Positions 1 through 64,000 of a DNA stretch of 64,000 bases are shown here, in pieces. The DNA is from Rhizophagus irregularis (Eukaryota > Glomeromycota > Glomeromycetes > Glomerales > Glomeraceae), in contig NC_089438.1 of the NCBI RefSeq assembly GCF_026210795.1, positions 3,865,501 through 3,929,500 on the forward strand. Direction: 5' to 3'. Each line of letters opens with the position of its first letter. The stretch's first letter is position 1. The notes beneath the pieces were generated by a model, which saw only the letters and a list, made by a program, of their open reading frames with translations, was not told the origin of the DNA and did not search any database. The translations under genes were made by a program, and so were the position numbers.

Positions 1-3000
1 CTTTTAATTTCATCTTCCAAAATTTCCATCCCCATATCATCTAATACAGAGCTAATTAATTCAACATTTGGTCTATTATCTGGATTCAGATCCCAACACT
101 TTTTCATTAGATCAATATACCGATTTGATTTCAATTCAGGTATTTCAGGTATTTCAGGTCTAATTCCACTACATATTTGTAATGCTAATTTTTCATCATG
201 TGCACAATCATCAAAAGGTTGTCTTCCAGTTATTATATAATACATAACCATACCAAAACTATATATATCTGCTGCTTGAGTATAAGGCTTGCCTCTTAAT
301 ACTTCAGGAGCTACATAAGGCATAACTCCATAAATTTTTGTTTCATCTTTATTACTAACTTCTCCACATAATCCCATATCTGAAATACATATGGCTAGAG
401 GAATATTTTTTAAAGAATCATTATTGTTAACTAATATATTCCCTATATGAAAATCACGATGAACCATCTGCTTCTGATGAATATCTTTAAGACCTTCAAT
501 GATATATTTCAATAAAAAATATTTAATACTACAATCAGAATTTTTATAGAAATAGTGCATCCAATTATTAAAACTTCCACATTTTGCATATTGAAGAACT
601 ATAATATAATTTTTTGTATTGGGATCTTGAGATATTCCATATACTTTAAGAACATGATTATAATCACCTGTAAATGAATATGCTTTAATCTATTTAAAGT
701 ATAAACAAAATTAATATATTAATAATTATTCAATTTTATTAAGAAATTTCATACCTCATTTAAAAATTCATTAGTAATATTATATGAGTTATCTATATAT
801 TTTAATGCAACTTCTTTATAATTATCTCTTTTGAATATCTTTTTATCATAATTACATTTTAATGGACCATCCTTCCATATTGCTGAATATATTGTAGCAA
901 AACCGCCTTTACCTACTTCTTCAATATAATCAAACTGATTGTATGGCACCCATTCAAATATTATATTATCATAACTATCAATTTTCAAATGCATTTCTCG
1001 AATAAAATCATCAATCTTTTGATTTCCACTCCAATTTGTCAAATTATTTTGTATATAATTTATTTGACACGATTTACAACATTTATTTTTTAAATTACTA
1101 TATAGCTTGCAACATCTATTACAATACTGATCATTTTGAAAAACTAAAATATAATCATTTGTATTTGGGTTTTGAGATATTCCACATATATCATTATAAT
1201 TGTTAACCTGTTAAATATAAATCAAATTATTGTTTGAAGCAAAATATTTAATTGACTTAAATAAATTTTCATACCTCAATAAAAAATTCATTGATATCTA
1301 ATGTTAAACATTTTAATACAACTTTTTTATAAGAATTCCTTATCCATGACTTTGTCCTATAATATAATGGACCATTCTTCCATATTGCTGAATAGATAAT
1401 AGCAACATGATCATCAACTTTTCCAATTTCTTTAATATTAATAAACTGATTATATGGTATCCATTCAACTACTACATCATTGAAATCATTTATCTTTATT
1501 TGCTTTTCTTGAATGAAATTATCAATTTTTTGATTTCCACTCCAATTTGCAAAATTATTTTGTATATGATTTATTTCACATAGCTTACACCATTTATTTT
1601 CTAAATCATTGTATAGTTTACCACATCTTTTACAATTCCTATTTTGAAGAACTAGGATATAATCATTTGTATTGGGATTTTGAGATATTCCATATATGTT
1701 ACTATAATTATCAACCTATTAAATAAAAATAAAGTAGTTATTTCTTTGAATATTTAAGTTATCAAATTTATAAATAATTTTTATACCATATTGAAAAATT
1801 CCTCAATATCTAATGTTAAGCAATTTAATATAACTTTTTTATTAGGATTTCTTATCCATTCCTTTTTACCATATCTATAATATAGTGGACCATTTTTCCA
1901 TATTGCTGAATATGTAATAGAAGCATTTTTATCAACTTTCTCAATTTCTTTAATATCAGTAAATTGATTGTGTGGTACCCATTCAACTATTATATGAGTC
2001 AAATAATTAATTTTTAATTGCATTTTTTGAATAAAATCATCAATTATTTTGTTTCCACTTAAATTTGTAAAATTATTTTGTAAAATTAACCATGGTATAC
2101 ATTTCTTATTATTTGAAACTATAAAATAATTTTTTGTATCTGGATTTTGAGATATTCCATATATATCTTTGTAATTATCAACCTATAAATATAATGAAAT
2201 GGTTATCTAAAGTAAAATATTTAAGTTGACATGTAAAAAATTTTCATACCTTATTAAAAAATTCCTTAATATCTAATGTTAAGTAATTTAATACAACTTT
2301 TTCATTGGATTTTCTTATCCATTTCTTTTTATAATATAATGGACCATTTTTCCATATTGCTGAATATACAGCAGTATTATCATCAACTTTTCCTATTTCT
2401 GTAATGTTAATAAATTGATTGTATGGTATCCATTCAACTATTTTATCACTATAATCATTAATTTTTAATTGCATTTCTAGAATAAAATTATCAATTATTT
2501 CATTTCCACTAGTCCAGTTTTTAAACTCATTTTTAAAATAATTTATTTGACATGGTTTACACCATCTGCAATATTTATATGTATACAATTCACCACATTT
2601 TTCACAATATTCATTATTTGATAAAACTATGATATATTCTTTGGTATTGGGGTTTTGAGATATTCCATATATGTCATTATAATTACTAGCCTATATTTAT
2701 AATATATAAGTAATATAAATGTCTATTCATTTGAAGTATCTAAATTAAACTTATAAATAATTGTCATACCTTGCTAAAAAATTCATTAGTATCTAAACAT
2801 TTTAATACAACACTTGTATAAGAGTTCCTTATCCATTCCTTATTGGTGTATAATAGTGGACCATTCTTCAATATTGCTAAATATATAATAGCAGTATTGT
2901 TATTATCTTTGGCAGTTTCTTTAATATTAATAAACTGATTGTATGGTATCCATTCAACTACTATACTAATAATAATATCAGATTTATTAATTTTTAAATG

Positions 3001-5277
3001 CATTTCTTGGATTAGTTCATCAATTTTTTTATTTCCACTCCAATTTGTTAAATTATTTTGACATAAACACCACTTATCATGTATGTTTGTATATTGCTTA
3101 CTGCATTTTTCACAATATTCATCCTGTGAAACTATAATATAATTTCCTGTATCTGGATTTTGAGATATTCCACACATTAAAGAATAATACTTCTTATGGA
3201 AGGAATCATATACTTTATTGTTGTTAACCATCAGTATACTTTTAACCTGTTTTAATGTAAATAAATTATTATATTAAAAAAAAAAAGAATTTGAATCAAA
3301 CTTAAAATAATTTTTATACCTTATTAAGAAAATCATCAATCATATTTTGTGATTTATTTAAATAATTTAATGTAATCAATGTAACTTTTTTAGGCTTTCT
3401 TGTTATTTCTTCTTTAATAGGATTATAATATGATGGACTATCATTCCATATAGCTGAATGTATTATAAGTAAATCATTTTTTTCTATTTCTTTAATATTA
3501 ACAAACTGACTATATGATATCCACTCACATGTATTATTATTATATATATTATCTGATAATTGCATTTTTTGAATAAAGATATCAATTTTTTCATTTCCAC
3601 TCGTCCATTTTATAGAATTATTTTTTAAATAATTTATGAGATATTTCTGATACAATTCATAATCAAATATTCCATACCTTAAAACAATGATATATTCTTT
3701 TGTATTTGGGTTTTGAGATATCCCATAGCATGTATAATAACTTTTAGTCTATTAAATATAGATAAAGTTATTATATCTTAAGTAATTAAGTTAAATATTT
3801 AAATAATCCCTTACCTCATTAAGTAATTTATCAATAATATTTTGTGAATCATTAAAACATTTTAATGTAACTTTTAAATTGGAATCTTTCATCCATTTCT
3901 TTTTATATTTATTATAAAATAATGAACCATTACTCAACAATGCTGAATATATAGTAGCAGTATTATCATCAATTTTTCCTATTTCTTCAATATTAATAAA
4001 TTGAGTGTATGGTATCCATTCAACTATTTTATCATTATAACTATCAATTTTTAATTGCATTTCTAGAATGATATCATCAATTATTTTATTTTCACTGGTC
4101 CACTCATTTTCAAAATAATTTATGTGACATGGTCTACACCATTTAATACTTTCATTTGTATATTTTTCACCACAATTTTTACAATATTTATCTTGAACAA
4201 TGATATATTCTTCTGTATCTGGGTTTTGTGATATTCCATACAATTCATGTAATCTATCATATTTTTCAGCCTATTAAATATAAATAAAATTATTATATTA
4301 AGCATTCAAGTTAAATTTACAAATAATTCTCATACCTTACTAAGTAATTCATCAATAATATCTTGTAAACCATTAAAACATTTTAATGCAACTTTTATAT
4401 TAGGATTTCTTATCCATTCCTTTATATTAGTATCATAATGCAATGGGCCATTATTCCAAAATGCTGAATATATAGTAGTAGTATTGTCATCAACTCTTTC
4501 TATTTCTTTAATATTAATAAATTGATTAAATGGTATCCATTCAACTACTATATCACTAGGTACATTAATTTTCAATTGTATTTCCTGAATGATATCATCA
4601 ATTATTTCATTTCCACTGGCCCAGTTTTTAAATTCATTTATAAAATAATTTCTGTGACATGGCATACACCATTTATTATTATATTCATCTGTATATTGTT
4701 CACCACATTTTTCACAATATATATCTTGTAAAACGATGATATAATCTTTTGTATCTGGGTTTTGAGATATTCCATGCATATCATCATAACATGTATTAGC
4801 CTATTAAATAAAAAAAAGTTATTTATATTAAATTATCTGAATTAAACTTATAAATAATACATATACCTCAATTAGAAATTCATCAATTATATTTATTATA
4901 TTTTGAGAGTTTTTTAAACATTTTAATACAACATTTGTATTAGGCTTTCTTGTTAATTCTTCTTGATTAATATCATAATGCAATGAACCATTATTCCATA
5001 ATGCTGAATATATAGTAACAGCATTATCAATATTTTTTTCTATTTTTTTAATATCAATAAATTGATTATATGGTATCCATTCAATTATTATATCATCATA
5101 CCAATTAATTTTTAATTGCTTTTTTTGAATAAAATTATCAATTTTTTCATTTCCACTTGTCCAATTTGTAAAATTATTCTTTAAATAATTTATTTGACAT
5201 GGTCTACACCAACTTATACTCGTGTTTGTATATTTTTCACCACACTTGTTACATACATAAAAATGATATAGTACCAT
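1..5277 (-). CDS. Kinase with nine tandem Zn-ribbon/N-lobe modules (3' end outside window)
   Basis: Predicted protein kinase of the fungal TKL-like type, at least 1,552 residues, ten exons in the window. Exons (minus strand): 5277-4867, 4800-4336, 4270-3815, 3748-3320, 3246-2770, 2690-2250, 2182-1787, 1715-1275, 1207-755, 689-1 (continues). All nine introns are 65-79 bp, GT-AG and phase 0. Exons 1-9 each carry a CxxC...WCxxC zinc ribbon (eroded in several), an NWTSGN linker, and kinase strands beta1-beta3 plus helix C. Exon 10 carries beta4-beta5 and a whole C-lobe: HRDFHIGNIL catalytic loop, SDMGL in place of DFG, VAPEV, and CWDLNPDNRP. Only exon 9 has an intact glycine loop (GKGGFATIY) and the VALK lysine directly before the C-lobe, so one catalytic unit is expected. 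The start ATG at 5277 directly precedes the first ribbon; an upstream exon cannot be excluded. The C-terminal tail lies beyond base 1. Function is inferred: signalling kinase, probably cytosolic, as no signal peptide or membrane segment is seen. Confidence 0.85.
755..5277 (-). repeat. Nine-copy phase-0 exon array (Zn ribbon + kinase N-lobe)
   Basis: Copies in protein order, with exon length and state. M1 4867-5277, 137 aa, starts with ATG. M2 4336-4800, 155 aa. M3 3815-4270, 152 aa. M4 3320-3748, 143 aa, both cysteine pairs lost. M5 2770-3246, 159 aa, second pair reduced to WCLC, with a deletion. M6 2250-2690, 147 aa. M7 1787-2182, 132 aa, ribbon deleted. M8 1275-1715, 147 aa. M9 755-1207, 151 aa, the only copy with a glycine loop. 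The period is about 520 bp. From M2 onward each exon begins with the beta4-beta5 segment (GISQNPDTKDYIIVLQ type) and then runs straight into the next zinc ribbon. Read across introns, each module is therefore a ribbon plus a full N-lobe cut at the hinge. M8 has no ATG-initiated ORF and is visible only from its splice sites and similarity. Confidence 0.88.
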
Positions 5278-8200
5278 TATTTATTCTTTTATTAATTTAT
5301 TTAAAAAAAAAAAATTTTAAAAGCGTTAAACTTCGTGTCATATTTTTTTATAAATTTATAATGTTACACCAGAGTGTTTGTTACCTCAAGTCCTCAACAC
5401 AAAATAACAATGTAAAATTTAAATATTGTTTCCAATATAGTTGAAATCGATGTCAATCATGTCAATCATGCAACACGAAAAAAAATATACAAGCAAATAT
5501 GATATTTGTCCTAATTTTTATTTATGTGATAAAATAAAATAAGATTATATTCTCTGCTGAGGTAATAGAGACATATAACTTCAACGACTTAGACGTAAGA
5601 CGAATACATTTACGTAAATATTACTTATCTAAAAATTATTTGAAAAATAACTACTACAAAAATCTTTCTCATATGAAGTATTCCGCAGATTGGTGGATAC
5701 GTACTAAAATTAACATAGTTAAAATTTTTTGTTGAACTAAACAATATACAGCCCATAATTCTAGAAAGCCCCATAATTTACGCCGATACTGTAGGACAAC
5801 CAATTTTGTCTGAGGATCTGCATGAAATCTGCAGGTGCCGTTCCAAATAAATCACCTCATTTTTACTAAATCTCATTCGTTCTCCATTTTTGATAGCCAT
5901 CATGTGAGTTCTCTTATTACTGCGCCACCCGCAGCTGTCTTCAAAAGTCAAAATTATCACTTTATGGTTCTTATAGGTTCCACTTTTTCGTTTATTGTAA
6001 CAATGCTTAATACTCTTGTTTATTATCGTTTTTCCAAAATATTTCAACTTATTTTTTTAGTTCGATAAAACCCTATTTTTTAAATAAAACTTCGTATAGG
6101 TGTAAAAATAAACTATTATAAAGAAAATAAAAAAAAAATTGGTTTTAATAAAAAGAGGCTCAAGTTATTTTAAATTTTTTTAACTTTCATATAATTTTTT
6201 GTCCTTTTTTTTTCGACCATAAAATTTTTGGTTGTGACTTATTGTAATAAAACTAATATTGGTACAAAAAAATTTTTACTTATAAGTCCAAATTGCATCT
6301 ATATAATTTAATATTATGTAATACTACAAATAAAAATTAAATTCTCATGATATTTTCTTGATTACAAAATTTTATATTAACATCTACAAACAAATCAGTA
6401 GTTTAAGTGAGAGCCATTATATAAATCGTAATTCAATAGTAGCATATGGTGATGCTTTTAACAGTATTTAATTTTTAGCATCATGGCAGTCCATATATTC
6501 TTTTTTTATAAATGCATAGGGCTTAATAATGTAACCAAAAAAGGAAGAAAAAATTTCCCAAAAATAGACAGTCCTTAGTAAACGTAGTAACCTCAGTATG
6601 AAAAAATATACTAATTTAATATGAACTACATAAAACTTTATAATGAGCTTCCAACTAAACAAGATTTTTGATTATCATCACAAAAATTATCAAAATTTAA
6701 ATATTTTGTATGTGTTTAAGTGTTATACCAAGTTCGATTTTTAATAATAATTTGTCATTAAGAAGGTAATTTTCAATACAAAACACAATTCATTAAGAAT
6801 TAATTCATCAGCTGCAATTAAAAAGTGCAAATATTTGTTTAAATATATTATTGCGATTTCAAAGTTTACCTATATAATTACTGTACATATATCTGAAATT
6901 TATCAATATTTGAAAGTGTAAATATTGTATTAAAATAACTTATTAATTATTATATTCACTTGATACGAGTATTAAATACTTTCACTGAAATACTGTATTC
7001 GGATTTTACTAAAGTTTAAATAATTGATTTCAACCTTTATCCAATTATTTGAAAATGTAAAACGAAAATAAGGTGAACTTAATATAAAGAATGTAAAGTT
7101 TTCTCCTCTCCAACTAATATTTTCACATCAGAAAATTCACAATTTTAATGATTTTGGAATATTCTTATTTTAATATTTATTCCGAAAAAAAAAGTGATAA
7201 AATCCAGGCCTAACCTATAAAAATTTATTCCATGATATTTCCGTAAATGTTTAGTTTTATAGAAATTACGAATAAAATTTTTTACAAAACTAAAGCATAA
7301 TTATGTTTGACGATCTTGAATTATGTTGTATTATTTGGTGAGATAAAGGTTAGTGGGTCAAAAACCTATCAAACTGAACAAAAAAATACTAACGAAAAGG
7401 GGAATAGTAACTTTATAAGAAAATTATGTTTATGAATACAATATTTGACAGCCAATATTTTTTATTATAATTGACTTTATTTTATCTTTTTTTAAGAGTC
7501 AGCAACAATAGATAGATTGTACTATACATTTTTGTTCATACTATATAATAATATGTTTGTAAAAATTTAAAATTTTACAAGTTTTGATAAATAACAATTT
7601 GAAATTATTTTATTTATTAACATAAACATTTTAAAAAAGTATTATATAAAAAAATTTATTATTAATAACGTACATAGCCAAAATATTAAAAATAAAAAAG
7701 TATTATCAATAATAATTACTAAAAATATTATATATTATTTAAAAAAATAATATATGACAAATAATTTTCTGGTGACTGATTTCTAAGAGAGTCTACAGTA
7801 ACAGTTTTTTCTAATAAAAAAGAACTGATATACATACTTTTTTATTATAGTCAGTTTTTTAAAGTAAGTAGATCAATTTTCAAGAAAGATCAGAAAAACT
7901 TTGATAAATCAATTTTTATTCTAACTCGAATGTATAATAATTTTGAAAAGTTAAATTGCATGATTTCCATTAATCTCATTTTTTTTATTAATAAAAAGTA
8001 TAACTAATCGTAATATTATAGTATATAATACATAATAATTTTTATAATTCATTATGCATCTTTTTTTATCATCAAAAATCAATAATTTGCTAGTTACACT
8101 TGCTTATTTTTTTTCTATTTAGCTCATTAGAAAATTAATATATTATTTATTTTTCAAAATGTAAAATTGATTTTTATTAAGAATTTCTATTTAAAGTCAA

Positions 8201-8592
8201 TCTAATTACACCATTACAAAAATAGTGTTTCATACTATTGTCTTATTACAGTCAGAACTCAATATAATGATTCGGGATAAACCGATTTTTGACTCATACC
8301 GATTTTTTCCCAAACTATAATTTCGCGATATAGCCCCTTTATTAACTCTTTTATTATCATTATGTCTATAAATAAGCATGGTTACTTTATCTGTAGCTCA
8401 AGTTTTATAAATATAATATAATAAATAAAGCGTCTATTATATAAACCGAATTATAAGTATAACGATCTAAATCACTTGAACAGAGGTTTTTTACTTTTTA
8501 TCTTTCACTCATTTCGTATAAAGAAAATGTTTATGTAAGTACAAATATATTTTTTTGTGTCATAATAATATAGCGCAAATAATAACTAGAGC
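5278..8592. other. AT-rich intergenic region, no supported gene
   Basis: It holds the presumed 5' flank of the modular kinase gene, which reads leftward from 5277, with A/T homopolymers directly upstream of its ATG. Short ORFs around 5.8-6.1 kb and 6.5 kb lie on both strands and show no domain, splice pattern or codon signal I can support. A stretch at 8.25-8.48 kb vaguely resembles pogo-type transposon termini but is not convincing. Confidence 0.6.
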
Positions 8593-9178
8593 AGTGAACT
8601 TAATAAATGATTATTCGTTTTCTTCATTTTTTTTTCTTTAGGGATCTGCATATGATAAAGAAGTAACCTAGACGTGTTCAGCAGATAATTTTAACAATAA
8701 TTGATTACCAATCAGTTTTTTTTTTTGTTACCTTTCAATTAATACTACAATTTTTTATTTTTTCAGAATATTAAATCTAATAAATTTTTCTATTCACTGT
8801 AATATTTAACGTTTACTTGTTTTGGTTATTAGGCTAGCTTTGTTCACGTGTCAATGATAACCGCTTCACATTTATTCGATTAAGCAAAATTATATTTTCA
8901 TTTATTAATATAGTAATAATTTTTTAATTTTTTTCATAGATAATAATAACTAAATAACTTAGTCAATTTATTTTAAAGGCAACTTGCTAATTTTATTTAA
9001 AGATAATTTATAATATCTTTGATCGTAATTACTTTTGACATTATTAAATTATTATATTTTTGAATTTTAAGAAAATGTTTATGTCATTAAATATCAATTC
9101 GTTTTAACAATAAAATTAAGAAAAATGATGTTAAAATAGAATGGAAAATCAAATTTATTCTTATCATAATAATCACTA
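8593..9178 (+). repeat. Kinase 5'-flank repeat, copy 1 (truncated)
   Basis: Shares a long, collinear, imperfect match with 14.2-15.6 kb (+) and with 57.1-56.5 kb (-). Shared landmarks in order are: a T-rich tract, TAACCTAGACGTGTTCAGCAG, CAATAATTGATTACCAATCA, a TTTTTTCAG tract, TTGTTCACGTG, and a stretch around ATCTTTGATCGTAATTAC. This copy stops near 9178, where the other two continue towards a kinase promoter. Confidence 0.75.
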
Positions 9179-9760
9179 TAATGGTGTAGTAACCGAAAAA
9201 TAATTTGCTGCAACGATGCAACGTGACCCGAACGATTAAACCGGGTTCAGATGATCGGCAATCAGGAATTCGGCTCGCAGAAATATATACTCAGTAAATT
9301 CTTACCGAAATATATTTTTCACTAACGTGACCTGCTCAAAATTTTGTACCGGATCGAATTCTACTATGCCCGCACGTGCTCGCTTTGATTGTAGTAAATG
9401 GCCTGAATTTTTTTTAAAAATGAACCCTATGTAGAAAACATGATGTAATGAAAATGTAATACCATATAATTTAAAAATATATTCACATTTAAAACCAGTT
9501 TCATCACATGATCGTAGAAAATTGAGATGCCCATCACTAATTATTAAACCCGCACCTTTATTCATTTTAGCTTATAGCCTTTCATTGTGAGTTATCAATC
9601 GTGTGATAATTATGCATAAATTAATGATATTACCTGCAAAAAATCAAAAAAATTCAAAATTCAAAAAATTTGCAATTTTTACGACCGCATTCTGGTTACT
9701 TTTTTTTTTTTATTACTTTAAAACATCCTAACCTAAATTGGTATATCCACAGTTGATAAA
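9179..9760. other. Intergenic, nothing supported
   Basis: An 87-codon ORF on the minus strand (9302-9565) is the longest reading frame. I see no domain, no splice partner and no homology I can name, so it is not annotated. Confidence 0.5.
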
Positions 9761-9762
9761 TT

Positions 9763-10975
9763 ATGACTGAGTTTTGTCCGTCCATAGTGAAAATGTGGAT
9801 TCTTCTTGAAGGCTTACCGAGTCCCTTAAAATTGGGAGCTGACGTAACTAAGGTCTAAGATTTAAACGACTTCAAAGGAATTCTCAGTAGCGAGTTCAAA
9901 GAGTTAAAAGGTGTTAGACTGCATAATATTATATTTTGGGGCAATGACAACATACCTATTCGACCAGGAACTGAATTCCAAAGCTTAGCTGAAGAAACAA
10001 CTGATGAAAATCGCTCGTTGTTCGCTACCCGATCTCAGCTATAAACAGTAAGTGAGGTTTATTTCTTGGCTTTGTTTTTACCACTTCAAGCAAGTACTTA
10101 TTTAAGGTGACATCAATATATGGGCAAAAGTACGGCAAACGCGAAATACCATATACAAGTGGTTCTTTTGATCAGTTGGAAGCTCTTGCTAGAGAATTTT
10201 TTGGAGATTTAGAGGAAGGAACGTTTATTTTGTAAATTATGGAACAGAGATTTGGAATGCGTACAACTTTAACACCATAGTGAAGTCTCAAACAGCACAA
10301 GAAGACAATAACGTTGTGCTTAAATTAAAAGTTCTGATTAAGGGCTGAAAGAAATATAGCGACTGGAATCTTAAAGCTGTGTTTAAGGATATACTAAGAC
10401 GACAGACTTATGGATCACTTGCTAATATGCAAAAATTTTACATGAAAGAATATGCCCCACTAGATCCACCATTTACTGGGGAGGAGTTAAAAGACTTCGT
10501 TACATAACTTAATAAGCATCTACTTTCATTCGATAAGGAATTTGGCAACGGAATGAAGAATCGTGCATATATCAATGCATTTATGTCACATGCAGTTTGT
10601 TACATAAAAAATCATATAAACTCAAATATAATGTTAGATGTGGAAAAACAGTTGAGTGGGACTATGGGAGTCATGGGTATGGTCCCATAGATTATTGGGT
10701 AATATTTGTTGATATTTTGTTACTGTTATGTGAAGCAAAGTCGCAAGATATGGACCAAGGTGTTGCTCAGGTTATCCGTTCAGATGTGGAGTGCAATTGA
10801 ACGACATGAACAGGATCATGTGATTTATGGAATTGCATGGTTCATCAGAAAATCCGAAAGTTCATATTTCTCAAGAATACACTTGCAGTTTCGAGGATAA
10901 CATGGAAACCGAAAAAAAGTATTAACATACATTATTCAAATACTAAAAGCCCAAGTTGATGCTAAAAGTGAATAT
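9763..10975 (+). pseudogene. Broken Crinkler-like (CRN) gene with PD-(D/E)xK-type C-terminus
   Basis: The first frame (ATG 9763) encodes a ubiquitin-like header of the Crinkler type, with the segments LNDFKGILSSEFKELKG and NIIFWGNDNIPI. It has an in-frame TAA at 9856-9858. Further pieces follow in shifting frames: about 10330-10505 (a helical segment including FYMKEYAPLDPPFTGEELK), then about 10597-10800. The last contains YGPIDYWVIF...LLLCEAKSQDMDQGVAQ, which matches the acidic...E-x-K layout of the nuclease-like C-terminal domain seen in many glomeromycete Crinklers. At least one premature stop and several frameshifts are needed to read it through, so it is non-functional as written. Family knowledge: intact CRNs are secreted or nuclear effector-like proteins. 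I infer this is a relic. The header is the less certain part; the C-terminal motif is the better evidence. Confidence 0.6.
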
Positions 10976-12640
10976 CCTTCAAAGTGAGTTAAAGTAAATG
11001 AATAATGAATTCTTATCCATATAATTAGATATATTTTTTGTAAACCTAATCTTGCAATTTATGAAATAATAATAAAGTTTTGCCTACAGGATTCTTAATT
11101 TTTTGCCCCTGGTTTACATTTTGTGAATCAAATTCGAGAAAATCAAGATCGATTTCATACAAACTTTAAACGGTAATGATAATAGGATTCCAGTGTAATA
11201 CAATCCATCGTTATGGTATGAATAGAAGTAATAGCTTGCATATCTTGCCACGTTTTTCCCAAAAGTTCATATTTCTTTTCATTATGCATGTAAAATACCC
11301 CTATTTCCATTTTTGTGTTGCTTAAATTATCCAATTTAAATCAATAACCTGGATCAAAATCAAAATCAAAATCCCAAATCTAAGTTAAAAATAAATTAAA
11401 TACCGAAATCAAAAATTAAAATAAATCAGAAAGCGGAACAGAATTAAAAATTAAATCAAAAACCCTAGAAATAAATCAAAGTCCTGAACCAAAATTAAAT
11501 TAAATCAAAGACCCGAACCATTTAAATTAATCTATCACTCAGGTGGTAATTAAAGATCAATCCTACTATTTATGCTACAACTATCCTTGTTTCTCAAGAG
11601 ATACATGATTCTGGCCGAACCTTTTGTAATGCCGGCCTTGCAAATAGTGGTAAGATGCTTCTGTGAACCAATTTAAGGTATTTTCTTTACAAAAAGATTT
11701 TGTTATTTCTCGGTTCTTAGTTTGGTTTTATTGTACACTTGTTGAAGTCACTATTTCAAGAATATGTTAAATTTTCAATTTTTAATTACCATTTTTATTA
11801 TCAATATAAAAAAAAATCTATCATTCACTTTGCTTATTTTAGCTTGGTCATTTTTTCTTCTTCATTCACCGTCTTCAATTTTCTAAATAATTACGCAAAT
11901 AAATAATACTAACAACTAAATATAAATTAATAAAAAAAATATTCAATACTAGGTAGTATATTCATTATTATTTATTTTTATAGTGTCAACCTTAAATCAT
12001 TAAGAATTAACTTGATCAAATTTAATGCGAAAAAGATTTTAGCTTTTTTTAATCAATGTATACAGTACGTATTTTTCCAAGGAATTTTATTTTTTATGCA
12101 TAGTGCATAAAACGCACCCTTAAGTTTTACTGCGGAATTATGTTTGATAATGGAGTTTAGGGTTACGCAATTTGTCTAGACTTGGAAAATTTTTTAAAAA
12201 ATAAAAACCCTTTTTTCATATAATTCATATTACTTTCGCACAAAAAAACAATTATCAAAACAATGAAGAGTAAGTTTGAAAATTGTTTGTTTCCAAGGAA
12301 GGAAAATTTTATTTAGAAATATATATTTGGTAATGAATTTTTAGATATACCAATTATTTACTAACTTTTTTTTTAGTCGATATACAAAATTCTGTAATTT
12401 CGGCGTTGAAATACTCAAAGTCACGTGAAATCATTATTTAAGCGCGCACTAGTTCCAATATTTAGTAACACGCTTATAAATATTCATTGAAAAAAAAAAA
12501 CTTCGAATCAATCTTTTTTCATTAATTTTAAATTAATGATGAATCAATTTCACCATTTCTATTGTCTGCTGCGGATATTTGATATTTATCTGTAAGTCCG
12601 AAATGGTTATTTATCCTAATCTAAACTCGGTTAGATCAAA
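10976..12640. other. Intergenic; simple AATCAAAA-type repeat at 11340-11525
   Basis: No coding signal. Bases 11340-11525 are a degenerate short-period repeat of the type AAATCAAAATCCCGAACC. The rest is AT-rich and unremarkable. Confidence 0.6.
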
Positions 12641-13075
12641 AAGACGATAAAATTGATAGGGTGACTAATTCATTCGGCAAATTATTTATTAATAATGACT
12701 AAATAATTTTTTTTAGATTCTTTTAGGTTCGACTCCTGGCTTCGGGATTGTTGAGATGTAAGTCGTTCAATAATAGGTTAGACGTTTGTTAATAATTTAT
12801 AGTTATTAAGTAAATAAATTGTATGACTAAAATATTTCTTTATTTTTTCTTTAGGTTCTTTGGTTTTCTGGCTTCAAAACCGATGGGGTGGCTAATTTAT
12901 TCGACAATTGGTACAGGGCTACAGGCGTTTGATTCTCTTTGATTTAGAATTGATTTATTATTGAATATTTTTTAGATGTACCATTCCTTTTTATTTATTT
13001 TAATAGAAAAATTAATAATAATTTTTTTTAAGTTCAGCTCTTGGCTTCAAAACGGTGAATTGATTTTCCCTTTGA
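12640..13075 (+). repeat. Three degenerate tandem copies of a T-tract + TTAGGTTC motif
   Basis: Three successive blocks (about 12720, 12850, 13030) share a T-rich tract ending in TTTAGGTTC or TTAAGTTC. This is followed by a short segment with CTGGCTTC and, in the middle copy, AAAACCGATGGGGTGG. An ATTCGRCAA segment with a TTTATTnATAATT spacer recurs between them. The layout (pyrimidine tract, AG, then a short conserved block) resembles the other mini-exon-like repeats of this window. Confidence 0.45.
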
Positions 13076-14214
13076 TTCGAAACAATAACATGTTGATTGT
13101 TTTATTCAAAATTGGTTATCCTAACTTTTTTTTGTCTTCAAGTTTTTAAAATAATAATATTTTCTCTTTTTTCTCTTTCCTTAATGAATGGATGCTTTAT
13201 ATATTGCTATAAGTTCGAATTTTTTTAAAAAAAAATTTTATTTATAATAAATAAATATCAATTGTATATATTTTTTTAAATCATTTAATTGTTTGCATAA
13301 ATATTTTTTAATCAAATCATCTTCAATCATTTTTTAATCATTTTATTAATTCTTATAATTTATTTTAATAATTTTTATTTGAAACGACTAGAAAAGTTGA
13401 TTTTTTTTTAGACCTGGTTTATAAAAAAAAAATTTTTTTTTTAATATCATTGTTTTATGTATTTTCGAATTGTATAACTTCACGCCGGATCCGGAGTAAC
13501 TTCTATACCATCTATCGCTATAAAAAAAAATCATCAAATAAATGAAACAAAAAAAAAAATTTCAAAAATTTTGTTTTTATTGTAAGATTTAAAACTAAAA
13601 TGTTCTGAATTACAATAATGAGTATCAGATATTTAATATTTTCAAATAACTTTTAAATAAATTTCGAAGGGTATGAGAATTTACATTTATTTATTCTATA
13701 TTATTATAATAATCAATAGAAAAATTTAATATAATTATTATATAAAAAATTTAAAATTTTTAAACTTTTATTATGATACAAATAATTTTTATAGCGGAAA
13801 CTCTTTGGGAGATAACGTAAAATTTTCGCCATTCATGAAAAAAAACAAAACTGAGCACATTAAATTATCCATGCCAATTGATTTATATTTATTTTTTTAT
13901 TTTTGTAAAAGGAGTATATACTTATCTTTATTATAAAATAGCTATATAAGAGATACTGTACATATGAATCAAAATAATTTTATATAACTGTTTTGAAAAT
14001 TAAAACAATTAAAATTTTTTTATTTAAAAAGACATCCAAAAAGAAAAGAACTCTTTTACCAAGTACAATTAAGAAGAAAGAGACTCAATTATTGTTTTTT
14101 CGTTTTTAAAGTTTAGACCAGGTTTGATAATCAGAACGAAGCTACGGTGCTACGGATTTATAATCAATATATTTAAGTTATATATTTTTTAATTTGATAG
14201 TAAATATGTTGGGT
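13076..14214. other. AT-rich intergenic, nothing supported
   Basis: Long A and T runs, no plausible exon. A fragment near 14115-14155 (AGACCAGGTTTGATAATC...CTACGGTGCTACGG) resembles the end of the dispersed mini-exon motif. Confidence 0.55.
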
Positions 14215-16204
14215 GTAAATTAAAATTATTTATTTTCTTCATTTTTTTTTTTTAGATTCAGTCAAGGGGATCTTGCATGTGACACAGAAATAACTTGGAC
14301 ATGCTTAGCAGATACACCTTTTTTTTAGCAATAATTGATTATCAATCATTTCTTTTTTTTGTTTATCTTTCGTACTGTTACCGGTTATATCGGTAAGTAA
14401 AGGGTCGTATAACTAGTGGTTTTAAATCGTAAATTTACACAATTACAAACGGGATTCTTACTCAATACTACCTATCCTGGTATTCCGGTATTGTTCGTTA
14501 AGAATCAACAAGGTGAATAACTACAAAATACGATTAACAATAATACACGATGGTTATAAGACGAATCTTATAATAATACACAGAAACAACAAGTTAAATA
14601 AACTAAAGTGTGACGATTTTATTAAATAAACGTAGGGTTATGAGTTTACAACAAACGATGAAAAGTGATGAAAAATGTCAGGGAGAATAGAGGTATATTA
14701 CTTAAGGGAATCCTAATATATATCTTTTTCAACACGTTGGTAGACGGTATATTTATCTAACTGCCATCTCTTTTTCTGACATCAAGGGCGGAATCTAACC
14801 TATTGATATCTAATCATTAATGTTTCATCGCAATATTACAATAGTGATAACTTGTATTGTAAGCCACTTTTTAATAGAACACAATCAATAGTTTTTGGAC
14901 AATTAATACTATTGAATTATTTCCACTCAATAACTTCTAATAAAATTGTAAATACTAAAATAATACAAATAAAGAAAATAAATAATATAAATAATAATAA
15001 CTAAATAAATTGAATAACTATAGTAATGATATATATGTAAATACAACGTATAAAATCAATATCTTTAATATAGTTAACTGATATACACAAATCAGCAACT
15101 AAATCAACTCGTAACACCGGGAATCGACATGTACACAAATGTACTGAAGTCTCATCGGATCACCATACAATATCGGAAATCACGTGCGCAAGAAATCGCG
15201 TAACAGTACTTTAAATTTTATTTTTTCAGAAAATTAAATCTAATTATAATAAAATTTTCCATTTGGTAAAGCTTACTGCCATATTTAACATTTACCCTTG
15301 TTTGGCTATCAAGTTAACTTTGTTCACATGTCCATAATTGAAAATACTGACCGCCTCCCATTTATCCACTTACAGTAAGCAAAGTTATGATATTTTCATA
15401 TAACTTCCTTTCTAATTATTTCATTTATTAATATAGCAATAACTTATTGTAATAATAATTTTCTATAGATAATGGAAACTAAATAATGCAATCAAATTAT
15501 TTTACTGACAACTTGCTTATTTAAGATAATTTACAGTATCTTTGAGCGTAACTACTATTATTATATTTTTGAATTTTGAGAAAATATTTAGTAGGAGATG
15601 GAAATTTTTTAATAATTTATTGTTTTGTCATAATAATTACTTTTTTATTTACAAGCAGATTGAAATTTTTATACTAAATATTACCTACTTTAATGATAAA
15701 TTATATATAACTAAATTCATTCATTAAAATGAATTTTCTTTATATAATAATGGTAAAATATTTCTTTTAGTTTTATATAGATTTAAAGTAACTATACTAA
15801 TTGGATAATACATTTTTTGAAAAATTTTTAATCTAATAATTTTAACACGATTCTAATTATAATAATTTTAATGCACATTGATTGACCGTACTGTATTTTT
15901 CAAAATTCAATAAAGTACCTTTATACTATAGTATAATTAGTTGTACTAACAAATAATATTTTGTGTTGGGTTTTTTTTTTGAAACAAGTATTTTGTTTGG
16001 GATTTATAAAAAGGAAATTCCCTAATAATCTGTGAATTTTTGTGATTATCAGTTGACTTCTACTTTATTGTTTGACACAAAATTTTGTCAATCGCTGCTG
16101 TGCAACTATAATACGTTTTAAAAGGCGCCTTCTTTTTTTTTAAAAAAAAAAAATCTTTTTATTCTGTCTAGACATAAAATTGAGGTCACATTTATTAATC
16201 CAAT
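14215..16204 (+). repeat. Kinase 5'-flank repeat, copy 2 (interrupted by a solo LTR)
   Basis: Collinear with copy 1 (8593-9178) and copy 3 (56190-57105, minus). It continues without a break into the immediate upstream region of the kinase at 16544, so the repeat is a duplicated kinase 5' flank rather than a random dispersed element. The solo LTR at 14376-15205 splits it; its two halves join to match copy 3. Confidence 0.75.
14376..15205. mobile_element. Solo LTR (830 bp) with 4-bp target duplication
   Basis: Begins TGTTACCGG and ends GCGTAACA, i.e. TG...CA termini with a 6-bp inverted end (TGTTAC/GTAACA). It is flanked by GTAC on both sides (14372-14375 and 15206-15209). Removing the element and one GTAC restores a sequence collinear with the uninterrupted copy at 56.9-57.0 kb. 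No internal retroelement coding sequence lies nearby, so it is best read as an LTR left by recombination between two LTRs. The family is not identified. Confidence 0.8.
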
Positions 16205-16543
16205 ATGGAAGAAATTATGCTCAATGACGATGTATTTGAGCAAATAAAAGATTTTGGCCATTGGAAAGAACCAATGAACAAAGTTTGTTTTAATTGATAA
16301 GTTAATATTAAATGAAGAATTAAAAGAATGATCGACGAAGCTTTTTTTTTTTGTGAAACAAGTATTTTGTTTGAGATTTATAAAAAAGGATAATCCGTGA
16401 ATTTTTATGATCATCAGAACACTATTTTGTCAATCGTTGCTGTGCAACTATAATACGTTTTAAAAGGCGCCTTTTTTTTAAAAAAAAAAAATCTTTTTTA
16501 TTCTGTCTAGACATAAAATTGAAGTCACATTTGTTAATCCAAT
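15985..16543 (+). promoter_or_regulatory. Duplicated promoter/5' leader of the kinase at 16544
   Basis: Two tandem copies, offset by 339 bp between their ATGs. Each has GAAACAAGTATTTTGTTTG, then a GTGAATTTTTnTGATnATCAG segment, TTTTGTCAATCG, GTGCAACTATAATACG and TTTTAAAAGGCGCC. These are followed by a T9A12-type palindrome and ATTCTGTCTAGACATAAAATTG before the ATG. The proximal copy (about 16353-16543) is the likely working promoter. Confidence 0.6.
16205..16333 (+). pseudogene. Truncated duplicate of the kinase first exon
   Basis: ATG at 16205 opens the same N-terminus as the functional gene at 16544 (MEExMLNDDVFEQIKDF). Small indels around 16265-16292 then shift the frame and it stops at TGA 16295-16297. 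Similarity to the functional gene ends near 16333, about 130 bp after the ATG. It arose with the duplicated promoter and cannot encode a kinase. Confidence 0.85.
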
Positions 16544-18238
16544 ATGGAAGAATTTATGCTCAATGATGATGTATTTGAGCAAATAAAAGATTTTGACCAA
16601 TGGAATCTAACCAATGAACAAAGTTTGTTAATTGATAAGTTAATATTAAATGAAAAATTAAAAGTAATGTATAAACAGAATGGTTTATGCAAAGAATGTA
16701 AGCATCTTAAAACTCATAGTAGTACTTGGTGTAATACATGTTATGCTAAGAATTTTCAACAAAATTTCAAAAATTGGACTAGTGGAAATCATGAAGTTGA
16801 TAAATTTATTCAAAAAGCACAACTTTCAGCTAAAAAATATGATGAAGTTTTAGAATGGATTGAATATGACAGATTTGAAAATGTTGAATACTTGACAAAA
16901 GGAGGATTTGGAACTATTTATAAAGCAATTTGGAAAGATGGATATATAAGAAGTTGGGATTCTGAGAATAATAAATGGGATAGAAATAAATATTATTGCA
17001 GATTATATGAGGATTTTCCAGTTGTTTTAAAATGTTTACATAATTCTAAAGATATTACATCCGATTTTTTAAAAGAAGTAAGTTACTTATTTTGTATATA
17101 ATTTCAAGATATTGTCCTATTATAAATGTTAAATTATCTATTAATTATTATTATTATGGATTCCTTTTTAGATTGAAATGCATAATGCGTTTTTTTCAGA
17201 ATATATAGATAATATAACATGGTGTTATGGCGTTACTAAAGATCCGGAATCTGGAAATTTTATGATAGTAATGGCATATGCAAAAGATGGTAGCTTAAGA
17301 CAACACTTAAATAAAAGTTTTAATTCAACAAAATGGGATGAAAAGTTGAGGATTTTACAAAATATTGCAGAAGGCCTTAATTATATCCATCAAAAAGAGT
17401 TAATTCATCGTGATTTTCATTGTGGTAATATATTAATAGAAGACAAATATGCTTTCATTACTGATTTAGGATTATGTCGACCAGCGAATGTAAAATCATC
17501 CCAAAATGAATGTAAAGAGCTATATGGAGTATTACCATATGTGGCACCAGAAGTTTTAAGAGGAAAAGAATATACTCAAGAAAGCGATATTTATGGATTC
17601 GGAATTATTGCATATGAAGTCTGTACAGGGCTTCCTCCTTATCATGATATTGATCATGATAAATTTTTATCCATTAGCATTTGTCAAGGACTTAGGCCAA
17701 AATCAAATTATAAAATCCCTCAATTAATTTTAAACATAATTAAACAATGTTGGGATGCAGATCCTTTAAAACGACCTAAAGCAAACGAATTACGTGGTTT
17801 ATTAAATAAATTATATGAAAAATTAGATAATGATGAATCTGAAATTAAAAAGCAAATTAAAGAAGCAGAAAAGATTAATGAAAAGTTGACATCATCATCT
17901 ACTGGACCTACTCTTTCATATACTACAAATCCTCAAGCAGTTTACACGAGTAGGCTTTTAGATTTTAAAAATCTTCCAGAACCAAAAAATGCTATTGATA
18001 ACAAGGATGATGATAATTCATTTGGAGAATATTCAGGTAATTAATTTCCTAATTTACTTTACAAAAGCATTCTTTAAATATTTCATTTGATGTATATAAT
18101 TATTTTTTTATATTATAGAATCATTAGAAGCATTGGATTTTACTGAACTAGACCTAGGTACTTACATATATTAACCTTTTATATGATTTATTTTATTAAT
18201 AATATTATTTAATAATTTATTTTTCACTTATAGAATAA
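16544..18238 (+). CDS. Zn-ribbon TKL-type protein kinase (480 aa, 4 exons)
   Basis: Exons 16544-17077, 17172-18036, 18119-18157, 18234-18238 (ends in TAA). The first intron is phase 0 and the last two phase 1; all are GT-AG. The protein has an N-terminal helix region and a zinc ribbon with Cys 49, 52, 63 and 66, then the NWTSGN linker (77-82). The kinase domain shows glycine loop KGGFGTIYKA (119-128), ATP lysine K163 in VVLK, catalytic loop HRDFHCGN (H257, D259, N264), DLG (276-278) instead of DFG, APE (303-305) and CWDADPLKRP. All residues needed for catalysis appear present. The tail is Ser/Asp-rich with a KNLPEPKNA motif shared with the other kinases here, then a short SLEALDFTELDL end. 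The start is fixed by the duplicate 339 bp upstream. Specific substrate unknown; inferred to be a cytosolic signalling kinase of an expanded family. Confidence 0.92.
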
Positions 18239-18659
18239 AAGAAAGGAAGGATATAAATTTCTTTATTATTTTACTATTTATTTTTTTTACTACAGATATG
18301 ATATTTTATTTGGAATGTATTGTTTATTATTAAATAAAGTATTATTTATAAAATTATATGAATAATAAATAGAATGAATTGTATGTAATATGTTACAAAA
18401 TGTAACAAAATAAAAAATTATATTGTATTTATGTTAATCTTATTATAAAGTTATCCAACTGAACTCAAAGAGACACTTGAATCATATTTGAAATATAAAA
18501 TAGCAAAGCCACTACATTAAAAACCACATGTTCTCCAACATCTTTTACTTCAATTGAGTCAATGCATTATATTCATGAGAATATTCGATCTATATAATTA
18601 AAAAATGGTGTTTGTGTGACTAACGTAATTTAATTTGAATTTTTTATATTTTCCAACCG
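18239..18659. other. 3' flank of kinase, nothing else seen
   Basis: AT-rich; contains ATTAAATAAAGT-like possible polyadenylation signals around 18333 but no gene. Confidence 0.5.
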
Positions 18660-19190
18660 GTTCCCCCCTTTTTTTAATTTTCATTTTTTTTTCTTGAACC
18701 GATCTTTTACAAATGGTTCTTTCTTTTTTTTCAAATTTCCTCTTTTCTCGTTCGAAATATCTTTTTCTTTTCCTTTTTTCTTTATTTTATTTCGGTCTTT
18801 TTTTTTAAACCATGTTATTAATTTTTTTGTCTTTTTTTTTCAGAATTTTTTTCGGTACTTATTTTTTTTTAAACCCGATTTCTTTCTTTATCTTTTTCCT
18901 TTTCCCCCAAAATTTTTTTTTATTTTTTCTTTCTTTTTCCTTTCTTTTTCCTTTTCGGTTTTTTTTTTCAACCCGATTTTTCTCTTTGTTCCTCCTCACA
19001 AATTTTTGTTTTCGTTTTTATTTTTTCAATTTTTTTTTCTTGTTTTTTTTCTGGTGGCTTTTTTTCCAATCCGAAAATTTTTTCCCCTTTTCCTTTTTTT
19101 CAACCGAACTTTTTTTCCCGAATCCATTCTTTCACCATTTAGGTTTGGATCGGTGATCGAATCAATGCTGCGGCGCCACGGCAATTGCCT
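18660..19190 (+). repeat. Pyrimidine tract + mini-exon-like motif (copy a)
   Basis: About 480 bp of almost pure T/C, broken by short CCGATTT, CAACCGAA and AACCCGA words, ends in a TTTAGG acceptor-like site. It is followed by TTTGGATCGGTGATCGAATC and then AATGCTGCGGCGCCACGG. The long Phe/Leu/Ser reading frames here (172 and 114 codons) are a by-product of the tract, not genes. Confidence 0.6.
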
Positions 19191-20900
19191 TTTTTCAACA
19201 CTATTTGTATAACATCATAGTTTAAATATTTTCCTTTATTAATTTTCAAACAGTTTGTATTGTATGATGCCATACTATATATCATGGCATAATAGTAAAG
19301 ATGGAAAAATTCCTGAAAACAGTAACAGACTTTTCATAGCGTTGAAATTAATATAATAAAGAATAAAAGAAATATCTTTACTATTAATCTTTTGATGAAA
19401 CAAATTTATATTCACAGTTTTGTAGGAACTAGGATGTATAGCTGATCAAAAACATACCATTGCGTTTGGAAAAATTTCTTAGACTAATATATATGGTATA
19501 CTGTATATAATAGTAGTACCATCATTCACTAACCACAATCAACTTTGGTAGAGTCACAGCGGATGTTTGTAGTGTAATCATCTATTTTAGTATATTATAG
19601 CATGAATTATCTTGATACGTATAAACTATATACTTTATCGATAATAAATCTCATGCAATATTATTTGTATGATCCTAAAGCCTTCCATTTTCTAAATTGG
19701 ATAATCTAGTTAAAGACTACGTTCCTTTAAGGCTAATTTTTGTTCTTCCATTTTAAAATTAAAATTCTCAGTATCACTATTTTCAAAACAGTTGCGCTTA
19801 TCTTTTTGTTCGTAATTTTCAGCTTTTGCATTCATTAGATTAACAAAAATTTCTTTGTTTTTATTATTTCGTGTCCAAATAAGATTAGTATGGTCTACCA
19901 ATGTTAAATGTTAACAAAATAATATAAATACTTTTTGCACAACATTACCTTTTTATTTCTTCATTATCACATCGTGTATAGGATACTACAAATCTATTTT
20001 TAGTATCCATAACTTTCCAAGCTTATTCTGTTATTCATCAATTTTACGTCTTCTAATGAAATAATTAATTAATAAAATAAAAATACTTCAAAATAAAATA
20101 AAATTAATTAAAATTAAAAAATACCTAATCATTGCAGCTTAATAATTTAAGCTACTGCTTGTCCATATTTTAGGATTATTTTTGATGCATTTAAATTTAA
20201 AGAACCAAGGATATATGGTTGTAATAATAATGAATCCATATACAAGAATTTGATATCTTTAATTTTTGGTTCTTCTAATTGCTCCAATGTTTTACTTCTC
20301 TTTTCAACATTGTGCTACCCCCTATAGATCATCTGATAAAAAATTATTAGATTACAGGAGACAATGCTGTCCTGTAATCATAAATGTTTTTCAAGTTCTT
20401 TAAGAGAAGATACAATAGTAATATTTAAATTTATTTGTGAACTTCAGAAGAGAATCTTTTAGCATTTGCATTACTGATTATGGAAAATATTCCTGTCATA
20501 TATGATTAATAAGATTTATAGATAATTATATGTAAAAAATTATGATTAGTGCAACAGGTGTATTACAATATCCCTTTAATTTGTAAAGTGTTGATAAATT
20601 CATGATATTAGACCATAGATTTTTAAAACAATGTTAGTATTTTACTTTTTAGATTATTATTTGTCAAATTTGCAATTTTATTTTTTAAAAAAATGTTTAA
20701 CAATGGTCATTTTACATTTTTATTTGTTTATAATTTTCAATTTCCTTAATAGTTGTATTCCATTCAGCCCTTTAATTCAATATATTAATTATTGCACCTT
20801 TTTATTCGAATTAATTATAGTTTTATTGCATAAATATTTGCTTTAAGTGTTAATACTAAAAGTCACTGACTAAATCTAAGTTCAAACATTGTATAATGTT
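19191..20900. other. Intergenic with a possible decayed small gene on the minus strand
   Basis: A 63-codon Lys/Glu-rich ORF at 19710-19901 (minus), with the segment AKAENYEQKDKRNCFE, is the type of coiled-coil end seen in transposon-associated proteins. A second minus-strand segment around 20130-20300 reads KTLEQLEEPKIKDIKFLYMD and then LLLQPYILGSLN, but with frame breaks. I cannot join them into a gene, and I name no family. Confidence 0.3.
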
Positions 20901-21900
20901 ATTGAGATTTTTTATCTGTGAAATAAAAATATTTTAGATATTTTCTCAGAGAAGTTTGAAGTGCGTTTTATTTATCAAATTACAACAAAATATAGTCACA
21001 AATACTGTCTAAATGTCTGAATGGTATGTGATACTAAAGAGAAAAATCTAAAATACAAAAAGGATTAATATGATGGCAAACATATAAACCATATGAGAAA
21101 GTACTATCATGCAAGAGAGCAAGGTGCATAGAGGTACCTCATGCAGTCCAATAAACACTGAACACTGCCACAATATTCATCATAAAACAACTATAGAACC
21201 TCAGTTTCTCTCAGGCTACAGCTGGTCATTAGCGAAATGTAATTTTGCCTAGCAAACAGGGCCATGTACACATGAATTCCTTTCTCTTGTAAGAATATAA
21301 ATGATACTTACCCAACCCAAATGATCCAAAGAAAGAAGTAGTGAAATTCCTAAAAGAGCAAGAAAGGAGAAGTTCCAAAGGAAAGAGAGAAAGCCCAAAG
21401 AAAAGAGTGCTAAATTTAAACATTAAATAACGTTAATTGTATGATCTTTATCTGTGAAAATAAAGTATTTTAAATATTTACCAAATCATAACAAAATATA
21501 GCACATAATCTAAAATACAAAAGGATTAGTATGATGGCAAACATATAAACCATGTGAGAAAGTACTATCATGCAAGAGAGCAAGGTGCATAGAGGTACCT
21601 CATGCAGTCCAATAAACACTGAACACTGCCACAATATTCATCATAAAACACTATAGAACCTCAGTTTCTCTCAGGCTACAGCTGGTCATTAGCAAAATGT
21701 AATTTTGCCTAGCAAACAGAACCATGACACATGAATTCCTTTCTCTTGTAAGAACATGAAATGATACTCACCCACCAAAGAAAGAAGAAGTGAAGTTCCT
21801 AAAAGAGAAAGAAAGGAGAGGTCCCAAAGAAAAGAGAGGAGTAGTTCTAAAGGACCAAAGAAAAGAGCGAAGTTCTGAAGTCCAAAGAGTGTCCAAAGTC
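20900..21900. repeat. Tandem duplication, two copies of about 460 bp
   Basis: Copy 1 is about 20905-21415 and copy 2 about 21440-21880. The words GATGGCAAACATATAAACCAT, CATGCAAGAGAGCAAGGTGC, CTCATGCAGTCCAATAAACA and CTCAGGCTACAGCTGGTCA occur once in each, about 460 bp apart. Differences are scattered substitutions and small indels. Each copy ends in a purine-rich AAAGAAAGGAG tract, longer in copy 2. There is no coding capacity; it may be part of an unidentified transposable element. Confidence 0.8.
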
Positions 21901-23285
21901 TAAAGAAAGGAGAGGAGTCCTAAGAAAGAGAGACCCTCAAAAGAAAGTAGCAATAAATTGTTGTGTGTCTGATTTTGTCACCTTTTATATGAGTCATATT
22001 TTTATACTTTTATTGCGTTTATACTTAATATTTACTGGATTTATCTATTATTATGTGTTACATGTGTCACATATCATGAGTCATTATTTTCAATAAGAAA
22101 ATTTTTTATTATCAGTCAACTGTACGTCACCAATAATTCTAATAATTCTAAAATGCTTGCGTACTATAATGTCACAGCACTTGATCGGTGGGACAAGTCC
22201 TATGTCTGTCTAGAATCACCATCATTATAATTTCGTGCGGACATTTATTAATAATACCCATGCATTATTATTTATGAAAAATTTATTTACAAATTAAAGA
22301 AAGGACTATATGATATAATTTGCTAAACTTAAAATGTTAATTAGGATATATTCATAATAATAATAAAAATATCTTTTTAAAGATATTATAAAAAAGAAAA
22401 ATATATAACCTGATATTATCGCCTTGCATGCATGACGAAAATCAAATATATTTATTACGCAGAAGTTGGTTGCGGGCGAAAGTCTGAATCTCTGTCAAAA
22501 TAATCACGTTCATGGTCCCAAATAGAGTTTGGTCATGTCCCGGACCGTCCTGTTCCCACTCCATGACCCTAACCCTGCCCCACCCTCCTTGCCTCATGAT
22601 ATTGGCAGCAATAATAACTGCCCCCAAAATTTGACCATAGACAAATAGACAAAGTAAAATCTGCGGCTAATAAATATCCTAGCTGCAAGATGTTCAAATT
22701 AGATTATCGGATTGTCCGAATATCAGAATCGTATTTTCCATTTGGATCTAAATGAGTATTATTTGGTTATTCGTAAATAATTAAATAAAGAACAATGTAA
22801 TTTATGTGGAACGTATCTCCTTTTTTAAACAAGGATTGTCCATTGTTCAATATTAATTTTTTTTTCTTTGCTGATTCGTAAATTGTTATTGCTGTGTCAT
22901 TCTTTCAAATGCCTTTTTTACATTATTGGAATACTTCTATAAATTATTTACTATTAACATTATCTTCTAATCTTTTTTCCAAGATAGAACAATGGTAATT
23001 TGTATTGCACTAGTTTGTATGGTCTAACAAGTTTAGCCGCAAATTTATTGCGCCTTCGGTCAAATTTTTATTTAGTTAATATGCGAAAAAATAATTCATA
23101 CAGTTTTATAAATAATTTAGCACTAGATAATATCTTTTATGATATGCAAAAAAAATAAAATAAAAATAAATCAAGAGTTATTAAATTATTTCGTGATCGG
23201 TGTCAGCTGACAAGCTGATAAACTGAAATTATAAATTGATCAGACTTGAAATGATCATCCCCTTGTCTCTCTCATTATTGATCAA
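21901..23285. other. Intergenic, nothing supported
   Basis: AT-rich apart from a slightly GC-richer patch at 22450-22630 (short ORF, minus strand, no recognisable domain). Confidence 0.5.
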
Positions 23286-23293
23286 TAGTAGTG

Positions 23294-24700
23294 ATGGCTT
23301 CAATTTATGTGAAAGACCAAACTGTAGCGAAATATTTATCTTCTTTTCATGGTATTCGAGCATCATTGAAAGAAGAATCAATTTATCGTTAAATGTTTGC
23401 TTTAAAACCTGAAAATACTAACTTCTCCCAATTAAAATTAATACGTTAACCATATCTGAATTTGATTAACGTATATGAAAATATAGATATTTGGAAAATT
23501 AAGAATAGATTTTTCAATAATGAAGCCGGAAATGACGATGTTGATGGAATGTACATTATGCCTTTACCGGAAGTGAAAGACTAAAACATGGTGATCCTGT
23601 TAATTGTCTCGGTGGAAATGAATATTATTCGCTGAATGTATGAGAAATTTATTTATTTTTTTTTTTTAAAAAAAAGAAAACATGAAAACATGAAAATGAT
23701 ATAAATGATATTTACAAAATTGATTCAAAATTTTTTAAAATATATTTCTGATTTTTATTAAAAAAAAAAAATTAGCGAGCCTCATTGAACTAAATTGGTC
23801 AAATGTATTTGCAGCAGGTATGCCAGTTTATTCAAATCACTTAAAAACAAAATAGAATTGAGGATTTTTTTATCTCGCAATATGAACAGGTGGCGCAGTG
23901 TTGTTGTGCTTTCATGATGTTAGTCCACATAATATTGCCTATCAAACCCTGATATCGATCTTTTCATTTATGGATTGGACGCATCTAAGAAAAAAATAGT
24001 CAATATCCTTATCGGCATATTCAAGTATGTTATCGATGAATATTTAATTTAAAGATTAAAATTTTCCATATTTAATAATATTATTTATTAATTAAATTTA
24101 TTAGATTATACTTTGATTATGTTGATTGCTATAGTGTTGAGTAATAAATTATTTGACATTTTCTTAATTATATAGATTTTATTTTTTAATGATCCCCGAA
24201 CTTTGTTATATAGGTTTGATGGTAAAAATGTTTGAGCTTTACCAAGAGCTCATCAAGCAATCATCAAACAATGTAATATGATTGATTTATCCAGAAGATC
24301 TCCGTCATATGAAATGAGGTTGGCAACATATACTGAAAGAGGTTTAAGGTTTGTAATACAAGCGATTTTTTATGTCTTCTGTTAAAATAAGTTTATATAT
24401 TTATTTATTCAATTGAATTTTATTTTACCATAAATAGATCAAAGTTCATTCACTAGAACGTTCCAGAATTGACCCTACAATATAATAACTTAATGGTAAA
24501 CACTCCCGAAAATAGAAACGCATAAAAAAGCGTGAACGCAATTGCCGTCCAAGTTATCCAAAATCCGGTGTATATGAATCTAGGAAATTGAAAAGAAGAG
24601 ATAAAATCAATGAAACCAAATTTGAAAATAATGATTATGAAATGTCTATTTTACCATAGTGACTTAGATATGATGCAGCAAGGGTTACGAGATTAATTTA
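23294..24700 (+). pseudogene. Decayed upstream part of the ankyrin gene, possibly kinase-like
   Basis: Short coding-like segments in changing frames: MASIYVKDQTVAKYLSSFHG at 23294, GMYIMPLPEVKD near 23550, and CFHDVSPHNIAY near 23910. The last resembles a kinase catalytic loop (HxDVxPxNI), but the kinase reading is weak. Numerous stops and frameshifts are present. The position just upstream of the ankyrin remnant suggests one original gene; I infer this from adjacency only. Confidence 0.25.
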
Positions 24701-24819
24701 TTCAAAGGTATATCTTTTTTTTTTTAAAAAAAAAAGGTTCTTTTATCTTTGTTTATATTTTTGTTCCGCTTTGAATTTAACTTCATATCCTAAATTAAAA
24801 AAAAAAATCGAATTCTAGA

Positions 24820-26361
24820 ATTTTGCACAAACATATATGTTTTATCAGTACTATTAGAAAAATTTTCGACGATTGTTGCGATCACTGCCCCGAACCTAGT
24901 ACTCCAGAGGAATTTTCCGCTCAAGTTGAGGAAGATAAAATATTTATAAGAGGTAAAATGGAATTTATGAAGGACGGTCCAGGAGGGCAAACAATTGGAA
25001 GTTTCACCTATTAACTGATGATGAAGACATCGCAAGCTTATATTACTAATGTTAGAGTAGATTTGTGTAGTTCTTATGCTAGAGGTGATGTGAATATTGC
25101 TGAAAGTATCTTAAAATCAAATTCTTTACCAAATGTTGATGAGGACTTTCAAATAGAAAGGGTAAATATTGATGCGAGAGATTATCTTGGAAGAATCCAC
25201 TACAATTGGCTGTTCTAGGAAGACATACTGAGTTAGTTAAAATATTGTTAAAGTATAATGCAAGAATTATTGCAAGGATATCAGATGGTAAAACTGTTGT
25301 TCATTTGGCTTCGCAATATGGATTTTGAGATATTTTAGAATTATTACTACAAAAGAGCAATGAAAATAAGGAAAAAGCACAAGAACAAAAGGATGTAATG
25401 CATTATTAGAAAACGATTAGTCGATTGATAATTCATTCGAAATAATTAATATATCTGAAATTGAAACGTGAAGATCTAGTTTTTGATCCAATAGATAAGG
25501 AGAATGATCAAGATGACATAATTGATGTGAATACTGAAACTTGTGATCATTTATTAACCGATTTAGACTATGCTACCATATTTGGGCATGTAGAAATAGT
25601 AATACTTTTAATTAAAGCTGGGGCAAATGTTCAAGGACAAATAAAGCTTAACTATAATAATATAACCTCGAATGATGCTTATTAACTCAAGATCAGAAGT
25701 CTGGATTGGAAATCGCTTCAATTTTGTTAAAAAATGGTGCTAGTGCTTTCCAGGTATTATCTTTTTTTTCATAAGCTTTTTTATTATTATTCTTTTGTTC
25801 CAATTTTATTATTTATTCATTTATTTAGGTTGATCGTGGGTTAATTTATTAAAATTCGTTGAATTCAGGAATCGAATCTCCACTCAGCATGTCCATTTTT
25901 AACAATCATTTAGAAACGACTGAATTATTAGTGAAGTATGGTGCAAGAGTAAGCAATTATTTTTTTATTTATTATTATTTTTTTTTATACATTTATTAAA
26001 AAATTATAATAAAATATAAATTTATTTAATTTTCCTTTATAGCCATCCATATATTCATTAGAGGATGTTCAAATTTATTAAAAAGACATCAAACCCACCT
26101 CGCTTCACAAACTCCAGATTTAACATGGCGGTACAACCTATAAATCACGCTGTAAATAATAATCAGTACCGTATCTTAATTGAAGCTGGAGCAGATATAA
26201 ATCCGGCATATCCTAAATCGACGTGCTTACCGTTACCTATTCATGATTATAAATGTCCAAGAACAATTATTGAAAGTGCAATAATTTTAAATGAAGGGAA
26301 TATTAAAAGTTATGAAGAAAAATTGAATGGTGAAAAGGAAAAGGAACCAGTTTCACGGTAA
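24820..26361 (+). pseudogene. Decayed ankyrin-repeat protein gene
   Basis: Segments in several frames form a recognisable ankyrin protein. The first is a pre-ankyrin region (KMEFMKDGPGGQTIGSFTY, about 24955-25014), then NVRVDLCSSYARGDVNIAES and NIDARDYLGR (25045-25200). Repeats follow: QLAVLGRHTELVKILLKYNA (about 25200), a DGKTVVHLASQYGF repeat broken by a stop near 25327, FGHVEIVILLIKAGANVQ (about 25580) and a NNHLETTELLVKYGAR repeat (about 25900). Apparent introns with T-rich 3' ends interrupt it at about 25755-25825 and 25950-26040. At least three frame breaks or stops make it non-functional. Ankyrin proteins generally mediate protein-protein contacts; nothing more specific can be said. 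Confidence 0.6.
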
Positions 26362-26399
26362 GCGCCAGTTCCAATTTTTTTTTAATTTGTTTTCTGTTT

Positions 26400-26940
26400 G
26401 ATTACTTTTCTAAAAAAAAAATTTATTTCTTCGTCCTTTAGGATCAAGAACTTTTAGATAGGCATTCTTACTGCTGAGGCACTACGGTGAGACGGTGAGT
26501 GCTGTTTCTCCCATTCGAATTTTTTTACTTTTTATTTTTTTATTTTTTATTTTTTTATTTTTTTTTTATTAATATCAATATTTTTTTAAAAAAATCTATT
26601 TTTTCATCCTTTCAGATAAAGACTCACAGATTAGGAAATACGCTTACCACTGTGGTATGTGGTACTATGCATATGGTACAATTTTTTCGTTTTGAAATAA
26701 TATTTTTTCTATTTTATTTTTTTTACTATCATCTTTTTTTTCCGTCTTTTAGGATTGGAATTCACGGATCAGGAGATGTTCTAACCATTGCAGCACTACA
26801 GTAAGCACAAATTCTCTAATTGTTTTTAAAATTTTTTTTTGACCAGAGATATGCTTTCTTTTTGTCTTTTAGGATCCAGTGAATCCCATTTAGAGAGTAT
26901 TGACTTATATTTCTCCTATTACCTCTAGCGCTAATTTATC
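26400..26940 (+). repeat. Cluster of four pyrimidine-tract + mini-exon-like motifs
   Basis: Four blocks in a row: a T/C tract ending TTTAG or TTCAG, then GGATCAAGAAC... (26440), ATAAAGACTCACAG... (26615), GGATTGGAATTCACGGATCAG (26753) and GGATCCAGTGAATCC (26872). The first ends GCACTACGGTGAG and the third GCAGCACTACAGTAAGCAC, so both look like exons with a proper donor. They may be decayed exons of the adjacent pseudogene, or members of the dispersed motif family. Confidence 0.5.
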
Positions 26941-28205
26941 ATTTTTTGATTAACAGTGAGAGTTAAAGCAATGATTGTGATTCAAATAAAATCAATCTTT
27001 TTTTTTTTTATTATTTTTATTTTTTTTAATTAATAAAAATAAACAATTTTATTTAATAAAAATCGATAACCACAAAATTAATGTGTAATTATTACTAGTC
27101 AGAAGCTCCCCGTTTTGTTAAATGTTTATTTGTTATAGTAGCGAAGGTGGTGCGAGCGTTAAAAACATAAGTATATATGATTACAAAAAGATATTTTAGG
27201 AATTTTAAGTAACAAGGAAAATGAAAATTTATTTCGACTTTTTTTTTAAAAAAAAAAATACAATGTAATTATTATTTTGTGAAAGTTTTGAATTCGGTAA
27301 CAAAATTGGATTTTATTCTACAATCAATAATCTGAAAATTTCTTTTCTAAATTTTGTTTCTTAACTAATATGTGACGTTGCTGATTGGGTCATACATCAT
27401 ATTATAATTTATTTACGATTTAAATTCCATTTATTTTAAAAAGATTTATTTTTTGTAAATCAATCAACTTTATTTTGTTATTCTGTTATCTCTTTCTGTC
27501 ATAATGTCCAACATGATGTTTTAGAAATTTTTTTTTTTTCTACCTTGAATAAAGTATTCACACTGTACAAACACTTTTGAAAAACTTTTTCTACTCTTAT
27601 CAATAACACGATGATAAAAATCGTAAAAAATTAAAATTTTCACATTAAATTAATACACAGAAATTTTGCTACACCATTCAAAAATCACAATGTTTCATTA
27701 TTCATATAGGATATAATTTTTTATCGCCGTTTTCAGAAATATGTGTATTTGTTATTTTGTAAAAGTAGTTCACGTGCAAAATTCGAAACTCGAAATTTTG
27801 TGTAACAATTAAAAATTATCCAATAATATTTATCCAGATTTCACGTGCTAACTATTAACAATTAATTATCACACCTTCGCATACAAAAAACAATTACAAT
27901 GAGTAATTGCGAAGTTGAAAAACCAGAAACCTTTAGTATAAATGTATAATATTAAATAGGAACCTGTTATATACATTTCAAAAGTGCCTTTACTGTAATA
28001 CTATTAAACCAACAATGCAACAAACTTTTCTTATCTTTTACAAGTGAATCTAAAATCTGTAATATCAAATGTTTAATCAATAAATAATTTATCAATTAAT
28101 AAATTAAGCATTAATAATAGTTAGGGCGAACCATATTACTTTTAATTATTAATATTTATCTTAATCAATAACATAATTTTACAATAATAATAAATCAAAA
28201 TAAAT
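26941..28205. other. AT-rich intergenic, nothing supported
   Basis: No exon or known element seen. T9A11 palindrome at 27239-27258. Confidence 0.55.
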
Positions 28206-28410
28206 ACATTTAAAACAACAAGATTTAGTTTTTTTTCTTCCTTGGCGACCTTTAAATGGATGAATTACACACAATCCCAATGATCATAAATTCTTCTGAT
28301 CTCATACACAGTAGAAACGCCAATGTAAAGACTAAGAGCAGTTTCTATTGCTGAAAACCCATCAAGTTGATGGTAAATGATACACCATCTTATATCATTA
28401 CTTAAAGTCT
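28206..28410 (-). pseudogene. Transposase HTH remnant (Tc1/mariner-like)
   Basis: Minus-strand reading gives IRWCIIYHQLDGFSAIETAL followed by YIGVSTVYEIRRIYDHWDCV, a stop, and then PFKGRQGRKK in another frame. This is the N-terminal helix-turn-helix plus basic GRxGRK linker typical of Tc1/mariner-like transposases. No catalytic DDE region follows, so only a decayed 5' fragment remains. Confidence 0.6.
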
Positions 28411-30205
28411 ACCATGTTAATGCTAAATATTTTAAAAGATGATAAATAAGTAAAATTTAAAACGAAATTAAATCACAATAAGAACCAGAATAGTCTATAA
28501 TAGTTTTAAATTTTCAAAAAAATGTTTCAGAAAAAAAAAATCATGCAATATACCTCAGTAAGCAAGAATTATAAGAATCTCAACAAAGTACCGTGAGTTT
28601 CGTGATAAAGTAACTATCTATATATCATAAAATTTATATTAAAATCTTGTATAAAGTAATATATTTATATGGAAAGGAAAAAATCGCGTATTATTATAAC
28701 AACTTGCTGTCTTGTAATATATTCGTAAAGTTTTAACGCTATAAAATCGCAAAAAAATCGCAAAAATTCTCGTAAATATTAGCAAGTTTCGCGGCAAAAG
28801 AACTTTTCATATATTATAAAACTTATGTCAAAGCTTTATATAGAGCAGTATGTTCATATGGAAAAAAAAAATCGCGGTTTGTCTTAGTAAAGTGTAAAAG
28901 TTTTATATTCGGGAAAATTTTTTTTACAAAAATTTAAGTGATCATCGTGTGGCTTGGATTACACATATTTCTGAAAACGGCGATAATTTGTTTTTTATTC
29001 ATGAGGATATTAAATGTTGAGACGGGATTTTGAATTTTTGGGATTATGATTTGTCGGGATTGTGAGCGTTAAGGTAACGTGATTCTAATCGTCGAAATTT
29101 TGTAAATTCATAAATTCACCATTGAATTTTCATCCTAATATTTATTCTATTTTTCATATTCAAAATTTTTTCAATCATTAGAGCAGGATAAACATTCACA
29201 TGAATAAATAAAATTATCCATGGCATCTTGTTTAAAAACATAAATTTCTTTTAAAATAATTTTTTTCTAATAAATCATCACAAAATTTGACGCTACATAG
29301 GATTACGAAAAACTTATGCTTTTTTGTATTATTTTTTCTTAAAAAAAAATGGAAAATTTTATGGAACATATAACATAAATTTAATTAATAGACGATATTA
29401 TAAAATTTGAATTACTTAAGCGTTGCATATGAGTGCTATTCTCGTATGTACAAAGAAAAAGAACATTCATTATGAATAATGTATATTGTTATTTGTTGTG
29501 CATTAATTTAATTAATTTACTATATATTATGAATCAATATAAAATTTTAAACTTTAAGATTTGATACAAGAAAATTCTCCGATTCAGCAATTCAGCTTCA
29601 TTAAACTAATTAATGATTATTATTTTATAAAATCTCTTTTTTTTTTTACTAAATTTTTTAATTTATGATATTGTACGGTGTTGTATTTATATTGGTTAAC
29701 GTCACGAAACAACACCGTAGTGGGAGTCGAGTTTAGCTAATGTTACATAGTTATCCAGTATACAAATTGAAACTGTTAAGCGTAAAATGGTCATAGCAAA
29801 AACCTGTATAATGTATATTATATTAATTGAGTATGGCTTAAACTAAAACAAAATTTATGGTTTAGTTGTCATCAATACTATTTATTATTCAAGGGCTAAT
29901 AAATATTATTTAAAATATTTTTTGTATGTTTTTTTAACAAAAATTTGTATGTTTTTTTCATATTTTTAAAAATATGTATTCGTTATCTAGTTTTTGAAAG
30001 TAGTTATATAAGGAAAAATCTTAATGATAGATATTATATCAATATTGTCAAATCATTTGATGCGTTCCGATGGCTAATCTGAGATATTTTCATCACTAAT
30101 ACAGTTCCGGTTAATGAAATTTAATCGGATACTTTTTAACGAAAAAAAGCTTAATTTGTCTTATTAATTATGTTTCATTTTCGGCTGGCCATGCTATCTG
30201 AACGT
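28411..30205. other. AT-rich intergenic, nothing supported
   Basis: At 28540-28920 two loosely similar segments (TCGTGATAAAGTAACTATCTATATATCATAAAATTTAT type and its GCGGCAAAAGAACTTTTCATATATTATAAAACTTAT counterpart) suggest an old duplication about 190 bp apart. No coding signal. Confidence 0.4.
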
Positions 30206-30570
30206 TGATTTTAAAATCTTTTTTTTTTCGGTCTCTTTTTTTTTAGACCGGATCATTTCTTTTTAATCATATTTTTTTTTTCAGTCTTTTCAAAACTGAT
30301 ATTTTAATAATTTTTCTTTCCAATTTTTTTTTAAAACCGAATTTTTAATATTTTCATCCCGATTTTTTTCTCTGTCTTTAGGCTTAGATCTAGGTCAATG
30401 ATCGGATCCGATCGGATTAACGCTGCAGTCCTATAATAAGCGTGATTTTTTATTTTTACAGTAATACTTCTTTTCTTATTATTTTACTTCTTTTTTTTTC
30501 TATTTTTTCTTTTTTTCGTTCTTTCAACTCCTTAGGTTTGTATCGGTGATATAATCGAAATAAACTATTT
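30205..30570 (+). repeat. Pyrimidine tract + mini-exon-like motif (copies b and c)
   Basis: Copy b: a T-rich tract with AGACCGGATC and AAACCGAATTT words, then TTTAGGCTTAGATCTAGGTC, ATGATCGGATC and AACGCTGCAGTCCTATAATAAGCG. Copy c follows directly: a T/C tract, CAACTCCTTAGGTTTGTATC, then GGTGATATAATCG. Both match the blocks at 19.14 and 40.16 kb. Confidence 0.55.
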
Positions 30571-32240
30571 TATTGAATTAATATGCTTTATAAATTAAAA
30601 GTAAAAAACATGTTAATATTATATAAGATCTAATTTATCCAAATATAAAACAAAAATTTGTTATATTAATTTAAACTCATTTAATCCTGTTGCAACGTAA
30701 TAGGCTACAGCTAATCATTAACTAAAGAAAATATTAATAAAAATTAAGAATAAAAGTTTGTATCATTCTAACATAGAAAAATTTAAATATTTTAAATTAC
30801 CTTGAAAAATACACGTTTAGTCCAATATATGTGCGATATATAATAAATACGTATATAGTTAAACACTTTAAAAAAAAATGATGTAATTTCCTTTTGTTAT
30901 TATTACCTATAGTCAAACACGCTAGACTAAAATTGAATATCAAAAATCCTAACATGACATATGGAAGTTGCATTTTTGAGAAAGTAAATATTTTAAAAAA
31001 AGATCATGACTTCATTATATGGTAAAAAGCATTGTTTATGGCAAAGATGGCAAGATCACTTATGATATAGGAAATTTTTAATGAATGGTCAAAAAATTTT
31101 TTTATAGAAATCTAACTAAAACATTTTTACCCGGAACACTGATCATGACTTGGTTGATTAATGCAAGTGCAACATTCTTTTTTTTACCAAAACAATAAAA
31201 TCTCAATGTAATCCTTCCCATCCGATTTCCTGATTTGACTAGTATGAGGCTATGAGCCTAGTTATAACTTTTGGTGTAAATTTTCCTTTTATATTATTAT
31301 ATTCACAAAAATAAGAAATTTAATACTGTGATATGGCGTAAACAAATGATGTTGGCAAATAGATAGAGGTCTTAACTAGGCGAGTTAAATATTTATCATA
31401 GTCACTTTTCTTGATAAAACTATAGATAATAATCTTATTAGTTTTTATTCTATGATAGATTTTCATCTTATTTCTTTCCAACATTCATGTGGTCTAGACG
31501 GATTTTCCAAATTCCGTGCGATGGTATTGAAATCTTACATAAGAAAATTTCTGGAAATTATCCGCTTTTACCACATCAGCAAAATTATTACTTTTATTTT
31601 ATTTATTTTTTCTTTTTTTTTTTTTTTTTGAAAAAAAAAACCCCTATTTATAGAAGGCCGATCATTTTTTTCAACCTCATATAATGTCCATTAAATTATG
31701 TTAAATAAACTTAATTACGTATATATGTTAAAAGTTATCATAAACTGTTGACCTTAAATATACCAGAAACATATTTGAGCACGATAATTCGAATACATTT
31801 TACAATTTTTCGTACAGAAAGAATTCAGAAAATAACAGCAGATATCCCAAAGAAATTTTTAAAGATAATAAGACATAGATTTTTCTTTAGTTGTCATCTT
31901 AAAACAAGTTGGTTGTGAAAATATCATAACAAAAACAAAAATAAAAATTCTAAATTAAAAATACAATAAAAAAAATTGCTAAAGTTCGCCAATATTTTGT
32001 CAACTATAAAAGAAATTACAAACTTACAAAATTTAAATATTTCATTGATTTTTGTAACTTGAGAATATAGTATATGATTTGAATAATTTCATAAAGTAAT
32101 TTATTGACAAATAATAATATGAAAGAAAAATAAATTATTTAAATTACAAACTAAGAATCTTTAAAGATGTTTAATCTTACTACTCTAGACTTAATGTTTA
32201 AATAATTTATAACAAACTTTAAATATAATAATGTAATGTA
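30571..32240. other. AT-rich intergenic, nothing supported
   Basis: No plausible exon; lies downstream of the minus-strand kinase that ends at 32249. Confidence 0.55.
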
Positions 32241-32248
32241 AATGTCAA

Positions 32249-34509
32249 TTAATTTTCATCCATATCTAAATTCGTTAGAAGGAATATTATTTTAAATAAA
32301 AAATGGAATTTTAATAATTAAAAACTTTTTTTATGATTAAACAAAAAACTTTTAAAATACTTACTCTCGGGAAGTTCAAATTCATCTTGTTCTTCAGAAT
32401 GAAAATTTGGATTATTATATATTTCTTCTTCGTCTATAAATAAAAAATTTGGAAATATAAATTAAGTTAAATATAACTATTATAAAAGGTTAAATAATTA
32501 TTTGAATATACCATCAATATTAATACGATTTCTCTTCATTTGTTGCATTATCTCTTGAAAATCTAAAAATTAAAACAAAAATAGCATTTAATATTAAACA
32601 ATTAGACAGATATACCAATTATTTTACTTACCATTTTCTAATCTTCTTTTGAATGATTTGTTACTGCTAGCTAAAATTATTAAAAATAATTAATACAAAT
32701 TCATAATAAAAATAAATATTAAAATAAAATAACCTACTTATTTTTGAAGAATTATTATTCTGATTACTCAATTTACCAATATCATCAACTAAAAAAGCAA
32801 AATCAATTAATAAATATCTTATACCATATTAATGATTAATATAAACTTAATAAATACTTACTATGATTAGGGATATGAAAGTCACATGATTTGTTACTAT
32901 GAAATGCTAATAAATGGAGATAATTTATCAATTAATAATTTATTTATAAATAAAAATTTATAAATAAAAATGATAAAATTGTTTAATTTATACCCTGTTG
33001 TTCTTCTATAAAATTATATATTAGTTAGTATTAAACTTTTTTCTTTTAATGTATTTAATATTATAATAAATACCTTCCGTTGCATTTCTTGGCTCAGGAA
33101 GATTTTCAAATTGATGAACTTTACTTGTAAATAATAACTTGCTACTGCTAGTATAATTTTCTAAACTATTCATTTCCGATTTTGTATCATTTTCTTCTAA
33201 TTTAGTTGAGGTAGTATTTTGGTAATATTCTCTTATTTTTTTGCGAAGTGTAACAATGTCTGGTCTGTTTAATGGATTAGCATCCCAGCATTGTATCATT
33301 AAATTTTTATATTCTATAGGAGTTCCTGGTACAATTTTTGGTCTTATACCTTTAATTATATTCATTGCAAGATAATAATCATGTTCATAATTAATAAATG
33401 GTGGTTGACCAGATGAAATCTCCCACATAAGCATTGCAATACTATAAATATCAGATTTAAAAGTAGTTTCTTTTCCTGCAATAACTTCTGGTGCAATATA
33501 AGGAAGATTTCCATATATACTTTTTAATGGTCTATCTGCAGGTCCACAAAATCCAAGATCACTAATATTAAATACTCCGCCAAAATTGAATAATATATTT
33601 CCAGAATGCAAATCTCTATGAATTGCATTTTCATCATGAATTCGTAAAAGTGCTAAAATTATACTAGCAGCAATTTGAATTCTTTTTTTCCATGTAAGTT
33701 GATTATGATTTTGTTGTAAATAATTTCTTAAATCTATATCCAATTCATTCATTACAAGCATATAATCTCCATTTAATGGATCTTGTGTCAAACCAAAACA
33801 TTGAACAATCGCATCATACCATTTATTACTTATATTTAAATGTGAAATAGCCTATAAAATAAAGAAAATATTATAAAAGCTTTTAAATAAATAATTGTAA
33901 CATTATTAGATTACAAACCTCTTCAAACCAACGTTTATTTGCACTTTCAACATTTTCTAATCTTTTAAGTACCACGTATTGTTCCCCAAATCTTTTAAAT
34001 TGTTGTTCCTTAGAATCCCATTCATCATAACTTCCATTAATCCACTCTGCTGTATAGATTTCAGAGCATCCACCTTTTGTTAAATAATTAATATTTTTAA
34101 AATTAATATATGGAATCCATTCAACTATACTATCTGGTTTAATTGTATTCATTTGACATTCTTGTATTAAATTATCAATGTCATCATTTCCAGATGTCCA
34201 ATTTGAAAATTTTGCTTTTAAATAATTTCGAACACAAAATTCACAATATAATGTAGCTAAACATTTTTGGTTACAATTTTCACAAACTCTTCTTGTTCCA
34301 TTATCAAAAATAATTTTATTACGGTCATAAATTTTATTCAATTCTCTTATTGCTTCAGATTTTTCATCTTTTGTAAGTGATTCATCAGCAAGAATTATTT
34401 GTTTTTGAAATTCATCTTGTTTGTGTATATTATTGTGAATATTAAAATCTGTTAGTGCAAATGCTCTATAAATTGCAGCATCAATTAAATTTTCTCTAAT
34501 AACAGACAT
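32249..34509 (-). CDS. Zn-ribbon TKL-type protein kinase with small-exon acidic tail (550 aa)
   Basis: Ten exons on the minus strand: 34509-33919, 33851-33074, 33005-32994 (12 nt), 32906-32862, 32788-32738, 32670-32632, 32562-32512, 32433-32365, 32265-32249 (TAA) are nine clearly spliced pieces; I find no tenth in the window. The first intron is phase 0 and all later ones phase 1. The zinc ribbon CENCNQKC...YCEFC is followed by NWTSGN. The glycine loop is KGGCSEIY, without the third glycine. The ATP lysine is in VVLK, then HRDLHSGNIL, SDLGF (DLG for DFG), IAPEV and CWDANPLNRP. The tail ends with the IYNNPNFHSEEQDEFELPE cassette and a short NMDEN end. Exon sizes for the first four exons are identical to those of the 49205 paralogue. 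The terminal exon is the least certain. Expected to be an active signalling kinase; substrate unknown. Confidence 0.9.
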
Positions 34510-34560
34510 AATGAAATAATTATACTGTAAATTTTTTTTTAAAATAAGTTTGAAGCAAGA
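34510..34560 (-). promoter_or_regulatory. Conserved 5' leader of the minus-strand kinase
   Basis: Read on the minus strand the ATG is preceded by TTTACAGTATAATTATTTCATT. The paralogue at 49205 has TTACAGTATAACATATTTCATT at the same place, supporting both start codons and a shared 5' leader. Confidence 0.5.
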
Positions 34561-35628
34561 AAAAAAAAATATTTCTGGAACGGTCTCCGAAATTCTACTT
34601 ATAAAGTTACATTCGTAAACATTGTGTAACCAAATGATTCATTAAGTAATCTCTAGTACAAATTAATTTAGTAAATTGTAAATCTTTTTACTAACTAAAT
34701 AAGGGTTCTACAAAATGATCATAGTTACATGATTTTTTCTTTTTTTTTTTTTGAACATTTTACTAATCTATTTATCCCAGAAAGTCAAATGTTTTAAAAT
34801 ATTTATTCATAATATTCCCAGCTAATTTGCTAATAAAAGTTAGTCTTTTTAAGTATGTAATACTTCAGTCTTTTTATGGTCCCGGTTTTCAAAACAATAA
34901 CGTAACAATAAAAAGTTAAAAGATAATGTAATTTAATAATTTTAAGATGGATGATTACATTATAAAATGTCATTGTTGATATTATGTTAAAAGTATTATT
35001 GACAAATCCTCGAAAAAAAAAAAATGATCTGCGGAATTCAACGGAAAATGATTTGATGAATAATGCTATCACGTGTGTGAAAGTATAAACGTACGAAAAA
35101 TTTATGAATCAAGAGAAATAAATTATGGTTAACTTAAAAGTCTTTTTGAGTAGAATTTAATGATAGTATTTTATAAAATGAGACTAAAACTAGTCAAATA
35201 ATTTATTAATATTTTATTTTCCAAAAAAAAAAAAAATTTTTTTGTAATATGATTAAATAAATTTTAACTAATGATTTTAATGACATTATAATAATAAAAA
35301 ATTGTTATTATTACAGTATTACTCTCGCAGATTTTAAATACGGTAATAAATTTTGCCTAATTAAAATCATCAAATTTTTCTAAAATACGGTATAAAAAAA
35401 AAGAAATAAAATCGTACCAAGTTTTGCCTAATGTTCTAAACCCTTAAAACTCTTATAACGTTAAAAACTTTTAGAAAACAAAAAAATAGTTACAGTATTA
35501 ACTTTATTTAATATGCAAATAGCACGAAATTATAATCTATGCCATAAACCCACTAGAACCTTAAATACCATTTTATTTCGCATTGTTTGTTTTTACTTAA
35601 TGAACTTATTTTTTTATTTCAAAGTAGA
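34561..35628. other. AT-rich intergenic, nothing supported
   Basis: Upstream region of the minus-strand kinase. No conserved promoter block beyond the leader is apparent. Confidence 0.5.
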
Positions 35629-38266
35629 GGTTCCTTTTCTTTTTATTTATTTTTATTTTTAGAAAACAGAAAAGCGAACCGGTAGATTCAATCACAAATA
35701 AAATAAATCTAAATATAATTCTATCACTACACGGCAAGCCACCCCGAAGCGTGACGATTTCTGTCCTTTTTGGAATAGGTGAACACGAGTCAGAACCAAG
35801 AACTTTCCCAAGAACACCTGCCTGCAACCGAATTTAAAAAAAAAGAGTCCGTATTTTTCTTTTGACCAATATGGCCACCATCTGTAAATACTGTCAGAGA
35901 TGGAATGGTTAACACTATTCTTATTGTGTACATTTGTAGTTATGTTGTAAAATTGTACGATGGGGGTTACCCGATGTTAAGATGTAGTAAACTACTGGAG
36001 TAAAAAAAATAAAATAAAAAATATTAATCATGAATATTAGAGGCGTTAACGTCCTCTGTGGTTAGTGAATCTATTCGAGATTTTTTAACAGGGCCCATTT
36101 GTCTATTATTATCTAAAGACATGTTATCTGAGCGTTTGTTTGGTCGGTGTTCTAATTCTTTCGTATCGTCCGATGTATCACCCTTTAATCAATGATGGAC
36201 GGCGCGAGTATCGATAACTGAGTGATAGTCAATTTTGAACTGGTCAAATTCCAGTTCGAGTTGTTCTAATCGTTTCGTGTTTTTGGATACATATTTATTG
36301 TTATCCAGTTTAGTTTGTAAAAATTGTCGACGGTCCGTCATTTTGGTTATCTCTTTATGAACATGGTTTTGAAAATAGGTAAGATCTGATACCATGCTTT
36401 CACGAAGTTCTAAAGTGTATGAAGAAGTGCCCCAAAGTTGTGCACGCAAAGAAAGTTCCCTCCGTCTTTCTTCGGCTTTTGGCAAGTAATTTTCGATTTT
36501 TAATAGCCGCAAACCAGGGTTGACTACCTGGTGTATGGGTTCTCCCTTTAATCTTTTCTTGTGTCTTAGAGGTATATATAGGATCTTCCGTGACATAAGG
36601 AAGGAGGTAATTAGGGACCAAGAAACCTAATTTATCGTGCCAAGTATTCCTATCATCAGAAGGAATGGGTTGTATAGTGATGGCAGGTAAATCATGGGTA
36701 TACGTAATCTCTTCCGACGGTTCTTGCGGAATGTGTTCGATGGGTCTGATTAATGGTGTAGAACTATTTGATGAAACCTTCTTCTTTTTCTTCTTTTTAA
36801 TAAGAGATCTTTTCGCTCTAGGTGGTATAGGAAAATTATAATTTGGAAAATCAACAGAACAAAAGGTTCGATGATATTTCAAATGTTGAATAGGTTTGTG
36901 AATCTCTTGTGATGGTAAAAAAAGGAATCGATGTATGCGAGCTCGGTGCATTTGATCCTTTATGTTGATTGCAGGCGCTTGCGTGTCCATGCGGGTACCT
37001 TGTTTTTAAAAAACGGCCTTACAGGCACGTTCGAATCTAAGTTTCTGTTTTTTGTGTGTTTTACTATCAGTAACATGATGAGTTTGGAGATCATAAAATT
37101 TTTTCCGGTACATGCGTCGTTCCGGAGGAGCGTGAGCGTAAAAAATGGGGGTGTCATATTGACTTTTATAAGAAATCCCAAGACGGTGAGAGTGGATTTG
37201 TTTCACCTTTTTATTTTGCCAACAATTGTATATACGGGTGGCATGAATAGCTTTACTATTCAGTGGGGTACCTATATGGTAATCAGGATCATTCTTGCAC
37301 TGAAAAAGGTTAATCAATTTGTGGTGTAAAATACAACCACGTCGTTTAAATGACATGATATAGGGAGCAGGGACAGAGCATAAAGTGCTATGTCGAGGAG
37401 TAAGTTCGTGTGTAATATTGTGCTGGCAGGGTGTAAAAATGCCAAAATAAAAATGATATCGTTTGTAAGAGAAATTAAAGAAAGTTTTTGTGTATGTGTT
37501 TCTATAATTTTGTTTATCACCACGTGATTCGATAAGATGATATCTATCTAAAAGTTTTGAACGAATAAGATTGAAATACTTTTTTTGCACCGTTCGTGGA
37601 ATAACGGATTGGTGGGAAAAAAAATGTTCTAACATCTTACTAAGCTGAAATTTCAAGTTAGGGATGCTGCATGTTGAGTTATACTTAATAGGGGTTTTGT
37701 TCATATGATAATCATTTGTGTGTATCTTTAGATGAATATCATTGGTGTTAGAAGGTTGATCTGCTAACTACAAAAAAGAAACTTTTTGATCTTCTGATTT
37801 CGTAAATCTTGTTGCATCCTGCCCGTTTAAGACGGGTCACGTGAAATTTTTGAAAAGAAACGTCAAAGGAAAATTTTCCCAAGACCGGTGTATTTTTATT
37901 AAGAGAAACCATACTGGTAAGTAGGTTACGATATTGTATAGTAAAAATTAAAAAAAACAACTTTCAAAGGTCGGGGTAATAAGAGAAGAAACTTTCCATA
38001 AGAGGCCACCAGGTGGTCCTCTGTCTTCTCGGACACTAAAGAGTGTCGAAAGGTTATTTCAAAAAAAAGTGTGTTTACTGCGGTTTTCTATTAAAAAGTA
38101 TGGAAAGGGGAAAGAGTTCTCCCGGTTCCTTTTCTTTTTATTTTTATTTTTATTTTTAGAAAACAGAAAATCAAACCCGTAGATTCAATTATACAGAGAA
38201 CCTAAAAAGTCTATATATAATACAATCACTACGAAGCAAGCCACCCCAAGGCGTGACGCTTTCTGT
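35629..38266. mobile_element. Candidate element with about 138-bp direct terminal repeats
   Basis: A direct repeat occurs at 35629-35767 and 38124-38266. Shared words are GGTTCCTTTTCTTTTTATT, a T/A-rich run, TAGAAAACAGAAAA, TAGATTCAAT and CAAGCCACCCC(G/A)AGGCGTGACG, then TTTCTGT. The copies differ by many substitutions and small indels. Between them is a 2.4-kb stretch with more balanced base composition and an unrecognised minus-strand coding chain. No reverse transcriptase, integrase or clear TG...CA ends are visible, so LTR element is only one reading; a segment flanked by two copies of an unrelated repeat is the other. Confidence 0.45.
36189..37960 (-). pseudogene. Unrecognised broken ORF chain inside the 35.6-38.3 kb unit
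   Basis: Consecutive minus-strand reading frames follow one another: 37960-37748, 37704-37006 (232 codons), 36990-36400 and 36596-36189. The second and third share one frame and are separated by a single TAA at 37008-37006, inside GTTTTTTAAAAA. The first joins the second by a one-base shift at a T6 run near 37757. The third joins the fourth by a shift around 36560-36500. Read as one chain this would be about 570 residues. It is basic and rich in His, Tyr and Cys in the middle (RRGCILHHKLINLFQCKN), Pro-rich later, with a poly-Lys stretch and a probable coiled coil at the end (LEQLELEFDQFKID). I recognise no domain. It could be an element-borne protein gene that is decaying, or a gene with homopolymer sequencing errors. 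Confidence 0.45.
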
Positions 38267-38862
38267 TCAGAGATATAGGGTGGCCCAACATAGTTGGGAC
38301 CACCCTATATCTACACCTCTAACCCTCCCCTAAGGGGGTAATGCATTGGTCGTCTATGCTCCCAGTCTACACTACCTCAGGTTAGAGTCGACCGCAAAGT
38401 ATTCACAGCTCTTCAAATTGGTTGACCACTAAGTGGTTGGTAGTCCCGCCCCTACCTATTATATCCCCTAAGGGCCTTTTTCGGGTACCAAGATGTTTTA
38501 ACAAGAGCTATATGAACCTTATGGCAATCCGAATATCCTGAATTTACAGCTCAGATGAGACTCACAGGCTTGTGCAGAGTGGTAGCACCTACCAGCTCCA
38601 GACGTTCGGTCGAGTCAGTGACCAGTCCTAGGACTCGCCATACCAGTCTACCAATGATCACATCAACCACCTCACCATCGGTTGGCATCATTTCAGCTCC
38701 CCCTAAGGGTACGGGATCTTCAACGCAGTTGGTGGCTGCGCACGCAGTAATATTCATAGCAAGGATCGTTGGCTGGACGATCTGAACCTGCGTCCTATTG
38801 ATTGGTCAGATCAATAGGAGTGTAGACGCCTTAGGCCATTACACTAGGGACGCCAATCCTTG
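38267..38862. other. GC-rich hairpin-bearing island
   Basis: About 600 bp near 50% GC within a very AT-rich contig. It contains a 42-nt near-perfect hairpin (38271-38312, arms starting AGATATAGGGTGG, 3-nt loop), CCTATTGAT...ATCAATAGG (38794-38818), and GATCGT...ACGATC (38764-38781). The word CCCCTAAGGG occurs three times (38327, 38465, 38699). Short ORFs on both strands mirror each other and look incidental. It is bounded by TTCTGTTC on the left and GTTCCTTTTCTTTTTAT on the right, words also found in the adjacent terminal repeat. It could be a non-autonomous element or structured RNA source; unidentified. Confidence 0.5.
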
Positions 38863-39529
38863 TTCCTTTTCTTTTTATCGGTCGAGCAAATTTCAATGTT
38901 TTATAATACGTGAAATCACGTGATCAACGTGACTTACTGCGGTTTGCCAACGGCTAAATTTGTGCCGAGAATTTTGTGCCACTTTTTTTTTGCTGCGGTA
39001 ACCGAAAAATTTTGCGACAAGAAAAAGAAAAAAAATCAAAGACCGAGTGACATCCTCTACTATCGAAAGGTGAGCTTTCTTTGTTATTCCTGAATTACTA
39101 TTATCGCTTTCTATCAACTTTTTTCGGCGCTAACAACTTGCCCTACTTGGCCATTTTATGTGTCATCACCGTTAGCCAACAAAAAGAAATAATTTTTTGG
39201 ACAAGAAAATTGAAAACTACTATTCAAAGTCGCTAAAAAAAATATATCTACGTGTTCGTAAAAGAATGAATAAATAGTTGGTGATGTTGAAATGCGTCAA
39301 AACCCAACTTTCCTTATACACTTTTTGAATCTTCCACTTTTTTTTTCCGTCCTAAAATTTTTGGACATGATGATCAGGTATAGAGTATAAATTAGTAGAA
39401 ATATATACCTAAAAATATCATTAATAAAAAAATAATATCTTTATAACCACATAACATAACTAAGTTTTGATACCGCAGTTCCCCATCATTTTGTTTTCAA
39501 TATTTGTCTTCTTTTTCATCAATATTAGA
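38863..39529. other. Intergenic, nothing supported
   Basis: A T9 tract and TGCGGTAACCG words at 38980-39010. No gene. Confidence 0.5.
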
Positions 39530-39915
39530 CATTTCCCCTTTACTCCTTAATTCTTTCTTGTTTATCCCTAATTCTTTTTCTATATATTTCACTTTCACGC
39601 ATCTGTCTAACCACAATTTTCTAGTAACAGTTATTAAAGCAATGATTCCATAACTCTTTAATAACCAATGTCACATCCAATTTTATTAAACTGATTATTA
39701 AAAAGATCCCTAATCAGTTCCCACGCTTTCATCTTTCCTGGAAAAATTTAGAGTTTTCTCTTATAACTTTTATAAAATCTACATTAATTTTAATCATTAT
39801 CATTTGTTTACTTTGTACAAATCTTCAACTTTAACTATCGTTGACTCAATCAATTCAACAATTGAATATTCGTTGTCTTCACATTGCCAAATATGATCTA
39901 AATCTTCTTTGACTT
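39530..39915 (-). pseudogene. LINE (non-LTR retrotransposon) 3'-end remnant
   Basis: Minus-strand fragments read EDLDHIWQCEDNEYSIVELI (39910-39850), then KAWELIRDLFNNQFNKIGCD (about 39735-39676) and RESEIYRKRIRDKQERIKE (about 39600-39545). These resemble, in order, the C-terminal region after the reverse transcriptase in glomeromycete LINE proteins: the ExxEHIWxCE segment and the helical, basic end. Stops and shifts separate the pieces; no RT core lies in the window. Confidence 0.5.
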
Positions 39916-40034
39916 TCGAACATCATGATTAAATATCCGAAGTAATCATATTTGTATTACGCTCGGATAACGAAGAAGATTAGTTTATTACGGTAATCAT
40001 TTTTTTCAAACGATGCGATCGGCCGCAGTAAAAC

Positions 40035-40206
40035 GCTTTTTTTTTTCAGGTTTTTTGGTTTTTTTCCTTTTTAATATTTTTTCCTTTTTAATATTTTTTT
40101 TTTAATATTTTTTGGGGGGATTAACTTTTTTTCTATTTACGATTATGCATTTCACCTTTTAGGTTTGGATCGATCAAATCGATACTGCGGTGCTACGGTA
40201 AGCACA
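40035..40206 (+). repeat. Pyrimidine tract + mini-exon-like motif (copy d)
   Basis: A T-rich tract with three TTTTTAATATTTTTT units ends in CACCTTTTAG. It is followed by GTTTGGATCGATCAAATCG, ATACTGCGGTGCTACGG and a GTAAGCAC donor-like end. This is the best-formed member of the family: acceptor, 44-bp block, donor. Confidence 0.6.
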
Positions 40207-42337
40207 TTTTTTTTAATAATTTTTTTTCTTGGTTATTTTTTTTTACTAACATTTTCTTTTTTTTCTAATTTTTTATTGTTCTTTTGCCTTAAATATATTT
40301 TATATGATTTTTGGAAAATACCCGCCAAAAAAAAAAATAATAATAATTTAATCAATTTTTAATTTTTCACTAACGTTATAATCCAATTTATAAATAATAA
40401 TTTAATACTCTATAAATTAACATTATGTAATAACCAATTTTTACTAAATATATATCAGAAATTTCATGTTGATTTAAAACTTTCTCTGATTAAGCAAAAT
40501 TAAAAAATTTCACTATTTGATGGTCTCAAATTAACAATAAAAATGACAAGAAGTAATTTTATTCTAATGATTTATGGGTTCAATTCATAACTGTCCCAAT
40601 GAATTGGCCGGCATATAGCGGATTATGGTCACAAGTTACGACAAAACCGTGTGAAATCCAATAATGTGGTGTTAATATCTAAATAGATAGCATAAAATAA
40701 TTTAATAGTATACATGGCTTAACAGTATAAATTTTTTAAAGCTTCCGAATTTAAAGTTTCCATACTGATTTTAAATAACTTCTTTGATTATATATTTCAT
40801 GAAACAATAATTTTCATAGTAATGAAGGAGAAAAAGAATGAATAATTAGAATGATATAAAAAAATGATATTTACATACTTTATTTTATACTTTATAATAT
40901 ACTTTTTTAAGAAAATTTAAATTTTAATAAATACTACACACAAGTTATAATTCAGTTGTGGTACGGCTCATCTCAATGTGATCAAGTCCCAACTGCATCT
41001 CTAATTAATATGATTCTCCGGAAAGAAATTTACATTAACATTATAGTGATGCCAAACAATCGACACTTAAAATTTTTTTTTTATTTAAAAGAAAAAAAAC
41101 GCAAGTACGCAACCCCAATTTATTTATTGTTTTTGGCGATGGCATGTGGCGCAGTAAATTTAATAACAAGTTATTCATTTATTCATTAATAGAACTCCTC
41201 ATTATAACAAACAAAGCAGAATATTTTATCTTAATCTGACCATAGTAAATTTATGAACTAAAGCTATAAGTTATTAACAAATTCATGTTTTTTAATACAA
41301 TATATACTATGTAATGTTAAAATAACTTCTAATAATATATAATATATTAAATAAATTTTTTTATAAGGGAAATTTTTTTCAGATTTGTATTTTTTATTTA
41401 TTCAATTCAAAAACTCTTTAACTTAAGAAACTTACATTAATTAAAATATTTTTTTTTTTTAAAAAAAAAAAGAATGATTTTGTGTGAATGTGGATTATTC
41501 GGTTTTGCACTCCTGCACTTTAAGATAAAAGTTTCATTTTTTTATAAAAAAAAAAATCTTTGTTTGATAATAAAAGATCAATAAATCATGGTTTTGATAA
41601 TATTATAATAGAGATTTTGTTTGCGAATTTATTGTGAAGAAAAAAATTTCTATTTTAAGAATTCTTTTAAAAAGCCACAAAATATTTTGCAACACGCAAA
41701 ATAAACAAAAATCATTGTTTGTATTTTATCAATCATTTAATTTCATTCATTTATGAATTTATTGATTACTAAAAAAGAAGTTTTGCGAGACAATAGATTT
41801 TTTACACGTGTTTGATCCGGTTTTCATTGTTTGAATGATTATTTATACATTTATGGAAATTTGTGCAACTTGCTAAAAAAAAGTTTTTTTTTTTACCCCT
41901 TTTTTTTTTATAAAAGGAAAAAAACTGCATCGATTCGTTATGAATGAGGATAGGATTCAGATTCACCATCATTTAATCTTAATTCTATAATCTAAGATAT
42001 TAAATTTGCAATAGTTTTTGGTAGATAACCAAAAAAAGAGTATACTTTGCAATTTTGATGATCATTTGTCCCCCGTATTTTTAAAGTACAACGGTTGGGT
42101 TACCGAATAGGAATAATTAGACTTTTTATCCATCTTTTTAAATAAACCCCCCGTGTGAATATCAACTAGGAACCGTGGGATAATAAACAATATATTATTT
42201 AAAAGTACCCAAAAAAATATTATCACATGTTAGTACCAGTACAAGTAAAAACCGGAATTCATAATATCTATACTTATTCTAATATAAATAGAACCATTAT
42301 TTTTTGCACTACATTATAGTTTTACTATTTTGAAAAA
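40207..42337. other. AT-rich intergenic and upstream region of the hydrolase
   Basis: No exon recognised. T12A11 palindrome at about 41449-41471. Confidence 0.5.
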
Positions 42338-44045
42338 ATGACAGACTTTTTAAAATATTCTTCATTAATAATTTCTACAACAATAAAACATTATCTTAAT
42401 GGACCTCCAAGACCTTCATGGGATTTAAAAAGTCATTTATCTTTTGCAAAGTTTGCATTTTTAGCCGATAATACCAAAACAATTGAGCAATTTCAAAGTA
42501 TTTCACTTCCTAGTCCTGCAAAAGCTGGCGTGATTATAAATGAATTTAAGATAAATAATGATTATAGAAATGAAGCACAAGTTCATCTTGATAAAATTTT
42601 GAAACCATATGAACATGTTTTAGACCCTGAATGGAAAAATTTTAAAGAAGATGATGGAATTTTTGCTGAATGGGTTCAAGTTTCTAATGATGAATGGGAA
42701 AAAAATGAAGTTAGGAAAACTATTTTGTATTTACACGGTGGAGGTTATTATTTTCTTTCTAAAGAATCTTATCGTCCTATTACAAGCTCTCTTGCTAAAT
42801 TAGCAAATGCAAGAGTTTTAGGTAAGTTTAATCTCTTGGAAGAAATGAAATTTTTATCAATCTTTAATGTATTACCAAAACTAAAATTTTTCTTTTATAG
42901 CAATCAATTATCGGCTTGCACCTCAAAATCAATTTCCTGCCGGATTACATGATGCATTGGCTGCTTATTTATATCTTTTAAATCCTCCAAAAGATGCGGG
43001 ATTTGAACCTTTAAATCCAAAAAATATTGTCTTTGCTGGTGATAGTGCTGGAGGCGGTTTAAGTCTTGCTCTTGGTCTTGCTATACGTGATGCTGGTTTG
43101 TCATCATCGGCTGGTATTATCGGTTTGGTAAATATAGTTTGTATTTTTTATTTGTATTGTTGAATTACTAATCATTCAAATGATAATATCGCGACACATT
43201 ACAGAGCCCATGGGTTGACCTAACAGTTAGCACGCCTTCAATAATAAATGACGATTGTGCTGATTTTGTTCCAAATCAGAAAAGAGGTAGTGCTGTTAAT
43301 TTTGCAGAATCTCCAGCTAGTAAAGAATATAAAGAAAAAGATGCTGCTCTCGCAGAGAAGATTAAGAACCAAAATCTTGGTCCTAAAATTTGGCATGATT
43401 CCTTTGATAGACCTGAGGGAAGATTACAATTATACGTAGCTAATGAAGGTTTAGCAATTCCATATGTTAGTTCAATGTTAGCTGATAGTTTAGGCGATTT
43501 ACCTCCTTTATTATTGGTAAGAAAAGTTAATTCCTTGATCCTCTCTTAGATTTTTTTGTACTAACAAATGATTTATTTGTATAATATAGATTGCGGGAGA
43601 TGATGAAAGATTACGAGATGAATCAATTTATTTTGCTCATAGATCTGCTGAACCAACTAAATATAAGGGTCCATCTTATAATGCTGGTAAATTTGAAAAA
43701 TCTCCATTCCAAACTCCGACGAATACTACACTTGAAATATATGAAGAAATGCCTCACGTGTTCCAAGTAAATATTACTAAAAATTGATTTTATTTTTTTT
43801 TTTAAAAAAATTTAAAAAAAATTAACTCTTCTAATAATGTATTCTAGATGATGATGGAACATGTTTGTTCTACGAAGTCATATGAACGTATTGCTGAATT
43901 CATAAATAGGGCGACGAATATTCATAACGAACCTCTTCCTCCTTCTTCTTATAATTATATAAATGTTAAAGGAGAATTTGGTCCTTTAAAGGAACGTCAT
44001 GAAAAAGTTTTTAATTGGGAAAAAATTGGCATTGTACCAAGCTAA
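42338..44045 (+). CDS. Alpha/beta hydrolase, HSL-type esterase/lipase (465 aa, 5 exons)
   Basis: Exons 42338-42821, 42901-43127, 43205-43516, 43590-43766, 43848-44045. Intron phases are 1, 0, 0, 0; all are GT-AG. The spliced product shows the hormone-sensitive-lipase family layout. It has an oxyanion-hole HGGG at 133-136, then NYRLAPQNQFPAGLHDAL (164-181), the nucleophile in GDSAGGG (Ser 210), an acidic segment AGDDERLRDE (343-352) supplying the catalytic Asp, and EEMPHVFQ with His 397 as the probable catalytic His. The N-terminus has a moderately hydrophobic stretch but no clear signal peptide. The predicted reaction is hydrolysis of a carboxylic ester; the substrate cannot be told. The gene is intact and stands alone, more than 1.5 kb from any neighbour. 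Confidence 0.93.
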
Positions 44046-45300
44046 TTAAACCACACGAAATGAATTGAAATGAATTCAACTATTTCACGTAAATTGTAAG
44101 TAAGTTAATAATAAATTTTAAATTGCGAAATAAATAAGATTATTTGAAGATTTCTTTTTAGTACGTCGTGCCGAAACTTTCGTATATATTACTGTATATT
44201 TCATTTATTTTCTTGATTCATGTATTTTTTTTTTGTTAGTTTATTTATTTATTTTATTTTATTTATTTTTTTGTTTTTTGTTTATTTTTTCACTTTACAA
44301 ATTAAAAATAAAATCTGAATATGTAACAAATTGATTATAAATAATTTCCGAATTTTAAAATATAAAGTTCTATTCTAATTAATGAAAGTATTTTGTATCA
44401 AATGTGCAGATTATAGGCGCAAAATCATAAAATCATCTACCCGTCCTAAACATAAAATGCGAATTGATACGGGACTTATAAGTACGATGATAAGTTCCTA
44501 ATTTCAAATTGTCGCAGAATATCCAATTCGAGTCACTGTTTTCACTGTTATCATCAGTAAGCTATGCTATTCCCTTCTCGTTGTTAAGTTTAGAACAACA
44601 GTGTTGTTTTGTTTAATATCATTTACGGTAGAGCTGCACATTTCACTATTTATCTATGGATGTGCGAGAATAAGCAACGCCTTAATGGAAAACGCAATAA
44701 GTTAAAAATTAATGTACAAAATGTACTTGTTTTTGAATACGTGTTCGCTACGAGTACTATAAAACAATAATTCAAAATCTTTCAGATAATGATTTTGGTA
44801 TTATATTTTAATGACAACCTTAATACTATATTTCACCTTCCAGCCTGACATAAATCTTGATTGAAAACTTTTCGCCCGTCAAAGGTCTTTATGTTTTAGG
44901 AAGAATATGTAAATGGGAGAATCTTCTTACATTTAATTAATCTAGAAAGATTCCTGATTTAAATTCGTAATCAAGCATGACTATATTGGGTAAGAAATGG
45001 CAAATATAAGCGAGCTTTATCAGTTTATAATCATGCTGCGGTTCAATTGATTGCGAAGGTGAATAAAATTATTTTTTTGAATATTAAGTATTTGTATATT
45101 TCATTTTTTTATGTTTTAATATACAGAAGTTTTGAATAAAAAAGAGATAAATTTATAAATGATTTTATTGCATTTTACATCACGGCGAACTTATGAAATA
45201 TTCCTGCAAAATTCATATATCTTCCTACTATCTAACCCAATTACTCCAATATTGAGAATGCGTCATATTTTAGCATATCATAAGCCAATTCCTGAGGGCG
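44046..45300. other. 3' flank of the hydrolase and intergenic DNA
   Basis: T/A-rich tract at 44220-44300. No gene seen. Confidence 0.5.
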
Positions 45301-45415
45301 CAGAAACCTTCTTTTCTTTATTCGGTTTAGTTTTTTATACAAACCGAAAGAATTTTTTCATTCTTTCACTATTTAGGTCGGTGATCGGTCATTAGGATCA
45401 ATACTGTGGGAACTC
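45300..45415 (+). repeat. Pyrimidine tract + mini-exon-like motif (copy e)
   Basis: TTCTTTATTCGGTTTAG, ACAAACCGAAAG and TTCTTTCACTATTTAG are followed by GTCGGTGATCGGTCATTAGG and ATCAATACTGTGGG. Shorter and more diverged than the copies at 19.1 and 40.1 kb. Confidence 0.45.
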
Positions 45416-47240
45416 TATTAGGTATTAATGGGTCAACCAGCATAAGAGAACACGTATAATCTATTAATAAAAAAATAAGATTTTAATTAAATATTTCAAT
45501 TGAATACTTTATTCGCGTGCTATACCTATTCCGTTTGATTTTCTATTCAGGATGAAAGATATTCTTCAACAAGTTCTAATATAAATAACTTTGAAATTGA
45601 TAATTATGAAATATCTCAAGTTTATTATTTCATTTTGTAAAATTTAAAAAAAAAATGGGTTTCGCATATTTTTAATTTCTTATCAAGAAGAACATTGAGA
45701 TACAAACAAGAGGGTAACACTTTCGATGTGCCAAAAAAAATTATTTGTAACCGAAACCTTTTTTTTTTTATTTATTTATTTATTATATATTTAATTTTTT
45801 TTCTTTTAGATAGGGCAGAATTGAGGACTTAATAATCCTTTCAATTTTGGAACGAAAGATCAGTGAATTATCTAATAGATTAATTTTGTTAGTTTTAAAA
45901 AGTTCTTAATAAGTTATCGGGGTCATCAGCAGTAGATTGACACAAAAAGTCAAAATATCACTCGTATAAAACGTACTATGCTCAGTAAAATTGAAAAAAC
46001 ATGTTTCTCAATCAAGTTTTAACGTAACGTTAATATTTTTGTTGATTAAATGATTTTCATAAAAAGATTTTGTTAAAATTCAAAAATTATTAAGCGAAAA
46101 ATATTAATTATATCAAAGTAATTAAAGTTAATACTGTATGTATCAATAAAATATTATATGAAATAAATATATATACTGTACGGTATATAAAGTACGGTAT
46201 ATAACGTACGACACGTACGACAAAATACACGTCTCAAATTAAGAACTTGTATCTTAACTGGTTATTACCCCGGTTATCAAATTGAAAACGGCAATAAATA
46301 ATTTTTGTAATTATAATCATTTATTGTTTAATAATAGCGACTATTCAGTCTATTCATGTATGCCACCAACTAATGTGAACGTCTGGAATTTCTACTGCTA
46401 TTCCTATTCTCAAATAATACTAATTTATTTTATTTGCAAAATTTAATTATCAGGTTCGCTTATTTTATCGGTGAAAAGCAATTTCGATATACAATATACG
46501 GTATGCGAGTAGTTTCTGAGGGAAAATATTTATTTACCATTGCCAATCACTGTATACTCGCTGTATGTTTCATTTGTGTAATTGTTAAGATAAACTAATT
46601 AAATGTTGAGAATTTTTTGTACAATCAATAACTAAATGTTATACAAGCTTTAATTACTAATTTTAAAAATTAGGAATTTGTTTATCTTATAATACTCATA
46701 GTACCTAATTCCTTTAACAGATTTTTTTTCATATCGTGAAAATAAGGCCAATATTACGTTATATGATAACTTTATTGAATTTAATTATTTCAAATTGTCA
46801 CCTTTCAGAAAAAAGGATTCTCATTTTATCTTTTTCAAAAAAAAAAGATGATGGTAAAATTAGGAGTGTTGCTTTCACAAAGGAAGGTACGAAATACATT
46901 AGTAGGAATTTTAATTCATTTTCTTTTTTTTTTAATATTAAATAAATTATACAGAAGGATCATTTAATAATTAATTTATATGTTATTCATTCGAATGAAA
47001 TATTAAATGGAAAATAAATTAAAATGAGGTCACAGACGGTGGAAGTATTCGTGAGCGCCTGAGCGGTGAGTTATTATTTTTCAAAAACAATATTATATCA
47101 ATAATAATTTTTTACTTACTACTGAATTTTTTATTTATGTTAAATATATTATCCAACTAGTTTGTATTTTTTTTTCTGATTAATTACTTTTTTTTTATTC
47201 GTTAATTGTTTTATTATTATAATTGATTAATTTTCTTTTA
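45416..47240. other. Intergenic; possible small exons of a Myb-like gene at 46.7-47.1 kb
   Basis: An ORF at 46736-46886 (SKKKDDGKIRSVAFTKEG before a GTACG donor-like site) and an exon-like block 47035-47068 (ending GCGGTGAGTT) precede the Myb-like fragment. I cannot show that they belong together. Confidence 0.25.
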
Positions 47241-47242
47241 TA

Positions 47243-47497
47243 TTTGATAAATCTGATCTAACAATTCAAGAAAAAATAGCAATTGATGAACTTCAACCTA
47301 ATTCTAGTTATTCTAGGAAATGGGCAGATATAGCCAGGAAAATATCATTAAATAGGAAAGAGGGAAGAAGAACGGAAACTCAAGTTAAAAATTATTGTAT
47401 TGTAAAGATAGTAACAAAAGAAAAAAAAATTTATGAACGTATGAACGTATATGATTATGAGAAATCTCTTGAATTAAATTTGACATCTATAAAATAG
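47243..47497 (+). pseudogene. Myb/HTH-like DNA-binding fragment (status uncertain)
   Basis: An open frame without its own ATG start reads IQEKIAIDELQPNSS, RKWADIARKIS, GRRTETQVKNYC and ends at TAG near 47497. The spacing of RKWADIA and GRTExQVKNY resembles the third helix and end of a Myb repeat. The usual tryptophan after KNY is replaced by Cys. It could be the last exon of a small gene or a relic. Confidence 0.35.
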
Positions 47498-49110
47498 TTC
47501 ATTTATAAAAATTTTCTTCGAATTAATTATATCGCTTACTAGAACAGGATCCCAAAAAATATAGGTCAGGTGCAGACAAAAACTTTACTATTAACTGTAC
47601 CATTTTTTCAGTGATAATTTCAGTCAATATCTAAAAAAGGTGATAAAATTTCCACCTGCATTATGATTTTTTTTTCTTTTTCGTATGTACTGTATATATT
47701 GATATTTCAGGGACCTCTTAAGCTACAAATTTAGTATTTTTGTACCGTATCATTCGTGTCCAAATTTTACTTAAAACAAAATTTTGGATATCTGGATAGA
47801 TAGTCTCAATTAGATAAATAAAATAGGTTGATAAAAAATTATCCTTTTGGACCAATTATCTGATAAAAAATTTATTTTTAACCGTTTAAAATCCTATATA
47901 CTGTAAAAAAAAAAAAAAAAAAATATTTATTTGTTAAAATTATCACTTATTTTGTTATTTAATAAAATATACTAAGTCTCATTTTCGAAATGAAATTGTA
48001 AGGAAATCCACTGAAAAAAAAATATATTGGAATTTAATTAAATATAAAAAACAATTAAAGTGTACTGTGTACGTGTCGCCTGTCACACAATCTAGGATTT
48101 TAATTCTGGCCGGTATAATTATAGACAAATAGAAAGAATGGATAATTACTTTTTTTTTTTAATACCATATAGTTACTACAAGCATAATAAAAGATTTTAA
48201 AATATAAAAAAACTCTTTCCCTTTCGATCGCTTGACCAAAAATTTTAAAGTCAAAAAAATGACAAAAAATTATATGATAATATTGCAAATTCATTATTTT
48301 GAGTCTCTTATTTAAACCAAGTTTTGTCATTTTTTCATTATAGATTAGTGAAATATTGACCAAAGATGTTTTACACAAATAGTTGAAATATCTTGGAAAA
48401 ATGATAAAAACCCAAGCTTTCTTTCGATAAAATGATCAACAAGACTGTTAAATGTCGGCACGTTAGTGCACTATCCAACTTTTTATGGAGTAAAGATGAA
48501 GGTTATATGACCCTAAAGTTTTTTGAGAGGAGACCTTTGGAGACGGCTGCGGGTGGCGAAGTAAAGATGATACTCACATGAGCACATGAGCGACCATAAA
48601 TAAGAAAGTTGTGGTTGATTAATTAAATAGATTGTGAAACGGAAGCAGCAGTTGTTTGTGCACTCCACCTTGCAGATCCTTAGATCAAGAATGATAAGAA
48701 CGAAAAAATAATTTAATATTCTGAAAAATTTCTATTGTCAAATAGGAAGATTTTTATTTGTAACTACGAAATTTTTTCTGGATGTATGGTAATACTTATA
48801 ATTTTTAAAATTATAAATCAAAACATTGGAAATTTTATATTAGTTCGTAACATATGAATCGCTTTTATTATTCGTCTTTTACGTCTGCATCATTGAAAAG
48901 TATAGCATTTACATAGCTTGATGATCAGAAAAAATATGATTTTAAACTATCGAAGCAGTAATTCATATAATGACAATCTCTTTTTTTTTTCTTTCTTTGT
49001 ACACGTACATTGATTTGCATAAATTTAGGTAGTACAATGTTGCTTTATGTACTGTAACATTCACTTTGGTTACACATTACTTTTTTAATATGTATAACCT
49101 CGGAGTTAAA
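47498..49110. other. AT-rich intergenic, nothing supported
   Basis: Poly-A run near 47906-47923. No exon recognised. Confidence 0.5.
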
Positions 49111-49129
49111 ACACCGGTTCTAACCTTTT

Positions 49130-49204
49130 CTTTTCTTTTTATATAAAAATAATAAATATATTGATAAAAAAAATTTAAAGCCTTACAGTATAACATATTT
49201 CATT
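49130..49204 (+). promoter_or_regulatory. Upstream block of the kinase at 49205
   Basis: CACCGGTTCTAACCTTTTC followed by a pyrimidine run lies about 90 bp upstream of the ATG. The paralogue at 59760 has ATTCCGGCTTAACCTTTC in the same place. The leader TTACAGTATAACATATTTCATT just before the ATG is shared with the paralogue at 34509. Role inferred from conservation between copies only. Confidence 0.45.
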
Positions 49205-51491
49205 ATGTCATTTGGTAATAATAAATCAATTAATAATGCACTTAACAGATCATATGCATTAATGGATTCAAATACTCGTCTTAATGCACACAAAGCCTAT
49301 GAATTCCGAAAACAAACAATTCTTGATAATGAATCACTTACGGAAAATGAAAAATCTGAAGCAATAAGAATTCTAACTCAAAATTATGATCTTAACAAAC
49401 TTACTTTAAATGAAGGAACAAAAAGAATTTGTGAAAATTGTAACCAAGAATGTTTAGCTACAACATATTGTGAATATTGTGTTCGAAATTATTTAAAAGC
49501 AAAATTTTCAGATTGGACATCTGGAAATGTTATTATTGATAATTTGATACAAGAATGTCAAATGAAAACAATTGTCCCATCTCTCATACCAGAATGGATT
49601 CCATATAATAGTCTACAAAATATTGAATACTTAACAAAAGGTGGATTTTCAGAAATTTATACAGCAAACCGGATTGATGGTAGTTTTATTGAATGGGATT
49701 CTAAAGAACAGCAATTAAAGAGATTTGGAAGTCATTCTGTAGTACTTAAAAGATTAGAAAATGTTGAAAATGCAAACCAAAGTTGGATTGGAGAGGTTTG
49801 TAATCTAAATTTAAAAAAAGAACAGAAATATTTTGTTTAAAATTTTTTAATGGTTTATTTTATAGGCTAAATCACATTTAAATATAAGCAATAAATGGAA
49901 TGATATTGTCCGATGTTTTGGATTAACACAAGATCCATCAAATGGAGATTATATGCTTGTAATGAATAAGCTGGATATAGATTTAAGAAAATACTTACAA
50001 CAAAATCATAATCAACTTACATGGAAAAAAAGAATTCAAATTATTACTGATATAACACTTGCACTTCGAAGAATTCATGAAGAAAATGCAATTCATAGAG
50101 ATTTGCATTCTGGAAATATATTATATAATCTTGGTAGTGCATTCCGTATTAGTGATCTTGGATTTTGTGGACCTGCAGATAAACCATTAAAAAGTATATA
50201 TGGAAACCTTCCATATATAGCACCTGAGGTTATTATTGGAAAAGAACAGACTTTTAAATCTGATATTTATAGTATTGGAATGCTTATGTGGGAAGTTTCG
50301 TCAGGACAAGCACCGTTTATTAATTATGAACATGATTATGATCTCGCAATGAATATTGTTAATGGTATAAGACCAAAAATTGTACTAGGAACTCCTTTAG
50401 AATATAAAAATTTAATGAAACAATGTTGGGATGCTGATCCATCAAAAAGACCTGATAGTTATACACTTCAGAATAAAATGAATGATATTAATTTATTTTA
50501 TCAAAGTAAATCAAATGAATCATTAACTCAACCAGAAGAAAATAGTAATTTTGAAATAGAAAATTGTACTGGCAGTAGCAAACTATTTACAAGTAAACTT
50601 CATCAATTTGACAATCTTCCTGAACCAAGAAATGCGACAGAAGGTATTTATTGATTTATTAACCTTTTTATTTAATTTCTTAAAAAGTGTATTAATATAT
50701 TAATTAATAATGTTTATTTTTTATTTAAATAATAATAGAACAACAAGAAGGTACAAATTAGATAAAATATATTAAATTTAATCTATAAAAATTAATGGTG
50801 TCATGGTTTTTCTTTTTATAGCATTTCATAGTAATAAATCATATGATTTTTATATTCCTAATAATAGTAAGTGCAATTGCATTTATATATGTCAAATATT
50901 ATATAATGAAGTGTTGTTTATTGACTTATTTTGCTTTTTTTTTTAGTTGATGATTTTAATAAATCGAGTAGTAAGAAAAATAGTACTTCAAAAGTAAATA
51001 GCATATTTGAAGGTAATTGAATTACATTTTATTTGAAATAATCAAATGAATGAATAACTTATATTGATGATTATTTAGTTAGCAGCAAAATGTTATCCAA
51101 TATATTTAAAATAAGCTCAAAAAATGGCAAGTAAAATAATTTAAAATATGTTGATTTTATTATAATATTAAACATGATTTATTATTTAGATGATTATAAG
51201 ATTGAATCAATGCAAAAGCAAATAAAGAAACTTCATATTAATGATAATGGTATGATAATACAATTATCTAAATTCTTAAAATAATTATTCTATAGTATTT
51301 TTTTAATTTTAAATTTTAATTTATATTTAATAGATGAAGATGAAGCACATAACAATCCAAACCTTCATTCAGAAGAACAAGATGAATTGGAACTTCCTGA
51401 AAGTAAGAATTATTTTTTAAAATGTTTAAAATTTACTTCTTAAATTACCGAATTTAACGTTATATTTTTTTTCTTTATTTTAGACATTTAA
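49205..51491 (+). CDS. Zn-ribbon TKL-type protein kinase with small-exon acidic tail (558 aa)
   Basis: Nine exons: 49205-49795, 49866-50643, 50739-50750 (12 nt), 50822-50866, 50947-51012, 51079-51126, 51190-51249, 51334-51402, 51484-51491 (TAA). The first intron is phase 0, all others phase 1. The intron after 51126 begins GCAAGT, a GC-AG intron. Zinc ribbon Cys 76, 79, 89, 92; WTSGN linker near 104-108; glycine loop KGGFSEIY (145-152); ATP lysine K182 in VVLK. The C-lobe has HRDLHSGN (H274, D276, N281), SDLGF (D294), APE (316-318) and CWDADPSKRP, and the DNLPEPRNATEG motif before the tail. The tail contains one MQKQIKK-type cassette and one NNPNLHSEEQDELELPE cassette, then ends in Asn-Ile. 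All catalytic residues look present. Closest relative in the window is the minus-strand kinase at 32249-34509. Confidence 0.93.
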
Positions 51492-53080
51492 ATACAGAAG
51501 AATTATAAATTAGATAACCGACATTATTACACCTGATTTTTTTTTCTTATTATAAATTATTTAAACACTATGACTTGATAAGATTTGTTCAAGATTCTTA
51601 GTTTGTAATTTGAATAATTTATTGTTTTATTTTTTATTTTTTTTTATCCTTATATTATTTATGTTAGTAAAATATCATGTATGCAAACTGAATATGTTTT
51701 TATTGAATAAATTTTATAGTATATTTTTAAATGTAAAATTCTATAACATTTCATGCATCCGTTAATGTGGATATGTGGTTTAAAAAAAAAGAGGGAATAC
51801 ATACGTCATAAATATCATATATATTTAAAAAATTTCTTCTTTTTTCTCGCTATTCTTTTTTTTTAATACTTTATTGATTAACATGATCAGATATAGTCCT
51901 TTATACGGATGTATAAATCAATTTAATTTTTTTCTCGTTATAAAAAATGCGAATTTGAGATATAATTTTTTTTAGATGGAAAAAAAAAAGAAATATTATA
52001 CATATTTAATGTATATAAACAAGAAAATATAGTAATGTAATGTAACGTGTATTTTAAAGAAAAATGGTAAAAATGAAAAAAAGTGTAGAATTAGAAAATG
52101 GCGAAAAAAAATGTTTGGCAATTTAAAGAATATGATTAACAAAAAAGAACTACATTATCAATTACCACGAAAAAATTTTACTAATAAAATTTTTATATAA
52201 TGATTATAATAGTATAATACATATACAGATTTTTAATTTCTGATTTGATCCAAACTACTATGCAAAATTAAAATCGGAATTAGATAAAAGTTCTAAGATT
52301 TAAATTATGTTATAACTTCACCTTTTGTGCTTTGAATTAAATCAAGTATTTAATAATTTAATTAATAAAATTACGTCAGATAAACAAATAAATTTTAATT
52401 ACTGAATTATTAATATGAGAATATTCCTATCACTTACATTACAATACTGGAAAAATATTGCCGAAGAATAGGGGCTGTACAACGTAAGATTCGCATAGAT
52501 ATTTTTTTTTCCGCATTTAAGCTCTAACAAAAAATTTCCTCTGCTTCAACATGAGGGTTGGAGATGTATATGCCAATCACCGCGATTTGCACGTGGTAGG
52601 ATAGACGAAACAACAGTATGTATTAGTGATCTCTTTGGAATTCAAGTACAATAAAAACAGGTCAGTGATTTTAGCGAGGAAAAGAGGTCCCAATATGTCG
52701 AGCTCTGATGAAGTTGATTTCCGAGAGAAAAGAACAGTATTTTGGAGACTGACAGACCCTTTAATGTGGAACCTTGGGTATAATCTTAGGAGTCTCAAGC
52801 AGTTAGAGACATTAATTTCCCAGAACTAGAACCACGCTCGTAACAATGATATTTTGACGTTTCCACTCAAGGCGTTCATTATACTCTCTTGTGGACAGTG
52901 TTCCATAGACACTGCATCAAGAAGCAAAATTTTACTTACTAGATCGCTGACTGAATATCCATTTCCCGGTTATAAAAATAATGAAGATATGATTAAGGAT
53001 CCCAACAATGATAATTCCAACACTAGGCAGAATTCTCAGTATAGTACATCGTCAGTAGTTGGGAGAATGGAAAACAAACT
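51492..53080. other. Intergenic with possible decayed coding at 52.6-53.1 kb
   Basis: AT-rich to about 52.4 kb. From 52.6 kb the base composition becomes more balanced and short ORFs appear (e.g. 52854-53084). These may be the decayed upstream part of the repeat-family ORF at 53.4 kb. Confidence 0.3.
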
Positions 53081-53099
53081 CTAGTCGACACAGCTGAGA

Positions 53100-53740
53100 G
53101 GAGCCTGATCAAGAAATGGAAAGGAAGTAGCAATTCACCTGGTTCCAACAGCAATTTAGAAGCTCCAAGACTGATATGCACAGAAAACACGCTCTATCGA
53201 ATCGGGCGAGTCACTCAAAAAATCGTCTAGCAAGAAAAAGAAGACGTCTAATAAGAAGAGGTTGAAAGACGCGTTGCAAGATTATACCATGCTGAAAAGG
53301 CTTATTAAGGAATTAAATACGTTATCAAATTCTGTTTTGGATGTTTCAGAATCGCAACTCAAAGCCCCAGGAAATTTTACTGAATTGTATAATGCATTTA
53401 TCAAAGCTGAGGGAGTACGAATCAAGAAATAATTAGAGCTTATTATTCGTTTTGTAAGGAACTTAAGGATAAGTTTACCACCTATAAAGTATGCATGCAA
53501 AGGACGTGGATCCAGAGAAAATTAAACGATGAAGTAGCAAAACAACTTCCCAATGATCTCTCTAAAAATGCAATTGAGAAGATTGTAGAAAGAGCAAGGA
53601 AGATTTATGATCTCTTCAGTGGTATCGGAGTGATAAAATATGACAGGTAAAACTTGTTCCGCATTAGGAATTTCTAAGTTGAGTTGGGATGCTTTACTAT
53701 GCCGCAGTTGCGTGGTTTTCATGGGTTTCGAAAATAGCGC
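53100..53740 (+). pseudogene. Decayed repeat-family ORF (glomeromycete multicopy protein)
   Basis: Best frame 53420-53648 reads NQEIIRAYYSFCKELKDKF, then RKLNDEVAKQLPNDLSKNAI, EKIVERARKIYDLFSGIG and a stop. Another frame continues with GISKLSWDALL near 53665-53700. This matches, from family memory, the helical domain of a highly repeated glomeromycete protein whose hallmark is KIYxLFSxIGxxKIxRIKSFSxxxISxL. Upstream pieces (about 53100-53400) are in other frames with several stops. I infer a transposon-associated relic. Confidence 0.45.
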
Positions 53741-54308
53741 TTTTTATCAATGTATCAATGAAAAATTAATAAAGCTCGTCTCATCATACATTTCATTTGC
53801 TGCCTTCATTTTTACTGAAAGTTTTGCAGTGTATCAAAATATAAGTTATGATATATCAACCTTCTTATAAATCATTACATAATTGTGTTGAAATATTGGC
53901 AATAAAATCTAATGATGCATCAAAAAAGTATACAGAAATCAATTAATCATTGCTGAACTTACAACATATAAGATGTATAATAATGGTCATTCAAAAAATG
54001 TTTCTTACACTTCTTTCTCAAATATTTCCTTTTTTCATTCATAAAGAAAAATTTGTCACTATCTTTCTCGTAATTTTTGCTGCACTTGTGGTCCGTTGCG
54101 ATTATTAAGATATGTGTATCTGAATTTACTATTTAAGATTATTACTAATATAAAACATCACTTACCCATTACTGGCGTTCTTCTCTTAATCGCCATTACG
54201 TCATACTTTAGATACAGTATTAGTCATTGGTTTGTTCACTTGTGTAACGTAAAGTCATCATAAAAGCCATAAAACTATCACACTGTATTAATCATAAACC
54301 TCTCCACG

Positions 54309-55040
54309 ATGTCTAACAAATCAGAAGAAAAGAATATGGAGCCTAGGGCGCCTTTTAAATGGTCTAAAGAATCAGATGAAAAATTGAAAAAATTGAAAGA
54401 GGAGTTGAAAGCATCTATTAATTGGAGCGAAGTAGACAAGTGGAATGCAGACGGACGACCGTACGAAGAGCACGAAGAAATTTTAATGTTTTTGAATGAA
54501 AATGAGTTTATTAGCTTGGAATCAAATGGTAAACCTACTTACTGATTTATATTCTATTTCATGCATATGTTTGATCAATAAAGCCGAACTTGTTATATTT
54601 TTAAGGAACCGGGTGCACTGGCATTGACAGAGAAAGAAAACAGAGCAATGAAGGAGCACTTTACACAAGTTCCAGGAAGAGTAATCGAACGTCCAGGGAG
54701 GAGTGCCGTTCTAAAACTCCCACCGAAGATGCAACAACTCCCGGACGTTACTACCGTCAATATCGTAGTAAAGTTGTTGGATCCCATCAAATATCCAATT
54801 CAATCGCGAATCACAGAAAGAATACTCAATGATCTAAGTATTTCAGGTCTTTTAAATGGTGTTATTGGATTAAATGTGATGGGGAGGGTTAAAACATATG
54901 AAGTAGGAACAAAAAAATTAAATTCTGCGGTTAATGTTTACAATATTGTTCCAAAGGACATGATATTTATTCACCTGTTTTACCAAAAGAGCAGTATGTT
55001 ATTTTACGCCACTTACGTGGTATATGGTTCAGAGCGTTAG
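54309..55040 (+). CDS. Small spliced hypothetical gene, possible SANT/Myb-like N-terminus (209 aa)
   Basis: Exon 1 is 54309-54528, the intron 54529-54630 (GTAAAC...TTGACAG, phase 1), exon 2 54631-55040 (TAG). Splicing joins two otherwise separate reading frames into one of 209 codons. The first part is charged and helical: FKWSKESDEKLKKLKEEL then INWSEVDKW, with tryptophan spacing that vaguely suggests a SANT/Myb repeat. The second part contains PGRVIERPGRSAVLKLPPKM and VTTVNIVVKLLDPIKYPIQS, which I do not recognise. Alternatives are a relic or another 3' end if a further intron exists near 54.95 kb. No neighbour suggests a role. Confidence 0.45.
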
Positions 55041-56189
55041 CGTTCTTCACAGCTTATTCCAATTTCCTTAACGTTCATTATACTAATAGAATCAACATGT
55101 CCCCGTAATAATAGCAATAGTAATAGTATTTTTATTCTTTCTTTGATAAATCCAGATAATCCTAAATTATCTGGATACCCAATTATTTTTTGCACATAAA
55201 TATAATAAATGAAGTTGCACAAAAAATCACGCACATTCGCACACTTGCTGCGCACATCATATGATTTAACATTTGCGTAAGCCACAAAAACATGTTAAGC
55301 CATTAGGTTAGTCCATTGGAACTTAGTTCCTATGCGACTAATACGAGTATTGGTTTACTATGAAAGAGATTTGGAATGAAATATAATAATCATGTTCATA
55401 TTTTTTATGATAATGAAATAAAATAAAGAAATTACATAATATGTATAATAAACATTTTTATTAAATAAACATGTGCCCATTGCACACATCTCATGTTCGC
55501 ACACACATATAGCGCACATGATATTCAATATTGCTCACATAACTAAAAATAATCACGTGTGCTGTGCTAATATGAGTTCTAATTCAGGCTAAATTTATAA
55601 TTCCGGCCAGAATTACGCCATGATAAGATGATCATTTCCATTTTTGGTGAACTATTCCATAAAAAATTACTTTTTAAAAAATCAAAATTTTCCTTTTTAT
55701 GAGATTATGTTACAAAAGTTTCCAAAAGGGAGATATTTTAGGTTAAACCCATTATAAAATTTGTCCAAGTTATTCATGTACAGAAATTCATCAGATTATC
55801 TGAATATCCAGAATTCAATCTGGATATCCGAATATTCATGAATACCCATTTCTAACAGATAACAAAATATAAGATTACTATCTTTTTATTGTATTGACTG
55901 GAATATATGCAATTGCCTTGTTTGATTTAATAGAGTCAACAAACATGAAAATTAAAGACATAGCTCTACCATTGTTTAAACCTGAACATATTAGAATTTT
56001 CTAACCAAGGGAGTGGAATTATTAATGTTAGATTAATTATTAGTTGATTTGTAATAATACTTAATTTGATATCTTTGTTAGACTAACGAAATAAAAGGCA
56101 AATAGTATTAGCTGTGAATTGCATATTTTGTAACATTACTTATTATATTATTGCATTATTATAAGCAGAATCATTTTAATTTAGGCCAA
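55041..56189. other. Intergenic, nothing supported
   Basis: Contains loosely repeated GCACACAT and GCGCACAT words around 55220-55520; no gene. Confidence 0.5.
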
Positions 56190-57105
56190 ACAATAAAAGT
56201 GTTCAAAAAGTCAGCTGATGATCACGGAAATGACGGTAAGAAATTTCCCTTTTCAACAAAATACTTGTTTCACAAAAAAAAAAAGCTTTGTCGATCATAA
56301 ATTAAGAATCGCGTTAAAATTGTTTAGATTGAAAAAATGTATTATCTAATTAGTTTAGTTTGTTTTAAATTTATGTAAAACTAAGAGAAAATATTTTCAC
56401 CATTATTATGTGAAAGAAATTTGTATTAACGAATGAATTCAGTTAATTATCATTAAAATAGGTTATGATTATAAAAATTCCAACTGATTTGTAAATAATT
56501 ATTATGACAAAAAATAAATTTAATGTTTCCATCTATTTTAACATCAATTTTTCTTAATTTTATTGTTAAAACAATTTGATATTTAATTACATAAATATTT
56601 TCTTAAAATTCAAAAATTTAATAATTTTAATAATGTCAAAAGTAATTATGGATCAAAGATATTATAAATTATCTTTAAATAAAATTAACAAATTTGCCTT
56701 TAAAATGATTGACTGCGTTATATAATTATTATTATCTATGGAAAAAAAATTACAAAAAATCATTACTATATTAATAAACGAAAATATCATAATTTTGCTT
56801 AATCGGATAAATGTGAAGCGGCCAGTATTTTCAATCATGGACACGTGAACAAAGTTAGCTTAATAATCAAAACAAGTAAATGTTAAAATATTACAGGGGA
56901 TAGCAAAATTTTATTAAAATTAGATTTAATGCTCTGAAAAAACAAAATTTAAAGTATTAATTGAAAGGTGAACAAAAAAGAAACTGATTGGTAATCAATT
57001 ATTGCTAAAAGTATCTGCTGAACACGTCTAGGTTACTTCTGTATCATATGCGAACATAAAGAAAAATAAAATGAAGAAAACGAGTAATTTTTTATTAAGC
57101 TCACT
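56190..57105 (-). repeat. Kinase 5'-flank repeat, copy 3 (uninterrupted)
   Basis: Minus-strand copy collinear with 14215-16100: the tract from TTAGTGAGCTTAATAAA through CTAGACGTGTTCAGCAG, GTTCACGTGTCCATG, ATCTTTGATCC and AAAATATTTATGTAATTAAA. It ends at GTGAAACAAGTATTTTGTTG and GATCATCAGCTGACTTTTTG, the promoter-proximal block of the kinase at 16544. No kinase follows it on the minus strand, so this is an orphan promoter flank. It preserves the pre-insertion state of the solo-LTR site. Confidence 0.75.
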
Positions 57106-58300
57106 AAATGTACTTAAATTGTCCTAGTCAAACATCTGACTCAATACAACCAAATTAATAGTAATACAAATGAAATATCTTTAATAATAATTAGTAAAAC
57201 AAGTAAATCAAATAAGTGAAAAAATAAACAAATAAGATTGAACCAATAATGTTACTTTTTCATAATTAAATCCTTCTTCTAGTTGAATATTAGTGTTAAA
57301 ATTAGTAAATGATTGATATATTGCGGATAATTACGGTTAATCAACGTTAATTAATATTTTTTTTTAATGTTATTATTCATTTTTTATAGTGATTATATTA
57401 GCTAAATTTTGTCTAAAAATATTTTATGCATGATTTATTAAAATTACCTTTTTAAAAAAGGATATTTAAGAATTAAAATAATTTCAGATATAAAGAATTT
57501 TGCTGGTGTATTATATATTATTCCTTCAACATTGAACATTCTTATAAGAATATATTTTCAAGGAACGTGAGTTTAAATAATTTGCTTTAATAAAATGGAA
57601 TATATAATATATTATTTTTTTTAATCCATATTTTCTTATAAATACAAATATTCTTTTTTAGGTTTTAAATTTATAGTTTATTTCTTTTTAATTAAAGCAA
57701 AATAAAAGCTTATGTTATCATCACGTTTAACTTTAAATAATGAAGGCTCATCTGCAATATTCAGTGATTTATATTTAGTTATTGTAAATATTCACTCTCA
57801 TCATACGACATTTTTTTATTGCCGCGTCATATAATTAAGTTTATATTATTATTAACGTTAACTAATTTTAAAATAATTGACTAATCATTATACTTAATTC
57901 AATATTTTCCTTAATTGTATTTATTTATTTATCTTGTTAAATTTACATTATTTACGATGTGATTTATTCCAATTAATTAATAAATCCGATTTAAATTGAT
58001 TAAAGGATAGATTGATAATATTTGCAAAAGATAATATTTTATTATTTACGATTCGAAAAAATTTATTTATTTATTTAGGTATTTATTTTAATAAGTATAT
58101 ATATTGTCTTAATTTGAGAAATAGAGTGAATTTATTCCTAACCCGGGGTGAGACCTGATATTACTCTTCCCTCCCCCCTAAACTTCAATTTTGATTGGTT
58201 AATCTCTGACTAATTTTTCTAATTTCGAAATTTTCTGGTTAAAAAAAAAAAATTTTTGCAGCAAGAACGCTTTTTTTTTTATATATATAAAATTATAAGG
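57106..58300. other. AT-rich intergenic, nothing supported
   Basis: No exon or element recognised. A short GC-richer spot (ACCCGGGGTGAGACC) at 58141-58155. Confidence 0.5.
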
Positions 58301-59160
58301 TTAAAGATGAATTTTCAAGTTACTAAGGGATGAAAAAGGTCAAAACACCAAAGATAAGAACGAAAATAACAAGTAAAAAAATAAAGATAATGAAATTCCA
58401 AGGTTAAAGAACGAAAAGAACAAACCCAAAGATTAAGAACGAAATCGGATAAAATAACGAAGTTAAAAGAATAAAGAAAAGGATAAATAACAAAGTTAAA
58501 GAACAAAAAAAAATGAAGCATCAAAGTTAAAGAAAGAAAGAAACCTATAAAAGATGAATGGAATAAAGTTAGTAAGGAATAAAAAAAAACAACAAAAGAC
58601 AAAAAAGAAAACGTACCGTTAACCGAGTTCTATCTTCTCTAAGCTTAATATTAAAAGCGTCTAATAATGAGAAAAAAAAGGAGGAAAGTGTATAACAAAA
58701 ACAAGGAAACTGGTAGAAAGGGAAACAAAAAAGAAAGAGATATGGAGAAAAGGTGAAAAAAGGTGAAAAAGGATAATGAAGAAAACAAAAAAAAAAAAAA
58801 AGAAAAGGAACGAAAAAAAGAAAAGGGAATAAAAAAGAAAGGAGATAATAAAGTAAAATGAAAAAAAAATAAGAAAGGAAGATAAAAATAAGAAAAGATA
58901 AAGAAAACGATATAGAAAGGTGATAAAATAAAAAAGGGGTAGAACAAAAATAAATTAAAAGGTCAAAAGGATGAAAACCTTAAAAAAAAATCCATAAAGA
59001 ACAAAACCCATAAAGTTAAAAAATAAAAAAAATATAAGTTAGTTAAAGAACAAAATACAAGAAACGAAAACAAAAAAGAAAAATGTACAGTACCTTGTCC
59101 GACAGAAATTGCAAAAATGAAAAATAAAAAGAACATACTATCATTCTATCAAAACAAAAA
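58301..59160. repeat. Purine-rich tract (about 850 bp)
   Basis: Nearly all A/G on the + strand, with irregular AAAGAACGAAA, AAGTTAAAGAA and AAAAAGAAAGG words. The Phe-rich ORFs on the minus strand (58315-58602, 58651-58947) are artefacts of this composition. It is the reverse-strand counterpart of the pyrimidine tracts elsewhere but lacks the mini-exon block. Confidence 0.7.
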
Positions 59161-59486
59161 AGGACATAAAACAAAGAAATATCTACTGATGATGACGTAA
59201 TTATCGACCAATCAAATTTTTTGAATTTTCACGTGATCAGGAGGTGAATATATTCACTCCGGTTATGAATAACTTTTCTCTGAGAAATATTATAAATAGC
59301 TTTTTTTTTCATTCTACCATAAATTATATATTGGAACAACTGTTTACAGAACCTATATTATGGGTTAAAAATGAAATTTTTTTTCCTCAACGTAAAAAAA
59401 AAAAAATAATCAAAAAAAAATCGATCTGCATATCAAATTGAGGTGGTTCATTGACTCATTGTTGCTTTATGTAACGTTATTTGTTT

Positions 59487-59650
59487 ACGCGTGATTAAAT
59501 TGTTTGTTTGCGCGTGATTAAATTATTTGTTTCGCGTGATTATGTGCGCCAAAATCTTTTTTAAGAATGAAAAGAATGAATAAATTGTTTGTTTGCGCGT
59601 GATTAAATTGTTTGTTTACGCGTGATTAACTCAATGCGTGATTAACTCAA
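59487..59650 (+). promoter_or_regulatory. Six CGTGATTA repeats upstream of the right-edge kinase
   Basis: CGTGATTA occurs six times (near 59489, 59513, 59535, 59598, 59620, 59637), mostly in the form TTTGTTTGCGCGTGATTAA at about 24-bp spacing. The cluster lies 110-275 bp before the ATG at 59760. Clustered, phased words in a promoter suggest a regulator-binding array, but a simple tandem repeat is equally possible. Confidence 0.5.
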
Positions 59651-59759
59651 TAAATAGAATTCTGGGGTCATAATTCCGGCTTAACCTTTCTATTCTTTTT
59701 TTTTCTTCGTTTCAAAGCCCATAACAAAAAAATTTTAAACCTTTGATTTATATTTCTTT

Positions 59760-62700
59760 ATGTCTTATAGTTATAATCAATCTGTTAATGCTGCGATAAA
59801 TAGAGCTAATGCATTAATAGATTATAATACTTGCAATGACATGCACCAAGCATTTGAATCTGTACGACAAACCCTTCTTGTTGATGATTCACTTACAGAA
59901 AATGAAAGAAATGAAGCAATAATAATAACCTCTAAAATTTACGATACTTATAAAATTATTAATAATGAAGGAACGAAAAGAATTTGTGAAAATTGTAACC
60001 AAGAATGTTTAGCTACAACATATTGTGAACTTTGTGTTCGAAATTATTTAAAAGAAAATTTTTCAAATTGGACATCCGGAAATGATGCTGTTGATAATTT
60101 AATAAAAGAATGTCAATTGAATACATTAGAACCAATAAAGACAATAGAATGGATTCCATATAATCATTTGGAAGATATTAAATATTTAACAAAAGGCGGG
60201 TGTTCTGAAATTTACACAGCAATTTGGATTGATAAAAGATATGATGAGTGGGATTCTAGAGAACAACGATTAAAAAGAATTGAAAAACCTGGATTTGTAC
60301 AAAGTGTAATACTTAAAGGATTGGAAAATGTTGAAAATGCAAGCCTTAATTGGTTTGAAGAGGTTTGCAATTTAAAGTATTTAAAGTTGATAAGATTCTA
60401 TTAAGTTATTAATGAATTTTTTTATAGGCTACAGCCCATTTAATTTTGAGTACTAGATGCTCAGAAATTGTCCAATGTTATGGTTTAACACAAGATCCAT
60501 CAAATGGAAATTATATGCTTGTATTGAATATAATGGATATAGATTTAAGAAAATATTTACAACAAAACCATAAACAACTTACATGGAAAGAAAGAATTTA
60601 CCTTGTATATTATATAGCTAATGCACTTGCACAAATTCATTATGTGAATGCAATTCATAGAGATTTGCATTCCGGAAACATATTATTTAGAATTGGTCAA
60701 AGTCCTTTTATTAGTGATCTTGGATTTTGTGGACCTGCAGATAGACCATTAAAAAGTATATATGGAAATCTTCCTTATGTAGCGCCTGAGGTTATTGTTG
60801 GAAAAGAACAAACTTTTGAATCTGATATTTATAGTATCGCAATGCTTATGTGGGAAATTTCATCTGGACGACCACCATTTAATAATTATGAACATGATTA
60901 TCAACTTGCAACGAATATTGTTAATGGTATTAGACCAAAAATTGTACCAGGAACTCCTTTAGAATATAAAAATTTAATGGAACAATGTTGGGATGCTGAT
61001 CCATCGAAGAGACCTCATATTATTACGCTTCGGAATAAATTAAGTGAAATTTATCAAAATAGCTCGGATGAACTATTAGTTCAACCAGAAGACGACAGTT
61101 TTGAAACGGAAAACTATAATAGCAGTAACATATCATCTACTAGTAAACTTCATTATTTTGAAAATCTTCCTTCACCAAGAAATGCAACAGAAGGTATTAT
61201 ACTTACTTAAAGTATATTGACTATTAAAAAGACGTATTAATTTATATTATTAATTTTTTTTTAATTTTAATAATAGAAGAACAAGAAGGTATATATTAAA
61301 ACGAATTGCCATTTTATTTTACTGCAGATGATTAATTATAATATGTTTTTATAGCGTTTCATAGTAAATCATATGATTTTGACATCCCTAATAATAGTAA
61401 GTGTAATTACATTTATGTTAAATAATTTATAGTAAAGTATTATTTATTAACTTATTTTGCCTTTTTTAGTTGATGATTTTAATAAATCAAGTGATCAGAA
61501 AGATAATATATTGGAAATAAATAGTACATTTAAAGGTAATTTCACTATTTTATTTTAAAATGGTATAAAATTATTTGGAAATTGCTAAATCTTTTCACCA
61601 GTGGGATATACGTAATTTTTATCACGTGACCTCCATGAACTTTTGTCACCGGTGACCTCTGTTTTTGTATTTTTATTATTTATTTTAGAAACTTGAAATG
61701 GGCAAATCCTATGGTCACCTTATATGTCACACTGGCAACGGTCACCACTGGTGATCTTTAGCGAAACCTAAATTATTTAATTAATATTCACTAATTTAAT
61801 ATAAATTTTTAGACGTCCAAAGTAATGATAAAATCGAAACAATGCAAAAGGAGGAAGATAAACATTATACTAATGTTAAAGGTATATTAAATAATTATTA
61901 TACTTATTATACTGATGATTATTTTGTATTTTTTAATTTTTTTAATTTTGATTTATATTTGGTAGATGATGATGATATATATAATAATCCAAATACTCAT
62001 TCAGAAGAACAAGATGAATTGGGACTTTCTGAAAGTAAGAGTCACTCTTTTAGAAATATAAAGTATATTTAAAAAAAAATCCTTATAAATGGTGCTAACT
62101 TAATATAAATTTTTAGAACTCCAAAGTAATTATAAAATTGAAACAATGCTAAAGCAAGGAGAGAAACATTATAATATTGATGGTATGTCAAATAACTATT
62201 ATACTGATGATTATTTTAGTATTTTTAATTTTGTTTTAATTTTTTTTTTAATTTGGTAGATGATGATGATATATATAATAATCCAAATATTCATTCAGAA
62301 GATCAAGATGTATTAAACTTTTCTGAAAGTAAGAATTATTCTTTTAAAACGTATAGTATAATTAAAAAAATTCTCAAAATGGTGCTAACTTAATATAATT
62401 TTTTAGACATCCAAAGTAGTTATAAAATTGAAACAATGCAAAAACAAGAAGAAAAACATCATATTAATGTTGATGGTACGTTAAATAATAATTATATTGA
62501 TGATTATTTTAGTATTTTTAAATTAATTTTAATTCTGATTTATATTTTATAGATGATGATGATATATATAATAATCCAAATATTCATTCAGAAGAACAAG
62601 ATGAATTAGAACTTTCTGAAAGTAAGAATTATTCTTTTAAAAAATATATAATATATTTAAAAAAAATCTAAAAAAATGGCGCTAACTTAATACAATTTTT

Positions 62701-63958
62701 TAGACATCCAAAGTAGTTATAAAATTGAAATGATGCAAAAACAAGAGGAGAAACACTATCCTAATGTTGATGGTATGTTAAATTACTAATATACTGATGA
62801 TTATTCTAGTATTTTTTTAATATATTTTAATTTTGATTTATATTTGATAGATAATGATGAAATATATAATAATCCAAATATTCATTCAGAAGAACAAAAT
62901 GAATTGGAACTTCCTGAGAGTATGAATTACTCTTTTAGAAAATTATAGTATATTTAAAAAAAAAATTCTCAAAAAATGGTGCTAACTTAATATAAATTTT
63001 AGACGTCCAAAGTAATTATAAAATCGAAACAATGCAAAAGCAAGAAGAAAAACATTATACTAATGTTGAACGTATGTTAAATAACTATTATGCTAATGAT
63101 TATTTTAGTATTTTTTAATTTTATTTTTAATTTTGATTTATATTTAGCAGATGATGACATATATAATAATCCAAATATTCACTCAGAAGAACAAAATGAA
63201 TTGGAACTTCCTGAAAGTAAGGATTACTTTTATAAAATTATGTAGTATAAAAAAAATCCTTAAAAAATGGCGCTAACTTAATAATAAATTTTTAGACGTC
63301 CAAAGTAATTATAAAATTGAAACAATGCAAAAGCAAGAAGAGAAACACTATCCTAAAGTTGAAGGTATGTTAAATAACTATTATGCTAATGATTATTTTA
63401 GTATTTTTTAATTTTATTTTTGATTTTGATTTATATTTAGCAGATGATGACATATATAATAATCCAAATATTCATTCAGAAGAACAAAATGAATTGGAAC
63501 TTCCTGAAAGTAAGGCTTACTTTTATAAAATCATGTAGTATAAAAAAATCCTTAAAAAATGGCGCTAACTTAATAATAAATTTTTAGACGTCCAAAGTAG
63601 TTATAAAATTGAAACAATGCAAAAGCAAGAAGAGAAACACTATCCTAAAGTTGAAGGTATGTTAAATAACTATTATACTGATGATTAGTTTAATATTTCT
63701 TTAATTTTTTGTTAATTTTAATTTGTATTTGATAGATGATGACGATATATATAATAATCCAAATATTCACTCAGAAGAACAAAATGAATTGGAACTTCCT
63801 GAAAGTATGAATTACTCTTTTAGAAATTTATAGTATATTTAAAAAAAATTTTTTTTCAAAAAATGGTGCTAACTTAATATAAATATTAGACTTCCAAAGT
63901 AATTATAAAATTGAAACAATGCAAAACAAAGAAGAAAAACATTATACTAATATTGATG
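59760..63958 (+). CDS. Zn-ribbon TKL-type kinase with expanded small-exon tail (3' end outside window)
   Basis: Exons 59760-60362, 60428-61193, 61277-61288 (12 nt), 61355-61396, 61470-61535, then the alternating A/B array from 61813 to 63958. The first intron is phase 0, all later ones phase 1. Zinc ribbon Cys 76, 79, 89, 92 (CENCNQEC...YCELC), NWTSGN, glycine loop KGGCSEIY without the third glycine, ATP lysine in VILK. HRDLHSGNIL, SDLGF (DLG for DFG), VAPEV and CWDADPSKRP complete the kinase. The tail encodes IDDFNKSS and then at least 15 small cassettes. All splice sites are intact and the frame stays open throughout. The intron 61536-61812 contains a small inverted-repeat element. The stop codon and any remaining cassettes lie to the right of the window. 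Likely an active kinase with a long, acidic, Asn/Gln-rich, low-complexity tail. Confidence 0.88.
61595..61754. mobile_element. 160-bp MITE-like insertion in a kinase intron
   Basis: Perfect 10-bp terminal inverted repeats TCACCAGTGG / CCACTGGTGA, flanked by TCTTT on both sides (61590-61594 and 61755-61759). The inside is rich in GTGACC/GGTCAC words. The host intron is 277 bp against 70-100 bp for its neighbours, consistent with an insertion. No coding capacity. The family is not identified. Confidence 0.7.
61813..63958 (+). repeat. Alternating symmetric-exon array A1-B1...A8
   Basis: A exons: 61813-61881, 62117-62182, 62407-62475, 62704-62772, 63003-63071, 63296-63364, 63588-63656, 63890-63958. 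B exons: 61966-62034, 62260-62328, 62553-62621, 62851-62919, 63151-63216, 63444-63509, 63736-63804. All are 66 or 69 nt and enter and leave in phase 1. A encodes the type VQSNYKIETMQKQEEKHY plus TNVDG. B encodes DDDIYNNPNIHSEEQ then DELELPES. The A-to-A period is 290-304 bp. Introns before A exons share GGCGCTAACTTAATA...TTTTTAG, with a clear CTAAC branch point. Introns before B exons share TTTGATTTATATTTGGTAG or TTTAGCAG. The array continues past the right edge. Confidence 0.9.
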
Positions 63959-64000
63959 GTATGTAAAATAACTATTATACTGATGATTATTAGTATTTTT

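What the first reader, a model, noticed from the sequence alone, without database searches (positions are those of the whole stretch)
755..5277. Kinase gene with nine tandem Zn-ribbon + N-lobe modules and a single C-lobe
Seen: nine similar exons in a row, all separated by 65-79 bp phase-0 introns, each encoding a zinc ribbon and kinase strands beta1-beta3/helix C, then one exon with a whole C-lobe. Known: kinases normally have one N-lobe per C-lobe; tandem pseudokinases keep both lobes. An array of N-lobes without C-lobes is an arrangement I do not know from the literature. Inference: the extra N-lobes may be binding or oligomerisation modules feeding one catalytic unit. I propose this as the main candidate for an undescribed system.
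Basis: partly seen in the sequence, partly recalled or inferred. Interest (0 to 1): 0.92.

Follow-up and report, generated by a model that had tools for sequence, protein, structure and literature searches.

The report
Kinases with repeated half-kinase arrays
In a root-symbiotic fungus, a large gene family makes proteins in which the front half of a kinase is repeated many times with its energy-binding loop lost, ahead of one ordinary-looking kinase; I found no description of this layout.

The parts
4867..5277 (-). exon 1: start codon, Zn ribbon, N-lobe beta1-3 and alphaC (module 1; no Gly loop)
4336..4800 (-). exon 2: beta4-beta5 of lobe 1 + Zn ribbon + module 2 (no Gly loop)
   Evidence: part modelled within P0122
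3815..4270 (-). exon 3: beta4-beta5 of lobe 2 + Zn ribbon + module 3 (no Gly loop)
   Evidence: modelled within P0122
3320..3748 (-). exon 4: beta4-beta5 of lobe 3 + module 4 (no Zn-ribbon cysteine pattern; no Gly loop)
   Evidence: modelled within P0122
2770..3246 (-). exon 5: a longer stretch (24 residues) before the GISQ of beta4, then beta4-beta5 of lobe 4 + CxxC...CxC + module 5 (no Gly loop)
2250..2690 (-). exon 6: beta4-beta5 of lobe 5 + Zn ribbon + module 6 (no Gly loop)
1787..2182 (-). exon 7: beta4-beta5 of lobe 6 + module 7 (no Zn-ribbon cysteine pattern; no Gly loop)
1275..1715 (-). exon 8: beta4-beta5 of lobe 7 + Zn ribbon + module 8 (no Gly loop)
755..1207 (-). exon 9: beta4-beta5 of lobe 8 + Zn ribbon + terminal module 9, the only one with an intact Gly loop (GKGGFATIY), with VALK lysine and alphaC Glu
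1..689 (-). exon 10: rest of alphaC, beta4-beta5, hinge and whole C-lobe (HRDFHIGN, DMG, APE); continues 128 nt beyond the window to a TAA stop
690..4866 (-). nine phase-0 introns of 65-79 bp: 4801-4866, 4271-4335, 3749-3814, 3247-3319, 2691-2769, 2183-2249, 1716-1786, 1208-1274, 690-754 (the span given also contains exons 2-9)

Best explanation
The locus encodes one polypeptide. A C-terminal kinase (terminal N-lobe plus the only C-lobe) carries the sole intact ATP loop. It is preceded by eight pseudo-N-lobes, most with a Zn ribbon, that have lost the ATP-binding loop but keep the N-lobe fold. The array arose by amplification of a symmetric phase-0 exon spanning from the alphaC intron of one copy to that of the next. 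The founder exon is the 5' end of a C-lobe exon, up to the hinge, fused to a Zn-ribbon/N-lobe exon with the C-lobe between them lost. Shown here: exon structure, hinge boundary, one-loop rule, frame retention, predicted fold, recurrence in the genome and in R. clarus. Inferred: that all exons are spliced into one mRNA, that the inner lobes work as a multivalent protein-binding or self-association string that positions or clusters the single kinase, and how the founder fusion happened.
Confidence: 0.6

Rival explanations
1. Neutral exon proliferation. Symmetric exons duplicate easily by unequal crossing over; the extra N-lobes are tolerated passengers that decay slowly and do nothing for the kinase.
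For: Tandem, very similar modules in the arrays C2:1368k and C2:766k, the latter with some broken module frames; dN/dS 0.44-0.78; one lesion in an inner module in 4 of 6 paralogous copies; a large, expanded kinase repertoire (PMC10234402 and PMC8647823, passages).
Against: Frame kept in 293 of 310 gaps, the 17 exceptions all at positions 1, 4 and 5, at each of which one copy is frameshifted; many fold residues kept at 88-99% in inner lobes while the ATP loop is lost; a five-module array shared by two species; within the two similar arrays the framework has pN/pS 0.43-0.56.
Confidence: 0.22
2. An alternative-exon bank. Module exons are spliced singly or in varied subsets onto the common C-lobe exon, making many different kinases or arrays of variable length from one gene.
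For: All exons of the window copy are phase 0, so any subset stays in frame; each module exon alone joined to the C-lobe exon would give a whole kinase-like chain; lesioned modules could be skipped.
Against: Earlier modules have no ATP loop (0 of 156), so other choices would probably give dead kinases. Neighbouring modules are fused in one open frame in copy C, and annotated models join many modules. Annotated models are predictions, not reads.
Confidence: 0.13
3. The inner N-lobes are cis-acting allosteric partners. They pack side by side with the terminal N-lobe (as in RAF-type dimers, or like JAK JH2 on JH1) and set its activity rather than bind outside partners.
For: VIA rows for the inner lobes include many JH2 pseudokinase, RIPK2 and TrkA N-lobes; an alphaC helix, a usual N-lobe contact surface [general knowledge], is predicted in the inner lobes.
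Against: Module packing was not resolved (pTM 0.58-0.60); up to about 25 modules are more than one contact partner needs.
Confidence: 0.15
4. Assembly artefact or pseudogene debris.
For: Lesions in 4 of 6 paralogous copies.
Against: The window copy and copy D are open throughout. Arrays are annotated in other R. irregularis records and in R. clarus and G. cerebriforme. The assembly that fits this genome used long reads (PMC10234402, passages).
Confidence: 0.02

Closest known systems
Tandem pseudokinase-kinase proteins (JAK JH2-JH1; plant tandem kinases) [general knowledge; JAK structures seen only as search rows]
   Same: Degraded kinase-derived domains N-terminal to one active kinase in one chain; inner lobes resemble the JH2 N-lobe.
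   Different: Those keep both lobes in each unit, usually two units. Here the repeated unit is the N-lobe alone, cut at the hinge, in about 4-26 copies.
Single-N-lobe Zn-ribbon kinases of the same genome (four in this window)
   Same: Zn ribbon, WTSGN stretch, N-lobe, intron after the alphaC Glu, C-lobe.
   Different: One N-lobe per C-lobe. These look like the parent form of the arrays (inference).
Tandem-repeat scaffold proteins (Sel1/TPR and the like) [general knowledge]
   Same: Repeat strings joined to signalling enzymes.
   Different: No repeat class that I recall is built from a kinase N-lobe.
Symmetric alternative-exon arrays (Dscam type) [general knowledge]
   Same: Many homologous exons with the same phase before a constant exon.
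   Different: Members are not equivalent: only the last keeps the Gly loop; no splicing data.

Membership tests
Eukaryotic protein kinase (terminal module + exon 10) | Gly-rich loop, beta3 Lys, alphaC Glu | tested here: met
   GKGGFATIY, VALK, NEFLNE in exon 9
Eukaryotic protein kinase (terminal module + exon 10) | HRD...N, APE and the Pfam kinase profile | tested here: met
   HRDFHIGN and APE present; PF07714 E 6.6e-39 over residues 1266-1537
Eukaryotic protein kinase (terminal module + exon 10) | DFG | tested here: inconclusive
   appears as DMG; the Asp and Gly are kept
Eukaryotic protein kinase (terminal module + exon 10) | Phosphotransfer activity | not testable with these tools
   needs enzyme assay
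TKL group | Group-level placement by phylogeny | tested here: inconclusive
   PDB sequence matches are mixed: JAK, TAK1, Roco4, EGFR, RIPK1; no kinase tree was made
Tandem (pseudo)kinase protein | Two or more complete two-lobe kinase domains | tested here: not met
   Pfam kinase hit only at the C-terminus of this protein; one HRD-type motif in the window gene
Pseudokinase (inner modules) | Whole two-lobe kinase fold with degraded catalytic motifs | tested here: not met
   Inner units have the degraded loop and a predicted N-lobe fold but no C-lobe
Zinc ribbon | Two CxxC knuckles | tested here: met
   6 of 9 modules; module 5 CxxC...CxC; modules 4 and 7 neither
Zinc ribbon | Zinc bound | not testable with these tools
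   needs metal analysis
Alternative-exon array | Equal phase at both exon ends | tested here: met
   all exons of the window copy are multiples of 3
Alternative-exon array | Exons interchangeable in function | tested here: not met
   Gly loop only in the last module
Alternative-exon array | Exclusive or combinatorial splicing in RNA | not testable with these tools
   no RNA reads held

The most novel reading that the evidence does not exclude
The kinase N-lobe has become a free-standing repeat domain. Rhizophagus fungi build strings of up to about 25 pseudo-N-lobes, cut at the hinge and stripped of the ATP loop, in front of one kinase that keeps it, and may have done so more than once: one R. 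clarus protein (P0245) has about 19 such lobes of a type that, by eye, belongs to another kinase subfamily (no tree made). This would be a new class of repeat protein and a new way to build multivalent kinases.
Probability: 0.5. Interest if true: 0.9.

Novelty: new variant of a known kind. Interest (0 to 1): 0.8.

Why it matters
Kinase lobes are thought of as inseparable halves of one enzyme. Here the N-lobe alone is cut at the hinge, loses the ATP loop and is multiplied, while one complete kinase is kept at the end of the array. That gives a natural series (1 to about 25 lobes) to test whether an N-lobe can fold and bind partners without a C-lobe. It also gives structure to part of the kinase expansion of an arbuscular mycorrhizal fungus (2,533 kinase genes stated in PMC10234402, passage). 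The Pfam scan of this protein saw only the terminal kinase, so such arrays are easily overlooked in annotation.

Tried and rejected
Positive selection on a recognition loop: in two arrays of similar modules (20 and 21 inner modules aligned; two of the second array skipped) the beta2-beta3 hairpin insert is the hypervariable part, but pN/pS over it is 0.59 and 0.62. Some 9-codon windows rise above 1, the highest 3.28. No case for positive selection.

Chance or artefact: rejected.

Intron loss by retrocopying in copy C: rejected, because 27 nt of intron remain in frame, i.e. a partial deletion.

Array proteins with no C-lobe at all: 17 of 120 database proteins lack both my HRD and APE motifs, but 6 of the 17 have GGF in their last lobe, several end in the usual kinase tail, and others look truncated, so this is not claimed as a class.

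Pfam on single modules: three module exons tested (2, 8, 9), nothing above the curated cut-offs. PDB sequence search with the inner-module alignment: only weak hits up to E 1 (ribosomal eL37, best 0.14; Src-Abl ancestor 0.57). Foldseek on the inner-module model: 2 matches under E 0.001; the VIA alignment was needed.

Literature: ten searches of an open-access library; I saw the listings (up to 20 rows each) and found no description of N-lobe arrays. Two papers were looked into by passages only (PMC10234402, PMC8647823). Kwon et al. 2019 on pseudokinases is not held and was not read.

Taxonomic breadth: the search with a 2,678-aa query listed all its 78 matches of 1,473-4,686 aa; those with two or more lobe hits all bear the name R. 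irregularis or R. clarus. Shorter arrays include G. cerebriforme, and R. diaphanus pieces turn up. Other glomeromycete genera were not reached: the other two searches show only 120 of 339 and 120 of 294.

Counting limits: only near-full-length N-lobe hits entered the counts, partial hits being dropped; the database proteins are the best 120 of 339 and are 90%-identity clusters, so rows are related; HMM counts can split a lobe (P0004). The 23 genome loci are those I fetched, not a random sample; many are partial arrays, one (C26) may hold two genes, the C-lobe of C2:766k lay outside the stretch, and the terminal module of C23:1356k is broken in two. One search left out the four lesioned exons and three exons not then covered; the tree left out three frameshifted modules; one search left out the shrunken intron of copy C. 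The protein-query genome searches score only the best 150 candidates.
Full report
WHAT IS THERE. The window is G000:C10:3865501-3929500 of a genome of 146,748,485 bases in 32 contigs. It fits the R. irregularis DAOM197198 assembly GCA_026210795.1 of PMC10234402 (32 scaffolds, 146,773,001 bp; passages read), though the totals differ slightly; an annotated homologue named OCT59_002235 lies on a contig of the same length as C10. The species name is thus an inference. On the minus strand, ten exons start at ATG 5277 and run to window base 1, then 128 coding bases further to a TAA stop. All ten exon lengths are multiples of three; the introns are 65-79 bp. The spliced protein has 1,595 residues. 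Pfam sees the C-terminal kinase (PF07714, E 6.6e-39, residues 1266-1537) and nothing above cut-off in the three module exons tested.

MODULE ANATOMY. Exon 1 holds a Zn ribbon, helices and N-lobe beta1-3 with alphaC. Exons 2-9 begin with the beta4-beta5 stretch (GISQNPxTxxY...) that completes the preceding N-lobe, then in most cases a Zn ribbon, and the next beta1-3/alphaC. Exon 10 begins with the same stretch and goes on through the hinge into a whole C-lobe. So each inner N-lobe is complete and is cut at the hinge. Four single-N-lobe kinases in the same window have, by eye, their intron at the same site, after the alphaC Glu, and in other arrays (H, I, J) the inner exons start like the C-lobe exon, up to the hinge (by eye). 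Hence the inference that the founder module arose when a C-lobe was lost between hinge and next ribbon, and the resulting symmetric exon then multiplied.

ONE LOOP. In 23 array loci fetched from this genome, the last module found has GGF in the loop in 22 (the exception has GRF), and 0 of 156 earlier modules have it (loops listed). In the best 120 of 339 database proteins, near-full-length lobes were split into 90 terminal and 939 inner: loop glycines one, two and three 90 versus 49, 98 versus 6 and 96 versus 26%, Phe 98 versus 24%, beta3 Lys 98 versus 85%, alphaC Glu 98 versus 65%, while beta1 Trp (100/97%), Ala and Trp after beta2 (98/96% each) and beta4 Gly (100/99%) are kept in both. GGF occurs in 87 of 90 terminal and 9 of 939 inner; eight of the nine are the last lobe of proteins whose C-lobe motif my script did not match; P0086 module 3 is a true exception. 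In 13 further proteins with two or more lobe hits the rule is looser: GGF in the last lobe of 7, in the last but one of 1, in none of 5, some of which may be truncated models.

EVOLUTION. Five further copies of the nine-module array exist: C10:3843k, C10:3435k, C29:2933k, C29:3052k and C8:450k. In a tree of 56 modules (three frameshifted ones left out), eight of nine positions form their own clade (support 0.93-1.0). Position 2 does not, because two copies group with position 3; and the terminal module of a five-module array groups with position 9. So the order of nine predates the copies. Gaps between copies: 293 of 310 in exons are multiples of 3, against 34 of 148 in introns (pairs are not independent); the 17 exceptions lie at positions 1, 4 and 5, where one copy each is frameshifted. 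Pooled dN/dS is 0.44-0.78, A versus B 0.55-2.37 on few changes, exon and intron divergence are similar (10.6 and 11.6%), and four of six copies have one lesion in an inner module, so selection is present but not strong, or some lesions are errors (published quality Q36.27). A five-module array is shared with R. clarus: P0055 versus C29:2985k, 69% over 1,052 positions, 4 of 5 modules best-matching the same position.

ONE POLYPEPTIDE. In copy C the intron between modules 3 and 4 is down to 27 in-frame nt, so two modules lie in one 314-aa open frame; annotated protein P0005 reads through it. The same annotated model also drops about 90 residues of the C-lobe and skips the lesion in exon 1, so annotation is not proof. 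No RNA reads were available to me.

EXTENT. Exact pattern counts in the genome: 973 EWIPYNQF-type, 875 YGISQNP-type and 354 HRDFHxGN-type sites, with 0 for reversed controls; I did not sort them by family, and the last probably includes other kinases. Two arrays have 21 (C2:1368k) and about 25 (C2:766k) modules, each ending in one GGF lobe, the latter with some broken module frames; it matches annotated protein P0241 (3,396 aa, 26 lobe hits; 128 of 169 sampled 20-mers). A protein search with this gene gave 339 matches of 877-2,791 aa, the best 120 listed (names seen: R. irregularis, R. clarus, G. cerebriforme). A search with a 19-lobe R. clarus protein listed all its 78 matches; those with two or more lobe hits are named R. 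irregularis or R. clarus. One, P0245, has about 19 lobes of what looks by eye like a different subfamily (LEWIPYDKF, EFGKEYSANW), suggesting a separate origin.

WHAT IT PROBABLY DOES. Best reading: a multivalent string of pseudo-N-lobes tethered to one kinase, for binding, clustering or regulating it. Steps shown: anatomy, predicted fold, single ATP loop, frame constraint, recurrence. Steps inferred: full splicing, binding, clustering, regulation, and the founder fusion.

NOVELTY. Ten searches of the open-access library, of which I saw the listings, found no description. The kinase expansion of this fungus is known (PMC10234402, PMC8647823; passages); the arrays are not mentioned in the passages seen, and most subscription papers are not held. 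I rate it a new variant of the multi-domain kinase kind, and as the boldest reading the first case known to me of a kinase N-lobe turned into a repeat domain.

Noticed in passing
window 16538-18044 (+), 33021-34638 (-), 49124-50654 (+), 59739-61210 (+): Four single-N-lobe Zn-ribbon kinase genes, each with one intron after the alphaC Glu; Pfam kinase hits in the second exons of all four.
   Followed up: partly
L048/L049 (C2:766200-778200) and L046/L047 (C2:1368000-1378900): Arrays of about 25 and 21 similar modules without Zn ribbons; the beta2-beta3 hairpin insert varies strongly in sequence and length between modules.
   Followed up: partly
L040, L039, L041 (C16:577800-584383, 862235-869234, 603900-608619): Arrays whose inner lobes have a shortened beta1-beta2 turn (such as KKISNTIYSALW) and often VEINL instead of VALK: the ATP loop is deleted rather than mutated.
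   Followed up: no
P0245 (R. clarus, 3061 aa), also P0247, P0248, P0250, P0252: Proteins with 8-19 lobe hits, P0245 by eye of a different kinase subfamily (LEWIPYDKF type), suggesting that such arrays arose more than once.
   Followed up: partly
P0255: A protein named as from endosymbiont GvMRE of Glomus versiforme (a bacterium) carries one N-lobe hit of this family with GGF: possible gene transfer from the fungal host, or contamination.
   Followed up: no
C10:3843k (B), C10:3435k (C), C29:3052k (E), C8:450k (F): Each copy has exactly one disabled module and always an inner one (4, 1, 5, 5); whether these are errors, decay or skippable exons is open.
   Followed up: partly
array loci H, K, L, J, O, T and E: The HRD arginine is replaced in several array C-lobes (HHD in H, K, L; HCD in J, O, T; HQD in E) while the aspartate is kept.
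   Followed up: no
first exons of several arrays (window 5277; P0112): The start MVL or MVF lines up with the hinge I-M-V-L of inner exons, as if the first exon were an inner exon cut back to a hinge Met used as start codon.
   Followed up: no
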